Shown: positions 1 to 64,000 of the stretch, piece after piece
Numbering within the stretch: position 1 is the first letter of the stretch
Layout of the letters: each line of letters begins with the position of its first letter
Source: Bacteroidia bacterium
GTDB taxonomy: Bacteria; Bacteroidota; Bacteroidia; J057
Direction of reading: 5' to 3'
Assembly: GCA_033391075.1 (NCBI GenBank)
Contig: JAWPMV010000004.1
Span: 1 to 64,000 of the forward strand
DNA length: 64,000 bases
Notes under the pieces: model-generated
What the model saw: the letters and a program-made list of their open reading frames with translations, nothing else
Database searches by the model: none
Told to the model about the DNA's origin: nothing
Made by a program: the position numbers and the translations under genes

Positions 1-1
1 G

Positions 2-2467
2 GATACAGATGAAGGAATAACCAATGTAAGTGCCAGCGACAGATTTAGCGGAAATGGAGCTAATATAGATTTAGAACTCGCTCAGCAAGGGGCAAATCTG
101 GGCCAGGTCCTCAAATGGGACGGTAATGCATGGACTCCGGCGGATGATGTGACTGGAGGTACGGGTAATGTCAGTACAAGTCCAAGAATCAGTGGTAATG
201 GTACAAATCTTCCCCTGGATATTGCCCAACAGGGTGCCAGTAATGGGGAAATCCTGAAATGGAATGGAAATAATTGGGTACCGGATACAGATGAAACGGG
301 ATTAACTACGGTAAGTGTCAGCGACAGATTTAGCGGAGATGGAGCTAATGTAGACTTAGAACTCGCCCAGCAAGGGGCAAATCTGGGTCAGGTCCTCAAA
401 TGGGACGGTAATGCATGGACTCCGGCGGATGATGTGACTGGAGGTACAGGTAATGTCAGTACAAGTCCAAGAATTAGTGGTAATGGTACAAATGTTCCCC
501 TGGATATCGCCCAGCAGGGTGCCGGTAATGGAGAAATCCTCAAATGGAATGGAAATAATTGGGTACCGGATACAGATGAAGGAATAACCAATGTAAGTGC
601 CAGCGACAGATTTAGCGGAAATGGAGCTAATATAGATTTAGAACTCGCTCAGCAAGGGGCAAATCTGGGTCAGGTCCTCAAATGGGACGGTAATGCATGG
701 ACTCCGGCGGATGATGTGACTGGAGGTACAGGTAATGTCAGTACAAGTCCAAGAATCAGTGGTAATGGTACCAATGTTCCCCTGGATATTGCCCAGCAAG
801 GAGCAAATTCGGGAGAAGTACTAAAATGGAACGGTATTAACTGGGTGCCCGAAATTGATGCAGTTGGAATCGCCTCCGTCAATACAAGTGACAGAATACA
901 GGGAGATGGAGTAAATACAGACCTGGATATAGCCCAACAAGGAGCCACAGTAGGACAAGTTTTAAAATGGAATGGTACCATATGGGCTCCAGACGATGAT
1001 GTCAGTGGGGGCTTAGGCATCATTAATACCAGTCCGAGAATCAGTGGAAATGGGACCAATGTTCCCCTGGACATTGCACAGCAAGGAGCCTTACTTGGAC
1101 ATGTTATGAAATGGGATGGAAACAATTGGACACCTAAAATTGATGAGGTAAATGACCCAGATCCAGATCCCTTAAATGAAATACAAACGCTGAGTTTGAG
1201 TGGAAACACCCTTAGTCTTTCACAAAATGGAGGTTCTGTAAACTTACCCGTTGGAGCAGCATATATTGCAGGAAATGGAATTGATATCGCAGGAAATGTG
1301 ATCGAAAATACCGGAGACCTGGACAATACCAATGAAATTCAAACCCTCAGTTTCAATAATAGCAATCGGCAACTAAGTTTGAGCAATGGAGGAGGTACCG
1401 TAACCATACCAGCTGGAGGAAATGGAAATGGATTCTGGGATGCCGGGCAAAATGGCAGTATTCACAAGAACAATTCAGGCAATGTCGGAATCGGCGTAAC
1501 GAACCCTATTGCTTCCCTCCATTTGGATGGAGGATTTCTCCTGAGTATCAACGGAAATTCGAAGATTTTCTTGGGAGCCGCTTTTACCGGAGAAGGACTC
1601 TTTGATGTCCGGGGGCCTAATGGAAATCGAAACGCAGTAATAACTCATCCTGGAAATGGAAAACCCAATTATGGATTCTTTGGGGTTCATAATGAACTAG
1701 GACGATTACAGGCGGGATTGAAAGTAGAAAGTGATCCTAATAGAGCTGGAACAGATCAGGGTAAAGTCTTTGCCCATATGGGAGAATTTGAAGTTATAGA
1801 GTTAAAAGATTCTACAGACCTTGTTCCTGGGGCTACTCGGGTTCGCGCAGGATTCAATCCTGTTGATAAATCAGGTCAGATTGACCTCTTTGGATCAGGA
1901 AATAACCTAAATGTACGGCTGGGATCAACGGGTCCAAGCACTGGTGTAGCCGGAAACAAAGGATTTATCGGTTTATATGGAAACGGTGGAGAAGCAGATC
2001 TTCAGGCAGGAATAGAAATTCTAGGTAGTGGACGAGGACATTTCTTTGGAGCCAGCATGAAACTCGATGGCACCGCAGAAGTAGACACACTTGCTGCAAC
2101 CGTCAAGAACTTCCGGGTTCAACACCCCACAGAAGCAGATAAAGAGATCTGGTATGCCAGCATCGAAGGACCTGAAGCCGCCGCTTATGTGAGAGGTACG
2201 GCGACTTTGGTTGACGGGAAAGCGATTATAGAATTTCCTGAACACTTTGAATTAATGATAGATGAGTCAAGTCTAACGATTAGCACTAGTCCCTGGTCCG
2301 CAGATTCAAAGGGACTGGCGGTAGTGAAACGTACAGTGCATGGCTTTGAGGTACAGGAATTACTGAAAGGAGAAGGAAACTATAAGTTCGACTGGGAGGC
2401 AAAAGCTGTAAGAAAGGGATATGAAAACTTCAAAGTAGTTCGTACCAAAAAAGAACTGAGAAGATAA
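2..2467 (+). CDS. Repeat-rich tail-fibre-like surface protein (5' truncated by the window edge)
   Basis: The frame is open from the first codon at base 2, so the gene starts outside the window; the GTG at 149 is internal. About eight copies of a ~47-residue unit (core AQQGAxxGxxLKWxGxxW) occupy the first ~370 residues, in alternating A and B versions that form a ~94-residue, ~282-bp double repeat. They are followed by NEIQTLS...LSLS stretches, then a NVGIGVTNP motif typical of trimeric tail-fibre-like proteins of Bacteroidota. The C-terminal ~110 residues (EGPEAAAYVRG, FPEHFELMI, DSKGLAVV, FDWEAKAVRKG) form a conserved tail I have seen on such proteins in place of a peptidase S74 chaperone. 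No canonical T9SS tail is visible. The PorP/SprF-like gene begins 12 bp downstream, so a cell-surface or exported role is likely. The specific function is unknown. Confidence 0.75.
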   Translation, partial: DTDEGITNVSASDRFSGNGANIDLELAQQGANLGQVLKWDGNAWTPADDVTGGTGNVSTSPRISGNGTNLPLDIAQQGASNGEILKWNGNNWVPDTDETGLTTVSVSDRFSGDGANVDLELAQQGANLGQVLKWDGNAWTPADDVTGGTGNVSTSPRISGNGTNVPLDIAQQGAGNGEILKWNGNNWVPDTDEGITNVSASDRFSGNGANIDLELAQQGANLGQVLKWDGNAWTPADDVTGGTGNVSTSPRISGNGTNVPLDIAQQGANSGEVLKWNGINWVPEIDAVGIASVNTSDRIQGDGVNTDLDIAQQGATVGQVLKWNGTIWAPDDDVSGGLGIINTSPRISGNGTNVPLDIAQQGALLGHVMKWDGNNWTPKIDEVNDPDPDPLNEIQTLSLSGNTLSLSQNGGSVNLPVGAAYIAGNGIDIAGNVIENTGDLDNTNEIQTLSFNNSNRQLSLSNGGGTVTIPAGGNGNGFWDAGQNGSIHKNNSGNVGIGVTNPIASLHLDGGFLLSINGNSKIFLGAAFTGEGLFDVRGPNGNRNAVITHPGNGKPNYGFFGVHNELGRLQAGLKVESDPNRAGTDQGKVFAHMGEFEVIELKDSTDLVPGATRVRAGFNPVDKSGQIDLFGSGNNLNVRLGSTGPSTGVAGNKGFIGLYGNGGEADLQAGIEILGSGRGHFFGASMKLDGTAEVDTLAATVKNFRVQHPTEADKEIWYASIEGPEAAAYVRGTATLVDGKAIIEFPEHFELMIDESSLTISTSPWSADSKGLAVVKRTVHGFEVQELLKGEGNYKFDWEAKAVRKGYENFKVVRTKKELRR

Positions 2468-2479
2468 GTACAAGCACTT

Positions 2480-3439
2480 ATGCGCAGACTGATCGTCATA
2501 CTTTTATGTTTTGGGAGCCTGGGTCATGGACTTCATGCCCAATTGCTGCCTTTGATGTTGAATAATCGGGATAATGCTGCCTTTATAAATCCGGCTATGA
2601 CAGGAGTGCCTGCGAAGCTGGAGATCGGGAAGAGATCCAGAGATTATGTAAATACCATTGTGGGAGTGAGCAGTCGTCTTCAATGGACAGGATTTGGGGA
2701 TGAAGGGCCATTTACCAGTTATGCAAAAATTTCACAACGACTCTCTGTAGATCGGAGGGGCGAGAAATTTTTCTGGGGAGGTGCATTTTTCATGGATGAC
2801 AATACCGGCCTGACTTCCTTCACATCTGCCGGACTCAATACCTCCTATCATCAGTATTTGGGAAATGATAGCTATATCCATGCAGGGATTTCTTTCCGTT
2901 TTACCCAAAACACCCTGGGACGAGGAGATATACTGGCGCGAGATCAGGCAGATGTCGTGATAGATAATTACCAGAGCAGCTGGTATATGAACTCAGGTAT
3001 CGGGCTTTTTTATAGTAGCAGCCTTTTTTACATCGGCGCATCATTGCCCAATACAGTATTTCGAAGACCTGATACCCAGCTTGCAGTAGTATCCAAGCAT
3101 TATTATGGGGTTTTAGGTGGATATATTCACCTCATGGATGATGATGTTTACCTGGAACCCTCTATATGGGTCCGTACGGCTGATCAGTTGCCCTTTTACT
3201 ATGATTTAGGGTTGACTATTAACTTTTACATAGAAAACGCAGGAAAACGCGCAAGTGGCACCTATCATGGAAAGCAGGTATGGGCAGGTGTAGGATATGA
3301 TGCGGCTAAAGCCCTCAGAGCCGAAGCCGGTATTTACTATGAAAAAGTGAAATTCAGCTTTATTTATAATCACTACCTGAATAATCCCGGCTATGTCTTT
3401 GGCAGTGGTCTGGAAGGAGGCATCTACCTTATTCTTTAG
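2480..3439 (+). CDS. PorP/SprF family type IX secretion membrane protein
   Basis: This 319-residue protein has an N-terminal signal peptide ending near LHAQ and the family hallmark close to the N-terminus: LMLNNRDNAAFINPAMTG, the 'INPAxxG' motif of PorP/SprF proteins. The remainder alternates short amphipathic strands with Gly/Tyr/Trp, as expected of an outer-membrane beta barrel, and ends in ...GGIYLIL. In Flavobacterium johnsoniae, SprF-type proteins are needed for export of a partner carrying a type B T9SS C-terminal domain. The next gene, starting 4 bp later, encodes exactly such a domain, so the two probably form a barrel and cargo pair. Many Bacteroidota encode several paralogues, so this need not be the core T9SS copy. 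Confidence 0.88.
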   Translation: MRRLIVILLCFGSLGHGLHAQLLPLMLNNRDNAAFINPAMTGVPAKLEIGKRSRDYVNTIVGVSSRLQWTGFGDEGPFTSYAKISQRLSVDRRGEKFFWGGAFFMDDNTGLTSFTSAGLNTSYHQYLGNDSYIHAGISFRFTQNTLGRGDILARDQADVVIDNYQSSWYMNSGIGLFYSSSLFYIGASLPNTVFRRPDTQLAVVSKHYYGVLGGYIHLMDDDVYLEPSIWVRTADQLPFYYDLGLTINFYIENAGKRASGTYHGKQVWAGVGYDAAKALRAEAGIYYEKVKFSFIYNHYLNNPGYVFGSGLEGGIYLIL

Positions 3440-3443
3440 CTTT

Positions 3444-3986
3444 ATGAAAAAAATCATCCTCATACTGGCTATCCTTTCTGGCTTATGTCTGGAAGCTCAG
3501 GCGCAAAAGGCAGAGAAACTGGAGCGAAAATTTGTAGGCGCTGCCGGCAAAAGCAATACTTCTCCCAGTGGGAAATTGAAAGTAAGTTATTCCATTGGAG
3601 GGATCATGACAGCTACAGGAAGAGGTCGTTCCAAAAAGTTCACCCAGGGCTTTCAACAACCCGAGTGCTCGGATTGTGATACGACGGTAAACAGACCCAG
3701 TCTTTCCTGCGATAATCTATACAATATTATTACGCCAAACCAGGACGGAAAAAATGATCAGTGGATCGTTGAACAACTCATCAATCCCGAGCCAGGCCTT
3801 AGTGCAGATCTGAAAATCTATACCCGCTGGGGACAGGAAGTTTTTAGTGCAGTAAACTACCAAAATGACTGGGCAGGGCAGGACAAAAACAATCGTCCCC
3901 TTCCCTCAGGCACCTATTATTATCTCCTGATTTATGATGAGAACCAAAAGCCTTGCAAAGGAGATATTACCCTGCTGAAAAATTAA
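3444..3986 (+). CDS. Small secreted protein with gliding-motility-type (type B) T9SS C-terminal domain
   Basis: The start is the ATG at 3444, because it opens a clean signal peptide (MKKIILILAILSGLCLEAQAQ); the reading frame extends further upstream but inside the previous gene. The ~180-residue product has a short Ser/Gly/Lys-rich middle (YSIGGIMTATGRG, a segment often found next to such domains) and then a type B C-terminal domain: ITPNQDGKND, IYTRWGQEVF, NDWAGQ, LPSGTYYYLL. In this family the domain targets proteins to the T9SS, often with a co-encoded SprF-like barrel, here the gene immediately upstream. With little else in the protein, it may be a surface anchor or accessory subunit. Confidence 0.85.
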   Translation: MKKIILILAILSGLCLEAQAQKAEKLERKFVGAAGKSNTSPSGKLKVSYSIGGIMTATGRGRSKKFTQGFQQPECSDCDTTVNRPSLSCDNLYNIITPNQDGKNDQWIVEQLINPEPGLSADLKIYTRWGQEVFSAVNYQNDWAGQDKNNRPLPSGTYYYLLIYDENQKPCKGDITLLKN

Positions 3987-4097
3987 GGATAAGGAATAAA
4001 AATGAAGATGCGGAATTACCCATCAAGCAAGAAGACCGGAAAAGCCCTCATTTAAACACAACCTGGCTCAACAAGCTTGCAATGATTAGGCCCTAAA

Positions 4098-6764
4098 CTA
4101 TTTATTGATTTTTGCCAGAATTTCGGGGAAGGAGTTGAATAATTCTGGATCGAGTTCAAGGGCTCTGTTGTAGAAAGGCATAGCGTCTTCCAAACGCTTA
4201 TCTTCTGTCTGGCGACTTCCAAAGTAGTGGTAGTATTTCCCCAGCTCAAAATTAGCTTCTGCATTATCTGGATTCAGCTTATAAGCGGCATTGAGGGCCA
4301 TGCCAGCATCGAGATAACGTTCCTGCGCCAGCATGATGCGTCCACTCAATAATTGAGCCTGGAAATCATTCCTTTTCGCACGGACTGCTCTATCAACCCA
4401 ACTTCTGGCCGACTTAATGTCTCCCAGTTTAAAATTTGCGAGAGCCTTATAATAAGCAAGGGTAAAAATATCCTTATTTACCCCTTGCAATTCATCAATG
4501 CTGGAAAGGGCCAGTTGAGGACTTCCTTTCTCTATATATGATTTTATCTTGAGAATAAGGGCTTCTTCATTTGCGGCATTCTGTTCCAGACTCGCTTCAG
4601 CAAAGGTGATACTTTCCTCATAAGATGCCATACCATAAAGGGCAAAGGCTTTAAAATAAAGAAAGTCCGCATTGAAATTTTCCACCTGCAGCACTTCGTC
4701 AATCTCATCCAGTGCTTCCTGATAATTTTCTTGTCCCAAAAATACCTGAGCCTTTACTTTCCTGAATTCCAAAGAGGGAAGTTCTCCTCTTTGATTCAGC
4801 ACACTCTCCAATCGATTTAAACTTAAGGATGCAGCCAGATAATCTTTTTGCTCAAGAAGAATACGACTTTTAAGTTTTAAAGCCCCCAGCTCTTCCTTTT
4901 TCTGATCCAGTAAGCGATCCAGAATATTTAAGGCCGGTTTATTATTGCCCTGGCCCGATAGAGCCCTAGCTTTAAATAATTGCGCTTTTGTGACAGATCC
5001 ATCTACAAAGAGGATTTCATTTGCCGAAATAAGTGCACGATTATAGTCTTCCATCGCCAAATAGCACTCCGCGATCTTTAGGGTAATTTCTTGTTCAGAT
5101 CCGATTTTTTTCTTTTTCAGAATCTTATACGCCTTCAAAGCTTCCTTGTAATTTCCTTCCATGAAAAAGAGGTCCCCTTCCTTTCTCTCTTCACTTCTAT
5201 TCACCCGTACTTCTTCTTCTTTCCCATTAAGGCTATTTCTAAAGGTGATTGCTTCCGGCATTTTGGGCAAAAGGATCAGGGCCTGCTCAACTGCTGAAAG
5301 AGCTAGAATAGATTTTTCTTCTTCTCGATACTGCCGGGCCTTATCCAGATAAATATTCGCAAGATTGCTTTTAGGATAGTTTAGTGCATCCAGCTCATTG
5401 GCTTTTAAAAAGCTCTCCATAGAAGGCTCAAACTCTGAAAGATTGAGGTGAGACCTTCCCAATTCAAAATGTGCAAGCGCAAAGTCTGGATTTAGTTTGA
5501 TAAGTTTTTGAAAATTGAGACTTGCATCTCTATGCTGATCGAGGTTTTGGTTGACTACTCCCAATTTTAAGAGCATATCCGCATCATTTTCTAATTCCTC
5601 GACCTTCATCAAATTCTTTTTCGCATCTGTCCAAAGTCCTGATTCTACCTGAAGACTGATCAATCTTTTTAAGGTAAAAATATCCCCGGGATCAAGTAGC
5701 AATGCCTGTTCGAGGTATTCTATTCCATTTATTCCGTCTTCTTTTTCCCACAAATCTGCCAGAGCTATCCAGGCGAGTTTATATTGCCGATCGCTCAATT
5801 CAAGGGCCATGAGAAAATCATCACTGGCAGCCTTTACCTTATTTTCTTCCAGATTCTTCAAGCCTCTTTCGTAATACAGATTCGGGTCATTGGGTTCATC
5901 CCCTATCTTCCGATTGTATCCATCCAGGCTATAATATTTTCTGTCATCCCTATCGTCGATAATTTCTTCGATGAGGTCAATCTTTTCTCTAATGCTATCT
6001 ACCGTGAATATCTGATTGCTGAGGATATAGTTTGTTAAAGCTGCATCATAGTCATAGATCGCCCACAGTCTTTGCGCCCTTGCCAACTGATTTCTATATC
6101 TGCTTTTGATCTGGTCCCGGGTTTCTACCTCATAGTATCGGGTTGTATCCCCTTGAGGGAAAAAACTGATAAGGTCTATGTAATAGGCCCATTGTTCCCC
6201 CTCAACAATCTTTACCCGGGCCATCCTGTTTGTTTGTGAATACGCTTTTCGAATATCCTTATGCCGGCCTTCAAATTTACTATTGAAACGTACTTTTAAA
6301 TAGAGATCACCACTCAATTTGGAACGCTTTACAGCTGAAACCAGAATATTATCAATGCTTATTCCATTGGGATCGCTCTTGGTATAAAAAGCATCGAAAT
6401 CGGCCAGATAGGTTTCTACTTCTACAAAGCCCTCCCCTACTGTACTTTCTTCATCTACTACCCGGGGATCAATATCACTGACAATTAGCACCTCCTTGCC
6501 TGTGAACAGGCGCTTGGATAATTGTCCATCTTCTACCACCATCTGAATCATCGAACTCACCTCTCCCCCATCTTCTGACTGAGCAATGATTTGAAGAAAC
6601 TCGCCAAAGGATTCGATCAGAAAGCGGGCCTGGCTTTGGGCATTCTGAACTTGTTTAGGGGAAATATCTTCTGCAATACTTTGCGTAAATACAAAAGTAG
6701 ATTGCCCAGCCAGCAAAATAAGCAGACTCAGTGTTCTTAGCTTTTGTATAATCCTTAGATGCAT
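4098..6764 (-). CDS. Large exported TPR-repeat protein
   Basis: An 888-residue protein with a signal peptide (hydrophobic LSLLILLAGQSTFVF, cleavage near FTQS). Residues ~35-210 form a non-repeat domain containing YLADFDAFYTK and LYLKVRFNSKFEGRHKD. From residue ~290 to the end there are about a dozen TPR-like helical pairs with A/Y/G spacing, for example DFALAHFELGRSHLNL and NAEANFELGKYYHYFG. It is probably a periplasmic or outer-membrane-associated scaffold. It is the last gene of a three-gene minus-strand run, 28 bp after the preceding gene. Its N-terminal domain resembles the C-terminal part of the first gene of the run. The exact role is not recognisable. Confidence 0.8.
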   Translation of the reverse strand: MHLRIIQKLRTLSLLILLAGQSTFVFTQSIAEDISPKQVQNAQSQARFLIESFGEFLQIIAQSEDGGEVSSMIQMVVEDGQLSKRLFTGKEVLIVSDIDPRVVDEESTVGEGFVEVETYLADFDAFYTKSDPNGISIDNILVSAVKRSKLSGDLYLKVRFNSKFEGRHKDIRKAYSQTNRMARVKIVEGEQWAYYIDLISFFPQGDTTRYYEVETRDQIKSRYRNQLARAQRLWAIYDYDAALTNYILSNQIFTVDSIREKIDLIEEIIDDRDDRKYYSLDGYNRKIGDEPNDPNLYYERGLKNLEENKVKAASDDFLMALELSDRQYKLAWIALADLWEKEDGINGIEYLEQALLLDPGDIFTLKRLISLQVESGLWTDAKKNLMKVEELENDADMLLKLGVVNQNLDQHRDASLNFQKLIKLNPDFALAHFELGRSHLNLSEFEPSMESFLKANELDALNYPKSNLANIYLDKARQYREEEKSILALSAVEQALILLPKMPEAITFRNSLNGKEEEVRVNRSEERKEGDLFFMEGNYKEALKAYKILKKKKIGSEQEITLKIAECYLAMEDYNRALISANEILFVDGSVTKAQLFKARALSGQGNNKPALNILDRLLDQKKEELGALKLKSRILLEQKDYLAASLSLNRLESVLNQRGELPSLEFRKVKAQVFLGQENYQEALDEIDEVLQVENFNADFLYFKAFALYGMASYEESITFAEASLEQNAANEEALILKIKSYIEKGSPQLALSSIDELQGVNKDIFTLAYYKALANFKLGDIKSARSWVDRAVRAKRNDFQAQLLSGRIMLAQERYLDAGMALNAAYKLNPDNAEANFELGKYYHYFGSRQTEDKRLEDAMPFYNRALELDPELFNSFPEILAKINK

Positions 6765-6792
6765 TTCTTTCCCTACAAAATAAATAATACCC

Positions 6793-7593
6793 TTAATCCA
6801 GGTACAAGATAGATTTTTTATACTCGCTTTTCAGTTGTTCCGGCAATCTAACAATATCACTGATCAACCATCCTGAATTGGGATCTGACCTATTGACGCT
6901 ATGCACCATGAACGCCCAATTTTCTACCTGAAGAAAGTGGTAGGTGATCCGATCAATGTATTCATATTCAATATTGCCTTCTATCAATTCATTGAGGAAA
7001 AGGGCCAGTTTACCTTCATGGAAATTCTGGTACAAAAATCCTTTTACTCTTCTTTTATCAGCCGAAAACAATTCTCTTATATTGACAAAATTTGTTCCTT
7101 CACTTGCTGGATGAAGAAATAACTTCTCATCTTCCGTAATATTTAAACGCAAAAAACTCGCATCTATTCCCCGAATGACCCACTTGGATGAATAATCTTT
7201 TTCAGACTCTACTTTCAGTGTCAAGGTTACTCTCTCTGGTTTCCCTTTATATAGGATTTTACATTCCAGTCGAGCAAACCATTCTTCATCATAGAAACTC
7301 AGTAAGGTTTTGTTATCCTTTTCATCGATCTTTTCCAGAAAATCCCGGATAGATTTTGCATCCATTTTAGCCGAGCGATCAAAGAGGCTTAGCACCAAAT
7401 CTTTGCGGGTGAGAGCCACATCTTTCCCTTTCTGCATCTCTGCAATATGGGGCCCAGCTTCTCCATTAAATCGAGTTATGAATTCATTGATTTGGGATAC
7501 ATTAAGTGCGAACATTTGATCATCCCAGGTCCAAGAGGATTGGGCCTGAGCGATGGAGCACAGAAAAATGATCGAAAAAAAACATTTTCTCAT
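6793..7593 (-). CDS. Exported protein of unknown function, middle gene of a three-gene run
   Basis: The 266-residue product begins with a signal peptide (MRKCFFSIIFLCSIAQAQS). I recognise no named family. A central stretch (LECKILYKGKPERVTLTLKV, then KWVIRGIDASF) looks like an NTF2- or cystatin-like beta sheet and is similar in layout to segments of the genes on both sides. Its ATG overlaps the stop codon of the upstream gene (ATGA at 7590-7593), which indicates translational coupling and a joint function with the 398-residue protein. The TPR protein follows 28 bp downstream. Confidence 0.7.
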   Translation of the reverse strand: MRKCFFSIIFLCSIAQAQSSWTWDDQMFALNVSQINEFITRFNGEAGPHIAEMQKGKDVALTRKDLVLSLFDRSAKMDAKSIRDFLEKIDEKDNKTLLSFYDEEWFARLECKILYKGKPERVTLTLKVESEKDYSSKWVIRGIDASFLRLNITEDEKLFLHPASEGTNFVNIRELFSADKRRVKGFLYQNFHEGKLALFLNELIEGNIEYEYIDRITYHFLQVENWAFMVHSVNRSDPNSGWLISDIVRLPEQLKSEYKKSILYLD

Positions 7594-8786
7594 TTTGAGG
7601 TTTCAGTTACAGAGATATTCGAAAGCAAAACGTCCCAAATGGCCTGGGATTCCCCTTCAATCTCGGGTTCATATACTTTGAGGACGATATTTATATTTTT
7701 TTGGGTATAATCTGTATATACCAACAATCCATCTTTATAGCCAGAAAATCTCTGTCCATAAGTAACGGTACCATACCAGTTGTCTTTGTATTTCCTGATA
7801 TCGGAAACCTTTACTACCTGGCCGTTGGTGATTTCAATTTTTGTGTATTTGTCTGCGAGATAATTAAGTCGGTTGAAGTAACGTCTTATTTTATATGCGA
7901 CTGGTTGTTCGCGGTTTAAACTGGATACTTCAATGTAGCAGGTATCACTGACGAAAAGAATCATGGCCTGATCAGTAATTGATCTTATTCTCATTCGGTC
8001 CTCCCCTTCCAGGATCGTTTCTACATAAGAAGCGAACTTTTCAACTTTTGCTTTTGCCTTTTCGTTAAACTCGTCCATATCCACCGGCATATCAGGTCCT
8101 TCTCCCTCTGATAAATTCGGACTTGTTTTTTCTTCACCGTCTGCCTTTTCTGTTACATCTTCTACCTCAAAATCATCGGCAATGCCTACTTCTTTGTCCC
8201 CATTAGCTACTGCTACAGCAGGAGGCTCTAGGGTGGAATTGCTCAAAGCATCCAGTTCAGAAACTGGTAACTCTGGTAGGAAGGCATTCTTTAGGCGCGA
8301 TTTTGCAAAGTTCTGGTCTCCGAAAATTCGTAGATCGGGATCGGGGCTATAAATAGCGACGAATCCCCCTTCTTTCAATTCCTTGAAATTACCGGTGTAA
8401 TAATCTTCGTATTCTATTTTCCCATCTGCTCCTATCACTTCCCAGCTTTTGATGGCTACTGATTTACCATTATCCAGAAAAATAATTCCATAATCTTCCT
8501 TTGAGAAGTCCCGAATTCGGGGAGCGTCAAAAGGACCGATAAATAATTTCTTTTCCGCAGTCAGGACAAAGGAAATTTTCTCAAGCTTGATGGGCTTGCC
8601 TTTTTTTCCACCCGCCTTGAGATAAGACAGTTTGCCATCCAGACCGAGGCTTGTCTCCGATTTGTCTATAATTTTGCCGGATATAGGCGCTTCCTTCCCT
8701 TCCAGGAATATCAGGTCCTGTGCCTGAAGTATTGATACTCCAAGGATCAGGATGAAACAGCTCAAGATTGTGTTATATAGTTTCAT
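7590..8786 (-). CDS. Exported protein of unknown function, first gene of the three-gene run
   Basis: A 398-residue protein with a signal peptide (MKLYNTILSCFILILGVSILQAQ). The N-terminal half (residues ~22-190) is beta-rich and mentions of G-x-I/L patterns (APISGKIIDKSE, KKLFIGPFDAP) resemble small SH3-like or carboxypeptidase-regulatory-like folds. An acidic low-complexity linker at ~195-245 (EVGIADDFEVEDVTEKADGE) separates it from a C-terminal domain of ~150 residues (CYIEVSSLNREQPVAYKI, LADKYTKIEITNGQVVKV, WYGTVTYGQRFSGYKDG). That domain resembles the N-terminal part of the TPR protein at the end of the run. No family name is supported. Confidence 0.7.
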   Translation of the reverse strand: MKLYNTILSCFILILGVSILQAQDLIFLEGKEAPISGKIIDKSETSLGLDGKLSYLKAGGKKGKPIKLEKISFVLTAEKKLFIGPFDAPRIRDFSKEDYGIIFLDNGKSVAIKSWEVIGADGKIEYEDYYTGNFKELKEGGFVAIYSPDPDLRIFGDQNFAKSRLKNAFLPELPVSELDALSNSTLEPPAVAVANGDKEVGIADDFEVEDVTEKADGEEKTSPNLSEGEGPDMPVDMDEFNEKAKAKVEKFASYVETILEGEDRMRIRSITDQAMILFVSDTCYIEVSSLNREQPVAYKIRRYFNRLNYLADKYTKIEITNGQVVKVSDIRKYKDNWYGTVTYGQRFSGYKDGLLVYTDYTQKNINIVLKVYEPEIEGESQAIWDVLLSNISVTETSK

Positions 8787-9027
8787 AGGTTAAGGTAAAA
8801 AGCTATTTTCCAAGGGAGCCATATCTATTGGTATTCATCTAATTCCTTTTCCTTTAGACAAATTCAACTGGAAAAGTTTCCTAGTCGATTTAATATTTTT
8901 AGAAATTTACTATCCCCGGGAAAATACCTATTGAAAAGAATTGCGTTTTACTCATGCTTCAGTAAATGCAAAAATACTTCCAAATAAGGAATATTCAATT
9001 ATGACAGCTGCAATAATATCGGTTTGC

Positions 9028-10467
9028 CTAACTAATCGGTTCAAATTTTGGCTGGCGTCTTTCTTTTAATTTTACATATCCCCAACCGGCCCCAAGCGAC
9101 AGGAACAAAATAATTATCAGGATCAATACGATGTTTTCTATATCTCCAAAAAAGCCTGTAGAGAAGTGTACGATTCGATTGTGTTCAAGTTTATGTGCCC
9201 TCCCTGCATCGAAGAGGGTCAAATAATAATCTCCTGAGAGTTCGGCCATTTCTACTACCTGATTCTTATCAACATACCACAAATCGCCATCAATCTTGCC
9301 GTGATCATTTCTCAATTTTACTTCATGTCTTACCACATATCTATCCAGTTCAAAAAACTGAACGGTGTAGTCTGGTTTCCCCCCACTTAATTTGAAAAAA
9401 AGCGTGTCCTCACGAGTTCCATAACCACTGATATATTCTATCTTGAATTCGTCAGAAGCGGGATCAAGGGCAATTTCTGTCGTCCTTCCCAGTGCATCCC
9501 GAAATTCTACTTTATAGGCATTTGAGCGATTTGCCAGCATCACCACTTTTGCATCCAAAGGTTCCGGCATATCCATCCGTGCATTGATGCCCATGTCTTT
9601 GATTGCATAGGTATACACGGAATCTCCCTGGAGATTCTCTGTCTTCAGCATATCTTTTGCCAGTTCGAAGGCCGCTCGATCTCTACTTCCGCTTTCCGAA
9701 CGAAGGCTGATTTTCGAAATAATTACAGGGTTTATCGCATAGGAAAGGTTGAAAATACTTCTGCCTTGACCTTGCTGATTTCTTACGAAAGAAACTTCTA
9801 TGGGTATTTTTCGCAAGGCATCTTCCACATATCTTCCCTGGGGGAACTGGTCCAGGTAATTTTTATAAGAAGTCTCTGAATCCCAGTTTATCGTACTGTT
9901 CCAAACAGAATCTTCATATATCAAGGGAATTTGCGACAAATCAATGTCCACAGATTCTACTGGTTTAGGTTTGGCAGCCTCTGACTTTTTTACAGGCTTT
10001 GGCTTGCTAACTGCTACTTTTGGTGGCGGAGGTTTTACTCCTACTCCCGGATTTGCAGATCGGGTTTTTACCTTCGTACCGACTTTCTTGAGAGCTTCAT
10101 CTCTATATTTCCCATCACTATTGGAAGCCAGGTATTCTTCATAAGCTGAAATCGTAGCTTTCGCACTGGCTCTTGCCCAGGCTTTATCATCCCATATATC
10201 CTGAATGGCTTTGGACGCATCACTCAGGTATTTGCCCGTATACTTCCCCTGATTTGACAGAAGGATATATTTTCGATAGGCATCCTCAGTATGTATGGAT
10301 TTAGTTTTTTCCCAATATTCATCTTCGCTTCCCTGTAATACTTCCTTGAACTTGTCAGGAGTATCAAAGGAAAAAGCCTGGGGAGGAAAACTAAGGTTCC
10401 CCAATAAGAATATGGACAGGCAAAGGGCTTTTAGATGTCTTGTATATTTAGCCTCAATAGAATTCAT
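9028..10467 (-). CDS. Exported, C-terminally membrane-anchored repeat protein
   Basis: The 479-residue product has an N-terminal hydrophobic signal (LCLSIFLLGNLSFPPQAFS) and a single C-terminal transmembrane helix (IVLILIIILFLSLGAGWGYV) followed by a basic tail (KLKERRQPKF), so most of it should be periplasmic. Residues ~45-135 and ~190-225 carry short repeats of the form W-x(8)-T-x(3)-Y-x(2)-YL-x(5)-G-x-Y-x(4)-A (for example SYKNYLDQFPQGRYVEDALRK). I have seen these in Bacteroidota proteins encoded near caspases. A proline/lysine-rich linker lies at ~140-185. The middle is beta-rich without a recognisable family. It stands alone, with ~240 bp to the next gene. Confidence 0.7.
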   Translation of the reverse strand: MNSIEAKYTRHLKALCLSIFLLGNLSFPPQAFSFDTPDKFKEVLQGSEDEYWEKTKSIHTEDAYRKYILLSNQGKYTGKYLSDASKAIQDIWDDKAWARASAKATISAYEEYLASNSDGKYRDEALKKVGTKVKTRSANPGVGVKPPPPKVAVSKPKPVKKSEAAKPKPVESVDIDLSQIPLIYEDSVWNSTINWDSETSYKNYLDQFPQGRYVEDALRKIPIEVSFVRNQQGQGRSIFNLSYAINPVIISKISLRSESGSRDRAAFELAKDMLKTENLQGDSVYTYAIKDMGINARMDMPEPLDAKVVMLANRSNAYKVEFRDALGRTTEIALDPASDEFKIEYISGYGTREDTLFFKLSGGKPDYTVQFFELDRYVVRHEVKLRNDHGKIDGDLWYVDKNQVVEMAELSGDYYLTLFDAGRAHKLEHNRIVHFSTGFFGDIENIVLILIIILFLSLGAGWGYVKLKERRQPKFEPIS

Positions 10468-11150
10468 GATTAGAAGTTCGTCAGCCAGGAATGAGTCAAA
10501 TAAAGTTTACAGCTTGTTCTCTGTTTTTAATTTTGAGTAATGCTTAAATAACTGGTATTAAATAGATAACGAAAAAGCAGCGGTACATTGATGCTTCCTC
10601 AGAGATAAAATTAGCAAATTTTGTGAATTACTCCTTACCACAAACTTTAATCCTTGCCAAATTCTCCAATCGCTGAAATTTTCCCTATCTATTTATATAA
10701 AGATCAGCTTTTAAGATTTGTACTCAATCGTAAAGGAATCCCTCACGATTGTGTTCTTCTCTGCACCATTTTAGACAATAAAAACCTCTTCAGGTAACAT
10801 GCCTTTTACTTCATAACCCGAAATGACTCTTTAACCCTACGTGAAATTGTTTATTTACGCTAAAAATGCTGCATTTATCACGCCAAAGTAGATTTTTGAA
10901 AAAAATTCCAAAAAAATTCAGGCTGATGTTGACATCGACATTTTTTTGGGGACTAATGTAAGTGAAAACACAATGTCCTAAGTGGTAGCCCTTCGGGGCT
11001 GCTGCTTACTTCAAGGACAGAAGGTTTATCATAAGCATAGATATTTTCATCTGATGACAACGGATGTTGTGAGTTCTTTGGTCTTGAAGAACTTACGTAT
11101 GGGTGAGCATAATGGCCATAAGGCCTAGCTTTATGGCCATGTGCTCAATT
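10468..11150. other. Intergenic region with a block of consecutive hairpins
   Basis: This 683-bp gap separates the start of the membrane-anchored repeat protein gene from the end of the aldose-1-epimerase gene. The first ~500 bp are AT-rich, with no convincing ORF, and presumably contain the promoter of the minus-strand gene at 10467. The last ~175 bp contain four consecutive inverted repeats, listed separately as a candidate structured RNA. Confidence 0.6.
10974..11147 (+). ncRNA. Candidate structured RNA: four consecutive hairpins
   Basis: Hairpin 1 (10974-11019) has outer arms TGTCCT/AGGACA and an inner 12-bp helix AAGTGGTAGCCC/GGGCTGCTGCTT capped by TTCG, the exceptionally stable cUUCGg tetraloop. 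Several of its pairs are G-U only if the plus strand is transcribed. Hairpin 2 is ACAAC(11057)-ggat-GTTGT. Hairpin 3 pairs GTGAGTTCTT (11069-11078) with AAGAACTTAC (11087-11096). Hairpin 4 (11104-11147) has arms TGAGCA/TGCTCA and ATGGCCATAA/TTATGGCCAT. I do not recognise it as tmRNA, RNase P, 6S or SRP RNA. Hairpin 4 alone could also be a terminator for the minus-strand epimerase gene ending at 11151, although no T-run follows it. Transcription is inferred, not shown. Confidence 0.4.
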
Positions 11151-12032
11151 CTATTCTGTGATTTCGATGATATAGCTGGCTCCGAAACTGGCCTGAGCTG
11201 CCAATTTCAATATCCCTTCCTTTTCTTCCAGCTTTCCACTACTAGCTTCACTATCTGCAATTCCCATCCAGGGTTCTATGCAAACGTAAGGAGCCTGAGG
11301 TTTGGCCCATATTCCCAGATAAGGAAAATTGGGAAAGTGCATAGACAATACCTCTGGATGTTTTGAGCTTTTCAGATGCACACTTCTGGACTTTAGTTTC
11401 TTAAAAATCAAGGCATCCTTGTCAAAGAGATGTTTATGTAAAGGCAGTTTATTTGTCTTATCCAGCAATTGAGCTCCGGGTTTATCAATCAGGCCCCGAT
11501 CGCTCAAGACCCAGGTATGGTCATTTTCCTCCTCCTCAAACTCAAGAAAGTAATCTTCATATTCCGCTCCTTCTTTCCAGGGACAATTAAAGGCCGGATG
11601 TCCTCCCAGTGAAAAAAGCATCTCAGATTGGCCTTGATTGATGACTTCATGGTCCACATGAATCTTATTGCCTTCCAGTCGGTATTCTATTGAGAACCCA
11701 AATTTAAAGGGATAAATCTTAAGCGAGTCTTCTGTGTAGTTGAGTTCATAGCGAAGCCTCTCCCCTTCCTGTTCAACCAGCTTCATTTTCTCATTTCTCC
11801 TGATAAATCCATGCTTGGGAAGGCCGGTATAGGTCTTTCCCTCAAAAGAATACTTATCCTCTTTTAAAGCACCAATTATCGGAAAAAGTACAGGTGCATG
11901 ACTGCCCCAAATATCCGGATTGGCCTGCCACATATATTCTATACCCGTCTTTTTTGATTTGATTCCGGAAAGTTCAACTCCTTTTTGGAGAACGGATATT
12001 TGCAAGAATTCATTTTCGATACGATCAATCAT
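11151..12032 (-). CDS. Aldose 1-epimerase family protein (LacX/YeaD-like)
   Basis: At 293 residues this has the usual length of the galactose-mutarotase-like family and no signal peptide, so it is cytoplasmic. Characteristic segments are GAELSGI-like KGVELSGIKSKKTGIEYMW near the N-terminus, PVLFPIIGALKED, GLPKHGFIRR (the family's H-G-F/A catalytic segment) and SLGGHPAFNCPW (second conserved histidine). The second half has PYVCIEPWMGIADSE, a conserved glutamate-containing strand. The LacX-like subgroup acts on the anomeric carbon of hexoses or hexose-6-phosphates; the substrate cannot be read from sequence. It is monocistronic, between the hairpin block and the caspase operon. Confidence 0.85.
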   Translation of the reverse strand: MIDRIENEFLQISVLQKGVELSGIKSKKTGIEYMWQANPDIWGSHAPVLFPIIGALKEDKYSFEGKTYTGLPKHGFIRRNEKMKLVEQEGERLRYELNYTEDSLKIYPFKFGFSIEYRLEGNKIHVDHEVINQGQSEMLFSLGGHPAFNCPWKEGAEYEDYFLEFEEEENDHTWVLSDRGLIDKPGAQLLDKTNKLPLHKHLFDKDALIFKKLKSRSVHLKSSKHPEVLSMHFPNFPYLGIWAKPQAPYVCIEPWMGIADSEASSGKLEEKEGILKLAAQASFGASYIIEITE

Positions 12033-12165
12033 GGGTAACGTATAGGTGTGTTGGTGTTTATAGGAAATAGTATTGGCCTTTAGCTAAGGCAGAATTTATA
12101 CCAGAGTGCTAGCCCAAATTGTATGCTAAAAGAAGAATATGCAAGAAAGATTTGTGAAGTATGGA

Positions 12166-13725
12166 TTAAACTTCCCGATAGAGTACCCATTCCAGTACTT
12201 TCCCTTTGGTATCCACTTTATAAACCAGTCCCTGATTGTCCTGGATAAGATAGGAGACTGATTGGACAGGCGAAACAGAACTTCTCAATTTCTGCCGAAT
12301 AGCCAGAGGTATTATGGAGCCGACCTGATAAATACCAGAAGGTGCATGCCCGATTTTCCGATTTACTTTCTGAAAACACAGGCTTTTGCCCATACCCTTT
12401 GCCTTATAATATAAAAGCTTGGACTGTGGAAGATTTTTGCCAAAGAGTTCGATGCCTTCTTCAAAAGAAAGATTGATCTTCCAGTCAGGTTCGAGGCGAT
12501 CCAGTGTATAGGCTTTGGAAATATCCACACCATCCAGGCTCATAAAGCTACAGGCAGGTATTTCGATGCTATGCCTTTGAGAGCCGGTTTTAGGTTTTGT
12601 ATTGCCGTTCAGAATACTGAGTAATTCTCTGCTTTTCGTTTGCAGTCTTTCCTTAGCAACTCCCGTACTTTTACGCTGAACATATTCCAGATCGGCTTTG
12701 GCTTGCTGAAGGAAGTAGGCTTTGTTAGCGCCCGCATTTACACTCAGGATATGAAATACACATGCGCGATTGATGCGATTTGGGAGATAATCCGGATTGG
12801 ATCTGATGGCTTTGTTGAACTGCGAAATACTTTTCAACAAAAGCTCCTCCGCACTCAATTGTCCTTTACTGATTTTGTCCAGACGAGATTCTGTATCCAA
12901 AACCCAGGGATAGGGATAAGATCGATAAGGCTCATCCAGCATCGGCAAAGCGGATTTAGCATAAGACAAGCCCAAATTATTGTAAAACTCTGCACTCCTG
13001 AAATCTCTAATCAGGTATTGATAGAGGACAGTATCTTTATCATGTTGCTGTAAGAGGGAAAGGTAGATGGCCATATCATAGACCTCCAAAGCCTTTTTTG
13101 CTTCTGCCTTTGCCCGTTTTGCAATGGCTAATCTTTCATTTTTTGAATCATACAAAGGATCTTCTTCGTTCAGCTCAAATGCATTGTATAGTTCTTCTAT
13201 GAAGATTGGAATACTATTCTCTACCCGATAACCTGCGAGGTAGCACAAAATCGCTCCCCAAATATCCGCTTTGCTTTCCATCTGCTTGCGGCGTCTTTTC
13301 TGACTTTCTGCCCAGCTTTTCAGAGAAGTTGACTTCACAAAGAAACCCGGAGACTCATAAGAGAAAGAAGCATGCTGATAAGCATGAACCAGTTCGTGAG
13401 CCAGAAGAAAGGCCAATGCATCATCTTTTCCTTTAGAAACCTTGAGACAAAGCTGATACGCTCGGGGATCAAGAATGATGCTCTTTCTTTTTACATCATA
13501 CTCGGCAGGTTTGCCAAAAACAGCTATATCCTCAATATGTAAATTAGGCATAGCCTGTCCCCCCTGCTTTTCCCAAAGATTCTTCAGAACCTTTTTACAG
13601 TGAATTTCCTCTTTGATATAGGAAGTATTGCCTGCGATAGCCACATAGCTCAGCGATAGCATCAGGAGAAAAAGTATTCCCTGATAAACTAAGCCCATTT
13701 TGAGATATGTGGATATTACCTTCAT
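12166..13725 (-). CDS. Exported HExxH metallopeptidase with TPR-like region, last gene of the caspase operon
   Basis: I place the start at the ATG at 13725, one base after the upstream stop codon, because it opens a signal-type hydrophobic segment (LVYQGILFLLMLSLSYVAIAG). The frame continues 33 codons upstream inside the caspase gene. The product is ~519 residues. A zinc-binding LLAHELVHAYQHA (HELVH about residues 110-114) is followed ~45 residues later by ESKADIWGAIL, matching the E-x(3)-D third-ligand segment of M48-like gluzincins. A TPR-like stretch follows (QFNKAIRSNPDYLPNRI). The C-terminal ~130 residues are beta-rich and unassigned. Given its place behind sigma, anti-sigma and caspase genes, a role in envelope proteolysis under stress is plausible but inferred. 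Confidence 0.78.
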   Translation of the reverse strand: MKVISTYLKMGLVYQGILFLLMLSLSYVAIAGNTSYIKEEIHCKKVLKNLWEKQGGQAMPNLHIEDIAVFGKPAEYDVKRKSIILDPRAYQLCLKVSKGKDDALAFLLAHELVHAYQHASFSYESPGFFVKSTSLKSWAESQKRRRKQMESKADIWGAILCYLAGYRVENSIPIFIEELYNAFELNEEDPLYDSKNERLAIAKRAKAEAKKALEVYDMAIYLSLLQQHDKDTVLYQYLIRDFRSAEFYNNLGLSYAKSALPMLDEPYRSYPYPWVLDTESRLDKISKGQLSAEELLLKSISQFNKAIRSNPDYLPNRINRACVFHILSVNAGANKAYFLQQAKADLEYVQRKSTGVAKERLQTKSRELLSILNGNTKPKTGSQRHSIEIPACSFMSLDGVDISKAYTLDRLEPDWKINLSFEEGIELFGKNLPQSKLLYYKAKGMGKSLCFQKVNRKIGHAPSGIYQVGSIIPLAIRQKLRSSVSPVQSVSYLIQDNQGLVYKVDTKGKVLEWVLYREV

Positions 13726-13726
13726 C

Positions 13727-15274
13727 TTATCTGTAAATCTCTCTTTTATTTTTCGGGATAAAGTGGAAACCTTTATCATTCTGTGAACCAAAGCGAGTAG
13801 CACGGGCGTACATATGCTGACCATTAACCAGATCTTTGGGTCTGTAGATTTCCTCTATCTTTCGTCCAATATACCAGATCGGAATAGGTCCTTCATCATA
13901 CTTAACCTCTCCAAACTGAATGGCTTCTAAAAAGGCCATCATGAATTTGGATACTTTGAACTTGCGGCTTTGGTATCTATACTTTCCATCTGCCAATTTT
14001 ACATCCTTTAAGGTAACTCCCGTTTCTGCTACCTGTCTATTTGAGGGAGCTGATCCTATGAAGTAGCGGAAAGGTAAATCAGAAGATAAAAGGCTATGTA
14101 CATCTTTTTTCTGGCTTACCCGGATATCCTTGGCTCCTCTTTCCAGAAAAGTCGAAGCAAAACAGGCATCGATGCTCAAAACGATATTGTTGCAGGCAAT
14201 GGCATCTATTTGCTGGCGGATATCCTCCATTTTATAATAACTCTTTATACTATTGCCCGGATTGCTGGGAATCAAGTATCCTGTTCCATCCTTGCCTTTG
14301 TATCCATGACCGGAGAAAAAGACAAATAATTGGTCAAGCGCTCCCCAGTTTTTTCTTTGCAAACCCATCATACTGGTATTGATATCTTCCCAGCTGGGAT
14401 CTGAAATGATACGAGTCTTGAATCCAAATTTATTTTCCAGGGTCCACTGGAGGGCAAGGGCATCATCCATAGAATATTTCAGATCGACCCAACCCAATTT
14501 CTTTGCGTCTTTGTTGTGCTTACTTACGGCGAAAATGACCGCAGTATCCAATCGACTCTCCAACTCCTGTTTCACGCGAACGATGATTCTCCGTTCATCA
14601 ATCGCCTGCCCCTGACAATGGGATCTAATGGTAAATACATTATCAAAATCAGTCAGGCGAGCGGGAAATTCGAAAAGATTTTCTCCCAACCGCACTGCAT
14701 TTACCAATTGGTTGCGAGGATCTTCAATGCTTACATTGAGTTCGTTGTCCTGACAACAGGGCATGCGGAAGCGAATATTGAATGCTTTGCGATCTTCCCG
14801 GTCAATGATAATATCTGAGGACCCGGCCTGGGGACTCATTCGATAGGTTCCATACAATTGTAAATTGCATAAGGGAGCACTTGCTCTAACTATGCGGCTC
14901 GTATCCCCCAAAAAGGGATTGTAAAATACCCGGATGTGCTTTTTAAACTTTCCTTTGTCTCCAGTCGCCCAGATACTCAGATCATTGATTCCTTCGATAA
15001 GGAAGATGGTTCCCTCATATCTATCAAAGCTATTGCTCAGGATACGATCATTTTTGGTCGCCTCATTACGAATCGTTACACTATTGATCTTATCGTGAAT
15101 CAGCTTGAAATCAAATTTCACCTGATTGCTTTCGGTATAAATGGTCCTACCCTCCCAGTAAACTTCACTGGGTGAAACAGGCACGAAGATGGGTGATCTT
15201 GCCTCAGTCCTTGAGAACAGCAGACAAAAACATCCTCCTATAAGGAGTACTTTAAGTAGGGCAGCAAACTTCAT
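13727..15274 (-). CDS. Exported caspase-family (C14) peptidase
   Basis: A 515-residue protein with a signal peptide (MKFAALLKVLLIGGCFCLL, cleavage near TEA). Residues ~30-250 are two beta-rich Ig-like stretches. The caspase/metacaspase domain spans ~255-450, with catalytic His323 in LFVFFSGHGYKG and Cys371 in LSIDACFAS, the p20 dyad in the correct order and spacing. GYLIPSNPGNS (between the two) is the usual loop. Both catalytic residues are present, so it should be active, probably in the periplasm. It starts 35 bp after the anti-sigma gene and ends one base before the metallopeptidase start, within an ECF sigma, anti-sigma, caspase, HExxH peptidase operon. Processing of an envelope or regulatory substrate is the natural guess; the substrate is unknown. 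Confidence 0.88.
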   Translation of the reverse strand: MKFAALLKVLLIGGCFCLLFSRTEARSPIFVPVSPSEVYWEGRTIYTESNQVKFDFKLIHDKINSVTIRNEATKNDRILSNSFDRYEGTIFLIEGINDLSIWATGDKGKFKKHIRVFYNPFLGDTSRIVRASAPLCNLQLYGTYRMSPQAGSSDIIIDREDRKAFNIRFRMPCCQDNELNVSIEDPRNQLVNAVRLGENLFEFPARLTDFDNVFTIRSHCQGQAIDERRIIVRVKQELESRLDTAVIFAVSKHNKDAKKLGWVDLKYSMDDALALQWTLENKFGFKTRIISDPSWEDINTSMMGLQRKNWGALDQLFVFFSGHGYKGKDGTGYLIPSNPGNSIKSYYKMEDIRQQIDAIACNNIVLSIDACFASTFLERGAKDIRVSQKKDVHSLLSSDLPFRYFIGSAPSNRQVAETGVTLKDVKLADGKYRYQSRKFKVSKFMMAFLEAIQFGEVKYDEGPIPIWYIGRKIEEIYRPKDLVNGQHMYARATRFGSQNDKGFHFIPKNKREIYR

Positions 15275-15309
15275 CCGTAATGGGGCTATCTTTTTCTTTC
15301 CAAAAATGC

Positions 15310-16221
15310 TTATCCGTCCAAATAGCTCAGATACTTTTCAGCATCGATCAGGTACTTTTCATTATGTAATTGATCAATATGTTGATCAGGATTTTTCTCG
15401 TTTGATTCGATCAGATTTTTGAAGAGATTTCTCGCCTGATCATTTTGCTTTCCGGTCAATTTCAAATTTGCCAGGTACCAAAGGGAGGCATGTCTCAATT
15501 TCAGATCCAGACCTTCTCCATTGAGGAGTTCTTCAAATATCAGACTGGCCTGCTCTCTTTTTCCTAAAGCCAGATAACTCTGGGCTTTATAAAAAACACT
15601 ATGATTTTGGCAATTTTGATCAAGCAATGGATTTCTACTTAATGCATCCAATTGAGAAGCGGCCGTATTGAAGTTTTCGGCAGCATATTGCTCCATCATG
15701 GCAGTATTAACTGAAATCACATTTCTACTACCTATTCCTTTATCGTCATCACCACAAGCAGTAACAAAGTTCTCTACATGTTGGATGTCCGTGAGTGCTG
15801 AAAGATTTGTTTCGGGTGCTTTGTGGAGTTCTCCTCCCTGAAAAGAGAGGATGATCCAGCCTATGATCCCAAGGAGTATAATCACTCCCAGAAAGCTCCA
15901 TCCGGGTATGCCGGGGCCGGGGCTTTGGGTATCATCTGTATTACTATGAGATTGACTTATCTCTTTTACAAAATTTTCTTTAGCGGTTTCGAGTGCGGTG
16001 GCAAAGTGTGCTTCTGTGTTTGCTATGCGGATCCTGGCGAGTTCGGGTCCTTCGGCGATCATGTCAGCCAAAGCATCCATACTTTCGCGGTACAGCTCAT
16101 CTGATTCGATCAATTCCTCGATTTTCTGTGTATCCTCTTCTCCTGCCCTATCCTGAAGATAGGCTATCATCAAATCAGTGTTTCGCAAAGGGTCGATATC
16201 ATTTTGGTTGAAAGGGTCCAT
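15310..16221 (-). CDS. Membrane anti-sigma factor-like protein with TPR-like periplasmic domain
   Basis: A 303-residue single-pass protein. The N-terminal ~110 residues (DLMIAYLQDRAGEEDTQKIEE, 'x-Y-L-x-G-x-L' style) resemble the cytoplasmic sigma-binding helices of Bacteroidota anti-sigma factors. A transmembrane helix at ~128-148 (WSFLGVIILLGIIGWIILSF) is followed by a periplasmic region with helical TPR-like repeats (LALGKREQASLIFEELL, LRHASLWYLANLKL). It overlaps the ECF sigma gene upstream by 23 bp, the standard arrangement of a sigma/anti-sigma pair. No zinc-finger HxxxCxxC motif is visible. Release of the sigma factor could involve the exported peptidases encoded directly downstream; that is inference. 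Confidence 0.78.
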   Translation of the reverse strand: MDPFNQNDIDPLRNTDLMIAYLQDRAGEEDTQKIEELIESDELYRESMDALADMIAEGPELARIRIANTEAHFATALETAKENFVKEISQSHSNTDDTQSPGPGIPGWSFLGVIILLGIIGWIILSFQGGELHKAPETNLSALTDIQHVENFVTACGDDDKGIGSRNVISVNTAMMEQYAAENFNTAASQLDALSRNPLLDQNCQNHSVFYKAQSYLALGKREQASLIFEELLNGEGLDLKLRHASLWYLANLKLTGKQNDQARNLFKNLIESNEKNPDQHIDQLHNEKYLIDAEKYLSYLDG

Positions 16222-16870
16222 TCAAATGAGTTCTTAAATTTTCTTTAGCTCTGTCTAAATATCCATGTACTTGTCCGACGCTGCAATTCATATGATCGGC
16301 GATCTCCTTATAGGTCATCAATTTGCCTTCGCTTCTCAGGTAGCGGAGTTCCACCACCTGTTTCTGTTTAGCTGCGAGCTTTGAAATGGCTTCCTTGAGT
16401 TTGTTTGGGTTGATGCGATCTGCTTCGTTTGTTTCGGGTGCGGCGATCGTGAGTTCTTCGACTGGCAAAGAGATAAATGGATTTTTACGCTTCTTTTTGT
16501 TGATTAGATCATTTTTTACAATTCTAGCCAGCCAATATTTCCAGTTGCTTTTAGGGAACTTGTCTTGCTTGAAGAGTTTGTGAAGCTTTAAAAAGAGTTT
16601 TTGTAATTCCTCCTGGGGTTCCTCTTTCATACTTGCGATAATCCTGGAGAGGTCCTGCCAATGAGGGATAAGTAAAGAAGAAATGATTTCGCCCTGTGTT
16701 TGTTCGTCCTGCTGATTATATCTTCCCAGCAGCTCCATGGCTATTTCATTCTCCTTTTTTTGCTTATAGCGTTTGATCAATTGCGCAATAGAATATCCAT
16801 TTAGACGCTCGTCTATGAAGCCAAGGATTACTCCAATGAACAAGGTAATTGCAAATTTCAACACAGACAA
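16199..16870 (-). CDS. ECF-type RNA polymerase sigma factor, possibly with N-terminal membrane segment
   Basis: Region 2 is the stretch ELQKLFLKLHKLFKQ...NWKYWLARIVKNDLINKKKR (residues ~100-140) and region 4 is AAKQKQVVELRYLRSEGKL followed by MTYKEIADHMNCSVGQVHG (the helix-turn-helix, ~175-220). From the longest start (223 residues) the protein begins with a hydrophobic segment (LKFAITLFIGVILGFI). An internal ATG at 16738 would give a ~179-residue protein of normal ECF length; a purine-rich AAGGAGAA lies just upstream of it. I keep the long form but regard the start as uncertain. It is the first gene of the sigma, anti-sigma, caspase and metallopeptidase operon. Confidence 0.82.
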   Translation of the reverse strand: MSVLKFAITLFIGVILGFIDERLNGYSIAQLIKRYKQKKENEIAMELLGRYNQQDEQTQGEIISSLLIPHWQDLSRIIASMKEEPQEELQKLFLKLHKLFKQDKFPKSNWKYWLARIVKNDLINKKKRKNPFISLPVEELTIAAPETNEADRINPNKLKEAISKLAAKQKQVVELRYLRSEGKLMTYKEIADHMNCSVGQVHGYLDRAKENLRTHLNGPFQPK

Positions 16871-17150
16871 TTCATTAAATGTACCGTATTCTATCTAACG
16901 TTGATCTTTCGCTTTATTGTATCTTTCAAAGCATTTCTTACAAGTGAGCATTCATTCCAGCTACTGGATTCTTCTTTATTCTTGACTAAAGGAAGGAATG
17001 CGTTCCGGGTTCTCCTAGACTTTCAGACCCTGCAGTTGTCTGAATTCACTATAAAGACAGATAGATTGAACAAGTGCATGCTTTATTTTAATTTTTTTTC
17101 AAAATTCTTTGACAAAAGAGCTTAAATGGGCGAAAGAAGCCTTTATGGCC

Positions 17151-17735
17151 TTAATTTCTTTTGATTTTGGATCTGAATATTTCCATGAATTCATTCGCAC
17201 AGATGGTTTTCGCATCTTCGATCGTATAATTTCCACGATATTCCATCATAGCTCTATTTGTTTTTGAGACTATTTTTCCTTCCTCAGAAGTTATTCGCAT
17301 ACCATCCCGATATTTTTCAGGAACCCACAATTCAAAAATCTCCGTTCCAATCAGAATTTTGGTTACGTATTCATATTTATACTCATAGCTTGTGATTTTC
17401 CTATGGGTTTTTCGGGAATAGGTAGTTCTGACAGTGTTTACGGAAGTATCAATTACCGTTTCCAGAACTATGATACTATCCTTCCGAATAATCTCTTTTT
17501 CTTCCATAAAAATATGGGAATGAATCATATCTCCCTTTTTCCATGAATATATCTGGGGTATGTAGCTGCTTCCATCTCCACAAACGGGTTTTGCTTCCCC
17601 GGGAAAAGCCCAGCTTCCATCATCAAATACAAGAATCCTGGCGCCTCCTTCAGTCTCCGCAAATACTTGCGATTGAAGCTTGCTCAGGAAAAGAAATGGC
17701 AGAATGATCGCTAAATAAAAGCTATGTGTTCTCAT
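17151..17735 (-). CDS. Exported protein of unknown function
   Basis: A 194-residue protein with a signal peptide (LAIILPFLFLSKLQSQ). Just after it comes GARILVFDDGSWAFPG, a 'ValLeuPhe-D-D/N-G-S/T-W' segment common in small exported Bacteroidota proteins. The rest is charged and beta-rich (RTTYSRKTHRKITSYEYKYE) with no recognised family. It is monocistronic, ~280 bp from the sigma gene start; that gap holds nothing I recognise. Confidence 0.6.
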   Translation of the reverse strand: MRTHSFYLAIILPFLFLSKLQSQVFAETEGGARILVFDDGSWAFPGEAKPVCGDGSSYIPQIYSWKKGDMIHSHIFMEEKEIIRKDSIIVLETVIDTSVNTVRTTYSRKTHRKITSYEYKYEYVTKILIGTEIFELWVPEKYRDGMRITSEEGKIVSKTNRAMMEYRGNYTIEDAKTICANEFMEIFRSKIKRN

Positions 17736-17888
17736 GATTTTAAAATTAGGGGTAAAACCTAATCCTATTAATTATTTTCATTAAGCGAAAGAACGATTTT
17801 AGAAGCGTAGAATAAATCTTAGTATCCGTGAAAGCAGCATTTCTTAATTCCAGCCGTCTCTATAGTAAAATGGCTCAAACAATTGCTT

Positions 17889-18416
17889 ATGTATAAATAC
17901 TGCCTTTACTACCTAATGATTCTTCCGATCTTCTTTTCTTGTGAGGAAGATATACAGCCTGAATCACAGTACTACAGTGGTTATATCACCATCGGCTGTG
18001 ACGTTGGTCCTTATTATTTAGATCTGGATTCCTTAAAAGCGAATTGTGGGAGTGCAGAAGCTTTACCGCAAATGTTGGAAAAACTAAGCCTTGATTCCAT
18101 TTATCATCGACAGCTAAGTCCTTCGAATGCTTGTTCGATGGATGAGATGAGGGACAAATTGGGGAGCAGTACGCAGTTTGATTTCAAACTGGAGCGAGGG
18201 CAGAGTCTGCTAGAGCTAAGCCTTTCCAGCAATCATACGTTCACCCAAATCCCCCTGGAACTGGATGGTACAAGTTTGAGCGACCCTACTACTGATTATC
18301 CCTATTTGGCCGGATATGAGATTGACCTAAATCCCGGGACTGTCCGCCTTTTTGCCCTAAATATCTGGGTAGGCGGTTGTTTGCATGATATGATAGTGTG
18401 GGAGGCGGAAGAATAA
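17889..18416 (+). CDS. Putative lipoprotein of unknown function
   Basis: The start is taken at the ATG at 17889; the frame also offers a TTG at 17883. The first residues form a lipoprotein signal (YYLMILPIFFSC, lipobox cysteine at about residue 18), with acidic residues straight after the cysteine (CEEDIQ), which in Bacteroidota can accompany surface export of lipoproteins. The ~175-residue product has four further cysteines, which could form disulfides (IGCDVGPYYLDL, ANCGSAEALP, NACSMDEM, GGCLHDMIVWE). It is the only plus-strand gene between two minus-strand blocks. No family recognised. Confidence 0.6.
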   Translation: MYKYCLYYLMILPIFFSCEEDIQPESQYYSGYITIGCDVGPYYLDLDSLKANCGSAEALPQMLEKLSLDSIYHRQLSPSNACSMDEMRDKLGSSTQFDFKLERGQSLLELSLSSNHTFTQIPLELDGTSLSDPTTDYPYLAGYEIDLNPGTVRLFALNIWVGGCLHDMIVWEAEE

Positions 18417-18419
18417 GAG

Positions 18420-18495
18420 GTGTTTGGGTATTAGGGTGTTAGCGATTTGTCTTTAGAACCTTCACTAAGATCCTAATACGCAAACACCCTAACAC
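18420..18495. repeat. Imperfect palindromic GTGTT-type element
   Basis: The left arm GTGTTTGGGTATTAGG (18420-18435) pairs with CCTAATACGCAAACAC (18472-18487) with one mismatch. The flanks also contain TTAGGGTGTTAG and CCTAACACTT. It sits between the convergent ends of the lipoprotein gene and the type B CTD protein gene, so it could also work as a terminator. Related GTGTTAGGGTGTTTG-like stretches occur at 23862-23942 and 44072-44150. Confidence 0.55.
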
Positions 18496-20547
18496 TTACC
18501 TTAACAAGGTAACACTCCCCCCACATGTAAAACTCAATCCGTCGTCTCGTAAAAATGTCCCGGCCCAGGTATAGCTGCCTTCCTGGAGTTTTTCCCCTTT
18601 CGCATAGCCGTTCCAACCGAGATGAGCAGCATTGAAAGGCATGCTGGATTTTGACCAGACGACATTGCCCCATTTATTGAATATGACGAGCTGAGAGATT
18701 TGAACTACATCTGTTTCTTCACTGTCAGCGTATAGGGTAAAGTATTCATTGAGACCATCTCCATTTGGGCTAAAGGCTGTAGGCGCATATATGCCTTCGA
18801 CGCATTCTGCTTTTTTCTTTACTCGAACAAAAACAGAATCAACTGCCTGACAGCCCCAGAGATTCTCAGCTATTACCGATACCCACTGGCTACTGTCCAA
18901 TTTCAATTCTATTTCCTCGCCACAATTATCTTCACAATGTCCCGGCCATTGGATATTAGCCAATCTTTCAGAGCCATCAAGTTTTAGGCTTAAAGAATTC
19001 CCTTCCCTGACTTTTCGGTCTCTGCCTAAGTCAATTTCAAAAGGCGAAGGATTTTCGATTTCTATAATTTCATTCCAGCTACATCCTCTATCATCTTCTA
19101 CTGTCAAGGAATAGAGTTGGGCGCAAAGTTCTCCCTGGATGGAATCGATAGGAGCATTGTCGAGGAAAAAGGAGAAAGGAGCCTGCCCTTCCATAGGGAT
19201 CAGGCTAATCTCAGCATCACAACTACCTACGCAGGAAGGAGGATTTACTCCCACTGCAGCAGATACAGGCTCCGCTCCTTCTACGACTAATGAACTTTGT
19301 GCAATACATCCCAACTTATCTTGTACCTCAACAACATAAGTGCCTTCGGTGAGTCCGGACAATTCCAGTCCGGGCTGCCAGCTTGATCCCGACGAACGGA
19401 TGGAAAAAGGGACCTGCCCCCCGACAGGGATTGCGGTGATCGAGCCATCGCTCAATCCGGGGCAGGTCGGCGCTTTTCCCATTAAACCAAGCACCAATTC
19501 TTTCGGTATGACCCTAACGGATGCTTCAGAAGTGCATCCCAGGCCATCACTCGCTTGTACTTTATATAGGGTTTCCCTTTGCGGGGAAACAGTTAGTGTA
19601 TTTCCATTTGTGGATAGGATTCCGGGCATATTAAGGTCCCAGCTATTGTTAGCAGGGCCGATTGCCTGAAGGTCAACCCGGCCGCCCAAACATATTTCAA
19701 TGCTATCCAGAGGTTGGGTACTCAATTGAGGGCCATTTACCTGTACATAAACCGAGTCTATACCTTTACAATCAAATAGATATTCTGCTTCGACTACATA
19801 CCATCCTTCCTGATCCTTGCTCATATTTGGGATGATGGGCGTTCTTTCTGTCGAACTGAAAGCCTGAGGACCTCTCCATTTGTAAGAGATTGCTTCTTCT
19901 TGCGTTCCCAAGTGAAGGCTATCTCCTACACAGACGGTATCTCCCAAAGCTGTAATACAACAGGCCGGTGTACAATCCCAAAGTGCTCGTAAAACGGTCG
20001 ATTCACTGGGATTGAACTTTACCACGAACAACAAAGCGACAATCTGATCAGGAATATCCAGATGCAAACGAGCACTTTCCCAGTATCCTCCGCCTAGTTT
20101 AAAATCTGGAGGAAGCTGACTTCTTTGACGGATCGAGTCTTCAAGGGGGATACCTGCTCCATAGAGTTCTACGAATCCCGGCAAACAATGCTGGGGCATG
20201 AGGGCCGTACCTGGTGGATAGCGACTGGGATCGCTAAAATGGTTTCCTCCCGTACAATTCCCTCCAAAATAAGGCACACTTCCCGCAAATTGGCGATTGC
20301 CTTGTAAATCCAGGTAAAATATATCAGCAGCATCAGGTACACTGGCGGTGGAGAAGTCAAAGCGAATCCTTGAGGGGCAATTTCCGACCCAGACATAAAA
20401 AGAGTCTGTCAATTGATTGCTTTGAGAGGGGTCGAAAGCAGCGATCAGGGTATCACCACAAACCAAGGTATCTGTACGACTGAATTGGGCGCTGAGGGTC
20501 GAGCAAAAGCTAAGACATAGCAGGAGGTATATCGCTGAAATACGCAT
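18496..20547 (-). CDS. Large secreted protein with type B (gliding-motility) T9SS C-terminal domain
   Basis: A 683-residue protein with a signal peptide (ISAIYLLLCLSFCSTLSAQ). Residues ~25-195 form a unique N-terminal domain. Then come several Ig/PKD-like and SprB-like repeat modules: CVGDSLHLG...YKWRGP, APTCPGLSDGSITAIPVGGQ, NPPSCVGSCDAEISLIPMEG, with SYTW and LSVEDDRGC type motifs. The last ~90 residues are the type B CTD: GIYAPTAFSPNGDGLNEYF, LVIFNKWGNVVW, HLGWNGYAKGEKLQEGSYTW. It is therefore expected to be exported by the T9SS and to act at the cell surface, probably as an adhesin. It is preceded by a hairpin terminator at 20602-20640 and is likely its own transcription unit. Confidence 0.87.
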   Translation of the reverse strand: MRISAIYLLLCLSFCSTLSAQFSRTDTLVCGDTLIAAFDPSQSNQLTDSFYVWVGNCPSRIRFDFSTASVPDAADIFYLDLQGNRQFAGSVPYFGGNCTGGNHFSDPSRYPPGTALMPQHCLPGFVELYGAGIPLEDSIRQRSQLPPDFKLGGGYWESARLHLDIPDQIVALLFVVKFNPSESTVLRALWDCTPACCITALGDTVCVGDSLHLGTQEEAISYKWRGPQAFSSTERTPIIPNMSKDQEGWYVVEAEYLFDCKGIDSVYVQVNGPQLSTQPLDSIEICLGGRVDLQAIGPANNSWDLNMPGILSTNGNTLTVSPQRETLYKVQASDGLGCTSEASVRVIPKELVLGLMGKAPTCPGLSDGSITAIPVGGQVPFSIRSSGSSWQPGLELSGLTEGTYVVEVQDKLGCIAQSSLVVEGAEPVSAAVGVNPPSCVGSCDAEISLIPMEGQAPFSFFLDNAPIDSIQGELCAQLYSLTVEDDRGCSWNEIIEIENPSPFEIDLGRDRKVREGNSLSLKLDGSERLANIQWPGHCEDNCGEEIELKLDSSQWVSVIAENLWGCQAVDSVFVRVKKKAECVEGIYAPTAFSPNGDGLNEYFTLYADSEETDVVQISQLVIFNKWGNVVWSKSSMPFNAAHLGWNGYAKGEKLQEGSYTWAGTFLRDDGLSFTCGGSVTLLR

Positions 20548-20601
20548 CAGGATAGGGTGTTAGGGAAAGCGGATATAAATGTGATGGAAAGAAAGAGAAA
20601 G

Positions 20602-20640
20602 GCCGGGAGTCTTTTCCTTGGATCATGAAAAGATCCCGGC
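20602..20640 (-). terminator. Intrinsic terminator after the 20654 gene
   Basis: The arms GCCGGGA and TCCCGGC, extended by CTTTTC/GAAAAG, form a long stem. Read on the minus strand it is followed by a pyrimidine-rich CTTTCTCTTTCTTT. It lies 14 bp beyond the stop codon of the minus-strand gene ending at 20654. Confidence 0.65.
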
Positions 20641-20653
20641 TTATAAGCATTAT

Positions 20654-21385
20654 TTAAAAGGCGCGAATCTTTATGCCCATGCCTACAAACCAGTCGGCTT
20701 TGGGTCTTACTTTTTTAGGGAGTCCATTGGGGGCGAGAAAGGGTCCATCCACATTGGTATTACCCATGAGCCAGGTTCTGGCACCTCCTCTCACATAGAC
20801 GCCCACTTTGCGCTCGCTGCTCAGCCAAAGTGTCGGTTGAGCACGTAGCAAAAGAGCGATATTATTGGTCGAGCGTACAAATTCTTCGAAACCTCCATCA
20901 TAGCTGAATTGGGCATAGACGCCGATGTCTGAAAAGTCAAGGAAAAGCTGTTGATTTTCCCCTAAATAATACTTGCCCGCAAACTCGCTAAACTCCATGG
21001 GATTGAGTCCTACAAAGAGGCTTATATTTCTGTTTGCATAGCGACCAATGCGGTCTGCTTGCTTACTCAATTGTCGCATAGATGGACCGATTTGCAATTC
21101 TCCATGCAAAGCAGGGATGATGAAAGAAGCTCCGATAGAGAAATTGGCTCCTCCCTTTACATAAGCTGTGCTTGAAACAGAATCCTGCAGACCAAAGATG
21201 ATATTCTGTGCATCAGGAATTTCTCCAATGAGTTGTGGACACAATCCACAGTTGATTTGCGAGACAGAGTTGGTATAGGCGACTCTCCAGAGGTCTCCGC
21301 CTATGCGGACTTCGATGTCATTGATTTGAGCCGAGAGCGAAAGGGCTAAAGTTGCTATTAGTAGGGTAAAAATTGATCGTTTCAT
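20654..21385 (-). CDS. Putative outer-membrane beta-barrel protein
   Basis: The start is the ATG at 21385, which opens a clean signal peptide (MKRSIFTLLIATLALSLSAQ); the frame runs 24 codons further without one. The ~243-residue product is rich in alternating hydrophobic strands with Gly and aromatics (VRIGGDLWRVAY, GANFSIGASFIIP, KYYLGENQQLFLDFSDIGVYAQFSY) and ends GMGIKIRAF, with a C-terminal phenylalanine typical of outer-membrane barrels. Two cysteines in INCGLCPQ stand out. No named family is recognised. It lies in a run of exported protein genes (20.6-23.7 kb), all minus strand but with gaps of ~90-160 bp. Confidence 0.62.
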   Translation of the reverse strand: MKRSIFTLLIATLALSLSAQINDIEVRIGGDLWRVAYTNSVSQINCGLCPQLIGEIPDAQNIIFGLQDSVSSTAYVKGGANFSIGASFIIPALHGELQIGPSMRQLSKQADRIGRYANRNISLFVGLNPMEFSEFAGKYYLGENQQLFLDFSDIGVYAQFSYDGGFEEFVRSTNNIALLLRAQPTLWLSSERKVGVYVRGGARTWLMGNTNVDGPFLAPNGLPKKVRPKADWFVGMGIKIRAF

Positions 21386-21546
21386 GTTATTAGTCGATTT
21401 GTTAGGGATGAAATAAAGGTTTCTCTTTCCCACTTTTTCTCTCAAAAAGTGGGGCAAAAAGTCGGAACAGCTAAACCCAGGCCAGCGCTTCTATCCGTCC
21501 GCTAGTAGCCGTTCCATCTCCAACGCGCTTTTTTGAAAAATGAATG

Positions 21547-22551
21547 TTAACGCTTTGACTCTATGCCGATGGTGAAGAAGTTTCTCCAGATCTGTGGGCC
21601 GGGGCTGAGCCATTCGCCTTTGAGTTTAAGGCCGAAGGCTTTTTCGTGGGTGTAGGTTCCTGCGATGCGAAGGCCTTTACCAATGTCCAGGTAAACTTGT
21701 CCTTTGAGTCCATATCCCTGAAAAGCAGGTGCCCAGGGATAGGCAGGAATTCGCGATTCAATATGTCCCAAAAGAGCAGTTATAGCTTCTTCTTTGATAT
21801 TATTTGGAACCAGGGGGATCGGATCAAAGACATTCTGAATCTTTTCGTATGCCTCCTCCCCTACTACTTCAAATCCCACTCGATAAGAGAAATCTGCTCC
21901 CAGGAGGTAATAAGCTCCTGCATCTATACCCAGGGCAAAAGGGCCGTATTCTAATCTGGGTAAAAGGTGATCTGGCAAAACCCTTTCCAGTTCAATTCCC
22001 AGCCTCATATTGAGGGTTCCTCTTTTGCTGGGAGTTGTTACTCGCTTTAACAGAAGATCGCCAAATCCTTCTTTGCTCACCGTTTCTCCTAAGGGGAAAA
22101 TCTCTTTGACAGTCAGCAAGGGCTCGCTAAATCTTCCTACACCTGCTTCAATATCTAAGAAGAATACCGGAAGATTGATCCCACCTGTGAAGTAAAAGTT
22201 CCCGCTTTTCTTCAAGGTCTTTGTGCGGTAGGGGTCCGTAGGTTGAAGCTCTATTTGATTCCAGGGAATCCAGCGATATTTGTTGTCCAGATCATTCGCA
22301 GCGCCTACCAAAGCGGTTTGTAAATCAGGCACTTTGTACCTCATGCTGGACTCGAAACTTCCTATACCGTAGGAAACTCTGGGGGATACTTTTCTCAGTT
22401 TGGCGAAGTAGGCCTTTTTCCACTGAGGATGAGTGCTTTCTTTTGCAGGCTCAATGATGGGAGCTTTTAAATCGGTAATGCTCATATCCTGGGCCGAAAA
22501 ATCAGGCATGAAGGAGAGCATAGCCAATAAAACAAGGGCTAAATTTTTCAT
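21547..22551 (-). CDS. Exported protein, probable outer-membrane barrel
   Basis: I take the ATG at 22551 as start because it opens a signal peptide (MKNLALVLLAMLSFMPDFSAQ). The product is ~334 residues. Segments such as YFTGGINLPVFFLDIEAGVG, LRIAGTYTHEKAFGLKLKGEWL and FALGIDAGAYYLLGADFSYRVG show the strand-turn pattern of a beta-barrel. 'Antibody-like' or enzymatic motifs are absent. The upstream lipoprotein and the downstream barrel are on the same strand, so the three might work together. Function unknown. Confidence 0.6.
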   Translation of the reverse strand: MKNLALVLLAMLSFMPDFSAQDMSITDLKAPIIEPAKESTHPQWKKAYFAKLRKVSPRVSYGIGSFESSMRYKVPDLQTALVGAANDLDNKYRWIPWNQIELQPTDPYRTKTLKKSGNFYFTGGINLPVFFLDIEAGVGRFSEPLLTVKEIFPLGETVSKEGFGDLLLKRVTTPSKRGTLNMRLGIELERVLPDHLLPRLEYGPFALGIDAGAYYLLGADFSYRVGFEVVGEEAYEKIQNVFDPIPLVPNNIKEEAITALLGHIESRIPAYPWAPAFQGYGLKGQVYLDIGKGLRIAGTYTHEKAFGLKLKGEWLSPGPQIWRNFFTIGIESKR

Positions 22552-22637
22552 CGTTAGGGAAAGTTGGGATGATGTTTGTGTCGAAAGGCGGGACAAGAAA
22601 ATTTGTAGGGGTAAAGGAAATATCTTGTCCGAAATGC

Positions 22638-23660
22638 TTATCGCATGCTGAGTTGTCCGTCAGAGGCTTTTAGTTCATCGACCAGGATTCTGATCTTACG
22701 CACGACCTGGACAGGAGTCATTTGATTGAGGTTAACATCGTCCAGGTGTCCTCTAAATTCCAGCTCACGATACAGGGGCATTATTGTTTGGCTGCGCATG
22801 GGTTCTTCTTTAGAAGCATTCGTTACCCACTCAAGTCCCTGTAGTAACCATCTGGGGAGGCGTGTAGGAGACTCGATTCCCATGCGGGCATCTACGATCT
22901 TCTTTTCCCATTGTCTCAGGCGTTCCTCATCAATTTTGATACTCTGGGTACCTGAAAGATATACTTCAACATAACGACTGTCTTTTTTAGGAGCGGGCTG
23001 AGGGATTTCAATTTGAGCTTCAGAAGAACGGGTCGCTTTGAGGTCTTCTTTGGCAATTTCCAATTCATCTTCCATCAGAGCCATCATAAAATCATCGGCA
23101 TTTTCTTTAGGCGCTTCTTCTTTCTTTACATAAGGAGCTGTTTTCAAAACCTCCGGATCGATGGCTGGACTTTCTACTTTCTTTTTACTGGAGAAAGTTT
23201 CCTTTGCAGGCATGTTTTCCGGTTTTCCTCTGATTACATCTACTACGATAGGGCGATCTGAATCTACGTACAGGCGGATTACTTCTGCTTTGGTTTCTGT
23301 TTTGTTAGGCAAGGGCTGAGGGGCTGCGACTCTGTAAGTTTCTTTGGCAGCGACTTTTGTTTCTTCTACTTGAACAGGAAGTGGAGCTGCTTGAGCTTCT
23401 CTTACTTTCGCAGGATTGTCTTTTCTAAAACGGGCATACGCATCATCCAGACTTTCTTCTTTCGCTGCGGGTTTCACTTCAGAAGGAGTACTTTCAGCTA
23501 CAACTTCTTTCTCTTCTGAAACATCTTCATTAGGATCAACCCAGGTTTGAAAAAGGGGAGTACTCTTTTTCGCAGGGCTTGATTCGGCGACTTGGCGGGC
23601 GGGGGTACAACTGCTTAATAAAGCAATCAGGACGATAAAGGGTAAACAGTAGTTTTTCAT
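22638..23660 (-). CDS. Lipoprotein with long charged linker and conserved C-terminal helical domain
   Basis: The start is the ATG at 23660, which gives a lipoprotein signal (LPFIVLIALLSSC, cysteine at about residue 17, followed by TPARQ). Residues ~20-230 are low complexity, rich in Glu, Lys, Pro and Ala (AKKSTPLF, EKEVVAESTPSEV, EETKVAAKE), like a periplasm-spanning spacer. The C-terminal ~110 residues (YVEVYLSGTQSIKIDEERLRQWEKKI..., PTRLPRWLLQGLEWVTNA) look folded. The spacer architecture resembles TonB-like or Lpp-like periplasmic connectors, but no family is recognised. The gene lies between a perfect terminator (23944-23978) and the barrel gene at 22551. Confidence 0.6.
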   Translation of the reverse strand: MKNYCLPFIVLIALLSSCTPARQVAESSPAKKSTPLFQTWVDPNEDVSEEKEVVAESTPSEVKPAAKEESLDDAYARFRKDNPAKVREAQAAPLPVQVEETKVAAKETYRVAAPQPLPNKTETKAEVIRLYVDSDRPIVVDVIRGKPENMPAKETFSSKKKVESPAIDPEVLKTAPYVKKEEAPKENADDFMMALMEDELEIAKEDLKATRSSEAQIEIPQPAPKKDSRYVEVYLSGTQSIKIDEERLRQWEKKIVDARMGIESPTRLPRWLLQGLEWVTNASKEEPMRSQTIMPLYRELEFRGHLDDVNLNQMTPVQVVRKIRILVDELKASDGQLSMR

Positions 23661-23861
23661 TGTCATTGAGGTTAAGGGTAGAGCAAGATTTTGACAAAGA
23701 TTAATGGTATTGCTAGGGTTCATATCAAAATGTTTTTGTTATGTAATCTAATGACAAGATTGTTTCACATTATGCATGATTATTTGCGAAAAAAGTTTTT
23801 GAAATAGATTTAAAAAATTGATTATCAGTATGTTAAATTCTAATATTTTTATGGTTCGTAA

Positions 23862-23942
23862 GAAGTGTTGTGGTGTTAAAGTGTTGTAGTTTTGTTGACA
23901 CTTCTAATTCAAACTACCGAACTACAACACTACAACACTTCC
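23862..23942. repeat. Imperfect GTGTT-type palindromic element
   Basis: GAAGTGTTGTGGTGTT (left) pairs with AACACTACAACACTTC (right) with one mismatch, and a second internal copy of AGTGTTGTAGTT faces AACTACAACACT. The loop is ~30 bp. It resembles the elements at 18420-18495 and 44072-44150 in composition and placement beside terminators. Confidence 0.55.
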
Positions 23943-23943
23943 T

Positions 23944-23978
23944 AAAAAAAAGCCGGCGCCCCATCACAAGGCACCGGC
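23944..23978 (-). terminator. Intrinsic terminator after the MotB-like gene
   Basis: Read on the minus strand, GCCGGTGCC pairs with GGCGCCGGC across a 9-base loop and is followed by eight T residues, a textbook rho-independent terminator. It lies ~85 bp beyond the stop of the gene ending at 24062. Confidence 0.85.
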
Positions 23979-24061
23979 ATAGGTGAGTAAATATTCGGAA
24001 AGAAAAAGATTTAGCTATTGTGTTTTTGCTTGTGCACCTATCGAAATTGTTACATGAATCT

Positions 24062-24973
24062 TTATTTCCTTTTCTGGGCCATCAGTTTTGATTTGCCCAA
24101 TTTGATATCGCTCAGATCTCCGATCTTGGGGATGACCTGAATCAGAAAACGCTGATTTTTCGCTTCCTCATAATGATCCCTGCCTATCCCTCCTTCCCCA
24201 CTTCCACTTATCATGATCTCATAGCGATCGCTATCATATCGGATGCCCTGTTCCTCCCAAAGTTTATAGAGAGACAAAGCCCGCTTATAACTCAATTCAT
24301 AGTTTTGATCATAGTCGTCCCTCGAAGCCATACCTTCGATGATCAGCAGGTATTTGATATTGTCATCAGGATTTAACCTGCCCACTAGTTTTTTTAGCGC
24401 CTTGCCTGCATTGATAAGAATGGGTTCGTAATAGGAATCGATCTCGTGAGCCCCTTTAGCAAATTGCACCTGGGGCTTGAGGATATGCCGTTTGTATTTA
24501 GGCTGGTAGACAAAATATCTGGGGTCCAGATTTTCTATCGCCTTTTGGATTTCTTTTAGTTTGAGGTATTCCTCTTCGAGGACTTTTAATCTGCCCCTCT
24601 CCTCCTCCAACTGATCCTGCAAGTCAAAGAGATACGCTCTTTCTTCCTGAATCTGTTGGATGAGAGTCCCTGAAAGGCTTTCTTCCTCATCCAGGGCCTG
24701 TTTAAGCTTTTTAAAGTCGTAGTCTTTTTTTCGATAACTGGCCGTTCGAACTTTCAATCGGTCCAGGTCCTGTTGCTGTTGCATTAGGGCGCCATTTTGC
24801 TCCTGCAATTCGAGGCTTCGCAATCGCAATTCTTCCTCTGTATCCTTGAGCGCGGATTCGCGCTGGGAAAACATTTTGAAGCTTAGGACAAAAAGCACTA
24901 ACACTGTTATAAATAATGCAGTCATTAGGTCTGCGTAGCTCAGCCAAAAAAGGCGGTTTATATCTCGCTTCAT
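24062..24973 (-). CDS. MotB/OmpA-like peptidoglycan-anchored stator protein
   Basis: The 303-residue protein starts with a short cytoplasmic segment and one transmembrane helix containing SYADLMTALFITVLVLFVL. This is the MotB/PomB/ZorB signature, in which the aspartate of S-Y-A-D-L is the proton or sodium-binding residue. Then comes a coiled coil (~40-150) and a C-terminal OmpA/MotB domain (LLIIEGMASRDDYDQNYELSYKRA, the peptidoglycan-binding segment). Its ATG overlaps the stop of the MotA/TolQ-like gene (ATGA at 24970-24973). The pair should form an ion-driven channel like MotAB, TolQR or ZorAB. It is followed by a strong terminator. Which machine it drives is not evident, since no flagellar, GldLM or Zorya effector genes are adjacent. 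Confidence 0.82.
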   Translation of the reverse strand: MKRDINRLFWLSYADLMTALFITVLVLFVLSFKMFSQRESALKDTEEELRLRSLELQEQNGALMQQQQDLDRLKVRTASYRKKDYDFKKLKQALDEEESLSGTLIQQIQEERAYLFDLQDQLEEERGRLKVLEEEYLKLKEIQKAIENLDPRYFVYQPKYKRHILKPQVQFAKGAHEIDSYYEPILINAGKALKKLVGRLNPDDNIKYLLIIEGMASRDDYDQNYELSYKRALSLYKLWEEQGIRYDSDRYEIMISGSGEGGIGRDHYEEAKNQRFLIQVIPKIGDLSDIKLGKSKLMAQKRK

Positions 24974-26301
24974 GATACAAAGTTGTTGATGAGATAGATG
25001 ACGATACCTGCCAGGCCTGCATTGAAGGCGGCAACTCCTGAATAGACAAAGACTTTCATCTCTTTGGAGTTGAGGAAACTTTCATGTTGCTTGTCGATGA
25101 CCTCTGCGAGCTGTTTGCTCATATTTCGCACCTGAGAACCTAATTCTTCTTTTTCTCCATTATCATAGGACAATTGCTCCAACAAAAGGGCATTTACCTC
25201 TATACTTTTGCTTTGAAGCAGCTCTACATCTCCTCTTATATTCTTGAGGTCGCGGTTGAGAGCTTCTGCAAAATCTTTTCTATCTCCATCTTCTATCGAC
25301 TCGAGGTAGCGATCCATTTTTACATAAGCGGCCAGGGTACTCTTATCGAGGGCATGAAGATTCTCCTGGATCATGTGCTCGATGCGGTTACCGGCTGTCG
25401 TAAAATGGCCTTCCAGCTTTTGGGTAAGTTCTTCCACCTTTCGCGTATATCCGTCCAGGGAGACCACCTGCTTTTCAATGAGGTTGTCATTGTCCTTCAG
25501 ATAGTTCCCGACACCACTGAGTCCCTGTTCCATATTCCGGATTTGTTTGAAGACCAGTTTCAGGTCCCCAAATAGTCTGAGGGTTTCGGTCAGGGACTCA
25601 TTCATATGGTTTTGATAGGTTGCAAACCCATCATTGAAACTCGCCAGGTTCTTTCTCAGAGCAGCAATAGGCTCTGTCTGGCTTTGAGGCAAGGCAGGGA
25701 GGATGTAGGTTCGAAGAAAGGCGAAATAATTGTACTGATCCTGATCATGCTGCTTTTTTGCATTTTTAAACAGGAAATTGCTACGAACCGTAAGGCCTAG
25801 TCCGGCAGCACTTCCCACCATTCCGATCATTACTCCTCCCACAAAAGACTGGATGGCGGCATCATTGACACCTACCACCGCAATCTTGATAAGGCCGACA
25901 ATCACACCCGCAAAGGTGCAGATTAGTCCAATGTACAAAGGCAGGGTTATCGTTGACTCAACGATATGTTCTTGAGAGGCAGATTTGCGTTCTGCCATAT
26001 CTTTTAGGATATCAAAGTCAGCTTCTCCTCCATTTTTTCTCAAATAGGCATTGGTTGTATGAACAACTTCCTGAAAAATGGGATGAAAGTGCTGGTTATC
26101 TTCCAATAAGGTGATTCTTTGGCCCGAATATCCGCGACTTCCATTTTCCTGACTTCCTTCCGTAAAGAGTTTCAGGTCTTCAAAATCAGGGTAAACCAGG
26201 GATAAAGAGGCGATTTCTCTTCTGTTGCGACTGTAGACCATGAATTGCAAGGCAATAACTCCGGCTACGGCTAAAATTTCGATGATGGTAAGCAAGTCCA
26301 T
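24970..26301 (-). CDS. MotA/TolQ/ExbB-like channel protein with long coiled-coil tail
   Basis: A 443-residue membrane protein. TM1 lies at ~5-22 (IIEILAVAGVIALQFMVY). The conserved core LPLYIGLICTFAGVIVGL...GGVMIGMVGSAAGLGLTV (residues ~120-175) holds two helices with the G-x-x-x-T/S-x(2)-G-x(2)-x-T pattern of MotA/TolQ/ExbB. A coiled coil of ~200 residues follows (ETLRLFGDLKLVFKQIRNM, DRIEHMI-type heptads). Unusually, a further transmembrane helix lies at the C-terminus (VFVYSGVAAFNAGLAGIVIYLI). It overlaps the MotB-like gene by 4 bp. The long cytoplasmic helical tail recalls ZorA. Upstream are LysM and M23 cell-wall genes on the same strand. Confidence 0.8.
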   Translation of the reverse strand: MDLLTIIEILAVAGVIALQFMVYSRNRREIASLSLVYPDFEDLKLFTEGSQENGSRGYSGQRITLLEDNQHFHPIFQEVVHTTNAYLRKNGGEADFDILKDMAERKSASQEHIVESTITLPLYIGLICTFAGVIVGLIKIAVVGVNDAAIQSFVGGVMIGMVGSAAGLGLTVRSNFLFKNAKKQHDQDQYNYFAFLRTYILPALPQSQTEPIAALRKNLASFNDGFATYQNHMNESLTETLRLFGDLKLVFKQIRNMEQGLSGVGNYLKDNDNLIEKQVVSLDGYTRKVEELTQKLEGHFTTAGNRIEHMIQENLHALDKSTLAAYVKMDRYLESIEDGDRKDFAEALNRDLKNIRGDVELLQSKSIEVNALLLEQLSYDNGEKEELGSQVRNMSKQLAEVIDKQHESFLNSKEMKVFVYSGVAAFNAGLAGIVIYLINNFVS

Positions 26302-26345
26302 TGTGATGTTAATTATTGGTTTGGAAAAGCTGTAGGTAAAGGAAG

Positions 26346-26444
26346 TCCTCCCTCACCCTCCGCTCGGAATCATGGAATTGTGAGCTTTCGGAGGGTTTCT
26401 CCCATTGGGGTCAAAGCTGTCAAGGCTAGGGGAGAATGGGAGGA
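26346..26444 (-). promoter_or_regulatory. Leader with alternative hairpins before the MotA-like gene
   Basis: Three perfect inverted repeats fall in the 164-bp gap: ACCCTCCG/CGGAGGGT (26355-26362 and 26389-26396), CTCCCATT/AATGGGAG (26399-26406 and 26435-26442) and TCCTCCC/GGGAGGA (26346-26352 and 26438-26444). The last two share bases 26438-26442 and so cannot form together. This is the geometry of an attenuator or of a terminator/antiterminator, but no T-run is visible and function is unproven. Confidence 0.35.
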
Positions 26445-26465
26445 TCTGTGCAAGAAATGGGTCTG

Positions 26466-27272
26466 CTATTTTTTTACATGAATGTCATGAAAACTATATT
26501 GTTCAAACATCCCACTCTCGTCGTATACTTCCAGTCTTCTGGGTAAAAATTCTTGATTGTCAATGTATATGACACATCTTTTTGCGTATGAACTGGGAAT
26601 CCTGATTTGCCTGCCAGCTGCTAATTCATAATAGCTGTCCAGCTGAGGATTTAGTTCTCGTATCTTAAATGGGTGGATAAGCAGTCTTTTTGATATATCC
26701 AGGAGGTTTTCTCCGGCTTTTACTGTATAATTTCTGATATGAAAACTGGGATCACTAAGTTCGATTTTAAAGCAAGATCTTCCTTGAGTCGCTACCAGGC
26801 CCACATTTTTCACATAGGTTCCATAGTCCCCTTTCTGCTTAAATTTCTGTTCTAGTCTTTTGATGATCTTATCAAAATAATTTAAGCTGGTTTCATTGAT
26901 CGCATAGTGGCCTTTGCGTAGGATATCCCCATGGATGTCGCTCTTGATCTTTACGGCGGGTAACCATTGCTTGGGAATGATGGTAGCCTCATGCATATCT
27001 TCGGCAGCATTGTATTCAACCAAAAGGCCTTTTTTAGGTCCCAAAATCTCTGCACGAATCTTCAGGGGATTATTTTTCACCTGAATGAGCATCTGCCCCT
27101 GATGAAAGCTTCTGTCGAGCTTTCTTTCTCTTAACTGTAGTCTGTAACTATGCTCATAGACCTTCTCCAATCCAGTATGCATTCTTTCCAGAACATCATC
27201 TGCTCTTTGAATACCACTTGGAGCAAGGAGATTGCTGATACCTAATACACAAACTAGAACAAAGGTTTTCAT
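26466..27272 (-). CDS. Exported DUF1571-like protein with LysM domain
   Basis: The 268-residue protein has a signal peptide (MKTFVLVCVLGISNLLAPSG). Residues ~25-165 match the layout of DUF1571-type proteins: LQLRERKLDRSFHQGQMLIQ, NNPLKIRAEILGPKKGLLVEY, DIHGDILRKGHYAINETSLNYF. A LysM domain follows at ~185-225 (YTVKAGENLLDISKRL, IRELNPQLDSYYELAAGRQI), which would bind peptidoglycan. The assignment of the first part is from memory of the family and is only fairly sure. It is 7 bp upstream-adjacent to the M23 gene, so the two are likely cotranscribed and act on the cell wall together. Confidence 0.68.
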   Translation of the reverse strand: MKTFVLVCVLGISNLLAPSGIQRADDVLERMHTGLEKVYEHSYRLQLRERKLDRSFHQGQMLIQVKNNPLKIRAEILGPKKGLLVEYNAAEDMHEATIIPKQWLPAVKIKSDIHGDILRKGHYAINETSLNYFDKIIKRLEQKFKQKGDYGTYVKNVGLVATQGRSCFKIELSDPSFHIRNYTVKAGENLLDISKRLLIHPFKIRELNPQLDSYYELAAGRQIRIPSSYAKRCVIYIDNQEFLPRRLEVYDESGMFEQYSFHDIHVKK

Positions 27273-27278
27273 ATCTTA

Positions 27279-27809
27279 TTATCGTTTTTGCCAGAAAGCC
27301 AGGGGATTAACATGAATCCCGTTTTTAAATACCTCAAAGTGTAAATGGGGTCCGGTAGTTACACCTGTATTCCCCGAAAGGCCGATGGTATCTCCTCTTT
27401 GAATCATTTGTCCTTCTGTTACATAGACTTTTGACAAATGAGCGTAAAGAGAACTGTATACCTGGTCATGGCCAATCTGTATATGTTTTCCATAGGAGCT
27501 CTTTTTTCCTGACTGCATGGTCTTTTGAACAATTCCATCTGCAGCTGCCCGTATAGGTGTTCCTGCGGGTAGAGGAAAATCGATGCCCCAATGCATTTGC
27601 TTCTTTTTGTAAACCGGGTGAATCCGCATCCCAAAATTGCTGCTTACAGGCACATTTTCTGCCACAGGCATCAGGTCGGGAATATTAAAGCGGGGTTCTG
27701 CGGGAAAATCATCTATGAGTTGGCATTCTTCTTCCCAGCTCATCCAGCCTTTTTTGACCGAATACGCAGAGAGAATAAACAGGAATATGCAGCATAGATA
27801 AAGTTTCAT
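27279..27809 (-). CDS. M23 family metallopeptidase (LytM-like)
   Basis: The ATG at 27809 opens a single hydrophobic export segment (MKLYLCCIFLFILSAYSV); the frame extends 38 codons further upstream but that part looks untranslated. The product is ~176 residues. The M23 domain is complete: SSNFGMRIHPVY, MHWGIDFPLPAGTPIRA (first zinc ligands H and D), SLYAHLSKVYV and GPHLHFEVFKNG (HxH). Active endopeptidases of this family cut peptide cross-links in peptidoglycan. The catalytic and zinc residues are all present. It is followed by the LysM gene 7 bp downstream. Confidence 0.88.
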   Translation of the reverse strand: MKLYLCCIFLFILSAYSVKKGWMSWEEECQLIDDFPAEPRFNIPDLMPVAENVPVSSNFGMRIHPVYKKKQMHWGIDFPLPAGTPIRAAADGIVQKTMQSGKKSSYGKHIQIGHDQVYSSLYAHLSKVYVTEGQMIQRGDTIGLSGNTGVTTGPHLHFEVFKNGIHVNPLAFWQKR

Positions 27810-28317
27810 CAAAGCCAGGTTTGCAGGGGTTGAACCGATTGTTATGTTCACTGATATATCATTCCGAGTCTGGCATGCGAGCAGGATGTATGCCGAGGAA
27901 TCCTGTACTATTCTTAAACCCAATCAGATTCAGGATCTCTCAGTGCCCCTATTTTGGCGCTTGCCAAATCTCGAGATGAGCTAGTGTCAAATTTCATTTT
28001 CATAAGCCTTCAATCCCCTCTCCTTTCAAGCCTTTTCTGGTGTTGTTTTGTAATCCTGGGGTCATAAAAATTAAAAATCAGGAGAGGGAGATCGAAGGTT
28101 TCCAAAGAACTGACCAAACTAATTCCAATGTTTGGTTCAAACGATTTTCAATTACGCTTCGATTAAAAGACAGATGGGCGGGAAAATTGCATGGTGGGTG
28201 GGAATCTTTTTTTACCAAAAGAAGGTATTCCACTGATAATCAGGGGAATAAATTTTCAAAAAAAGTAGTAGGGACAGATTATAATCTGTCCCTACTGAAA
28301 TTATATTTCGCATAGAT
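27810..28317. other. Intergenic region, no gene supported
   Basis: A ~500-bp gap upstream of the M23 gene. It presumably holds that gene's promoter. A plus-strand frame at 28040-28315 has no coding character. The right end carries the terminator at 28267-28296. Confidence 0.5.
28267..28296 (-). terminator. Intrinsic terminator after the 28318 gene
   Basis: A perfect 14-bp stem AGTAGGGACAGATT/AATCTGTCCCTACT with a two-base spacer. On the minus strand it is followed by ACTTTTTTTG. It sits 21 bp beyond the stop of the gene ending at 28318. Confidence 0.8.
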
Positions 28318-28908
28318 TTATGCCACCTTCACCAATAAGCCAGGCCATTTTTTGTGCTTGATGGCATGGATGACCGAGCCAATGGCAGGAATTTTATTGA
28401 ATTTCTCGGAGGTACTTATATCAAAAGAATCTGTAAGCACTGAATATAGCTTTTGACATTCCCCTTCACTAAACTGAGCAAAACGGAAGATATCCTTATT
28501 GGAAATATATCTTTCTTTCTGAGCGAGAGAACGACCCAGAATCATAAAATCCCATAGCAGTAGGATTTCCCGATCAAAACCTGAGCTTATGATCCTTCGT
28601 TCCGATTCATAATTTCGGATGTTAAGGGCGCTACTATCGGTAACATCTTTTATGTTGCCGGGACCGAAGTCACAATATTCTCCCAAATAAACGAGGGCCC
28701 AATCATCTATAAATTCAGAGGAATTTTGTTCTTGTTGAGTGGATGAATTGCTGAGTTCATGAAGCTTCTCCAAAAGCTCATAATCTATTTCTGCCGGATA
28801 GCGATTTCCTATGCTTTCGTACCAGCTAATGAAATCGTCCAGATCGCGATAGAGAGCTTGCTTAAGATCGCCTTCAGGCAATTCACTATATGTGAGACGT
28901 GTTCCCAT
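28318..28908 (-). CDS. Conserved hypothetical cytoplasmic protein
   Basis: A 196-residue soluble protein, no signal or membrane segment. It is helical and acidic at the start (DLDDFISWYESIGNRYPAEIDYELLEKLHEL) and ends with EKFNKIPAIGSVIHAIKHKKWPGLLVKVA. I recognise no family. It follows the P450 gene on the same strand with a 60-bp gap, and is closed by a strong terminator. Confidence 0.55.
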   Translation of the reverse strand: MGTRLTYSELPEGDLKQALYRDLDDFISWYESIGNRYPAEIDYELLEKLHELSNSSTQQEQNSSEFIDDWALVYLGEYCDFGPGNIKDVTDSSALNIRNYESERRIISSGFDREILLLWDFMILGRSLAQKERYISNKDIFRFAQFSEGECQKLYSVLTDSFDISTSEKFNKIPAIGSVIHAIKHKKWPGLLVKVA

Positions 28909-28968
28909 GTATCTGTATTCGAGGCGAGGAAGCTCATGAGTTGCCTCTAGGGTTTATGATAAAATTCT

Positions 28969-30300
28969 TTACCTAATTTCCATCTTGATCCCATATTTAG
29001 GCCTTAGGGTTACCATAGGTTCCATTTCGATTTTTTGACCGGGGACCAAATGGAAATCAAATTTCCGCAAGAGTTCTGCCAGAATGAGTTGCATTTCCAT
29101 CATGGCGAAATAATTTCCTATGCACATACGCGGGCCGGCACCGAAAGGGATGTAATGTGAATTGGGCCGAGCTTTTTTGGCTGCTTCCGAAAAACGATCT
29201 GGATCGAACTCATTCGGATTTTCCCAGAGATCGGGATGTCTGTGTAAATGATAAAAATATACTCCTATGATGGTGCCTTTTTTAATGGGGTGGCCTTCCC
29301 ATTCATCTTCTTCTATCGCCTCCCTGCCGACAGACCATACGGGAGGATGGAGGCGCATTCCTTCCTCTATCACTTGAGTCAGGTAGCTAAGTTTCTTCAA
29401 ATCCATCACTTCCGCGGATCGATCCCCCAAAATCTCTTTCAATTCGGCTCTAATTTTCGCTACAATTTCCGGATGTTGACTCAAAAGGTAAAACATCCAG
29501 GCCAAACCATTTGCGGAAGTTTCATGGCCCGCGGAGAATATAGTCAATAATTCATCCAGCAATTGCTGCTCACTCATCGGTTCTCCCGTATCTTCATAAC
29601 GCGCATCCATAAGCATTTGAAGGAAGTCGCTTTCTTTCTCCGCTGATTTTTTCCGCTTCTCGATAAGGTTGTAGAGCAATTTGTCCAGGATGGCCTTCTT
29701 TCTTTTGAATTTATGATAGCTTCCATTTATGTAGCTGAAAGGAATCGAGAGCGGATTGAAAGTCCTACTACTCACGTATTTCTGTGCAACCGAAATGCAA
29801 TCGTAAATTTCCAATAAATCCCCTTCCAGTTCTTCCGAAAAAAGAGTTTTCATCGCAACCCTCGCCGTCAAAGCCATCATTTCCTGACTCATATCCAGTT
29901 CTTGACCTCTCTTTCCTTCGAGATCTATAGCATAGCTCTCCACCAGTTCCCGCATATTGGAAAACAGCCCATCCAGGCTTTTCTTGTAAAAGGTAGGCTG
30001 AGCAATCCGTCTCTGCTTTCGCCAGAAGTCTCCCCTACTCGTTACCAAACCTTTCCCCAAAAGCATCCCCAGATCATCATATGCCTGGTCCTTTCGATAA
30101 TTCTTCTGATTTCCTTGCAGAACATATCGAATCAAACCTGGATTGCTGGTCATCAATGCTTTTCCTATTGGAAATACACCATAAAAGGTATCTCCATAGG
30201 TTTCGAAATTTTTGGACGCATATTCAAGTGGACTACGCACAAATTCGAAGGTGCCTTTGGTAAGCCAGTGTCCATGGTATTCGGGAAAAGTAGTGGGCAT
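28969..30300 (-). CDS. Cytochrome P450
   Basis: The 443-residue protein shows all P450 landmarks: I-helix FSAGHETSANG (AGxET), K-helix EEGMRLHPP (ExxR), the PERF-like DPDRF segment, and the heme loop FGAGPRMCIGNYF with the proximal Cys393. There is no N-terminal membrane anchor, so it is a soluble bacterial type, closest in style to CYP102/CYP110-like fatty-acid or terpene hydroxylases. The electron donor is not encoded here. It faces the DoxX gene divergently across 82 bp. Substrate unknown. Confidence 0.92.
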   Translation of the reverse strand: MPTTFPEYHGHWLTKGTFEFVRSPLEYASKNFETYGDTFYGVFPIGKALMTSNPGLIRYVLQGNQKNYRKDQAYDDLGMLLGKGLVTSRGDFWRKQRRIAQPTFYKKSLDGLFSNMRELVESYAIDLEGKRGQELDMSQEMMALTARVAMKTLFSEELEGDLLEIYDCISVAQKYVSSRTFNPLSIPFSYINGSYHKFKRKKAILDKLLYNLIEKRKKSAEKESDFLQMLMDARYEDTGEPMSEQQLLDELLTIFSAGHETSANGLAWMFYLLSQHPEIVAKIRAELKEILGDRSAEVMDLKKLSYLTQVIEEGMRLHPPVWSVGREAIEEDEWEGHPIKKGTIIGVYFYHLHRHPDLWENPNEFDPDRFSEAAKKARPNSHYIPFGAGPRMCIGNYFAMMEMQLILAELLRKFDFHLVPGQKIEMEPMVTLRPKYGIKMEIR

Positions 30301-30382
30301 AGGTTAGATTTTTGGAAGAGTCAGGACTTAAATCAGAAAGTAAAAATAGATTTTTTTTACTTTCGCTGGTAAATAGTAACTC

Positions 30383-30814
30383 ATGAATAAAATCAAACAA
30401 TTTTTCTTTTCGACTACAGAGGATAGCCCCATGGCTGATTTGGGACTATTAATTCTTAGAGTAGGAGCAGGTTTATCTTTGGCTTTTGGGCACGGTTTGG
30501 GGAAAATTCCTGCAACAGAAGGTTTCATTGAGGGAGTAGGGAAAATGGGCTTTGCCATGCCTGCTCTATTTGCCTGGGCCGCTGCTTTGTCCGAATTTTT
30601 AGGAGGAATTTTCATCGCATTGGGATTTGCCACAAAGCCCAGCTCTGTACTTATTACCATCACGATGCTTGTAGCTGCTTTTATAAGACATGCTGAAGAT
30701 CCTTTTGGAAGAAAAGAAAAAGCCATCCTCTTTGCGCTAATTGCTATTTATCTCCTGCTTAAAGGAGCAGGGAAATACAGCCTGGATGAGCTTATTTATA
30801 ATCGGATGATGTAA
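30383..30814 (+). CDS. DoxX family membrane protein
   Basis: A 143-residue protein of four predicted helices: LGLLILRVGAGLSLAFGHGLG, FAMPALFAWAAALSEFLGGI, ALGFATKPSSVLITITMLVA and KAILFALIAIYLLLKG. The conserved G-H-G-x-x-K and E-x-x-G-G motifs are those of the DoxX/DoxD-like group, small inner-membrane proteins found near redox or stress genes. Its stop codon overlaps the next gene's ATG (TAATG), so the two are translationally coupled. Confidence 0.85.
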   Translation: MNKIKQFFFSTTEDSPMADLGLLILRVGAGLSLAFGHGLGKIPATEGFIEGVGKMGFAMPALFAWAAALSEFLGGIFIALGFATKPSSVLITITMLVAAFIRHAEDPFGRKEKAILFALIAIYLLLKGAGKYSLDELIYNRMM

Positions 30815-31260
30815 TGACAGAATATTCTAAAAGCGAAATCTCTCAACTGCTTGTTGGCTTTATTGATCAAAAGCTTACAAAAGAACAATGGACACATGAA
30901 GCTCATTTGATTGTAGGCTGTCATTATTGTTCGCAATACTCCTTTCATGAAACTTTGATTTATCTACGCTCTGGAATCATTGCGCTCAATGTTTCTATGG
31001 GAGTAGAAAATACAGCAGATAGTGGTTATCATGAAAGCCTGACGGTTTTCTGGATATGGGTAATCTCCAGCTATATTCAACAAAAGCAGGATCAGGATTT
31101 AGCGACTATCGTCAATGGCTTTTTGAATAGTCCTCTGGCATCCAAAAAGTTGCCATTAGAATTTTATAGCAAAGATTGTTTATTTCAGTTGAAAGCAAGG
31201 GCAAGGTTCGTGGAACCGGATATTTTGCCCTTTAAGCCTAAAAATCTGAAGTTAGAATAA
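30814..31260 (+). CDS. Conserved hypothetical protein with His-rich motif
   Basis: The 148-residue soluble protein shows WTHEAHLIVGCHYC, RSGIIALNVSMGVENT and SGYHESLTVFWIWV. I have seen this W-T-H-x-A-H-L ... Y-H-E-x-L/I-T pattern in a widespread uncharacterised family in many bacteria; no name is recalled. The conserved histidines and glutamate suggest a metal site or catalytic centre. The TAATG overlap with the DoxX gene argues for a joint role. A sulfatase gene follows in the same direction after 6 bp. Confidence 0.62.
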   Translation: MTEYSKSEISQLLVGFIDQKLTKEQWTHEAHLIVGCHYCSQYSFHETLIYLRSGIIALNVSMGVENTADSGYHESLTVFWIWVISSYIQQKQDQDLATIVNGFLNSPLASKKLPLEFYSKDCLFQLKARARFVEPDILPFKPKNLKLE

Positions 31261-31266
31261 AGATTT

Positions 31267-32913
31267 ATGAGATATTTACTACTACTACTCATTGCAGTTG
31301 CCATTACAGCCTGCCATACACCTGCAAGTCAGGAAACAGCTGATAAAGCTCCCACACACAGTCCTGAATTAGCTTTTACCCCCAATATTGTATGGATAGT
31401 GGCCGAGGACCTAAGTCCTTTTCTGCCCGATTGGGGCGACCCTACGGTAGAAACACCTAATATCAGTCGTTTGGTGGCAGAAGGAGTGAAATACACCCAT
31501 GTTTTTTCACCTTCCGGAGTTTGCGCGCCCAGTCGTGCTGCGATTTCGACTGGCATGTATCCAGCGAGTATTGGGGCTCATCATATGCGAACCGGAGGAA
31601 ATCCCGCCTACTTTCCAAAAGGCCTCACTCCTTACGAAGCCTTGCCCGATCCGGAAGTTCAGATGCATAGTGAGCGTTTGAGAAGGGCCGGATATTATTG
31701 TAGCAATAATGCCAAGGAAGATCTGCAATACAAAAAAACACCAACGGCCTGGGATGAAAGCAGCCGAACAGCCCATTGGAAAAACCGCAAAGCCGGACAG
31801 CCATTCTTTGCCATTTTCAATTTAGGAGTTACTCATGAATCTCAAATCTGGGCCAAAGCAGAGGATTCTCTTTGGGTGGATGAAGACCTGAACGTCAATG
31901 TACCTCCTTATTTGCCAGACAATGAAGTCGGACAGACAGATGTTCGCCGCATGTACTCCAATATCAAAGTTATGGACTCCCAGGTTGGAAAGCTTTTAGC
32001 TGAACTGGAAGCTGCAAACTTGATGGATAGTACGATCATATTCTGGTATTCAGATCATGGCGGTCCCCTACCCCGCATGAAACGCCTGGTTTATGATTCA
32101 GGCATTCGGCTTCCGATGGTAATTCGCTTTCCCAATAAATTCAGAGCAGGTGAAACGGATGAGCAGTTTGTGAGTTTTATTGACTTCAAGCCAACGATCA
32201 TGTCATTGGCGGGAATAGAGCCAGGAGAATATCTGGATGGAAAAGCCTTTTTAGGGAAATATGCCCGAAAGGAGGAAGCCCAATATGTACATGCCGGAGG
32301 AGATCGCTTTGATGCCAAATATGATATGGTCCGGGCGGTTCGAGATAAGCAATATAAATACATCCGAAACTATCAGCCGGAAAAACCTATGTATTTGCCC
32401 GTTGCTTATAGGGAAAATATGCCGGTGATGAAAGAACTGCTTCGTATGCGAGATGCGGGAGAATTAAATGAAGTACAGGCACTATGGTTCAAGGAGAGTA
32501 AAGCCCCTTTCGAATTTTATGATTTGGAAAAGGATCCTCATGAGGTCAATAATCTGGCTGAAGACCCTGCCTATGCTGATAAAATCAAAGAATTGAGTGA
32601 TGAGATGGATCGATGGATGGGGGAAATTAAAGACAGAGGCCTGATCGAGGAACATGAATATTTGGAATCCATCTGGCCTGGACAAATTCAGCCGGAAACA
32701 GCTGCTCCTATTATTGCAGAGGAAAATGGCAAGATCAGCCTGAATTCTTCTACTGCAGGAGCTTCTATTGGCTATCAGATATTGGAAGCAGGAGAGGAAG
32801 TTGGCGAAAGATGGGAAGTCTATGAGGAACCTTTTGAGCTTGCTGATGGGAAAAGCCTGCTAGCAGTCGCTCATCGGATCGGCTATAAGCGAAGTGAGAT
32901 AGTTGAAAAATAG
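31267..32913 (+). CDS. Sulfatase lipoprotein
   Basis: The 548-residue protein starts with a lipoprotein signal (LLLLLIAVAITAC, cysteine at about residue 17). Cys86 lies in the sulfatase motif GVCAPSRAAISTG (C-x-P-S-R), which is converted to formylglycine in active type I sulfatases. Other family segments are NIVWIVAEDLSP (metal-binding D), IIFWYSDHGGPLP (second metal site) and EFYDLEKDPHEVNNLA, the usual C-terminal marker. The last ~50 residues (ISLNSSTAGASIGYQIL...) form an extra beta-rich tail. It probably desulfates a polysaccharide outside the cytoplasm; the substrate is not known. No SusCD pair is nearby. Confidence 0.92.
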   Translation: MRYLLLLLIAVAITACHTPASQETADKAPTHSPELAFTPNIVWIVAEDLSPFLPDWGDPTVETPNISRLVAEGVKYTHVFSPSGVCAPSRAAISTGMYPASIGAHHMRTGGNPAYFPKGLTPYEALPDPEVQMHSERLRRAGYYCSNNAKEDLQYKKTPTAWDESSRTAHWKNRKAGQPFFAIFNLGVTHESQIWAKAEDSLWVDEDLNVNVPPYLPDNEVGQTDVRRMYSNIKVMDSQVGKLLAELEAANLMDSTIIFWYSDHGGPLPRMKRLVYDSGIRLPMVIRFPNKFRAGETDEQFVSFIDFKPTIMSLAGIEPGEYLDGKAFLGKYARKEEAQYVHAGGDRFDAKYDMVRAVRDKQYKYIRNYQPEKPMYLPVAYRENMPVMKELLRMRDAGELNEVQALWFKESKAPFEFYDLEKDPHEVNNLAEDPAYADKIKELSDEMDRWMGEIKDRGLIEEHEYLESIWPGQIQPETAAPIIAEENGKISLNSSTAGASIGYQILEAGEEVGERWEVYEEPFELADGKSLLAVAHRIGYKRSEIVEK

Positions 32914-32931
32914 TAACACCCAAAATACCAT

Positions 32932-32969
32932 AAGAAAAAAGGCGAAGCATATGCTTCGCCTTTTTTCTT
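32932..32969. terminator. Perfect bidirectional terminator between convergent genes
   Basis: A perfect 38-bp palindrome: the core GGCGAAGCAT/ATGCTTCGCC is flanked by A-rich and T-rich arms, so each strand ends in a T-run. It lies between the convergent sulfatase gene (ends 32913) and the gene ending at 32992. Confidence 0.9.
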
Positions 32970-32991
32970 ATTTGTTTTATTCGCCCCTCCC

Positions 32992-33588
32992 CTACTCTTG
33001 CGGAGGTGTAATCATAATATGGGCTCTATGAGTCCCGGGATCCATCAACCATGCCGCACCGGGTACCACGGGCTTCAGAGGTAATCCTGTAGATTCTCCA
33101 GTAGCCCAGGGAATATAAACGACAGAACGATATTTAGTGCCTTCCAGTTCTCCGCTTTCAGCATTGTATTTACCTTCTTTCCCATACACCAATTGAAGGG
33201 TGCTTGGCGTTTCCGGCATTTTTAGCGTTCCAGCTTTTGCTTCCTTTTCGCGCGTATCAAAAATCTCTTGTGGATTTTTTCCTTCAGCTCTCAGGGCTCT
33301 TCCTCTTGCCATAAAAGGCTCAAGGTTGATATGATAGGAAGCGATATTGAATCCTTCCTGATTGGGATTGTCGGCAACACATACGGTGTTATTACTTCCA
33401 TCACGTAGTTTCACAACATTGCCTTCGCTATCGTAGCCATAGACCATAGCTCCTGCGCGATCAGCTTCACCAGCGGCCATTACCGCCGTAGCTATTTGTA
33501 AATCTTTATTCGGGATAGTAGGAGCCTGTGCACATGCAGCAGCACAGAGCAGGAGAAATACGGTTGAAATTGAAAATATGAGTCGCAT
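32992..33588 (-). CDS. Exported protein of unknown function
   Basis: The ATG at 33588 opens a signal peptide (MRLIFSISTVFLLLCAAACAQ), so I prefer it to the longer start 7 codons upstream. The ~198-residue product has GAMVYGYDSEGNVVKLRDGSN, a D-G repeat like a small beta domain, and NIASYHINLEPFMARGRAL; its end, DPGTHRAHIMITPP, includes two histidines. I believe similar proteins are annotated only as hypothetical. It stands alone between the sulfatase terminator and the KilA-N gene. Confidence 0.58.
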   Translation of the reverse strand: MRLIFSISTVFLLLCAAACAQAPTIPNKDLQIATAVMAAGEADRAGAMVYGYDSEGNVVKLRDGSNNTVCVADNPNQEGFNIASYHINLEPFMARGRALRAEGKNPQEIFDTREKEAKAGTLKMPETPSTLQLVYGKEGKYNAESGELEGTKYRSVVYIPWATGESTGLPLKPVVPGAAWLMDPGTHRAHIMITPPQE

Positions 33589-33665
33589 AGTGGTGTAAAT
33601 AGGTTTCATTTGTAGTTCAGAGATAATATACGCAGGATTTGGTTTTTGTCTGATGATTCAAGTCT

Positions 33666-34487
33666 TTATTTCAAAAACTTCCGATCATCAGATAATCGAA
33701 TATCACGTTTGAAAACTTCGACCTGCTTAGCCGCTATTTCGCACAAACGTCGGTAACGAGCCTCTTTACTTGCTCCTGCACGTATATAATCGGCATTGTG
33801 GGTTTCGAGATTTGATAAGACAACTAATTGGATGAGACTGGCATGATCCCGTATATTCCCTTTGGCATCAGGATTTGCTTCTCTCCATTCTTTCGCGGTC
33901 ATTCCAAAGATGACCAGATTGATGAGATCCGCCTCATCAGCATAAATGAATTTACCATCTTTTTCAGAGATACGAGGCAGAATGGTATTTTCAATTGCAT
34001 CTGCTTGCAAGGAGTAATTCACTTTAGAAAGGAAACGGCCTGCATCCCATTCGAGTTTCTGGCGCTGGTACTCATGAGATTTGAGATGTTGGAACTCACG
34101 TATTAGCATAAGTTGGAATAAAGGACTTACCCAGGAAGCAAAAGCAAAAGCCAAATCTCTATGTCCAAAAGTGCCGCCATATCGGCCCGCTTTCGCCTCT
34201 AATCCTATAGCCCCGGTTTCCTGAATCCAGTTTTTTACCGATATTGTAAATGCATTTCTGCCTGCCTCATTTCTAATCTTCTCGAATTCGAGAAGATTAA
34301 AATCTGGATTATTCATACTCTCCCAAAATGAAAGTAATTCAAGGGTATCTCGATTTCGCAACCAATTGTTTATAGCTTGACTGGGATTTCTCCTATCTCT
34401 TACCATATCGGTCAAAGAAATATAGTCCTGCTCATCAATCGATTTGACAGAGATCTCTTTTCCATCTATATAAATCTTTTCGCTCAT
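33666..34487 (-). CDS. KilA-N domain protein (phage/plasmid-type DNA-binding)
   Basis: The 273-residue protein starts with the short strand segment IYIDGKEISVK and then a KilA-N domain: YISLTDMVRDRRNPSQAINNWLRNRDT, FWESMNNP, GAIGLEAKAGRYGGTFGHRDLAFAFASWVSP (residues ~17-125). The family is common on phages and mobile replicons, where it is thought to bind DNA. The C-terminal half (LSKVNYSLQADAIENTILPRI, NLVIFGMTAKEWREANP) resembles the helical part found in plasmid copies. Its position about 1.1 kb from the ParAB genes fits a plasmid backbone or passenger gene. It could also be a phage remnant, but nothing else phage-like is near. Confidence 0.83.
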   Translation of the reverse strand: MSEKIYIDGKEISVKSIDEQDYISLTDMVRDRRNPSQAINNWLRNRDTLELLSFWESMNNPDFNLLEFEKIRNEAGRNAFTISVKNWIQETGAIGLEAKAGRYGGTFGHRDLAFAFASWVSPLFQLMLIREFQHLKSHEYQRQKLEWDAGRFLSKVNYSLQADAIENTILPRISEKDGKFIYADEADLINLVIFGMTAKEWREANPDAKGNIRDHASLIQLVVLSNLETHNADYIRAGASKEARYRRLCEIAAKQVEVFKRDIRLSDDRKFLK

Positions 34488-34668
34488 TTACTTTTCTATT
34501 TTCCTTATGCCTAGCAATCGATTTATAGGGATGATGCGATAAACTTAAGCTATCCATTGTCTTAGCATCAGGAGTCTTCGCGAGAAAGCTTGAGGAAGCT
34601 ACTTCTTTCTATATCCCTTCATTGAAATGCATGTAATCTGGTGGGATTCCACCTGATTAGCCATGGCT

Positions 34669-35076
34669 TTATCCTAAACCCGGAATTTGCATAGCTGGCA
34701 ATAGTCCTCCATATTCCAGGGCTATTTCCCGATCATGCTTGACTTTTTGGTATGCCTCGGATATAGCCATGTCCATAAAGGCCTTCATATTCGGATATTT
34801 GACCAAAAGCAACATATGCGGTTGATCTGTATAATCGCCGATGATGGTTCCTTTTACCTCACCTGCCCATACAACTTCTGCTCCTGCCTTTTTTACTAAA
34901 GAGGCAACATTTTTACTATATACCTTATAGGCTTCTTGTCCCGTTTCTTCTCCCCTACCCGTCTTTGCTTTGAACTTGAGAATATTGATCATGGTCACGG
35001 GCTCATCCTGGGGATAATCCTTCATGGCTTTCATAAAGGCTTCTTTTGAAGCCACAATTTGATCCTTCAGCAGCAT
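34669..35076 (-). CDS. DUF1330-like protein
   Basis: A 135-residue soluble protein with the ferredoxin-like fold typical of DUF1330/ABM-type proteins: PVTMINILKFKAKTG, AGAEVVWAGEVKGTIIG, MLLLVKYPNMKAFMDM. No catalytic residues are established for the family. It is the last of three minus-strand genes after parA and the RHH gene, 32 bp downstream of the latter, but its presence in the partition run may be accidental. Confidence 0.7.
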   Translation of the reverse strand: MLLKDQIVASKEAFMKAMKDYPQDEPVTMINILKFKAKTGRGEETGQEAYKVYSKNVASLVKKAGAEVVWAGEVKGTIIGDYTDQPHMLLLVKYPNMKAFMDMAISEAYQKVKHDREIALEYGGLLPAMQIPGLG

Positions 35077-35108
35077 ATTTTCTAGAATTTAGCTTTTTAG
35101 TAGATGAA

Positions 35109-35549
35109 TTAGGCCTCGTAGCCCTCACAATAGGCTTCCAGCACCAAAGCAATCAAGGAATTTGTGCTTTTGAGCTTTTCCCGATTAGCGATGCTTTCCA
35201 AACGCTGGAACAGATCTTTTTTCAGGCGGATGCCGGTGTATTCGATCTTGCGCTCTCTTACGCTTTCCAGGTTTACTGAAAACAACTGTTGCTTATTAGA
35301 AGCAGGTTTCTTCCTAAGCTTATTGGCTTTTTTCTGAGGACTTTCCTGAATTTGCTCCTGTATTTCCTCTTCAACTGCCGCTACTTCCTCAATTTTAGGC
35401 TCGACAGGCTTTTTCGCCACTTTTTTGGGAGGCGCTGTTTTTTGCTTGGCAACAGTTTTGGGGCGACTACTCTCCTCGCGGGTAATCGGAGGGGCACTAT
35501 TGAAGAGTGCATCGAGTCCTTTTGCGTGAGATAAATCTTTCTTTGCCAT
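35109..35549 (-). CDS. Ribbon-helix-helix partition partner of ParA
   Basis: The 146-residue protein has a long charged N-terminal half (Lys, Glu, Pro, Gln rich: TAPPKKVAKKPVEPKIEEV, and EEEIQEQIQESPQKKA). The C-terminal ~60 residues look like a ribbon-helix-helix domain: IEYTGIRLKKDLFQRLESI (strand and first helix), KLKSTNSLIALVLEAYCEG (second helix). In type Ib plasmid partition, a small ParA is paired with such a small DNA-binding protein that binds the centromere, and the unstructured N-terminal part stimulates the ATPase. It starts 44 bp after parA and is presumably cotranscribed. Confidence 0.78.
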   Translation of the reverse strand: MAKKDLSHAKGLDALFNSAPPITREESSRPKTVAKQKTAPPKKVAKKPVEPKIEEVAAVEEEIQEQIQESPQKKANKLRKKPASNKQQLFSVNLESVRERKIEYTGIRLKKDLFQRLESIANREKLKSTNSLIALVLEAYCEGYEA

Positions 35550-35593
35550 ATCTGTAGATATAAGATGTTCTTTTATTCTAAATAATACCTGGG

Positions 35594-36403
35594 CTATTTT
35601 TTACTTTCGGGTACGGCGAGGCCCAATCGCAACATCGTCTCTCTAACAAAAGCGCTATAATCAGCTGCACCATTACTTTTAGGTGCATAATCATATATGC
35701 TCATATTGTTCATTTGTGCTTCCATGAGAGATATATTTTCACGGATGAAGGAGGTGTAAACCAACTCCCCCATTCTCCGTTCTGCAATGCTGGCCATATT
35801 GCGCATAGCTACCTTATGCGGATTGTAGCGATTGAGCAGGACGCCCAAACACTGGAGGTCAGGATTGATGTGATCCTTTATCCGATTTGCAGCATCCAGC
35901 AGGAGTTCCAAACCAGAGGCCGCAAAATATTCTGCATTTAAAGGAACGAGGTAATAGTCACTGGCCGAAAGGGCATTGATGGTCAGGTTGTCGATCTTGG
36001 GAGGTGTATCGATAAGGATGATATCGTATTGATCCCGCACCTGATCCAGAATTCGTGTCAAAACCTTCTGCCTTTGATCTACCTGAATCAACTCATGATC
36101 GGCTGCTCCGAGGTGTTTGGTGGAAGGCAGCAAATCCACTCCAAGTTCGGTGGGCAAAATTATCCCGGGCACATCGTAGTCCTGATCTTTGGAGATGGCC
36201 CAGATGGCTTCATACAAAGTTTTAGAAACGCTATTGAGCATTTCATGATGCCCCATGCTCAAAGTCAAATTTGCCTGGGGGTCCATGTCAACCAATAATA
36301 CCTTCTGGCCATATTTTGCCAGGCCTGTTCCCAGGGCTATGGTGGTTGTCGTCTTACCGGTCCCTCCTTTTTGAATCGCTATGGAAATGATCATCGAACT
36401 CAT
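35594..36403 (-). CDS. parA: ParA family partition ATPase
   Basis: The 269-residue protein has the deviant Walker A motif QKGGTGKTTTT (residues ~11-21), Walker A' VLLVDMDPQANLT, and IILIDTPPKID (Walker B). No N-terminal helix-turn-helix is present, so it is the small (type Ib/Soj-like) class, which acts with a separate DNA-binding partner. That partner is the RHH gene directly downstream. The pair lies ~1 kb from the Rep initiator gene and should segregate the replicon. The start could also be the fourth codon (M4). Confidence 0.92.
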   Translation of the reverse strand: MSSMIISIAIQKGGTGKTTTTIALGTGLAKYGQKVLLVDMDPQANLTLSMGHHEMLNSVSKTLYEAIWAISKDQDYDVPGIILPTELGVDLLPSTKHLGAADHELIQVDQRQKVLTRILDQVRDQYDIILIDTPPKIDNLTINALSASDYYLVPLNAEYFAASGLELLLDAANRIKDHINPDLQCLGVLLNRYNPHKVAMRNMASIAERRMGELVYTSFIRENISLMEAQMNNMSIYDYAPKSNGAADYSAFVRETMLRLGLAVPESKK

Positions 36404-36909
36404 GCAGCTTGAATGATATTTTTTATTGCATTTGTTAATTATAAATCGCAGAACAAATCCCTACATAGAAAGCATTCATTCTGCCAACGCTCCTGCCATC
36501 CATTTTCTCATGCAGCATTTAAGCACTCAAACCTACACATTTGCCCACAAATCTACTCGCACAATCATCAGGCAAATCTACATATTTACCAGCTACATAA
36601 ATACTCACAGTTTTACATACATATTTTTACAGCATTTCAACACCCATAAATTACCTCATTTATAAATGCAATTAATAGTCAAAAACTACATTCAAAACAT
36701 CGTAATAAATGCAAACACAACTTGCATCATTAATAACATGCTGAAAAATATGCTTTTATAATGGCATAAAGCATAAAGAACTGCATGCAAGTTAATACAT
36801 ATTTTTATTACTGCAAATTTTATTAAGTTTTTACATGCATTCTATCTACACGAATACATTCACGGCTACATGCTAGTCTTCATAAAGCATGCCACAAACA
36901 TCTTCTTTC

Positions 36910-36937
36910 ATTTTGCATGCAATTATGCATGCAAAAT
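36910..36937. repeat. TGCATGCA palindrome, copy 1
   Basis: A perfect 12-bp inverted repeat ATTTTGCATGCA/TGCATGCAAAAT with a 4-bp spacer (ATTA). Two TGCATGCA octamers are thus placed 12 bp apart, centre to centre. The same arrangement recurs at 37262-37281, and a single octamer is at 36782-36789. Position between parA and rep suggests a binding site for the RHH protein or for Rep. Confidence 0.6.
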
Positions 36938-37261
36938 TTGCCTCCATGATGCATTCTTGATTTCCGCATATAAAAGCTTTTCAAAAAAAACATGGGGAAG
37001 AAAGGGAAGAAAAAAAGATACACAGGGCAATCCTGCTTTTTTCTTTCGGTTTTGGTAAAACTTTGAAATACGCCTAAATGGAGTGGAAAACAGGATCAGA
37101 CATAGCTCCTGAGGGCTCATATAGTTCTTCTAAACAAGAATAGCAGGAGAAACAGATAAATATTCAGCTGAAAGATCACTTTCCTTAGATCAAATTTTCA
37201 GGGGGCAAGGCCTGGCGCAGATTTACTCACATAAAAAGCGGGCAAATTTGCTGTATTTTTC

Positions 37262-37281
37262 TGCATGCAATTTTGCATGCA
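37262..37281. repeat. TGCATGCA palindrome, copy 2
   Basis: TGCATGCA-N4-TGCATGCA with the same 4-bp spacing as copy 1 at 36914-36933. It lies ~115 bp past the rep stop codon. Confidence 0.6.
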
Positions 37282-37336
37282 AAGTATCTGCTTGATTCTT
37301 TGAATTCAGCTATATACAGATTTATTTATAAAGAAA

Positions 37337-37360
37337 GAGTCGAATCCAAAGATCCGACTC
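37337..37360 (-). terminator. Probable terminator of the rep gene
   Basis: On the minus strand GAGTCGGATC pairs with GATTCGACTC (one G-U) across TTTG, followed by a T-rich TTTCTTTATAAAT. It lies 36 bp beyond the rep stop codon. Confidence 0.7.
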
Positions 37361-37395
37361 CATTCTTTTATATTCACTTTTTAAATTTCCAGCGC

Positions 37396-38745
37396 TTAGT
37401 TATCAAAGGTAAACAGGTCTCCCTGTTTGCCGATAACTTCATAGCTATCTTTTCCATTTCCAGGAACGAGCCTCAATTGGTAGCCCGTTTCTTTGTAGGT
37501 CCACTTCATAAAAGCATCCTGTTTGGGAGGAAGTCTATCCGAAAGAAAACTCTGAAACCAAAACTGAGTCTCTTCACTTTCTTTATTCAGGCGACCATTC
37601 TCAAAAACTTTTTGTTTTACAAACACATGATCATCTGCCCAGGCTGCGAAGGCCAACCAGTCATCTTCACTTGCGTTTTGTAAAAGCTCTCCTACTTCCG
37701 CTCTTCTCACTTCATCAAAACGATCCTGCAATTCTCTGATCAATTCTTCTTCCTCTCTCTTTTTATCACGACTGATCTTTTCCTGTTCTTTCTTTTCTGC
37801 GCTTTCCCGATCAAATAAATTTTCCGAAACACCACCTGCTTCCAGTACTTTTTTCAGGTAGCCTCCTACACTGCTTTTGATCTTTCCGGCTTCGTATTGT
37901 CTACGTGTGTACTGAATTGCTCGCTGAATTTCTGCAGCTGGTAAGGCTCTCGCAAATTCTTCGGAGAGGGTAGGGGAGAGGCCCATTTCTTTCAGGGCGG
38001 TCACCATCTCAGGTTGATCCAATCCGGTTTCGAGTCCGACTCGTTCTGTTTTCTGTTTGTGAATGATAAAACGAATGGCTGTAACTCTCCGTCCTTCCTT
38101 TTGCTCCTCAAACTCAAAGCTGATATCACACTTCTTTTGAAGTTCCACCTGGGCTTGGAGAATCACACGTTTTTTGAAATAGTTGTAACTGCGGTATTTC
38201 CCAATCAGCCCCAACATCTCTTTGAGCCTTTCCACTTCAATCGTTCTTTCTCCTATCCGTTCAAACTGCTTGAGCAACTCATAGATCCTCACTGAATGAG
38301 AACTTTGAAGACTCAAAACATTTCGAATGTCATAAATGGTGAATTGCTCTTTGAGCTGGAGGAGGTAAGGCTTGAGATCAGGATCGAATCGGAGTTCGAC
38401 CATTCCCTTCCTTTTTTTGTATTCTACCTTACTGACAAACCCTATTTTGGTAAAACCTCCTTCATCCAGAGGAACCCGCATATAGCGTTTGATGAGTTGG
38501 TCGGTGATGACATCCAATCTGTGGTAGATATTCTCGGACATTCCACCTCCGGCATCCATAAGTTCGCGAACCCTGACCTTGTAGGTTTTGAAATCGCGAT
38601 CATCTTTGTGCACCTGGACGACCATAGCAAGGAACAAACGCATCTCAAGCACACTCATCGAGTAGTGGGCATTGATCAGTTTGTTATCTTTGACGACCAG
38701 GGACTTGGAGCCCTGTAGCAAAGGATTAGACATTGTTGTTGCCAT
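37396..38745 (-). CDS. Rep_3/RepB-family plasmid replication initiator
   Basis: The 449-residue protein has the features of an iteron-binding initiator. An N-terminal winged helix spans residues ~20-130 (NAHYSMSVLEMRLFLAMVVQ, KVRVRELMDAGGGMSENIY, QLIKRYMRVP). A second winged helix covers ~130-240 (YDIRNVLSLQSSHSVRIYELLKQ, VERLKEMLGLIGKYRSYNYFKKRVI). The C-terminal ~190 residues are highly charged and helical, with an unassigned end. The gene faces away from a ~19-copy iteron array that begins 63 bp upstream of its start, the classic rep/origin arrangement with possible autoregulation. It is clearly a Rep of the plasmid class, not DnaA. Confidence 0.9.
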   Translation of the reverse strand: MATTMSNPLLQGSKSLVVKDNKLINAHYSMSVLEMRLFLAMVVQVHKDDRDFKTYKVRVRELMDAGGGMSENIYHRLDVITDQLIKRYMRVPLDEGGFTKIGFVSKVEYKKRKGMVELRFDPDLKPYLLQLKEQFTIYDIRNVLSLQSSHSVRIYELLKQFERIGERTIEVERLKEMLGLIGKYRSYNYFKKRVILQAQVELQKKCDISFEFEEQKEGRRVTAIRFIIHKQKTERVGLETGLDQPEMVTALKEMGLSPTLSEEFARALPAAEIQRAIQYTRRQYEAGKIKSSVGGYLKKVLEAGGVSENLFDRESAEKKEQEKISRDKKREEEELIRELQDRFDEVRRAEVGELLQNASEDDWLAFAAWADDHVFVKQKVFENGRLNKESEETQFWFQSFLSDRLPPKQDAFMKWTYKETGYQLRLVPGNGKDSYEVIGKQGDLFTFDN

Positions 38746-39770
38746 TTAGCGCTTTGTTCTAAACGAAGGTAGGAATTAAAGCAACAAATCAAAACCAAAG
38801 TTGCCAAACACCAAATCCGTTGCCGTTAATCAGGCTAAATTCCTGTAAATGAATTGCTTAAAGCTACATCCTTTCTGTTGCATTTAACATCTTATCTGTT
38901 GTTTTTCGCACCAATTCTGTTGCATTTATAGCTGAAATTCCCTGAATTCCTCGTTTAAAGAAAATAATCCCATCCTTTCTGTTGCTTTTGAAAAAAAATC
39001 AAAAAAAATTCCCTTCTGAAAGACGCACATTCAATCTGTTGCTTTAATTCCCATCCATTTTGTTGCTTTATAAGAGAAATCAATTGGCATAAGAGGTTTC
39101 CCAGGCCTTTTTTGCCAATAGGTAATCTTTATCCATCCAAATTGTTGCGATAGACATCCCTTCTGTTGCGATAACTTTTATATTCTTCAATATTATATCC
39201 TGATTATCAGTTAGTTACGAAGACAATTCATCAAACATCTAAGTTGTTGCCCTTAACATCCCTCCTGTTGCTTTAAGACATTTAATCCGTTGTTTTTCAC
39301 ATCCCCCTCGTTGCTTTATACATCCATCATGTTGCTCTTAACATTCATTATGTTGCTTTTAGGTGCTTTAACTAGTTGTTTATCAGTTAATTATGAGGGC
39401 CGAAATAATACAAATACTTAAATAGATAAAAGCAACTAAACAGAAGTAGGGGTTTGTATTTTATTCCTTTTTAAGAGATGAAAGACCCAATAATGGGTGT
39501 ATTTCTGCAAGTTGCTTAGCACATCCTTATTGTTGCTTTTGTGTAAGTGCCTGATTATCAGCAGTATTTATTTTAAATGGCTTCCAATATTCCGCACACC
39601 AAAAGTGTTGCTTTAAGTAAAAGGGCTAAGCAACATCCCTTTTGTTGCTTTTGGGAAATCAAGCATAGCTGAACATCCTATTTGTTGTTTTTAAGGAAAT
39701 GAGGAGAATATTCCCTGGAAGGATAGGGGCTAGAGAGGGCTTGTTGTATCTTTATCCTAAAGAAAGCTCA
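38746..39770. other. Candidate replication origin region upstream of rep
   Basis: The ~1-kb gap between the divergent rep and carboxypeptidase genes contains the iteron array. A particularly AT-rich stretch at 39380-39480, flanked by iterons, is a candidate DNA-unwinding element. The 11-bp CTGATTATCAG, whose halves are inverted repeats, occurs twice (39200-39210 and 39551-39561). I see no clear DnaA box. The carboxypeptidase promoter must also lie here. Confidence 0.7.
38808..39692 (+). repeat. Iteron array (~19 copies, consensus ACATCCnTnnTGTTGCTTTT)
   Basis: About nineteen 20-bp copies, all in the same orientation, share ACATCC then 4-5 variable bases and TGTTGCTTT(T/A). Their starts are near 38808, 38866, 38887, 38908, 38970, 39027, 39051, 39133, 39154, 39235, 39256, 39278, 39299, 39320, 39341, 39521, 39596, 39633 and 39673. 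Within clusters the spacing is 21 bp (two helical turns), for example 38866/38887/38908 and 39299/39320/39341. The invariant core is TGTTG. This is the standard binding array for Rep_3-family initiators, and it is placed directly upstream of one. Confidence 0.88.
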
Positions 39771-41501
39771 ATGAAAAAACGATTACTCATACTATCAATA
39801 GGAATATTTTGTTGCTTTAGTCTTTCCGCTCAGGACTCCATAGATAGTTTTAGGAAGTTGTTTCAGGGGAAACAGGAACTATATGTGAGATTTCCGGAAT
39901 CAAAGCTGGCAAGTCTGGCTAGAATATCTGATGAGATCTCCCTCGATCACAATCCCCGTAGAGATGGATTTATTTATGCTTATATATATCCTCGCAACAT
40001 TGAGGTATTGTTAAAGGAGTCCTTGCAGCTTGAGGTCTTGCCTGCTCCTTCAAGCCTGGAAGCTCCCATCATGCGCAATTGGAAGGAGTTGACTTCCCGT
40101 TTAAAAACCAATAGTACAGTCTGTAGCATGAACTGGAATTTCTTTCCCACTTATCAGGCCTATGAAAACCTGATGCTGCAATTCCAGACTGATTACCCGG
40201 CAATTTGTAAAATAGATACCATCGCCCAGCTCAATAGTGGGAGGCGTTTGCTGGTGGCACATATCGGCGACAATTTGGATGTGGACGAAGATGAACCGGA
40301 ATTTCTCTACACCTCCAGTATGCATGGAGATGAAACTACGGGTTACAATTTAAGCCTTCATCTGATTGCCTATTTATTATGTAATTATGGCGCTGATCCG
40401 GAAATCACGAATCTCCTCAATGAAGTAGATATCTGGATAAATCCTCTGGCGAATCCCAATGGAGCCTATGCGGGAGGGAATAATTCGGTAGCAGGAGCAA
40501 CGCGGGCCAATGCCAATGGTTTTGATTTGAATCGCAATTTCCCGGATCCAGATCCTAATGATGGACCCAGACCGGGAGGAACCCAGCAAGAAGAAACTAC
40601 TGCCTTTATCAATTTTGCCGCAGAGCGGGACTTCACTATCAGTGCCAATTTGCATGGAGGAGTTGAGGTCGCCAATTATCCCTGGGACACTTATGGAAGA
40701 AGGCATCCGGATGACAATTGGTGGATACATGTTTGCAGAGATTATGCAGATACCACACAGGCCAATAGTCCCGTCGGATTTTTCAATGATTTTAATAATG
40801 GCATCACCAATGGCTCCGACTGGTTTTTTGTAAGCGGAGGGCGACAGGACTATATGAATAGCTTTGAATACTGCCGCGAGTTCACCCTGGAGCTATCAAA
40901 TAGCAAAAACCCGCCCTCGATTAGCCTGGAGGCTTTCTGGGATTATCATCAGGCAGCCTTGGTCAATTATATGGAAGAGGCTTTATTTGGTCTTAGAGGG
41001 ATCGTAACGGATAGCATTAGTGAAGAAGCGCTGCTTGCAAGGGTATTTATAGATGGGCATGATCAGGACAGCTCGCACGTATATTCCAGTATGCCTATTG
41101 GTAATTATCACAGGTATCTCTTTGCAGGAAGCTATGATGTGAGTTTTACTGCAGAAGGATATTTGCCAAAGACCCTCACCGTCGCTATTCAAAACGGGCA
41201 AAGCACCAGATTGGATGTACAATTAGTTCCAGATGTGGCTGCGGGTATTGCGGATCGTAATAAAATTCCCTTCAGTTTGTTCCCTAATCCTGCTTCAGAT
41301 AAACTGGAAATTGAATTGAAGGAAAGTTTTGGGGAAATGGAAGTACAATTGATTGATCTTTCCGGGAAAATTCTTCAAGTACATCAATTCGAATTTCAAA
41401 CAGATGCTGAGCTAGAGGTTAAAGAGCTTGCGGCTGGGATGTATTTCGTCCGGATCAAAACAGAAAGAGGTTTTGGGATAGAGAAATTTTTGAAGAAATA
41501 A
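39771..41501 (+). CDS. Secreted M14 zinc carboxypeptidase with type A T9SS tail
   Basis: The ATG at 39771 opens a signal peptide (MKKRLLILSIGIFCCFSLSAQ); the frame starts 24 codons earlier, next to the last iteron. Catalytic and zinc residues of M14 are all present: H185 and E188 (SMHGDETTG), R255 (DLNRNF), H295 (ANLHGGVE) and E374 (REFTLELS). An additional ~80-residue carboxypeptidase-regulatory-like domain (GIVTDSISEEALLARVFI) follows. The last ~75 residues are a type A T9SS sorting domain (FSLFPNPASDKLEIEL ... GMYFVRIKTERG). It should be exported by the T9SS and cut C-terminal residues from peptides outside the cell. Its promoter region abuts the iterons. Confidence 0.9.
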   Translation: MKKRLLILSIGIFCCFSLSAQDSIDSFRKLFQGKQELYVRFPESKLASLARISDEISLDHNPRRDGFIYAYIYPRNIEVLLKESLQLEVLPAPSSLEAPIMRNWKELTSRLKTNSTVCSMNWNFFPTYQAYENLMLQFQTDYPAICKIDTIAQLNSGRRLLVAHIGDNLDVDEDEPEFLYTSSMHGDETTGYNLSLHLIAYLLCNYGADPEITNLLNEVDIWINPLANPNGAYAGGNNSVAGATRANANGFDLNRNFPDPDPNDGPRPGGTQQEETTAFINFAAERDFTISANLHGGVEVANYPWDTYGRRHPDDNWWIHVCRDYADTTQANSPVGFFNDFNNGITNGSDWFFVSGGRQDYMNSFEYCREFTLELSNSKNPPSISLEAFWDYHQAALVNYMEEALFGLRGIVTDSISEEALLARVFIDGHDQDSSHVYSSMPIGNYHRYLFAGSYDVSFTAEGYLPKTLTVAIQNGQSTRLDVQLVPDVAAGIADRNKIPFSLFPNPASDKLEIELKESFGEMEVQLIDLSGKILQVHQFEFQTDAELEVKELAAGMYFVRIKTERGFGIEKFLKK

Positions 41502-41518
41502 ATATTAAATCAAAGATT

Positions 41519-41610
41519 TGTCATCTCGGCCTTCATGCAAGAGCCGGGATCTCTTGTCAACCCAATTGATAGCTAGAGGTCCCGGACATCTGATAGATCC
41601 AGGGATGACA
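41519..41610. repeat. Inverted-repeat element between convergent genes
   Basis: Outer arms TGTCATC (41519) and GATGACA (41604) enclose a second pair CCGGGATCTCT/AGAGGTCCCGG (10 of 11 matched). The GTCATCTCG...GATCTC layout resembles short palindromic intergenic repeats I remember from other Bacteroidota genomes. It could also terminate both the carboxypeptidase and the SDR transcripts. Confidence 0.6.
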
Positions 41611-41635
41611 TGTTTTATGAAAAGAATTTAATCTT

Positions 41636-42367
41636 TTACAACTTCAACTTCTTAAAAATAAACTCCGGCACATTGCGGATGATCAACATGACCCATCGCC
41701 AGATGGGGAGGACATAGATCGTATTCTTCTTTTTGGAGGCAGCTTTGACAATGATTTTTGCCGCCTTATCAGGATTAGCCGTAAGTGGAGCAGCTAAAGG
41801 AAGGCCTTCCGTCATTTTGGTTCGCATAAAACCCGGTTTCACAGTCATAACATGAACACCTTTGTGAGCCAGCCTGTTTCGCATACCATCCAGATAGGCC
41901 GTAAAGGCAGCCTTTGCACTTCCATACATATAATTGCTCATGCGACCCCGTTCTCCGGCAACAGATGAGATGCCAATTATGGAACCTGCTCCTTTTTGGG
42001 CGAAAACTTCTGCAATGGGGTTTAGTAAAGAAACAGCCCCTGTATAATTGACCTCGATGATCTGGCGACTTTCCCCGAAATCTTTTTCTGCCTTTTCCTG
42101 CTCCCCCAAATACCCAAAGACACAATACACCCTATCCATTTCTGAAATCTCAATTCTGTCCAGCAGCTGGGGATGTTGTTCAAAATCGATCGCATCCAAT
42201 TCAAAAGTTTGAATTTCTGCTTTATGGCGAATCTCCAGATCACTTTTGATCCGATCCAATTGGACTTCTGTGCGTGCCGTAAGGAAAAGATTGTCTCCCT
42301 GTGAAGCATGTATTTGCGCTATTTGATTGCCCAAATCAGAATTTGCGCCGAAGATCAGAATATTCAT
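41636..42367 (-). CDS. SDR oxidoreductase, DprE2-like
   Basis: A 243-residue short-chain dehydrogenase: cofactor motif ILIFGANSDLG near the N-terminus, then NYTGAVSLL, catalytic S-S in GISSVAGERGR and Y-x-x-x-K in YMYGSAKAAF, followed by VKPGFMRTKM. Its ATG overlaps the stop of the FAD oxidase gene (ATGA at 42364-42367). In mycobacteria DprE1 (FAD oxidase) and DprE2 (SDR) epimerise decaprenyl-phospho-ribose to arabinose. This protein has the DprE2-type layout with a C-terminal hydrophobic stretch (WRWVMLIIRNVPEFIFKK). The substrate here is inferred, likely a polyprenyl-linked sugar. Confidence 0.82.
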   Translation of the reverse strand: MNILIFGANSDLGNQIAQIHASQGDNLFLTARTEVQLDRIKSDLEIRHKAEIQTFELDAIDFEQHPQLLDRIEISEMDRVYCVFGYLGEQEKAEKDFGESRQIIEVNYTGAVSLLNPIAEVFAQKGAGSIIGISSVAGERGRMSNYMYGSAKAAFTAYLDGMRNRLAHKGVHVMTVKPGFMRTKMTEGLPLAAPLTANPDKAAKIIVKAASKKKNTIYVLPIWRWVMLIIRNVPEFIFKKLKL

Positions 42368-43671
42368 GTGCTGAGGCGAATTTGTTGGTCGGAACTAAAA
42401 ATGGAAGGTTTGGGAAATTCTGGATAGGTATGTTCGTACATGGCTTTTGACATAAAGGCATCTTTGGCCAGGTAGAGCCTCCCTTCAAATTTGAGGACGA
42501 TTTCATCCAGTTTCTTCAATAAGTCTGGAAGTCCTTTTCGAATGGGAAAATCCATCGCCAAGGTATAGCCCTCCTGAGGAAAAGTATGGGGGGCCAGTGG
42601 ATTGGATTTGCCAAAGAGTTTGAGAACGGTCAGGAAGGAACCCTGTCTACTAATCCGGATTTGGTCCAGGATCTCTTTGAGGCCTTCCCTGCTTTTTTCC
42701 TTGGGGAGTACAAATTGATATTGAGTAAAGCCTTTTTTGCCATACATGCGATTCCAGTTGTGGATGAAATCGAGGGGATAGAAAAAAGGTTCATAGGGAA
42801 CAATGGCTTTGCTGCTTTTGGAGAACTGCTTATGGTAGTAGAGGAAATTGAAGGCTTTTATGCTAAAGGTATTCAAAACAAAGCCTGGCAATTGCATGGG
42901 CATATTCAATTGCAGCTTTTTAGGCTGTGTCAGGGGCTTCTCTTTCCATTTTGCGGGTAAATCCTCCTTTTTGGCATGTTCTCCTCTTAAAAGCAGGCTT
43001 CGGCCCTGATTCTTGCCTTTTTGGAGGCAATCGATCCAGGCGACTGTATAGGTCCATGATTCGGATTCCTCAAAAAATGCCATGACCTCTTCAAGATTTT
43101 TAGCTTTGAGGGATTCCTGGCGAATGAAAGCAGTCTCTACGGGCTTTAGACGAAAACTTGCCCCGAGAATAAATCCCGTATTTCCCATGCCCCCAACTGT
43201 CTCCCAAAATAATTCAGAATGCTCCGCTTTACTGCATCGGATCAATTCTCCTGTTTCAACAACTACATCAATAAAAAGGAGGTGTTCGGAGAAACATGCA
43301 TCGACATGATGATTCTTTCCATGCACATCGGCAGCTATGGCTCCGCCAACAGTGATGAATTTGGTGCCGGGAGTAACGGGCAGAAAGAATCCGGAGGGAA
43401 CTACAACTTCCAGAATTTCAGAAAGCAAGACTCCTGCTTCGCAATGGAGGATACCTGCTTTTTCATCAAAGGCCAGAAATTTGTCGAGTCTTTTGCTGGA
43501 AAGAATGGCTTTTCCCAATGAACTATCGCCATAACTTCTTCCATTTCCCCGGGGAACCAGGCGCTGGGCCGAACTCAGCAATTGCCGCACTTCTTCCGCA
43601 CTTTCCGGAAAGTGAAGTTCTGCCTTCACTTTCGGATAATTTCCCCAATTGCTCAGTTCCTCTTTTCGCAT
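42364..43671 (-). CDS. FAD-dependent oxidase, DprE1-like
   Basis: The 435-residue protein has the FAD-binding (PCMH-type) N-terminal domain: LVPRGNGRSYGDSSLG, LHCEAGVLLSEILEVV, FFLPVTPGTKFITVGGAIAADVHGKNHH, followed by GNTGFILGASFRL. The R-G-x-G-R-S-Y-G-D and G-K-N-H-H segments match the DprE1/aldonolactone oxidase family. It is translationally coupled to the SDR gene, forming a DprE1/DprE2-like pair. This suggests a two-step epimerisation of a lipid-linked pentose, which is inference. A 4-bp overlap and same-strand arrangement support an operon. Confidence 0.82.
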   Translation of the reverse strand: MRKEELSNWGNYPKVKAELHFPESAEEVRQLLSSAQRLVPRGNGRSYGDSSLGKAILSSKRLDKFLAFDEKAGILHCEAGVLLSEILEVVVPSGFFLPVTPGTKFITVGGAIAADVHGKNHHVDACFSEHLLFIDVVVETGELIRCSKAEHSELFWETVGGMGNTGFILGASFRLKPVETAFIRQESLKAKNLEEVMAFFEESESWTYTVAWIDCLQKGKNQGRSLLLRGEHAKKEDLPAKWKEKPLTQPKKLQLNMPMQLPGFVLNTFSIKAFNFLYYHKQFSKSSKAIVPYEPFFYPLDFIHNWNRMYGKKGFTQYQFVLPKEKSREGLKEILDQIRISRQGSFLTVLKLFGKSNPLAPHTFPQEGYTLAMDFPIRKGLPDLLKKLDEIVLKFEGRLYLAKDAFMSKAMYEHTYPEFPKPSIFSSDQQIRLST

Positions 43672-43779
43672 GCTCGAAATAATTTCATTCCACCCGAATA
43701 AGCAATTTTATTTTCCCATTCTTCTTCCTTTCCTATAGCTGTTTAGCAGGATGTAAGCTTTTTGCTAAAAATAATAGAT

Positions 43780-43842
43780 AAATATACTAAAAATGCTTTC
43801 ATTTTGCTCTTGTATTTAGTATATTTGTATAAATACTTTAGC
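43780..43842 (+). promoter_or_regulatory. Inverted-repeat operator and promoter of the small ORF
   Basis: AAATATACTAAA (43780-43791) and TTTAGTATATTT (43815-43826) form a perfect 12-bp inverted repeat with a 23-bp spacer. The right arm overlaps TATATTTG at 43820-43827, a match to the Bacteroidota -7 element TAnnTTTG; no correctly spaced -33 TTTG is seen (a TTTG at 43803-43806 is only 13 bp upstream). This looks like an autoregulated promoter. Confidence 0.5.
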
Positions 43843-44070
43843 ATGACCCGAAAGACTGGAAATTTGATCGACGAACTCCTGGAATACACGATGGAAGAGA
43901 TGAAACTTCTCAAGATGATGAGCAAATGTAGAGCAGAAGGAAATCTGGAGGAGCTGATGGTTTGTCTGGAGATTATTGAAACACAATACGCCAAGGCCAA
44001 GCCCTATCGCTTTCGGCTGGAAATCTTGAGTAAGATTATGGGGGGACCGAAGGTGTCAATTGAGAATTAG
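43843..44070 (+). CDS. Small helical protein of unknown function
   Basis: The ATG at 43843 gives a 75-residue, highly charged helical protein (NLIDELLEYTMEEMKLLKMM, ELMVCLEIIETQYAKAKPY). The longer frame begins inside the operator region. It is preceded by an inverted-repeat operator and followed by a terminator at 44205-44233, so it appears to be a stand-alone unit. The size, charge and helix pattern would suit a small regulator or an antitoxin-like protein, but no family is recognised and no toxin gene is adjacent. Confidence 0.5.
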   Translation: MTRKTGNLIDELLEYTMEEMKLLKMMSKCRAEGNLEELMVCLEIIETQYAKAKPYRFRLEILSKIMGGPKVSIEN

Positions 44071-44071
44071 G

Positions 44072-44150
44072 GAAGTGTTAGGGTGTTTGTGTGCATGTGT
44101 GTTAGGGATGAAAAAAATTCCACTAATACCCTGGCACTCTAAAACTCAAA
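44072..44150. repeat. Degenerate GTGTT-type element
   Basis: GTGTTAGGGTGTTTG, also found (reversed) at the 18420-18495 element, is followed by GTGTGTTAGGG and a weakly complementary CCTGGCACTCTAAAACTC. It lies between the small ORF and the terminator at 44205. The arms are more diverged here than at the other two sites. Confidence 0.4.
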
Positions 44151-44204
44151 TACGCTTACAGCTTTAACGAAATAGCTTTTTTTATAGATTGTCATTTAGC
44201 CATG

Positions 44205-44233
44205 ACCCGAAGGTGAGGACCTTCGGGTTTTTT
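44205..44233 (+). terminator. Intrinsic terminator facing the small-ORF transcript
   Basis: ACCCGAAGGT-gagg-ACCTTCGGGT, a perfect 10-bp stem with a tetraloop, followed by six T residues on the plus strand. It ends at the 3' end of lutC, so both transcripts may use it. Confidence 0.85.
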
Positions 44234-44807
44234 ATTGTCGGATAAAAACGGTCAAACTTCTTGCTCCCTGAGCCCCAATAACCAAGGCCTGTTCTATATC
44301 AGCTGTTTTGGAAGGGCCTGCTATGAAGACAGAAAAGCCCTGCTGACTCAAGTCAATTTTTTCCAAAGCTTCATGCATATTGCCTACAATCGACTTTGCT
44401 TCCAGGACAAAAATCAGATGTTGACAGATGAAAGGGAGGACTCGATGTGGCAATACGCTTTCGTCCAGATAGCATGCCCCATTTTCTGCAACAGCCAATT
44501 GAACGGGAAGTATGACGACTTCTATGGGAGGTAGATCTTTAGGGGAAAGGCTCGATACATCAAGCGTAGAGCTGAAGTCTTCCACCCCTGAGTAGATACT
44601 TATTCCCTCCCCAAATAGATTCGCCAGCTGAGCTGCATTAATCTTGCCCTTCTGATGAAGAACTTTCCCCCCAACTGCTTCCATGACTTCTGTAAACTTT
44701 TCCCGGGGATCAAAATCATAGCCGAACGCAGCATAATCCGGAAGAGGTTTCGGATTCGCTTTATTTTGTTTTATGCGATGCAGGATATCAGCTTTCATTT
44801 CCTTCAT
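44232..44807 (-). CDS. lutC: LutC/YkgG-family LUD-domain protein
   Basis: I place the start at the ATG at 44807 (MKEMKADILHRI), which overlaps the end of lutB by 20 bp; the longer frame runs inside that gene. The ~191-residue product has the LUD-domain pattern (EGISIYSGVEDFSS, PIEVVILPVQLAVAENGACYLDE, VFIAGPSKTADIEQALVIGAQGARS, the latter typical of LutC). LutABC oxidise L-lactate to pyruvate. It is third in a tight operon with lutB and lutA. Confidence 0.85.
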   Translation of the reverse strand: MKEMKADILHRIKQNKANPKPLPDYAAFGYDFDPREKFTEVMEAVGGKVLHQKGKINAAQLANLFGEGISIYSGVEDFSSTLDVSSLSPKDLPPIEVVILPVQLAVAENGACYLDESVLPHRVLPFICQHLIFVLEAKSIVGNMHEALEKIDLSQQGFSVFIAGPSKTADIEQALVIGAQGARSLTVFIRQ

Positions 44808-46158
44808 GTTTATACCAATCCTTAAATGTCTGTCTGGGTACTTGGGGCAATTCTCTTTGTTTTCCCCAAACATTTCGGTTCAGGTAGAGTAGGGGACGGG
44901 GGAGAAAACGCATGAGTCTTCGCATCCATTTAGTTGCTCTTCTATATGCCTTGGGACTTGAGAGGACTTTTGCCGCCATGCTCATTTCCCTTGCTTTGGC
45001 TTTTGGCAAATGTCCTTCTTCTGCAATGATCTGCCGCCATTTATAGAGTTGTTGGTGAATGTCGATCTTGACCGGACAGACATCGGTACAGGAACCGCAG
45101 AGCGTTGAGGCAAAGGGTAAATCTGAATATTTCTTCAGGTCTTTACCGGGTGTGAGGATCGATCCGATAGGGCCGGGAACCGTATAGTCATACGAGTGTC
45201 CACCACTGCGTCTGTAAATCGGGCAGGTATTCATGCAGGCTCCACAGCGTATGCATTTGAGAGAATTGCGAAAATCTTCTCTACCAAGTTGTTCACTCCT
45301 GCCATTGTCCACGATAACAATGTGCATCTCTCCTCCTGGCTTGGGTTTGAGATGATGGGAGGTATAGATGGTGATGGGCTGACCGGTGGCACTTCTTGCG
45401 AGCAATCGGGTGAAAACCCCTAAATCTTTTTGTCGGGGAATAACTTTTTCCAATCCCATGCAATGAATTTGTACAGGAGCCAGGTGAATGCCCATGTCCG
45501 CATTCCCTTCATTTGTACAGACTGTGACCCCGCCTGTTTCAGCGACAGCAAAGTTAACACCGCTAAGTGCTGCATCAGCCTGAAGAAAATGACTTCTTAA
45601 GTGTTGCCGTGCAGCTTCGGTAAGGTATTGGGGATCGGTAGCTCCTTTTTCCGTCTGGAGTTTTTCGTGGAAAAGTTCGCCTATCTCTTCTTTCTTTAAA
45701 TGAATGGCCGGCATCACGATATGGCTGGGAGGTTCGTCTTTCAACTGAATGATCCTTTCGCCCAAATCTGTATCAATGATTTCGATGCCCTGTTTTTCCA
45801 GAAAGGGATTTAATCCACACTCCTCCGTAAGCATGGATTTACTTTTCACCAGCCTTCGGACTTTTTGTTTTTGGAGAATGTCATGGACGATGTGATTGTG
45901 GGTCTCTGCATCTTTCGCCCAATGAACCTGCACCCCATTTGCCAAGGCATTTTTCTCAAATTCTTCTAGGTAGTGGTCCAAATGTGAAAGGGTGTGATCC
46001 TTGATCTGTGAGGCCAGTTCTCTGAGTTCTTCCCATTCTGCTATGCCTTTGGCCAGTTTATCCCGCTTCTCCCTGACCACCCACAAAGATTGATCATGCC
46101 AATCGGTTCGGGCTTCATTTGCTATAAAATCAGCTGCTTTTTGGGGATGCTTACTCAT
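44788..46158 (-). CDS. lutB: LutB/YkgF iron-sulfur L-lactate utilization protein
   Basis: A 456-residue protein. The N-terminal ~300 residues are a LUD domain (GVNFAVAETGGVTVCTNEGN, LGREDFRNSLKCIRCG entry). Two Fe-S cluster sets follow: CIRCGACMNTCP and CGSCTDVCP, the two-ferredoxin-type arrangement of LutB. The C-terminal LutB domain contains RRATKWMRRLMRFLP. Its ATG overlaps the lutA stop codon (ATGA at 46155-46158). It is the electron-transferring part of the lactate dehydrogenase complex. Confidence 0.92.
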   Translation of the reverse strand: MSKHPQKAADFIANEARTDWHDQSLWVVREKRDKLAKGIAEWEELRELASQIKDHTLSHLDHYLEEFEKNALANGVQVHWAKDAETHNHIVHDILQKQKVRRLVKSKSMLTEECGLNPFLEKQGIEIIDTDLGERIIQLKDEPPSHIVMPAIHLKKEEIGELFHEKLQTEKGATDPQYLTEAARQHLRSHFLQADAALSGVNFAVAETGGVTVCTNEGNADMGIHLAPVQIHCMGLEKVIPRQKDLGVFTRLLARSATGQPITIYTSHHLKPKPGGEMHIVIVDNGRSEQLGREDFRNSLKCIRCGACMNTCPIYRRSGGHSYDYTVPGPIGSILTPGKDLKKYSDLPFASTLCGSCTDVCPVKIDIHQQLYKWRQIIAEEGHLPKAKAREMSMAAKVLSSPKAYRRATKWMRRLMRFLPRPLLYLNRNVWGKQRELPQVPRQTFKDWYKHEGNES

Positions 46159-46901
46159 AGCTGGGTGCCATTTAGGATTTCTACAAAATGCCGAACGGGA
46201 ATGTTTTCTTTATTTCTGCGCATAATTCCCTCCAAATGCATGAGACAGGACATATCTCCCGCAACGATAACCTCTGCTCCCTTACTTTTATGGTCCTGAA
46301 TTCGATCTTTGCCCATCTTTACAGAGATGGCTTCCTCATTGACTGCAAAAGTTCCCCCAAAGCCACAACATTCATCCTGCCGATCCAATTCCACAAATTC
46401 AATTTCATCTACCAAATTCAAGACATCTCTGATTTTAGAAAAACTGCTTTGAACCCTTTCGCTTCCACTTGCCAGTCTCAGCCCTCTTAGGCCATGACAG
46501 GATTGGTGAAGACCTACTTTATGAGGGAAACGGCTTTCTATTTTGTCAAGCTTCATTACATCCACAAGAAACTCTGCCAGATCCAGGCTTCTTTCACGAA
46601 CATGCATTACTTCCTGGCTTTGAGGAAGCAGGTCGTAGTGTTTGCGGACATGGTAGGTACAGCTTCCGGAGGGAGCGACAATGTAATCGTAAGAGGAAAA
46701 AGTCCTGACGAAATGCTCATAAGTCGGAATCGCGTCTTTCTCGAATCCAGCATTGGCCATGGGTTGTCCGCAACAGCTTTGCTGCATAGGGTAGTGGACC
46801 TTACAGCCCAAATTCTGCAGGAGTTCCAAACTAGCGATACCTACTTGCGGATAAAACTGATCCACATAGCAGGGAATGAAAAGGCCAATATTCATGGGCA
46901 A
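46155..46901 (-). CDS. lutA: LutA/YkgE cysteine-rich L-lactate utilization protein
   Basis: The 248-residue protein has two CCG-type cysteine motifs: QQSCCGQPMANAGF and DECCGFGGTFAVNE, plus CYVDQFYP near the N-terminus and GSCTYH, the usual LutA layout. It starts the lutABC operon, with start at codon 1 or codon 3 (MNIGLFIPCYVD). The upstream exporter gene is 57 bp away and on the same strand, perhaps cotranscribed, although it would be unrelated to lactate. Confidence 0.9.
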   Translation of the reverse strand: MPMNIGLFIPCYVDQFYPQVGIASLELLQNLGCKVHYPMQQSCCGQPMANAGFEKDAIPTYEHFVRTFSSYDYIVAPSGSCTYHVRKHYDLLPQSQEVMHVRERSLDLAEFLVDVMKLDKIESRFPHKVGLHQSCHGLRGLRLASGSERVQSSFSKIRDVLNLVDEIEFVELDRQDECCGFGGTFAVNEEAISVKMGKDRIQDHKSKGAEVIVAGDMSCLMHLEGIMRRNKENIPVRHFVEILNGTQL

Positions 46902-46957
46902 TTCGTTTTGATTGACCTGAATTTAGGGAATTGTCTAAAGATTTAACAAGTGAGAAG

Positions 46958-48211
46958 CTAAAGCTTTTTTAAGGAGCTACCCTTGAGATCTGGTTCGGGA
47001 ATAAGACTTGCGATGAGCACACAGGCCAATGAACTTGCCAGCATAACTCCAATTACCGGAATCAGGCTTCCATTGAAGAAGAAGGCAGGTATGGTTCCGA
47101 GTATACTACCTGCCCCATATACAAAGAGCAGGTTTATGGAAGTAGCACTTCCAGCCAAATTTTCATAATGACTGATAAAGACTGCAACTCCATTGGGATA
47201 ACAAAGGCCCATGCTCGCCTGGGTAATGGCGAACAGAATGGCAGCTATCCAGAGTTCCGCATCGAAAAAGAGAAAATAGAGTAGGAGGAATACGATGCTG
47301 GTAAATTGAATCCATCCTCCTCTTTTAAACAAATAATGAGGATGTATTACGGTTTGCCTTTGATTTGAGTAAAAAGTCGCACCCATCAGGCCCAGGGAAT
47401 TTGCAGCGAGGTAAAAGGGAAAAATTTTGGGGCCTATGTCAAAGTATTCCATGTACACAAAAGCTGATTGTGTAACGAAGATCATGACTACTCCGGTTGA
47501 GAATCCTATGGAAAGAGAATAAAGGATAGGCCTTAAGTTGCCTACTTTTAGTTTGAAAACCCGGCCGAATTGTTCAAAAATCTCCTGCATATTGAGCTGG
47601 GGATTTTCGACCACCTTTGTCTCAGGAATTCGAAAAGTGTGCCATGCCATCACAATTCCTGCAAATACAAAAGTCGCCCAGAAGATGGAGCGCCATCCAA
47701 AATCCATGAGGTAGGACCCAATGAAAGGCGAAAGCATGGGAGCGATCAGCATAACGATGAGTACCATGGCATATTTTCGCCCGGCTTCTAAAGGAGGAAA
47801 CACATCTCTGACGGAGGCCATGCAGATCACAGAAGCCAAGCCACCCCCTAATGCCTGAAAAATGCGTGCAGTCAGAAGGAATTCGATGCTGGGGGTGAAA
47901 ATGATGGCCAGGGTAGACAGGATAAAAATTGTAAGCCCGACCATAGCAATACGCTTTCTCCCCAATTGATCGGAAATCGGACCTCCAATTAGTTGACCGA
48001 AAGCATTGCCCAACATGAAGCTGCTGATGGTTGAATTGAGCACATTGATATCACTATCAAATTCTTCCACCATCCCGGGAATCGCAGGTACGTAGACTTG
48101 CATGGCAAAAGGCCCGACAGCTGCCAGCATAGACACAAACAGCAAAAAATTGTCAGGGACCTGAACCCTTTGAGCGGAATTAATCTCCATAGCATTGAAA
48201 TGGGAGAGCAA
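46958..48211 (-). CDS. Bcr/CflA-type MFS drug exporter
   Basis: A 417-residue protein with 12 predicted helices. The conserved segments GPISDQLGRKRIAM (motif A between TM2 and 3), FQALGGGLASVICMASVRDVFPP and LIAPMLSPFIGSYLMDFGWRSIFW (motif C region) are typical of the Bcr/CflA subfamily, which exports chloramphenicol, bicyclomycin and similar drugs by proton antiport. The substrate is not evident. It precedes lutA on the same strand. Confidence 0.88.
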   Translation of the reverse strand: MLSHFNAMEINSAQRVQVPDNFLLFVSMLAAVGPFAMQVYVPAIPGMVEEFDSDINVLNSTISSFMLGNAFGQLIGGPISDQLGRKRIAMVGLTIFILSTLAIIFTPSIEFLLTARIFQALGGGLASVICMASVRDVFPPLEAGRKYAMVLIVMLIAPMLSPFIGSYLMDFGWRSIFWATFVFAGIVMAWHTFRIPETKVVENPQLNMQEIFEQFGRVFKLKVGNLRPILYSLSIGFSTGVVMIFVTQSAFVYMEYFDIGPKIFPFYLAANSLGLMGATFYSNQRQTVIHPHYLFKRGGWIQFTSIVFLLLYFLFFDAELWIAAILFAITQASMGLCYPNGVAVFISHYENLAGSATSINLLFVYGAGSILGTIPAFFFNGSLIPVIGVMLASSLACVLIASLIPEPDLKGSSLKKL

Positions 48212-48254
48212 AGGTGAGAAAAAATACGGGGAAAATTGATATAAAGGGTTAATA

Positions 48255-48294
48255 AAAGGAAACCCTTGAGCAATGGATGCTTAAGGGTTCCTTT
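48255..48294 (-). terminator. Hairpin terminator after the NTF2-like gene
   Basis: AAAGGAAACCCTTGAGCA pairs with TGCTTAAGGGTTCCTTT with one bulge and one G-T pair; on the minus strand a T-rich TTTTATT follows. It is ~97 bp past the stop of the gene ending at 48391. Confidence 0.65.
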
Positions 48295-48390
48295 ATGAGG
48301 GGATAGCAAGGGAATATATGCTACACAAAAGATGTCTTCCCAATCCAGAAATTATTCAGGCTTGCTATGCTTGCTTTTCCCAGGGAGCCT

Positions 48391-48765
48391 TTAATTCAAG
48401 GGTTCATACAAATCCATGCGTTTCAATTTTCCCTCTTCAAACTGCAGCACATGGGTACTGTAACCTTCTGTCGTTTTGCCCGAAGATTTGATCCGTCTTT
48501 TGGTATCGAGTAGAACGAAGACGACATGGTCTTTTTCTGCCAGGGATACAAGCTCAAATCTTTCAAGCTCGATCTTGGGTAAATTGCCAAAGTATTCCTG
48601 AACCCCCTGCGGACCTTTATAGATACCTTTCATAGGTGAATCTTCTGAACTGTGGCTATTCCAAATCGTTTGTTCATCCAGTATAGAAAATATGGGTTCC
48701 AGATTTCCTTCAGCAAAGCCTTGATAGGCGGCTTGAGTACTTAATAAATTGCTGCTAGCTGTCAT
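48391..48765 (-). CDS. SnoaL-like (NTF2-fold) protein
   Basis: The 124-residue protein has the compact NTF2-like pattern: AAYQGFAEGNLEPIFSILDE, TIWNSHSSEDSPMKGIYKG, GVQEYFGNLPKIELERFEL, and TEGYSTHVLQFEEGKL. Such proteins are small enzymes or binding domains and usually lack conserved catalytic residues. The function cannot be assigned. It is monocistronic, between the T9SS protein gene and the MFS gene. Confidence 0.8.
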   Translation of the reverse strand: MTASSNLLSTQAAYQGFAEGNLEPIFSILDEQTIWNSHSSEDSPMKGIYKGPQGVQEYFGNLPKIELERFELVSLAEKDHVVFVLLDTKRRIKSSGKTTEGYSTHVLQFEEGKLKRMDLYEPLN

Positions 48766-48808
48766 GTGCTAAGAATTATAGAATAAATGTTGTCTGTGAA
48801 AAAAGGGC

Positions 48809-50485
48809 TTATCGTCTGACGATAAATGGGCGGCTCAGGACTTCACCATCAATTCGCAATTGATAGAAATACATGCCTTGTGCTAAATACAGTGTATTGA
48901 CTTTGAGTTCGTGTTTGCCTGCCTGTGCTTCTCCCTCCATCAATTGCTTGATGAAAATTCCTCTTGAGTCCAGAATTTGGATACTTACCTGTGCAGATTC
49001 GGCTAGTTCAAAGGAAATAATCGCTCGATCAGAAGCAGGATTGGGGTAGAAGTTCATGGAAGCAGCGGATACTGCTATCCGATTTGCATTTGCGCATAAA
49101 GCTCGTCGGGCGGGGCCTTCATATGCGGAGGTGTTTCCTCCTGATCCATTATGTGCTGCCAACCAGGCATCCAGCGCATTTACTGAGATGCATTTCTCTT
49201 GCTCCTTGCCTGTACAAGCATCTCCTTTTACGAGGGTAACTGTTACTTTGGCCGCTCCTCTGCCGTTTCCACATTCCTGGCAATCAGGAATCCCGTTTCC
49301 ATTGTCGTCCGCTTCAAGCGGATCGTTTCCACAAGGATCGCAGGTATCTCCTTTGCCATCGCCATCCGCATCTGCCTGACTGGGGTTGGCAAAAGTCGGA
49401 CAATTGTCACAAGCATCCCCTACACCGTCTCCGTCTGAATCGGCCTGATCGGCATTTGCAGTTGAAGGGCAATTATCTACATCATCGTTTATTCCATCAT
49501 TGTCATCGTCCGGATCCACGCAGTCAGGGCTTCCGTCTCCATCATTGTCGGGAGAGCTGCTTGAAGCATCTTTAGGATCGGATCCGCAATTGGCTTCGTC
49601 GGCATCACTTTGTCCATCATTATCATCGTCTGTATCGGCATTGTCGCCAATTCCATCTCCATCTGTGTCCCGGCTTTCTGACTGATCAAAAGGGAAGGCA
49701 TCATCTTCATCTGCCACACCGTCATTGTCATCATCCGGATCACAGGCATCTCCGTAAAAATCCCCATCGAAATTAGCCTGATCTGCATTGGCCAAATCCG
49801 GGCAATTGTCCACATCATCAGCAACTCCGTCTCCATCGCTATCTGTGGAGCCTATGGTAAAGGGATCTGAATCTGAAGAATTCAAAAATATAACTGCGCC
49901 ACCGTTAGTTTCAGCTGAAAGCGTATAGGATCCTGCTGGTTGGTTTAAAACCATTTGGGCAGTAGCTATTCCATTAGGACCTGTTTGGGCAAATTTCTCT
50001 TGCGTACCTATAGTAAAACGAATAAAGACGCCAGGGGCTGGACCTCCCGTTACATCATCGATTAAGGTAGCTTGTAGGTTTATCGTTTCATTTTCAGCCG
50101 CTGCAAATACCCCATTATTGGTGAGAGTAGTCGGTCTTCCAAGCACCGTAACATTGGCTACGCAGCTGCCTTGATTGCCACTCAAATCTGAAGCATAGAC
50201 AGTTACATCTGTAGTAGTGGGTCCGGAAAAATTATTAGGGATAACAAAGATAGAACTAGCATTTATGCCACAATTATCCGTGATGGAGCTGCTTACGTCA
50301 GTATAGCTAATTAGACGGTTTCCACTAAGCGGAAGCATAAATTCAAGGTCCTGGCAAACAATAACAGGGGGCTCGGTATCATTGCTACAGTCTTGCCCAA
50401 AAGAAGGCAGAGCGGTATACATGATAATCAAGCCTATAAAAAATGAGCGAAAGATCGAAGTAGAAAGTGAATGCATCATATTCAT
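48809..50485 (-). CDS. Secreted thrombospondin-type-3-repeat protein with type A T9SS tail
   Basis: A 558-residue protein with a signal peptide ([20 protein letters not shown]). Residues ~30-115 are HYR-like ([15 protein letters not shown]...[21 protein letters not shown]), ~125-205 a Big1-like domain ([25 protein letters not shown]). A long Asp/Asn-rich region (~215-400) is a series of thrombospondin type 3 calcium-binding repeats ([30 protein letters not shown]). The last ~80 residues are a type A T9SS sorting domain ([18 protein letters not shown] ... [11 protein letters not shown]). It is likely a calcium-stabilised surface protein. The gene is read away from the TAAGTGAA-rich divergent promoter shared with the LytTR gene. 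Confidence 0.88.
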
Positions 50486-50787
50486 TAGGTTTAATTTCCT
50501 TCCAAGGAAGTCATTCGCTTGCTTTCATGCTGGAGATTTAAGTGAACAAGAGGTTTTTCTAAGTGAATGCATCTTTCTCTAAGTAAGGATTCCGGAAAAA
50601 GGGAAAATTCTGATTTCCGTACTAAGTATTCACTCGTAAGAGGGAGCAGGCTTTTCACTTAATTTTTCGGCACCTCTACTTAATATTTGGCTAAATTGTG
50701 CTGAGTGGCTTATTCACTTTGGATATATTTCCATAAATTGAAAGGAGAATTTCTCCTGATTAGCATTCCCATTCGAACATCCATTCT
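50486..50787. promoter_or_regulatory. Divergent promoter region with two sets of phased TAAGTGAA repeats
   Basis: The gap between the T9SS gene (minus) and the LytTR gene (plus) holds TAAGTGAA at 50539, 50560 and (TAAGTAAG) 50580, spaced 21 and 20 bp, plus TAAGTATT at 50623. In the opposite orientation there is TTCACTTA at 50654 and TCTACTTA at 50675, spaced 21 bp, plus TTCACTTT at 50713. Each gene thus has its own set reading toward it. LytTR domains are known to bind two direct repeats with about this spacing. No -7/-33 pair is certain. Confidence 0.6.
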
Positions 50788-51519
50788 ATGGAACAGATAA
50801 AGCTTTTGATTGTAGAGGATGAACCCATCATTGCAGCCGATTTGAAACGGGCGATGAAAAAGATGGGCTATGCAGTTATGGAAACGCTTGAATCGGGCGA
50901 AGAAGCATTAGAATTTATAAAAGAGACGCCTCCTGATCTGGTCTTGATGGATATACAATTAGAGGGTGATTTGGATGGGATAGATACTGCACACGAAATC
51001 AGCAAAATCCATCCTTTACCCATCATTTACCTCACCTCAAATACCGATCCGCGCACCTTTAACCGAGCCAAACTCACCCAACCCTTTGGATTTCTATCCA
51101 AACCTTTTCGCCTGACAGATATCAAACACAGCATAGACCTGGCTTTTCAGGATCAGGAAGAAGAGCCGGTAGAAAGTGGGGAAAAGGAAAGTCGCTCCTA
51201 CCAGATGAATGATCGAATCTTTGTTCGATCAAGAGAGCATTTGGTTAAGATTAAACTAGAAGATATTCTCTATGTAGAAGCAGATAGTTGTTATTGCAAC
51301 ATCTACACGAAGGAAGAAAAGCATGTCATTGTAAGCACGCTCAAGAAATTTGAAGCCTCTGTCATCTTTCCCTCTTTCGTACGGGTCCACAGATCCTACC
51401 TGATCAATGTCCAGCATGTGGATAAAATCGGTGATTCCTATGTGATGTTTGGCGAACAAATGGTTCCGGTAAGCAAAAACCATAAAGAAGACTTTCTGGC
51501 CATGATTCCTCGCTTTTGA
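50788..51519 (+). CDS. LytTR-type response regulator (system 1)
   Basis: The 243-residue protein has a receiver domain (residues ~4-125: LLIVEDEPIIAADL, phospho-acceptor Asp55 in LVLMDIQLEG, TSNTD and KPF) and a LytTR DNA-binding domain (~140-243: NDRIFVRSREHLVKIKLEDI, VRVHRSYLINVQHVDKI). The phosphorylation site is intact. The histidine kinase gene starts 10 bp downstream, so this is a normal two-gene pair. Upstream are phased TAAGTGAA repeats likely to be its own operator. It is paralogous to the regulator at 56521. Confidence 0.93.
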   Translation: MEQIKLLIVEDEPIIAADLKRAMKKMGYAVMETLESGEEALEFIKETPPDLVLMDIQLEGDLDGIDTAHEISKIHPLPIIYLTSNTDPRTFNRAKLTQPFGFLSKPFRLTDIKHSIDLAFQDQEEEPVESGEKESRSYQMNDRIFVRSREHLVKIKLEDILYVEADSCYCNIYTKEEKHVIVSTLKKFEASVIFPSFVRVHRSYLINVQHVDKIGDSYVMFGEQMVPVSKNHKEDFLAMIPRF

Positions 51520-51528
51520 ATCTGACAC

Positions 51529-53451
51529 ATGCATGAATATTCTGTCTTTCCCATGATCTATCGATATTTCCTCCTCATTTTTTTCAGCATAAGTTGCTCG
51601 GCCTTATATGGAGCGGAAGCTGTCTTAGCGGATTTTGAGAGAGTATGGCGAAGTGATTTTCCTTCGAGCAAAAAAGTCCGTTTGATTGATAGCCTGGCTC
51701 AGAATGCCTATCCTTTCAACAATCCTTTGCCTTTCGAACAATTGCATAAAGCCTTGGCCCTGGCGAATCAGATAAAAGATGAAGCAGCCATTGCAGACGT
51801 ACAGCTAACCCTGGGAGCACATTACAGCAACATTGATTTGCAGGATTCTTCAGATATATACTTGCAAGCTGCCCTGGAATCGCAGATCAAATTGGGGAAT
51901 GAGGCCCAGATAGCCAGGTCTTACAAAGAATTGAGTTGGTTATACCTCTACATCCCGGATTATGACAAAGCCCTGGCCTATGGCTACGAAGCCCTGGACC
52001 TTTTTGAAGAGATGGACAATGGATTGGAAGCGGCGATTGTTAAAAGCAGAATAGGGGAGATTTTTGAGACCCTGGGGCGATACGAGGATGCTTACCCTTT
52101 ACTTCTGGAAGCAGAAGAAGTATTGAAAGAGTCAACAAGCTACAGATCGATGGGCTACAACTACCTCCGACTCGCCCGTTATTACTGGCACAAGAAAGAT
52201 ACCTTACAAACCGAGATTTCCTATTCAGCCTATGTACTTGCTGGAGAAAAAAGAGGGCGGAAATCCTACCTTGGATCAGCCTACCACCGACTTGGAGGCT
52301 TTTATCATGATATCGGTGACTATGAAAAGGCTGAGCAAAATTACAACAAAGCCTTAGCGGCAAATAAGGGAAGTGGATACATCCTGATTGACCTCATGGC
52401 TAAATTTAAATTGGGGGGACTCTTTGTGGACCAGCGAAGATTTGAGGAAGCGATCTCTGTATTGGAACAAACCATAAGTGAAACTGAAGAGCTGGCAAAA
52501 AATGAAGGAGCAGTACTGGCGGTGGATTTTGAGCGAATCTATGACGTAATGGCAAAAGCCTATGAAGGCATGGGGGCATATGAAGAAGCATATGCCTACC
52601 AATCCCGGCATAAAGCTGTTTCTGACAGCCTGTTTACCGCAGAAGCCAACCGAACCATCATCGAAATGCAGACCAAATATGAGACGGAGAAGAAGGAAGC
52701 AGAATTAGAGCAGAAAGAGCAGCAATTATTTTATCTTCTGGCTTTTTTGGCTGTTTTGTCTTTGATGGGAGTAGCTTTATTGCGAGCCTATGCGGGTAAA
52801 AGGAAGCAAAACCAACTCCTGAAGAAAAGAAATGAAGAAAAAGAATTCCTGATCAAAGAGATCCATCATCGCGTAAAGAACAATTTGCAGGTTTTGTCCA
52901 GCTTGCTCAGTTTGCAGTCTGATTATATCGCTGATCCCGCCGCATTGGATGCTGTTCTGGAAGGCCGAAATCGCGTCCAGTCTATGGGCCTCATTCACCA
53001 GAAATTGTACATGGGCGATGATTTGGCTGCTGTTGAAATGAGGAATTATGTCGAAGAGGTGGCCATGCATCTCCTGGATTCATTTTCCCTGAGGGAAAGG
53101 GTTAAGATAAGTTATGATATAGAAGTACCCCCTATGGATGTTGATACCGCCATTCCTCTGGGCCTGATCATCAATGAACTACTCACCAATTCTCTGAAAT
53201 ACGCATTTTCTGACGGAAGAGAAGGGAATATCATGATCCAACTTTCGCTTAATCCTGAAAAGCAATTGGTTCTGGAAGTCGCTGATGATGGGGTAGGGGA
53301 GAAAGCCATTCCCCAAAATGGCCAGTCTACTTCATTTGGGACAGACCTCATTAAGATTCTTTCCAAAAAACTTAAAGGGAAAATTACGGTGGCCAATGGC
53401 AGGGGCTATAGTACGCGCATTGTCTGCGCCAAATACAAATTACACATATAA
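51529..53451 (+). CDS. TPR-containing sensor histidine kinase (system 1, HisKA_2 type)
   Basis: A 640-residue protein. A hydrophobic N-terminus (YRYFLLIFFSISCSALYGAE) is followed by a periplasmic array of TPRs (~60-375). Next come a coiled coil and a transmembrane helix (LLAFLAVLSLMGVALLRAYAG, ~410-430), then a HisKA_2 domain (IHHRVKNNLQVLSSLLSLQS, phospho-acceptor His447) and an HATPase domain (LGLIINELLTNSLKYAF, LEVADDGVG). The array would sense a protein or peptide signal outside the membrane. It is paired with the LytTR regulator directly upstream. The start could also be an ATG nine codons later. Confidence 0.9.
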   Translation: MHEYSVFPMIYRYFLLIFFSISCSALYGAEAVLADFERVWRSDFPSSKKVRLIDSLAQNAYPFNNPLPFEQLHKALALANQIKDEAAIADVQLTLGAHYSNIDLQDSSDIYLQAALESQIKLGNEAQIARSYKELSWLYLYIPDYDKALAYGYEALDLFEEMDNGLEAAIVKSRIGEIFETLGRYEDAYPLLLEAEEVLKESTSYRSMGYNYLRLARYYWHKKDTLQTEISYSAYVLAGEKRGRKSYLGSAYHRLGGFYHDIGDYEKAEQNYNKALAANKGSGYILIDLMAKFKLGGLFVDQRRFEEAISVLEQTISETEELAKNEGAVLAVDFERIYDVMAKAYEGMGAYEEAYAYQSRHKAVSDSLFTAEANRTIIEMQTKYETEKKEAELEQKEQQLFYLLAFLAVLSLMGVALLRAYAGKRKQNQLLKKRNEEKEFLIKEIHHRVKNNLQVLSSLLSLQSDYIADPAALDAVLEGRNRVQSMGLIHQKLYMGDDLAAVEMRNYVEEVAMHLLDSFSLRERVKISYDIEVPPMDVDTAIPLGLIINELLTNSLKYAFSDGREGNIMIQLSLNPEKQLVLEVADDGVGEKAIPQNGQSTSFGTDLIKILSKKLKGKITVANGRGYSTRIVCAKYKLHI

Positions 53452-53612
53452 GTATTTCTGGTATTCCATTCTCATAAATTTGAATTATTATTTAATATTT
53501 CCTACCTTAAAAATATCCTGCCTTATTTAGTTTTTTCTCAAGTCGAAATATATTTCTGATTCCCACATGTCAGAGGCCTATCTATCTATTTTTAATTATT
53601 AACTAAAACACA

Positions 53613-54596
53613 ATGAAAACCATCAAACACCTCATTTTCTTATCCCTCGTTTTAATTTTTTTCTCCTGTACGGATGATTCTATATTAGATTCCCCCAATC
53701 AGGCACCTGAAATCAATCCTCGATTTCAAAAAACACAGGAAGTAATTATTGACCAAACTTCAAGGATTGCCAAATCGGCTTCAAATGCTGAGCAGTTTAT
53801 GGCAGATGTAAATAACTCTCTCCAGGCACAAGGCCTGGCATTGCAAATGTCAGCCATTGAATCTTATGGAGCTGATGGTATGGGTACCCAGTTTTTCTTC
53901 AACAATACAGGCAATAAGCAATTGACGGCTGATTTCGTCCCCGGAGATGCTCGTAGAGGAGGATTTATTGATATTGCTTTTGCTCGTGATGGAACAGAAG
54001 GAGCTACTTCCAGCGGTCTCACACAAGGAGATACTGATGCTGCTATTCTAAGTGCTATGAATACCTGGGATAATATTACCTGCTCCCAGGGCTTGGTGCT
54101 GAATAATCTTGGGTCAAGTGGTTTTGATTTGGGATATGTTGAGGCCCTAGTAACTGGAGGAGCTCAGGGAAGTTTTTTCTTCACAGACCTCATGCATTCA
54201 GGATTTAATACCACTGTTACAGATGCGGTTTTTGGCCCAGGATCAAGTGTATTAGGAGTAGCTTTTACTTTTGTCTGGATTGATTTAAGTACAGGCCTAC
54301 CCACAGATATTGATAATAATGGGAAGGATGATGTAGCATTCCGAGATATCTATTACAACGACAGCTTTAGTTGGGCCATAGGAGCCAATATAGATGTAGA
54401 GACCGTTGCCCTTCATGAAGCTGGTCATGGATTAAGTCAGGCTCATTTTGGAAAATTACACCAAACCGGAAATGGTAAATTCCATTTCTCTCCTCGCGCA
54501 GTTATGAATGCAGGTTATACCGGGGTAAATACAGTAATTACTGCTACAGATAATGCGGGGCATTGCAGCAATTGGGGCAGTTGGCCAAATAACTAA
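53613..54596 (+). CDS. Metzincin-like metalloprotease lipoprotein
   Basis: The 327-residue protein has a lipoprotein signal (LIFLSLVLIFFSC, then TDDSI, an acidic tail after the cysteine). The zinc motif is HEAGHGLSQAH with H268, E269, H272 and H278, matching the metzincin HExxHxxGxxH pattern except that Ser275 replaces the glycine. A Met-turn candidate AVMNAGYTG lies ~20 residues later (M297). The region before it (GSSVLGVAFTFVWIDLSTG, DDVAFRDIYYND) resembles matrixin-like domains. It is probably a surface or periplasmic protease. It is preceded by an AT-rich leader and followed by a strong terminator. Confidence 0.78.
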   Translation: MKTIKHLIFLSLVLIFFSCTDDSILDSPNQAPEINPRFQKTQEVIIDQTSRIAKSASNAEQFMADVNNSLQAQGLALQMSAIESYGADGMGTQFFFNNTGNKQLTADFVPGDARRGGFIDIAFARDGTEGATSSGLTQGDTDAAILSAMNTWDNITCSQGLVLNNLGSSGFDLGYVEALVTGGAQGSFFFTDLMHSGFNTTVTDAVFGPGSSVLGVAFTFVWIDLSTGLPTDIDNNGKDDVAFRDIYYNDSFSWAIGANIDVETVALHEAGHGLSQAHFGKLHQTGNGKFHFSPRAVMNAGYTGVNTVITATDNAGHCSNWGSWPNN

Positions 54597-54613
54597 AAGT
54601 CTCAGGGAATCAG

Positions 54614-54649
54614 AAAAAAGAGTCATTCACTCAGTGAATGACTCTTTTT
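54614..54649. terminator. Terminator between convergent protease and DinB genes
   Basis: A perfect palindromic hairpin AAAAAGAGTCATTCAC-tca-GTGAATGACTCTTTTT. A-run and T-run flank the stem, so it works on both strands. It separates the convergent metzincin (54596) and DinB (54671) genes. Confidence 0.88.
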
Positions 54650-54670
54650 CGTTTTTTAGGGAGCTATCGT

Positions 54671-55201
54671 TTAGGCAATTTCCATGCGTTTCCCCATAAA
54701 AGGCTGAACGCCGGGATCGATAGGATTGCCGCTGCTTCTTCGGAAAGAAACAACTTGCCCAAGGTGGTAAATGATATCCACCAATGGACCATGTATCATA
54801 TTCCAGATGTCAAATTCCATAGCATTTCCCTGAACGGAACACTTGATTTTTTTGCTTTGAAAATCTTCATCTGAACATTGGCTGAGCAAATTCTTGATTC
54901 GGTCCAGTTTGTGAAGTGTTGTCTTTCTGAGTTTTTCGAAACTCAACCCATTTTCTTGTTCTGGGAAGCTGGTAACTTTTCCTTCGAGGGTATTGCAAAC
55001 AAAAGAGGCCATATAATCCAGATGAGCCAGGGTTTGCAGTAAGTTTCTTCCCTCATTTCCCGGGGAAAATTGCAGATCTTCTTCACTCAGATTTTCGGTA
55101 GCCCAATAATACCTGAAGCCAGCTCCATCTATGATTCTTACCAGTGAATTTGTACCATTGAAGGTATTGGGAGCTTGAGTAATTTCTTGAAAATGATGCA
55201 T
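54671..55201 (-). CDS. DinB-family protein
   Basis: A 176-residue protein with a four-helix-bundle DinB/YfiT pattern: ATENLSEEDLQFSPGNEGRNLLQTLAHLDYMAS near the N-terminus (a histidine in LAHLDY is one of the usual metal ligands) and FDIWNMIHGPLVDIIYHLGQVVSFRR with the C-terminal H-x(n)-H pair. DinB proteins bind a metal and often act as thiol-dependent transferases. The role is unknown. It lies between the metzincin gene and the DUF2652 gene. Confidence 0.8.
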   Translation of the reverse strand: MHHFQEITQAPNTFNGTNSLVRIIDGAGFRYYWATENLSEEDLQFSPGNEGRNLLQTLAHLDYMASFVCNTLEGKVTSFPEQENGLSFEKLRKTTLHKLDRIKNLLSQCSDEDFQSKKIKCSVQGNAMEFDIWNMIHGPLVDIIYHLGQVVSFRRSSGNPIDPGVQPFMGKRMEIA

Positions 55202-55240
55202 TGTATGATTTTTTAGGGTTAAAAATTTAGTCTTGCTGCC

Positions 55241-56437
55241 TTAGCTTGCTTTGGCATACATAGTTTGAGGGAGTATAATCTGGCTTCTGTGAGACTTACT
55301 TTCCTTCACCAATTGTTCACAGTATTCTTTAAAATCATTCCAGACCTTTTCGTTCATTTCGTCGTACATCTTCTTCTTGAAATACCTGAACCTAAGCCTT
55401 TGGATAAAATTCATCTTTCCGAAGGTAGAAAGCTGAAAACGGGTGATCCCTTTGCTAATGGCGACCATACTGAAAATATTGTCGTATTGATCTCTGTGGT
55501 TGGATTCGACGAAAGTGATCTTGTTTTGATCAAAATTGAACCCATGAGCGATAAAAAATGGATCGGTTTCATTTTGACTTATAATGCATCGATGCGTTGA
55601 ACCTGTTTGAGCAATTTTGTGATTGAGTTTATCGCTGCCCACCAGATGAAACATAAAATGGTGGCGGAAGTCCATATCTGAGATAACATTAAAGACGGTT
55701 TGAATGGGTGCCTGTATCGTAACTTCGGTGTTCAAAAGACTCTCTTTCTTTCCATGAATGCTATAATCTTCTATCCGCGGTTCGGGTATGTGTTCTTCCA
55801 GGGCTTCCAGTTCCAGAAAACAGTATTTAGCTTTTCCAAAATCGTATTCACTAGTCCGTTTGTTGATGTCTGACCAGGCGACCTCTTCCAGATTGAGCCA
55901 GGTAGAACAGGCCCTTACCAGATTTTCAGAAAATAGGCTGTATTCCTCCGATTCGATTTCGTTTTTGAGTAAGCGATGAGCTATGATTACGTCCTTGCCA
56001 AAAAGCTTGGTGCGGTCTTTTACCTGCTTATCTGCTACCTCTCCAAAATGGGCGATAAATTTCAGGCTAAGCTCATTAGCACCGCAGCATGCTCCACAAC
56101 TGCAAATCCGGTGGGTTTCATATTTTTTGAGGTGGGCATGGAAGTTGACATACATTTTTTGCACCTGAGCCAGGAGTTCGGCTGCGGTGGGTGCTTTGCC
56201 ACGTCGATAAAAAAGGAGAGCGTCACCTTCTATTTCTGAAAGTGTCAGGCCGATTTCATTGGAGTCAATCAGTACTTCCAGCAATTCTTCGATGATATGC
56301 TTGGCGTGCTGAATTTCAGTAGTGCTTACAAATTTTGTAAAACCACTGATATCCGGGATAAAAATGAGGCTTTGATTTAAGTCAAATTGTGTGGCATTCA
56401 TGAGTCCTTCTGTTATTGATTCTATGGTCTCAAACAA
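55241..56437 (-). CDS. DUF2652 (cyclase-like) and SRPBCC fusion protein
   Basis: The start is either 56437 or, more likely, the ATG at 56401 (MNATQFDLNQS). Residues ~15-200 are a DUF2652 domain, a nucleotide-cyclase-like fold: IFIPDISGFTKFV (position of the metal Asp), LSEIEGDALLFYRRG, CSCGACCGANELSLKF with five cysteines, and VIIAHRLLKN. The second half (~225-385) resembles an SRPBCC/START-like lipid-binding domain (LLNTEVTIQAPIQTVFNVISDM, KITFVESNHRDQYDNIFSM). A 20-bp-spaced TTTCC(C/G)AA repeat lies upstream. Whether the first domain makes a cyclic nucleotide is doubtful. The LytTR regulator gene of system 2 lies 84 bp upstream. Confidence 0.75.
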   Translation of the reverse strand: MFETIESITEGLMNATQFDLNQSLIFIPDISGFTKFVSTTEIQHAKHIIEELLEVLIDSNEIGLTLSEIEGDALLFYRRGKAPTAAELLAQVQKMYVNFHAHLKKYETHRICSCGACCGANELSLKFIAHFGEVADKQVKDRTKLFGKDVIIAHRLLKNEIESEEYSLFSENLVRACSTWLNLEEVAWSDINKRTSEYDFGKAKYCFLELEALEEHIPEPRIEDYSIHGKKESLLNTEVTIQAPIQTVFNVISDMDFRHHFMFHLVGSDKLNHKIAQTGSTHRCIISQNETDPFFIAHGFNFDQNKITFVESNHRDQYDNIFSMVAISKGITRFQLSTFGKMNFIQRLRFRYFKKKMYDEMNEKVWNDFKEYCEQLVKESKSHRSQIILPQTMYAKAS

Positions 56438-56467
56438 CAGAAGTTGTGCTTTATTTTAAAGCGGCAT

Positions 56468-56495
56468 TTTCCCAATAGCAGGTATTCTTTCCGAA
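56468..56495 (-). promoter_or_regulatory. TTTCC(C/G)AA direct repeat upstream of the DUF2652 gene
   Basis: TTTCCCAA (56468-56475) and TTTCCGAA (56488-56495) are exactly 20 bp apart; read on the minus strand the repeats extend to CTGCTATT(C/G)GGAAA. They sit 67-94 bp upstream of the ATG at 56401 and next to the stop codon of the LytTR gene. The same motif and spacing recur at 62329-62376. Confidence 0.6.
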
Positions 56496-56520
56496 TAGCA
56501 GAAATGTTGACCCAAGCTTG

Positions 56521-57252
56521 TTAGATTACTTTCACTCTTCTGAGGAATTCATCCCAATAAGAGCGGCTGACTGGAATATATTTTTGATGGATTTGGATAT
56601 AATTGTCCTGCATTTCGTCTATATGATTGAGATTGACAACATAAGACCGATGGACCCGCATAAGAAAATCTGCAGAGATCTTTTCTTCCAAACTTCTCAA
56701 AGGGAGGGATAAAACAAACTCTTTTTCAGGAGTTATAATCCTGCTATAGGCCCTTTCGGCTTCCATATACAAGATATCTGTAAGCTTGATTTTCACCATT
56801 TTATTTTTCTCCCGAACAAAGATTCGATCATTTAATACGAATGAATCAATTTCTTTTTCATCATCAGTATTGTTTTTACTTAGCAGCTGTTCGATCAATA
56901 AGTCTATGGTTCGGATCAGGGTTCTTTTTTTGAAAGGCTTTTCGATAAAGGCAAAGGGTTGGGTTGCTTTGGCCCGTTCAAAAGAAGCATCATCGGTATT
57001 GGCAGTCATATAGACAAGCGGCACATCCATTGTTTTCTGAATTTCCTGCACTGTTTCGATACCGTCCAGTTTCCCTTTCAAATGAATGTCCATGAGAATA
57101 ATGTCAGGCTTTTCTGTTTTTAGAAAGTTTAAAGCGGCTTCCCCTTCCATCATGATTCCCATGACCGTGCAGCCTATGTCTTCGAGATAGTGTGATACAT
57201 CTCTTGCTACCAGCATTTCGTCTTCAACGATAAGGATTTTTACTTTATTCAT
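56521..57252 (-). CDS. LytTR-type response regulator (system 2)
   Basis: A 243-residue receiver-LytTR protein: ILIVEDEMLVARDV, phospho-acceptor Asp55 in IILMDIHLKG, TANTD and KPF, then LytTR (NDRIFVREKNKMVKIKLTDI, VHRSYVVNLNHIDEMQ). Same length and architecture as the regulator at 50788, with conserved ends. It follows the histidine kinase gene by 6 bp. Its target sites may be the TTTCC(C/G)AA repeats at 56468 and 62329. Confidence 0.93.
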   Translation of the reverse strand: MNKVKILIVEDEMLVARDVSHYLEDIGCTVMGIMMEGEAALNFLKTEKPDIILMDIHLKGKLDGIETVQEIQKTMDVPLVYMTANTDDASFERAKATQPFAFIEKPFKKRTLIRTIDLLIEQLLSKNNTDDEKEIDSFVLNDRIFVREKNKMVKIKLTDILYMEAERAYSRIITPEKEFVLSLPLRSLEEKISADFLMRVHRSYVVNLNHIDEMQDNYIQIHQKYIPVSRSYWDEFLRRVKVI

Positions 57253-57258
57253 AAAAGA

Positions 57259-59163
57259 TTAAGCGGCTTGTAATGAGTAGGGAAATCGAATTTCTGTATG
57301 ATAGCCTCCAACATCTTTCACTGTTAGATTTCCTTTCAGTTGTTCGGTTAACATGGATACCAATTCACTTCCGAAACCTCCTTCCCGATCCGGGGAGGCT
57401 TTGGTACTTTTTCCAGCTCCATTGTCTCTGATATCCAGTACCATGTTTTCATCTTCTTTGCGTAAACTTATGTTGATTTTTGCTTCGGAAGTCCCATCAA
57501 AAGCATATTTCAGCGAATTGGTGAGCAGTTCGTTTGCAATCAATCCCAAAGGAATCGCATAATCTACATCCAATTCGATATTATTCATGTCGAGTTCAAC
57601 CGCTATGTCTTCATCATAATCGACATAAGCATCCAGCAAACTATCGGTCAGGGTTTCGAAATAGGTTTTCATCTCTATAGCTGCCAGATTATTACCCCTG
57701 TATAGTTTCTGATGAATGAGGGACATAGACCTGACCCTACTTTGGCTATCCAGGATGGCATGCTTTACGGTATCGTCCTGAATGCTTCTGGATTGCAAAC
57801 TCAATAAGCTGGATATTACCTGTAGATTGTTTTTGACGCGATGATGGACTTCTTTTAGTAAAAGCTCTTTCTGCGAATTGCTTTCTCCCAATTCACTATT
57901 CAGATCCTTTAGCTGTAGGGTGATCTGTTGGTTTTTGCGATAGTTATAGAAGAGACCAAACAAAAGCATGGCGAACAAGGCAGCCAGTCCAAAAGCAAGC
58001 AGGCGAATCTGTTTCTCCTGCGCCAGCTGCTGATCCTTCTGGGCAATGGCTTCGTCTTTTTTCCCCGTCTCGTATTTGATCATCATTTCGGATTCGAGAT
58101 TTTTGATTCTACCCATATACATAGAATCCTTCTTATTACGGGCCTTTTCGGTATAAATAAGGGCCTTTTCATATTGTCCCAGATTCCGGTAACATTCGGA
58201 AAGGTAGCCATAGGGAATCCAGAGTTTGGGAAAATTGTATTCTTCGTATAAACCGATGGATGCTTCCAGATAAGGCAAAGCTTTGGCATATTCACCTTTT
58301 AAGGTCAGGATATTCCCGATGTCCAGTTTCCAACTTTCTGCATCTTCTTCTCCGAATCCTTCGAGTACTTCCTCATACGCCTGCACATAATGCTCCAGTG
58401 CATTGTCCAGATCCTTCGCATCCCGGTAGGCATCCCCCAGAAATCCATAAGCTCGTGCAATGATTCCCACCTCTTTCATGTCCTGTTCCTTATAAATTCG
58501 GATGCACTCATTGCCGGCCTCTATGGCTGCATCGTATTCTTCCAGTTTGGTATAAATCCCGATCAGGTCCATCAAATTGACCGTAATCTCATAGTAGTCC
58601 TCAGATCCCCTGAACATTTTCCTTGCCAACTCTCCATAACGCTTTGCCTCCGGATAATTTTCTGTTACATCATAAATGGTAGCGATGCTGGAATAAACAC
58701 TGGCAATCCCCATTTCATCCCCTAAAGCTTCATAAATGTCCAGGGCCTGAAAGAGGTAAACGCGGGAGGTGTCAAACTGATTTTCGTTTAGAAAGACATT
58801 TGACAGAGCCAACAAAGAAGCTGCTTCCTGTTTCTTATCATTCAATTCCCGGTAAATTGCCAGGGCCTTGAATTCATGTTCCATGATAGAATCCCGTAAA
58901 TACGCATTATAGTATTCATGCCAACTGGAAATGAGGCCATGAGCTTTGGCGATGGTAGCTTTGTCCGATAGCTGATAGGATTGCTGAAGAATCTGATGAG
59001 CCTCCTGAAAACTTTGCTCCTGAAGGGAATCGTTGTTGAGGATTTCATCCAATTGATCCAGGCGTGCATTCAATTCCTGAATGACTTGCTGATTTGACTG
59101 AGGGTACCCTATTGTAAAAAGTAAAGAGATCAATAATCCCCCTGAGATGAAGGCGTTTTTCAT
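57259..59163 (-). CDS. TPR-containing sensor histidine kinase (system 2, HisKA_2 type)
   Basis: The 634-residue protein has a signal-like N-terminus (FISGGLLISLLFTIGYPQS), a TPR array (~60-380, e.g. YPEAKRYGELARKMF, YEKALIYTEKARNKK), a transmembrane helix (IRLLAFGLAALFAMLLFGLFY), then the kinase core: EVHHRVKNNLQVISSLLSLQS (phospho-acceptor His about residue 441) and LGLIANELLTNSLKYAF, LDIRDNGAG. Same domain order as the kinase at 51529, from which it differs mainly in the sensor part. The order of kinase and regulator genes is reversed compared with system 1. Confidence 0.9.
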   Translation of the reverse strand: MKNAFISGGLLISLLFTIGYPQSNQQVIQELNARLDQLDEILNNDSLQEQSFQEAHQILQQSYQLSDKATIAKAHGLISSWHEYYNAYLRDSIMEHEFKALAIYRELNDKKQEAASLLALSNVFLNENQFDTSRVYLFQALDIYEALGDEMGIASVYSSIATIYDVTENYPEAKRYGELARKMFRGSEDYYEITVNLMDLIGIYTKLEEYDAAIEAGNECIRIYKEQDMKEVGIIARAYGFLGDAYRDAKDLDNALEHYVQAYEEVLEGFGEEDAESWKLDIGNILTLKGEYAKALPYLEASIGLYEEYNFPKLWIPYGYLSECYRNLGQYEKALIYTEKARNKKDSMYMGRIKNLESEMMIKYETGKKDEAIAQKDQQLAQEKQIRLLAFGLAALFAMLLFGLFYNYRKNQQITLQLKDLNSELGESNSQKELLLKEVHHRVKNNLQVISSLLSLQSRSIQDDTVKHAILDSQSRVRSMSLIHQKLYRGNNLAAIEMKTYFETLTDSLLDAYVDYDEDIAVELDMNNIELDVDYAIPLGLIANELLTNSLKYAFDGTSEAKINISLRKEDENMVLDIRDNGAGKSTKASPDREGGFGSELVSMLTEQLKGNLTVKDVGGYHTEIRFPYSLQAA

Positions 59164-59341
59164 TTCAAGATGCTAGTGGTCAAAAAAAAGAGATTGATCC
59201 TTATTGAAAGGTAGCTCAATAAATGCTGAAAAGCAATCTGTTACGATTAATTAAAATAGATCAGAAGTGTTTCGAAGCTTTTTTGCCTAGGGGAATGTAA
59301 CAAGGATGCGGTACAATTTATCCTTTCGTTTTTCTGAGCAT

Positions 59342-61273
59342 TTAGTAGGGAATCTGTTTTGTGATTTTCTGGATTTCTGGCTGGTCCCGATATTGCTTCC
59401 ACATAGGATCACAGCGGATGATGAGTAAAGCCGGGTCTCGTTCTTCATAAGCTCGGCAGAGTATTTCAAGGGCAGATTTTTGTTCTCCTATTGCCAGATG
59501 CATTAGCGCTTGAAATCCAGGGCTTATCCAGATGGTTTTCTCTTCTTTTGCTATATGTTCCAAAAGGTTTCGACACAATTCTTCATTCCCCTTTTGTGCT
59601 GCATAAAGGAAGCGTCCGGAAGAATAAATGCTGATGTGTTTAGGGAAGCCTTGTATCTTTTCGAATATCTCACCTGCCTTTGAGACATTTTCGGAAGCAA
59701 AGTAGGCATTCGCCAATAATTCCTTCGCAGCCATACTTTCGGGATACTTTTGTACGAGGGATCGGGAAATGTCAATTGCTTTGTCATATTGACATGCTCT
59801 GTAGTAGATATCCGCCAGGCTGTAATGATTATTGAAGCTTAAAGGTTCCATGCTAAATGATCGCTCTGCATTTGCGATCGCTGCATGCTCTTCCATAAGC
59901 ATGCTATGGAAATAGGCTTTCACCCGATACGTATCAGCAAAATTGGGCTGGAGTAGAAGCGCTTCCTCATATTGTTGGCGTGCTTTTTCAAATTTGTAAT
60001 GAAAGTAAAAATCTACCAGGCCCTGCATGGTATGCGCCTCGGCTATGGAACTATCTATCTGCAAGGCTTTTTGTGCTGCATGCTCGACCTGAGGAAATCC
60101 TGCTAAAGGCGAATGGTTTGTAAAGGTAACTTTATAGAAATGTGCATAGGCAAGACTGGAATATGCCGCTGCAAATTCCGGATCTATCTCTATTGCGTTG
60201 GAAAAGCAGTTAAGCGCAAGATCTATGTTGATGCGTTTATCTAAATAACTTCTGCCTTCCAGGTAGAGTTGATAGGCTTCTACATTGTGGGTTTTGGTAG
60301 AGGTAAAGTTCTTGGCTTTTTCATTGCCGAGCAGACTCAATTTCATTTTATGAACGACTTCTTTGGCTATTTCTTCCTGAACAGAAAAAATATCTTCCAA
60401 TTCCCGATCAAAACGTTCGGTCCAGATTTGAAATCCGTCCTGCGCATTTACCAATTGAACCCTGATCCGCACTTTGTTTCCCATTTTCTGCACACTTCCT
60501 TCCAAAATGTTTTCCACTTGCAACTCATCCCCGATTTCTTTTGAGGAACGTTGACTGTTTTTGAAAGAGAAGGAGGATTTTCGTCCGGCTACTTTCAAAT
60601 TGTCTAGCTGAGAAAGCCCATAGATGATTTCCTCAGAAATTCCATCACTGAAATACTCCTGCTCCGGATCAGAACTTCTGTTTTCAAATGCAAGAACCGC
60701 AATGGATTTTTCCTGGCTTTGTGTCTTGAATTTCCCCTGAATCTCGTTCTTTCGAGGAATGGGGAATCCATCTTTTGCAATGGCAAAAACCTCAATGGGG
60801 TGCCCGACATTTTTAAATTCAAAATGCCCCAGAGAAGTAAGAGGAACATCCTGTTGGTTTTTTAGTTCGCTCTGGACCTTTTCAGACAATAATACAGCCC
60901 CGGGAATGCTCATGGACTCAATACGTGCAGCTATATTCACACTATTCCCAAAAATATTTCCGCCCTCTTTCAATATATCTCCCTGATGAAGCCCAATACG
61001 GACAGGAGCTTTGGGAGGTGTTTTTAAGGATTTTTGCAAAGCAATGCTACAGTGTAAGGCAATGACTACACTATTGAAAATAATAAGGCAGCCGTCTCCG
61101 TAAAATTGAATGATCTGCCCATTAAATTGAGGTACGATGCTTTCGATATCTTCTCGGAAGTGATTCAGAACCCGCAAGGCTTGCTGTTCATTTTCCTGCA
61201 TCAGCGCTGTATATCCGGCTATATCAGCAAATAAAATGGCAGCGAGTTGGCGTTTGGAATTCATGTCATTCAA
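59342..61273 (-). CDS. Class III nucleotide cyclase-TolB-TPR protein
   Basis: The 643-residue protein has an N-terminal class III cyclase domain (residues ~7-165): LFADIAGYTALM (metal Asp), FYGDGCLIIFNS (second metal Asp), GGNIFGNSVNIAARIES. It is followed by a TolB/FlgO-like domain (~195-310: IAVLAFENRSSDPEQEYFSDG, VQKMGNKVRIRVQLVNAQDG) and a C-terminal TPR-like region (~330-640). The canonical substrate lysine and aspartate appear to be replaced by Gln (in IIQFYGDG) and Asn (in GGNIFG), so substrate and activity are uncertain. It is a soluble protein with no membrane segment. Its promoter must lie upstream of 61273. Confidence 0.82.
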   Translation of the reverse strand: MNDMNSKRQLAAILFADIAGYTALMQENEQQALRVLNHFREDIESIVPQFNGQIIQFYGDGCLIIFNSVVIALHCSIALQKSLKTPPKAPVRIGLHQGDILKEGGNIFGNSVNIAARIESMSIPGAVLLSEKVQSELKNQQDVPLTSLGHFEFKNVGHPIEVFAIAKDGFPIPRKNEIQGKFKTQSQEKSIAVLAFENRSSDPEQEYFSDGISEEIIYGLSQLDNLKVAGRKSSFSFKNSQRSSKEIGDELQVENILEGSVQKMGNKVRIRVQLVNAQDGFQIWTERFDRELEDIFSVQEEIAKEVVHKMKLSLLGNEKAKNFTSTKTHNVEAYQLYLEGRSYLDKRINIDLALNCFSNAIEIDPEFAAAYSSLAYAHFYKVTFTNHSPLAGFPQVEHAAQKALQIDSSIAEAHTMQGLVDFYFHYKFEKARQQYEEALLLQPNFADTYRVKAYFHSMLMEEHAAIANAERSFSMEPLSFNNHYSLADIYYRACQYDKAIDISRSLVQKYPESMAAKELLANAYFASENVSKAGEIFEKIQGFPKHISIYSSGRFLYAAQKGNEELCRNLLEHIAKEEKTIWISPGFQALMHLAIGEQKSALEILCRAYEERDPALLIIRCDPMWKQYRDQPEIQKITKQIPY

Positions 61274-61312
61274 TAGAATTAGAGGGGGAATTTGGTGAAA
61301 ATATTGCTGGAT

Positions 61313-61347
61313 GAAAAAAAAGGAGGCAATTGTACGAATCGCCTCCT
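61313..61347 (-). terminator. Terminator after the ABM gene
   Basis: GGAGGC-N13-GCCTCC; on the minus strand it is followed by nine T residues. It is ~150 bp past the stop of the gene ending at 61494; the gap between holds nothing I recognise. Confidence 0.7.
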
Positions 61348-61493
61348 GAAATTAAGGTTAAGGATCAACCTTTATATATAAATTTTTATCCAGAAGGATT
61401 TGAGACTTTTCCTTGCTCTGAAATCCTTTTTGCTTGAGTCAGATATTCCAGATCAGTCTAATAATATTGACTAAATCAATTTCTACTAGAGGG

Positions 61494-62246
61494 CTATACG
61501 GCAGCTTTTGAGTATCTGCTAAAGCCACCGACTCGCTCAAAAATTTCCGAATTCCATTGACCAGCTAATTGCTTTAGGGACTCACTTGCTGAGCCTGCTG
61601 CGGAAATCATTTCAAAATTTTCAATCAAAGTTTGAAATTCTGTTCCAAATTGAGGAGTGAATATATCTAACCATGATCTGAGGGATTCCTCACTGGCAAA
61701 TTCATTAATTAGAAGTCTTTGCTGATCACTTATTATATAGCTTTGAGCAAATAGATAACCCGGATGGAGGCTCGATACGGCCCGTACTTTTGAAATAAAG
61801 CTGTCGAAAGCTTCTGCGTCCTTTGCGGTCACAATTTCGATCGTCTGTATATTATTTGAAGTGCGTTCCTCTGTCAGGCGATTAAAGCCTCCTGGGACTT
61901 CTTTTAGGGCTCTTGCATCAATCCCATATGCTTTGAGGCCTTCAAGGGTATTTTTACTAGGCTCCGCAAGAAAAGCGAAATCAAGTATAGCTTCTTGCAT
62001 GGGCATCATATGAAGTTTTAATTCATCCAATGCAGGATTGGAAAGGTGAAAATCAATATCTGTGTTTTGAGCATATGATTCCAGCCAAAGGATTTCGCCT
62101 TTTTCCTGATTTGCAAAAGCCTCATACTGTAAGCAATTTCCTTCTGTGGCTTTAACAATTTGAATCATTTCTGCAGCTGAACTTGAAAACTCCGCCAGCT
62201 TTCCTTCCCTGATTTTTATTTTTAAAAAAGCTCTGAATATGTCCAT
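61494..62246 (-). CDS. Antibiotic biosynthesis monooxygenase (ABM)-domain protein
   Basis: I use the ATG at 62246 (MDIFRAFLKIKIREGKL), as the 51 residues upstream in frame are not conserved-looking and cross the repeat operator. The ~250-residue product begins with an ABM/quinol monooxygenase-like domain (FRAFLKIKIREGKLAEF, VKATEGNCLQYEAFANQ, FHLSNPALDELK), typical of small cofactor-free monooxygenases. The second half (IEIVTAKDAEAFDSFISKVRA, GYLFAQSYIISDQQRLLIN) looks like a second domain of the same fold. Substrate unknown. Upstream are three TTTCC(C/G)AA repeats. Confidence 0.72.
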   Translation of the reverse strand: MDIFRAFLKIKIREGKLAEFSSSAAEMIQIVKATEGNCLQYEAFANQEKGEILWLESYAQNTDIDFHLSNPALDELKLHMMPMQEAILDFAFLAEPSKNTLEGLKAYGIDARALKEVPGGFNRLTEERTSNNIQTIEIVTAKDAEAFDSFISKVRAVSSLHPGYLFAQSYIISDQQRLLINEFASEESLRSWLDIFTPQFGTEFQTLIENFEMISAAGSASESLKQLAGQWNSEIFERVGGFSRYSKAAV

Positions 62247-62328
62247 AATTCTATTGAATAAATATGATGTGATTATTTCGCAGTACTTCATCAATAAAAT
62301 CAGGGAATAAGAAATAAGGTAGAAGCGT

Positions 62329-62376
62329 TTTCCGAATGAAGAAAAACCTTTCCGAACGCAAGCTTTACTTTCCCAA
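62329..62376. promoter_or_regulatory. Three TTTCC(C/G)AA direct repeats upstream of the ABM gene
   Basis: TTTCCGAA (62329-62336), TTTCCGAA (62349-62356) and TTTCCCAA (62369-62376) are spaced exactly 20 bp. They lie 83-130 bp upstream of the ABM start codon and ~60-110 bp from the divergent acyl-CoA synthetase start (62439), so they may control either gene. The same motif and spacing occur at 56468-56495, next to the LytTR gene of system 2. Confidence 0.6.
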
Positions 62377-62438
62377 GGAAATTCTTGCCCCTTCCACAAA
62401 TAGCTCCTAACTTAAATGCAAACGGATCATTTAAGACT

Positions 62439-64000
62439 ATGAAGAAACTCAGCTACGCTTGCGGAACCAGTGAGAAGCCCCTACTCGGAATCACCATCGG
62501 TGATATGTTTGACCAAACAGCCGCCAAATATCCCAACAATGAAGCCTTGATTGTCAGGCACCAAAATATTCGATATACCTACGCTCAGATGAAAGAGAAG
62601 GTAGATGAATGTGCACGTGCGCTTTTGGCCTTAGGGATCAAAAAAGGAGATAGGGTAGGAGTTTGGGCTCCCAATCGTGTTGAATGGACCCTTACTCAAT
62701 TTGCTACTTCCAAAATCGGGGCGATTCAGGTTAATATAAATCCCAGCTATCGCTTGCATGAACTGGAGTATGCCCTTAATCAATCAGGCTGCACCGCTAT
62801 CGTAGCTGCTGATCAGTTCAAAACTTCTTTGTACACTGAAATGCTCTATGAATTGGCCCCGGAATTGCGAAGCTGCAAGCCAGGTAAATTAGAGGCTAAA
62901 CGTGTACCGGATTTAAAGACCGTAATTAGTCTGAGGACTGAACCTACAGAGGGGATGTACACCTGGGCCGAACTCCTGAGCCATGCAGACCAGGTTTCAC
63001 AAGCAGAAGTCGAAGCTATTCAGGCGACGCTTACTTTCGACGAAGCCATCAACATCCAGTACACAAGCGGTACGACTGGCTATCCCAAAGGAGCTACTTT
63101 GAGCCATCACAATATCCTCAATAACGGATATATCGTCTGTGATATCATGAAGTTTACCGATCAGGATCGCCTGATTATTCCCATACCCCTGTATCATTGT
63201 TTTGGAATGGTCATGGGAAATCTGGGCTGTGTAGCTTTTGGTGCAACGATGATCTATCCCAGTGAAGGCTTCGAACCAGAAGAAGTACTCAAAGCGGTTG
63301 AGGAAGAAAAGGCGACGGCCCTGTATGGAGTCCCGACTATGTTTATCGCTGAGCTGGAGCACCCCAATTTTGATCAATACGATTATTCGAGTCTGAGAAC
63401 GGGAATCATGGCAGGTTCCCCCTGCCCGGTAGAGGTGATGAAAAAAGTCAATAGCCTGATGAATATGTCTGAGGTGGAAATTGCCTATGGGATGACCGAG
63501 ACAAGTCCTGTGAGTACGCAAACCCTGCATAATGATCCTATAGAGAAACGGGTAAGTACGGTAGGACGCGTGGTTCCTCATACGGAGGTGAAAATTGTTG
63601 ATCCGGAAACAGGTGCAGTAGTTCCAGTAGGCGAAAGCGGGGAACTTTGTACCCGGGGCTATTGTGTGATGCTGGGATACTGGAATGATGAAGAAAGAAC
63701 CCGAAGCGCTATCGACTCGGCTCGTTGGATGCATACAGGCGATCTGGCAACCATGGACGAAGAAGGTTATTTCAATATTGTGGGAAGGATCAAGGATATG
63801 GTGATCAGAGGGGGCGAAAATGTCTATCCAAGAGAAATTGAAGAATTTTTATACAGCCATCCTAAAATCAGTGATGTACAGGTCATCGGAGTTCCCGACA
63901 AAAAATATGGAGAGGAAATTATGGCCTGGGTCAAATTGAAAGAAGGAGAGAACATGGATCCAGAGGAGATCAAAGCATATTGTAAAGGAGAAATCGCCCA
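62439..64000 (+). CDS. Acyl-CoA synthetase / AMP-dependent ligase (3' truncated by the window edge)
   Basis: The frame starts at the ATG at 62439 and stays open to the end of the window (~520 codons), so the stop lies outside. The AMP-binding signature [18 protein letters not shown] (P-loop) lies ~residue 209, followed by [31 protein letters not shown] and the C-terminal hinge [20 protein letters not shown]. The distal lysine motif and extreme C-terminus are missing. It is closest in style to ACSF2/FadD-type medium- or long-chain acyl-CoA synthetases. Divergent to the ABM gene, it shares the phased repeats in the intergenic region. Confidence 0.9.

Follow-up and report, generated by a model that had tools for sequence, protein, structure and literature searches.

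Does the repeat-rich region upstream of a Rep_3 initiator gene in this bacterium form the replication origin of a separate replicon, and what ties its repeats to that initiator when related systems are present in the same cell? The window, meaning the whole stretch of 64,000 nt that was analysed, corresponds to bases 1–64000 of contig C4 (367,906 bp) in a 9.49 Mb Bacteroidota genome of five contigs (C1, 8.16 Mb; C2, 176 kb; C3, 252 kb; C4, 368 kb; C5, 529 kb). The end-to-start junction of C4 is spanned by a single 1313 aa ORF with internal repeats, and since this ORF is uninterrupted, C4 reads as a closed circle. The separate replicon assumed in the initial annotation was therefore found, as a contig of its own with an ORF continuous over its ends. 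A genome-wide domain search for Rep_3 (PF01051) detected one gene on each of C2, C3, C4 and C5 and none on the chromosome, C1. Taken together with the features in Table 1, we are confident that this is the replication-control locus of a 368 kb circular megaplasmid, namely a Rep/iteron origin whose array is written in its own dialect.

Table 1. Features of the C4 replication and partition region (positions in the window)
Feature	Position	Strand	Basis
KilA-N protein	33666..34487	-	homologues of 52–56% identity on C2, C3, C5
Putative ParA partner, 146 aa	35109..35549	-	adjoins parA; KGLDALF motif by eye
ParA partition ATPase	35594..36403	-	PF13614 1.1e-52
1 kb AT-rich intergenic region between parA and rep, candidate centromere	36404..37395		inference
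rep, 449 aa: Rep3_N (WH1), Rep3_C (WH2) and helical C-terminal extension of ~220 aa	37396..38745	-	Pfam, profile, AlphaFold
Promoter-like pair of Bacteroidota type, TTTG-N18-TACCTTCG, overlapping the inverted half-iteron	38764..38793	-	consensus scan only, 1 mismatch
Inverted half-iteron GTTGCTTTAA, putative rep operator	38776..38806	+	13.5 bits; faces direct GCAAC half 19 bp upstream
Direct iteron array, 19 copies in rep orientation, TaAAAGCAACAGAatGGATGT	38807..39693	-	PWM scan; discovery score vs shuffles
22-mer iteron sites, 1–7 counted from rep	39050-39071, 39026-39047, 38969-38990, 38907-38928, 38886-38907, 38865-38886, 38807-38828	-	PWM scan
22-mer iteron sites, 8–15 counted from rep	39340-39361, 39319-39340, 39298-39319, 39277-39298, 39255-39276, 39234-39255, 39153-39174, 39132-39153	-	PWM scan
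22-mer iteron sites, 16–19 counted from rep	39672-39693, 39632-39653, 39595-39616, 39520-39541	-	PWM scan
One C5-dialect iteron (CTTTAAACGAGGAATTCAGGGA) inside the C4 array	38939..38960	-	22.0 bits with C5 PWM
Palindrome box 1, CCTGATTATCAG	39199..39210	+	sequence
AT-rich spacer between iteron clusters, candidate DNA unwinding element	39362..39500		72% AT block; inference
Inverted iteron within the AT-rich stretch	39427..39448	+	18.5 bits, PWM scan
Palindrome box 2, CCTGATTATCAG	39550..39561	+	sequence

The C4 Rep matched PF01051 (3.7e-35) and PF21205 (7.9e-16), a profile built from it and its relatives matched the RepE and pi structures, and its AlphaFold model (mean pLDDT 77) matched iteron-bound RepE54 (E 3.6e-10, target-normalised TM 0.77 to 1rep). 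Both winged-helix domains were thus recovered by Pfam, profile and model, and with the array adjoining the gene this upholds the proposal of a Rep_3 initiator beside an iteron origin. The C4 Rep matched 4,536 plasmid records. When related loci were sought, the C4 Rep as a single query found nothing, and an alignment of six Reps succeeded. Judged by its sequence, C4 fits the Rep_3 (RepE/RepA/pi) iteron replicons, which have a WH1 plus WH2 initiator and helically spaced direct iterons adjoining rep, and we take the locus to be the iteron/Rep_3 origin, of ordinary type, of one of the secondary replicons; systems of this type are already known.

The PWM scan recovered 19 same-strand iterons of about 21 bp, each scoring 17.1–28.0 bits, with a pitch of 21–22 bp within clusters. 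This agrees with the roughly 19 same-direction copies at 21 bp spacing described directly upstream of the Rep gene in the initial annotation; as rep lies on the minus strand, the repeat sequence given there is the complement of the rep-sense iteron. Motif discovery over the 900 bp preceding rep returned a score of 341, compared with 56 or less in dinucleotide shuffles. The repeats are confined to the locus, with few stray matches, rather than scattered through the genome, the outcome that had been named as counting against an origin. Allowing up to two mismatches, nine sites were found at the locus and four, all with two mismatches, in the 8.16 Mb chromosome. The exact core GCAACA-N4-GGATG occurs nine times at the locus, twice elsewhere on C4, three times on C1 and once on C2.

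Other elements of the array were of varying specificity. The AT-rich stretch reported at about 39380–39480 is real but modest, the 72% AT of the richest 100 bp block in the array comparing with 57.5% for the replicon. Both of the CTGATTATCAG boxes that had been pointed out are present, but they were rejected as origin-specific elements because the 12-mer recurs on the chromosome (six copies); it is also found once more on C4, and in degenerate versions in C2 and C5. Perfect DnaA boxes were absent from the C4 array, and two were found in that of C3. Apart from the C5-dialect iteron embedded in the array, the sole match to the C5 PWM of at least 15 bits on C4 scores 16.4 bits. The embedded copy may be a remnant of shared ancestry, or the C5 Rep could act on C4 through it.

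The end of the array nearest rep suggests how the gene may be regulated. The arrays of C2 to C5 each end before rep with an inverted half-iteron of their own dialect, and when the last 140 bp before rep were scanned on the opposite strand with the PWM of the replicon's own 5′ half, none of 30 swapped regions scored better in any of the four replicons. Across 127 Rep_3 loci, the locus's own inverted 5′ half ranked in the top tenth at 54% (10% expected) and the 3′ half at 24%. In C4 the inverted half-iteron of the operator is the weaker of the two inverted copies in the PWM scan (38776-38797), and the 300 bp before rep hold two promoter-like matches, compared with 0.2 expected in shuffles. In pPS10, dimers of RepA repress their own gene via an inverted half-iteron arrangement of this kind (PMC4857107). 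By these comparisons the inverted half-iteron before C4 rep is identified as a putative Rep_3 operator.

This anatomy was computed here, as were the existence of C4 as a circle of its own, the dialects of the four replicons, the inverted halves that resemble operators, and the co-variation of residue and base with its blind test. From the anatomy we infer how Rep binding, strand opening, repression and copy control would proceed. Rep monomers would bind the 19 iterons, with WH2 probably on the 5′ half TAAAGCAACA and WH1 on the 3′ half GGATG, and iteron-bound Rep would open the adjacent AT-rich stretch. Dimers of Rep would probably repress rep via the inverted half-iteron that overlaps the promoter, and titration and handcuffing on the numerous iterons may then restrain replication.

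The genes on the other side of rep are likely to make up a partition module, consisting of ParA, a short partner gene and the 1 kb spacer, which carries two 25 bp palindromes TTNTGCATGCAATTNTGCATGCAAA (TGCATGCA-N4-TGCATGCA) at 36911-36935 and 37259-37283. The putative partner had no Pfam match; its N-terminal KGLDALF is similar to the motif by which ParB contacts ParA. A KilA-N gene is also found beside rep on two Aureispira plasmids. On C2, a C4-type iteron (133317-133338) lies about 50 bp from the end of that replicon's KilA-N gene.

Two readings in which the locus does not act as the C4 origin were considered. The array could serve only in incompatibility and in the regulation of rep, as incC does in F and incA in P1, with replication of C4 starting elsewhere. 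The GC skew of C4 is ambiguous in this respect, the raw minimum falling at 38 kb and the detrended curve being deeper at 264 kb; this gives weak support for an origin here, and the deeper minimum, together with the array's lack of a perfect DnaA box and the stray iterons at 210 and 284 kb on C4, favours the regulatory reading. Against it, C4 holds only one Rep_3 gene and only one array, an AT-rich block lies between the iteron clusters, and the matching rep-proximal arrays of C2 and C3 lie within 1 and 10 kb, respectively, of the skew minimum. On C5 the minimum is not at rep. Skew was dropped as proof of an origin, since it agrees for C2 and C3, is ambiguous for C4 and disagrees for C5. Overall, we regard a purely regulatory locus as improbable. 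Still less probable, to the point that we give it almost no weight, is an integrated or decaying plasmid within a chromosome. It would suit the chromosome-like composition of C4 (GC 42.5 vs 42.2%; dinucleotide signature, delta* 10 vs 17–31 within C1), which in combination with a plasmid-type ParA and Rep_3 is a trait of chromids. Yet C4 is a separate circular contig of 368 kb with a complete rep/par module and no tRNA genes. An Rfam scan of the window was empty, and no close DNA relative was found in the plasmid collection.

With an origin on C4 as the favoured reading, the four replicons can be compared. In rep orientation the iterons are TAAAAGCAACAGAATGGATG (C4), TAAAGCGAGTATATTGGGGA (C3), TAAAACGAGNGATTCAGGGC (C5) and AAAGGTGGAAGCATTGTGGG (C2), and 19, 17, 14 (in the array) and 13 direct copies, respectively, lie upstream of rep. 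On C5, two inverted iteron-like units beyond the 14 make up a hairpin (-758, -735) where the gene upstream of rep ends. The C5 and C3 Reps are 48 and 39% identical to the C4 Rep, and that of C2 26% over part of its length. Each iteron PWM matches its own array and barely the others, the exceptions being the single C5-type site in C4 and the C5 PWM on the C3 array, where one site reaches at least 15 bits and several are weaker. Solitary iterons of at least 17 bits outside the arrays numbered 16 on the replicon of the same dialect compared with five on the other three, a search space three times as large. Strong solitary copies lie on their own replicon at C4 210210 and 284246, C2 153675 and C5 469963, several of them inside ORFs, and three intergenic C5-type iterons at C5 4216-4388, about 68 kb from the C5 array, are a possible distant incompatibility or titration locus. 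The C5 iterons were identified by reading the sequence and then by PWM. The first motif search had picked an AT-rich array (C5 467049-467473; units of about 16 bp in both orientations) directly upstream of C5 parA, and this was dropped as a candidate for the C5 iterons; it is likely to be a centromere.

As a natural set, the four dialects pointed to a compact protein–DNA code for one of the commonest families of plasmid initiators. When arrays were sorted by an iteron core of the form [CT]-N-A-[CG], residue 189 of Rep (C4 Rep numbering throughout) was found to track the base N. It was the top alignment column by mutual information (0.84 bits, z 14.5; next column 0.54) and also ranked first in same-pair phi, and its information was concentrated in the N column (0.85 bits, with 0.23 or less elsewhere). 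Cores were placed with the scored base masked, by a model that had not seen the held-out loci in training, and N was predicted correctly in 15 of 17 held-out loci, a figure that is not fully independent because the rule for Asn, which is read with the preceding residue, was added after the held-out residues had been seen. As the placement of CGAG cores in the held-out set had been wrong, the core model was relaxed ahead of the blind run to accept G as well as C at +2. With the rules fixed, 40 further loci were fetched, of which 13 were usable, with Reps less than 75% identical to any used before. N was predicted correctly in all 13 (permutation p=0.0004). Only G and T cores occur in this set, so for the assignments of H to C, N to A and Y to A the evidence comes from the earlier sets.

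Co-variation was also followed on a tree of 100 dereplicated Rep–iteron loci from which the WH2 helix had been excluded. N changes on 36 branches, and residues 189 and 192 each change on 19 of these (6.4 expected, p=5e-8, and 7.3 expected, p=9e-7, respectively; next column p=1e-3). Residue 193 co-changes with iteron positions +2 (6e-7) and +3 (1e-10). Six pairs passed Bonferroni correction in the real data compared with none or one in each of 12 null runs (best null p about 2e-6), and the links beyond every null run were 189-N, 192-N, 193/+2 and 193/+3. Two WH1 links (89/+8 and 50/+9, about 1e-6) are not claimed as they were no better than the best of the null runs. Residues 189, 192 and 193 lie together at the N-terminus of the WH2 recognition helix.

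It is likely, in our assessment, that Rep_3 initiators read their iterons through a short, almost universal amino-acid code located where this helix begins. The code is statistical and not biochemical, being drawn from sequence comparisons. Residue 189 would set N, with [AG]N giving A (26/28 of the 100 loci), other N giving T (8/8), D giving G (26/29), H giving C (8/9), L giving T (8/9), and Y (3/5) or M (2/2) giving A. Residue 193 would set the bases that follow, R giving C-A, Y or F giving G, and K giving C-T/C; R193 was found with C at +2 in 63 and A at +3 in 61 of 64 loci, and Y or F193 with G at +2 in seven of eight. The C4 Rep, with Y189, K192 and R193, accompanies CAACA, and the C3 and C5 Reps, with D189 and Y or F193, accompany CGAG. 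The residues at 189 and 193 may therefore account for the difference between the C4 dialect and its C3 and C5 sisters. We propose that Y189, K192 and R193 specify C-A-A-C-A, so that the C4 array would answer only to its own Rep, and that initiators with D189 and an aromatic residue at 193 would read C-G-A-G. Further afield, an IncX4 Rep (KDFKK with a GGGACAG iteron) fits the code, and so does RepE of F, in which the aligned residue is D and WH2 contacts GTG/GtCA (PMC4980987). Exceptions amount to about 10%, and the reading of Asn hinges on residue 188. Reps of the Hymenobacter type (A, M or S at 189) are poorly covered; in these and other divergent Reps (Rhodothermia-like with KYL) the alignment is uncertain and sites often fall below the core score. 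The iteron of C2 itself did not fit the core model. No earlier description of an iteron recognition code was found in the literature searched, which lay outside subscription journals.

Shared ancestry, or a by-product of the way the cores were aligned, might produce such an association with no recognition code behind it, because related Reps share both residue and iteron, and the null runs did yield up to one Bonferroni match each. We consider this improbable, at much the same level as a purely regulatory array. The masking of the scored base speaks against it, as does the confinement of the information to one core column. Residue 189 came first by mutual information, by same-pair phi and by co-change on a tree built without the helix, the blind set was predicted in full, and the residues concerned cluster at one end of the recognition helix. 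A code read by that helix is the preferred explanation.

The initial annotation regarded 19 iterons as a high count, which holds relative to the 2–7 iterons given for classical plasmids in reviews (PMC4980987) but not relative to Rep_3 relatives with 21–31. An automatic survey covered 118 Rep_3 loci from several phyla. Clear arrays were present in most, with 4 to over 30 sites, and C4 came near the top, its array being in the upper size range for the family. Relatives above it include a Bacillus massilionigeriensis contig (L139; 31 iterons at 21 bp pitch) and two Bacillaceae scaffolds of 1–5.6 Mb (L138 and L144; 21 each). A Cytophagales genome had one 8.79 Mb contig (G746:C1) with eleven Rep_3 matches. 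Many iterons had also been taken as the mark of a large replicon. Count and plasmid size were correlated in the first 32 complete plasmids (rho 0.78), but the correlation was lost in an independent 25 chosen afterwards (rho 0.26, p=0.20), so a general rise of iteron count with plasmid size was rejected and no such rule is claimed.

Among described systems, RepE/ori2 of the F plasmid (RepFIA) shares with C4 the WH1–WH2 fold over 220 residues, iterons adjoining rep and a half-iteron operator, and its recognition-helix D with a GAC core is as the code predicts. It differs in having four origin iterons (PMC4980987) rather than 19, and its RepE, about 20% identical, lacks the C-terminal extension of about 220 aa seen in C4. 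RepA of pPS10 and pi of R6K have the same fold and the monomer–iteron, dimer–operator logic (PMC4857107) proposed here for C4, but 4 and 7 iterons, respectively, of other sequences. Closer in taxonomy, the Aureispira plasmids pAUEb and CCB-E are also from Bacteroidota, with ParA and KilA-N flanking rep and a 21 bp pitch, but have 12 iterons with a TATCC core, Reps of 33% identity and sizes of 77–87 kb. The closest iterons found, with a AAAGCAAC core and a recognition helix identical to that of C4 (KYRSYNYFKKRVI), were in L117 and L119, probably misbinned MAG contigs titled Thalassovita and Thalassobius; these differ in the 3′ half (TTGAAAGT), in Rep (39–40% identical) and in number (12–14). 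The Acinetobacter III-4a mega-plasmids, of which pALWED1.1 has a pfam01051 Rep (PMC8490738), and R478 (IncHI2) are likewise large replicons with many iterons, but theirs are 10–12 units of 80–84 bp rather than 21 bp.

Taken alone, the C4 origin is one more iteron replicon, though its array is large and it shares the cell with three sister replicons. The general gain from the locus is a testable recognition code. If it is true, the iteron dialect, and hence the compatibility of coexisting replicons, would be predictable and rewritable from sequence. Should it hold at the bench, one could predict from the rep gene which Rep_3 plasmids are compatible and design orthogonal replicons for laboratory strains of Bacteroidota and Bacillota, and the divergence of incompatibility groups would come down to swapping two or three residues.
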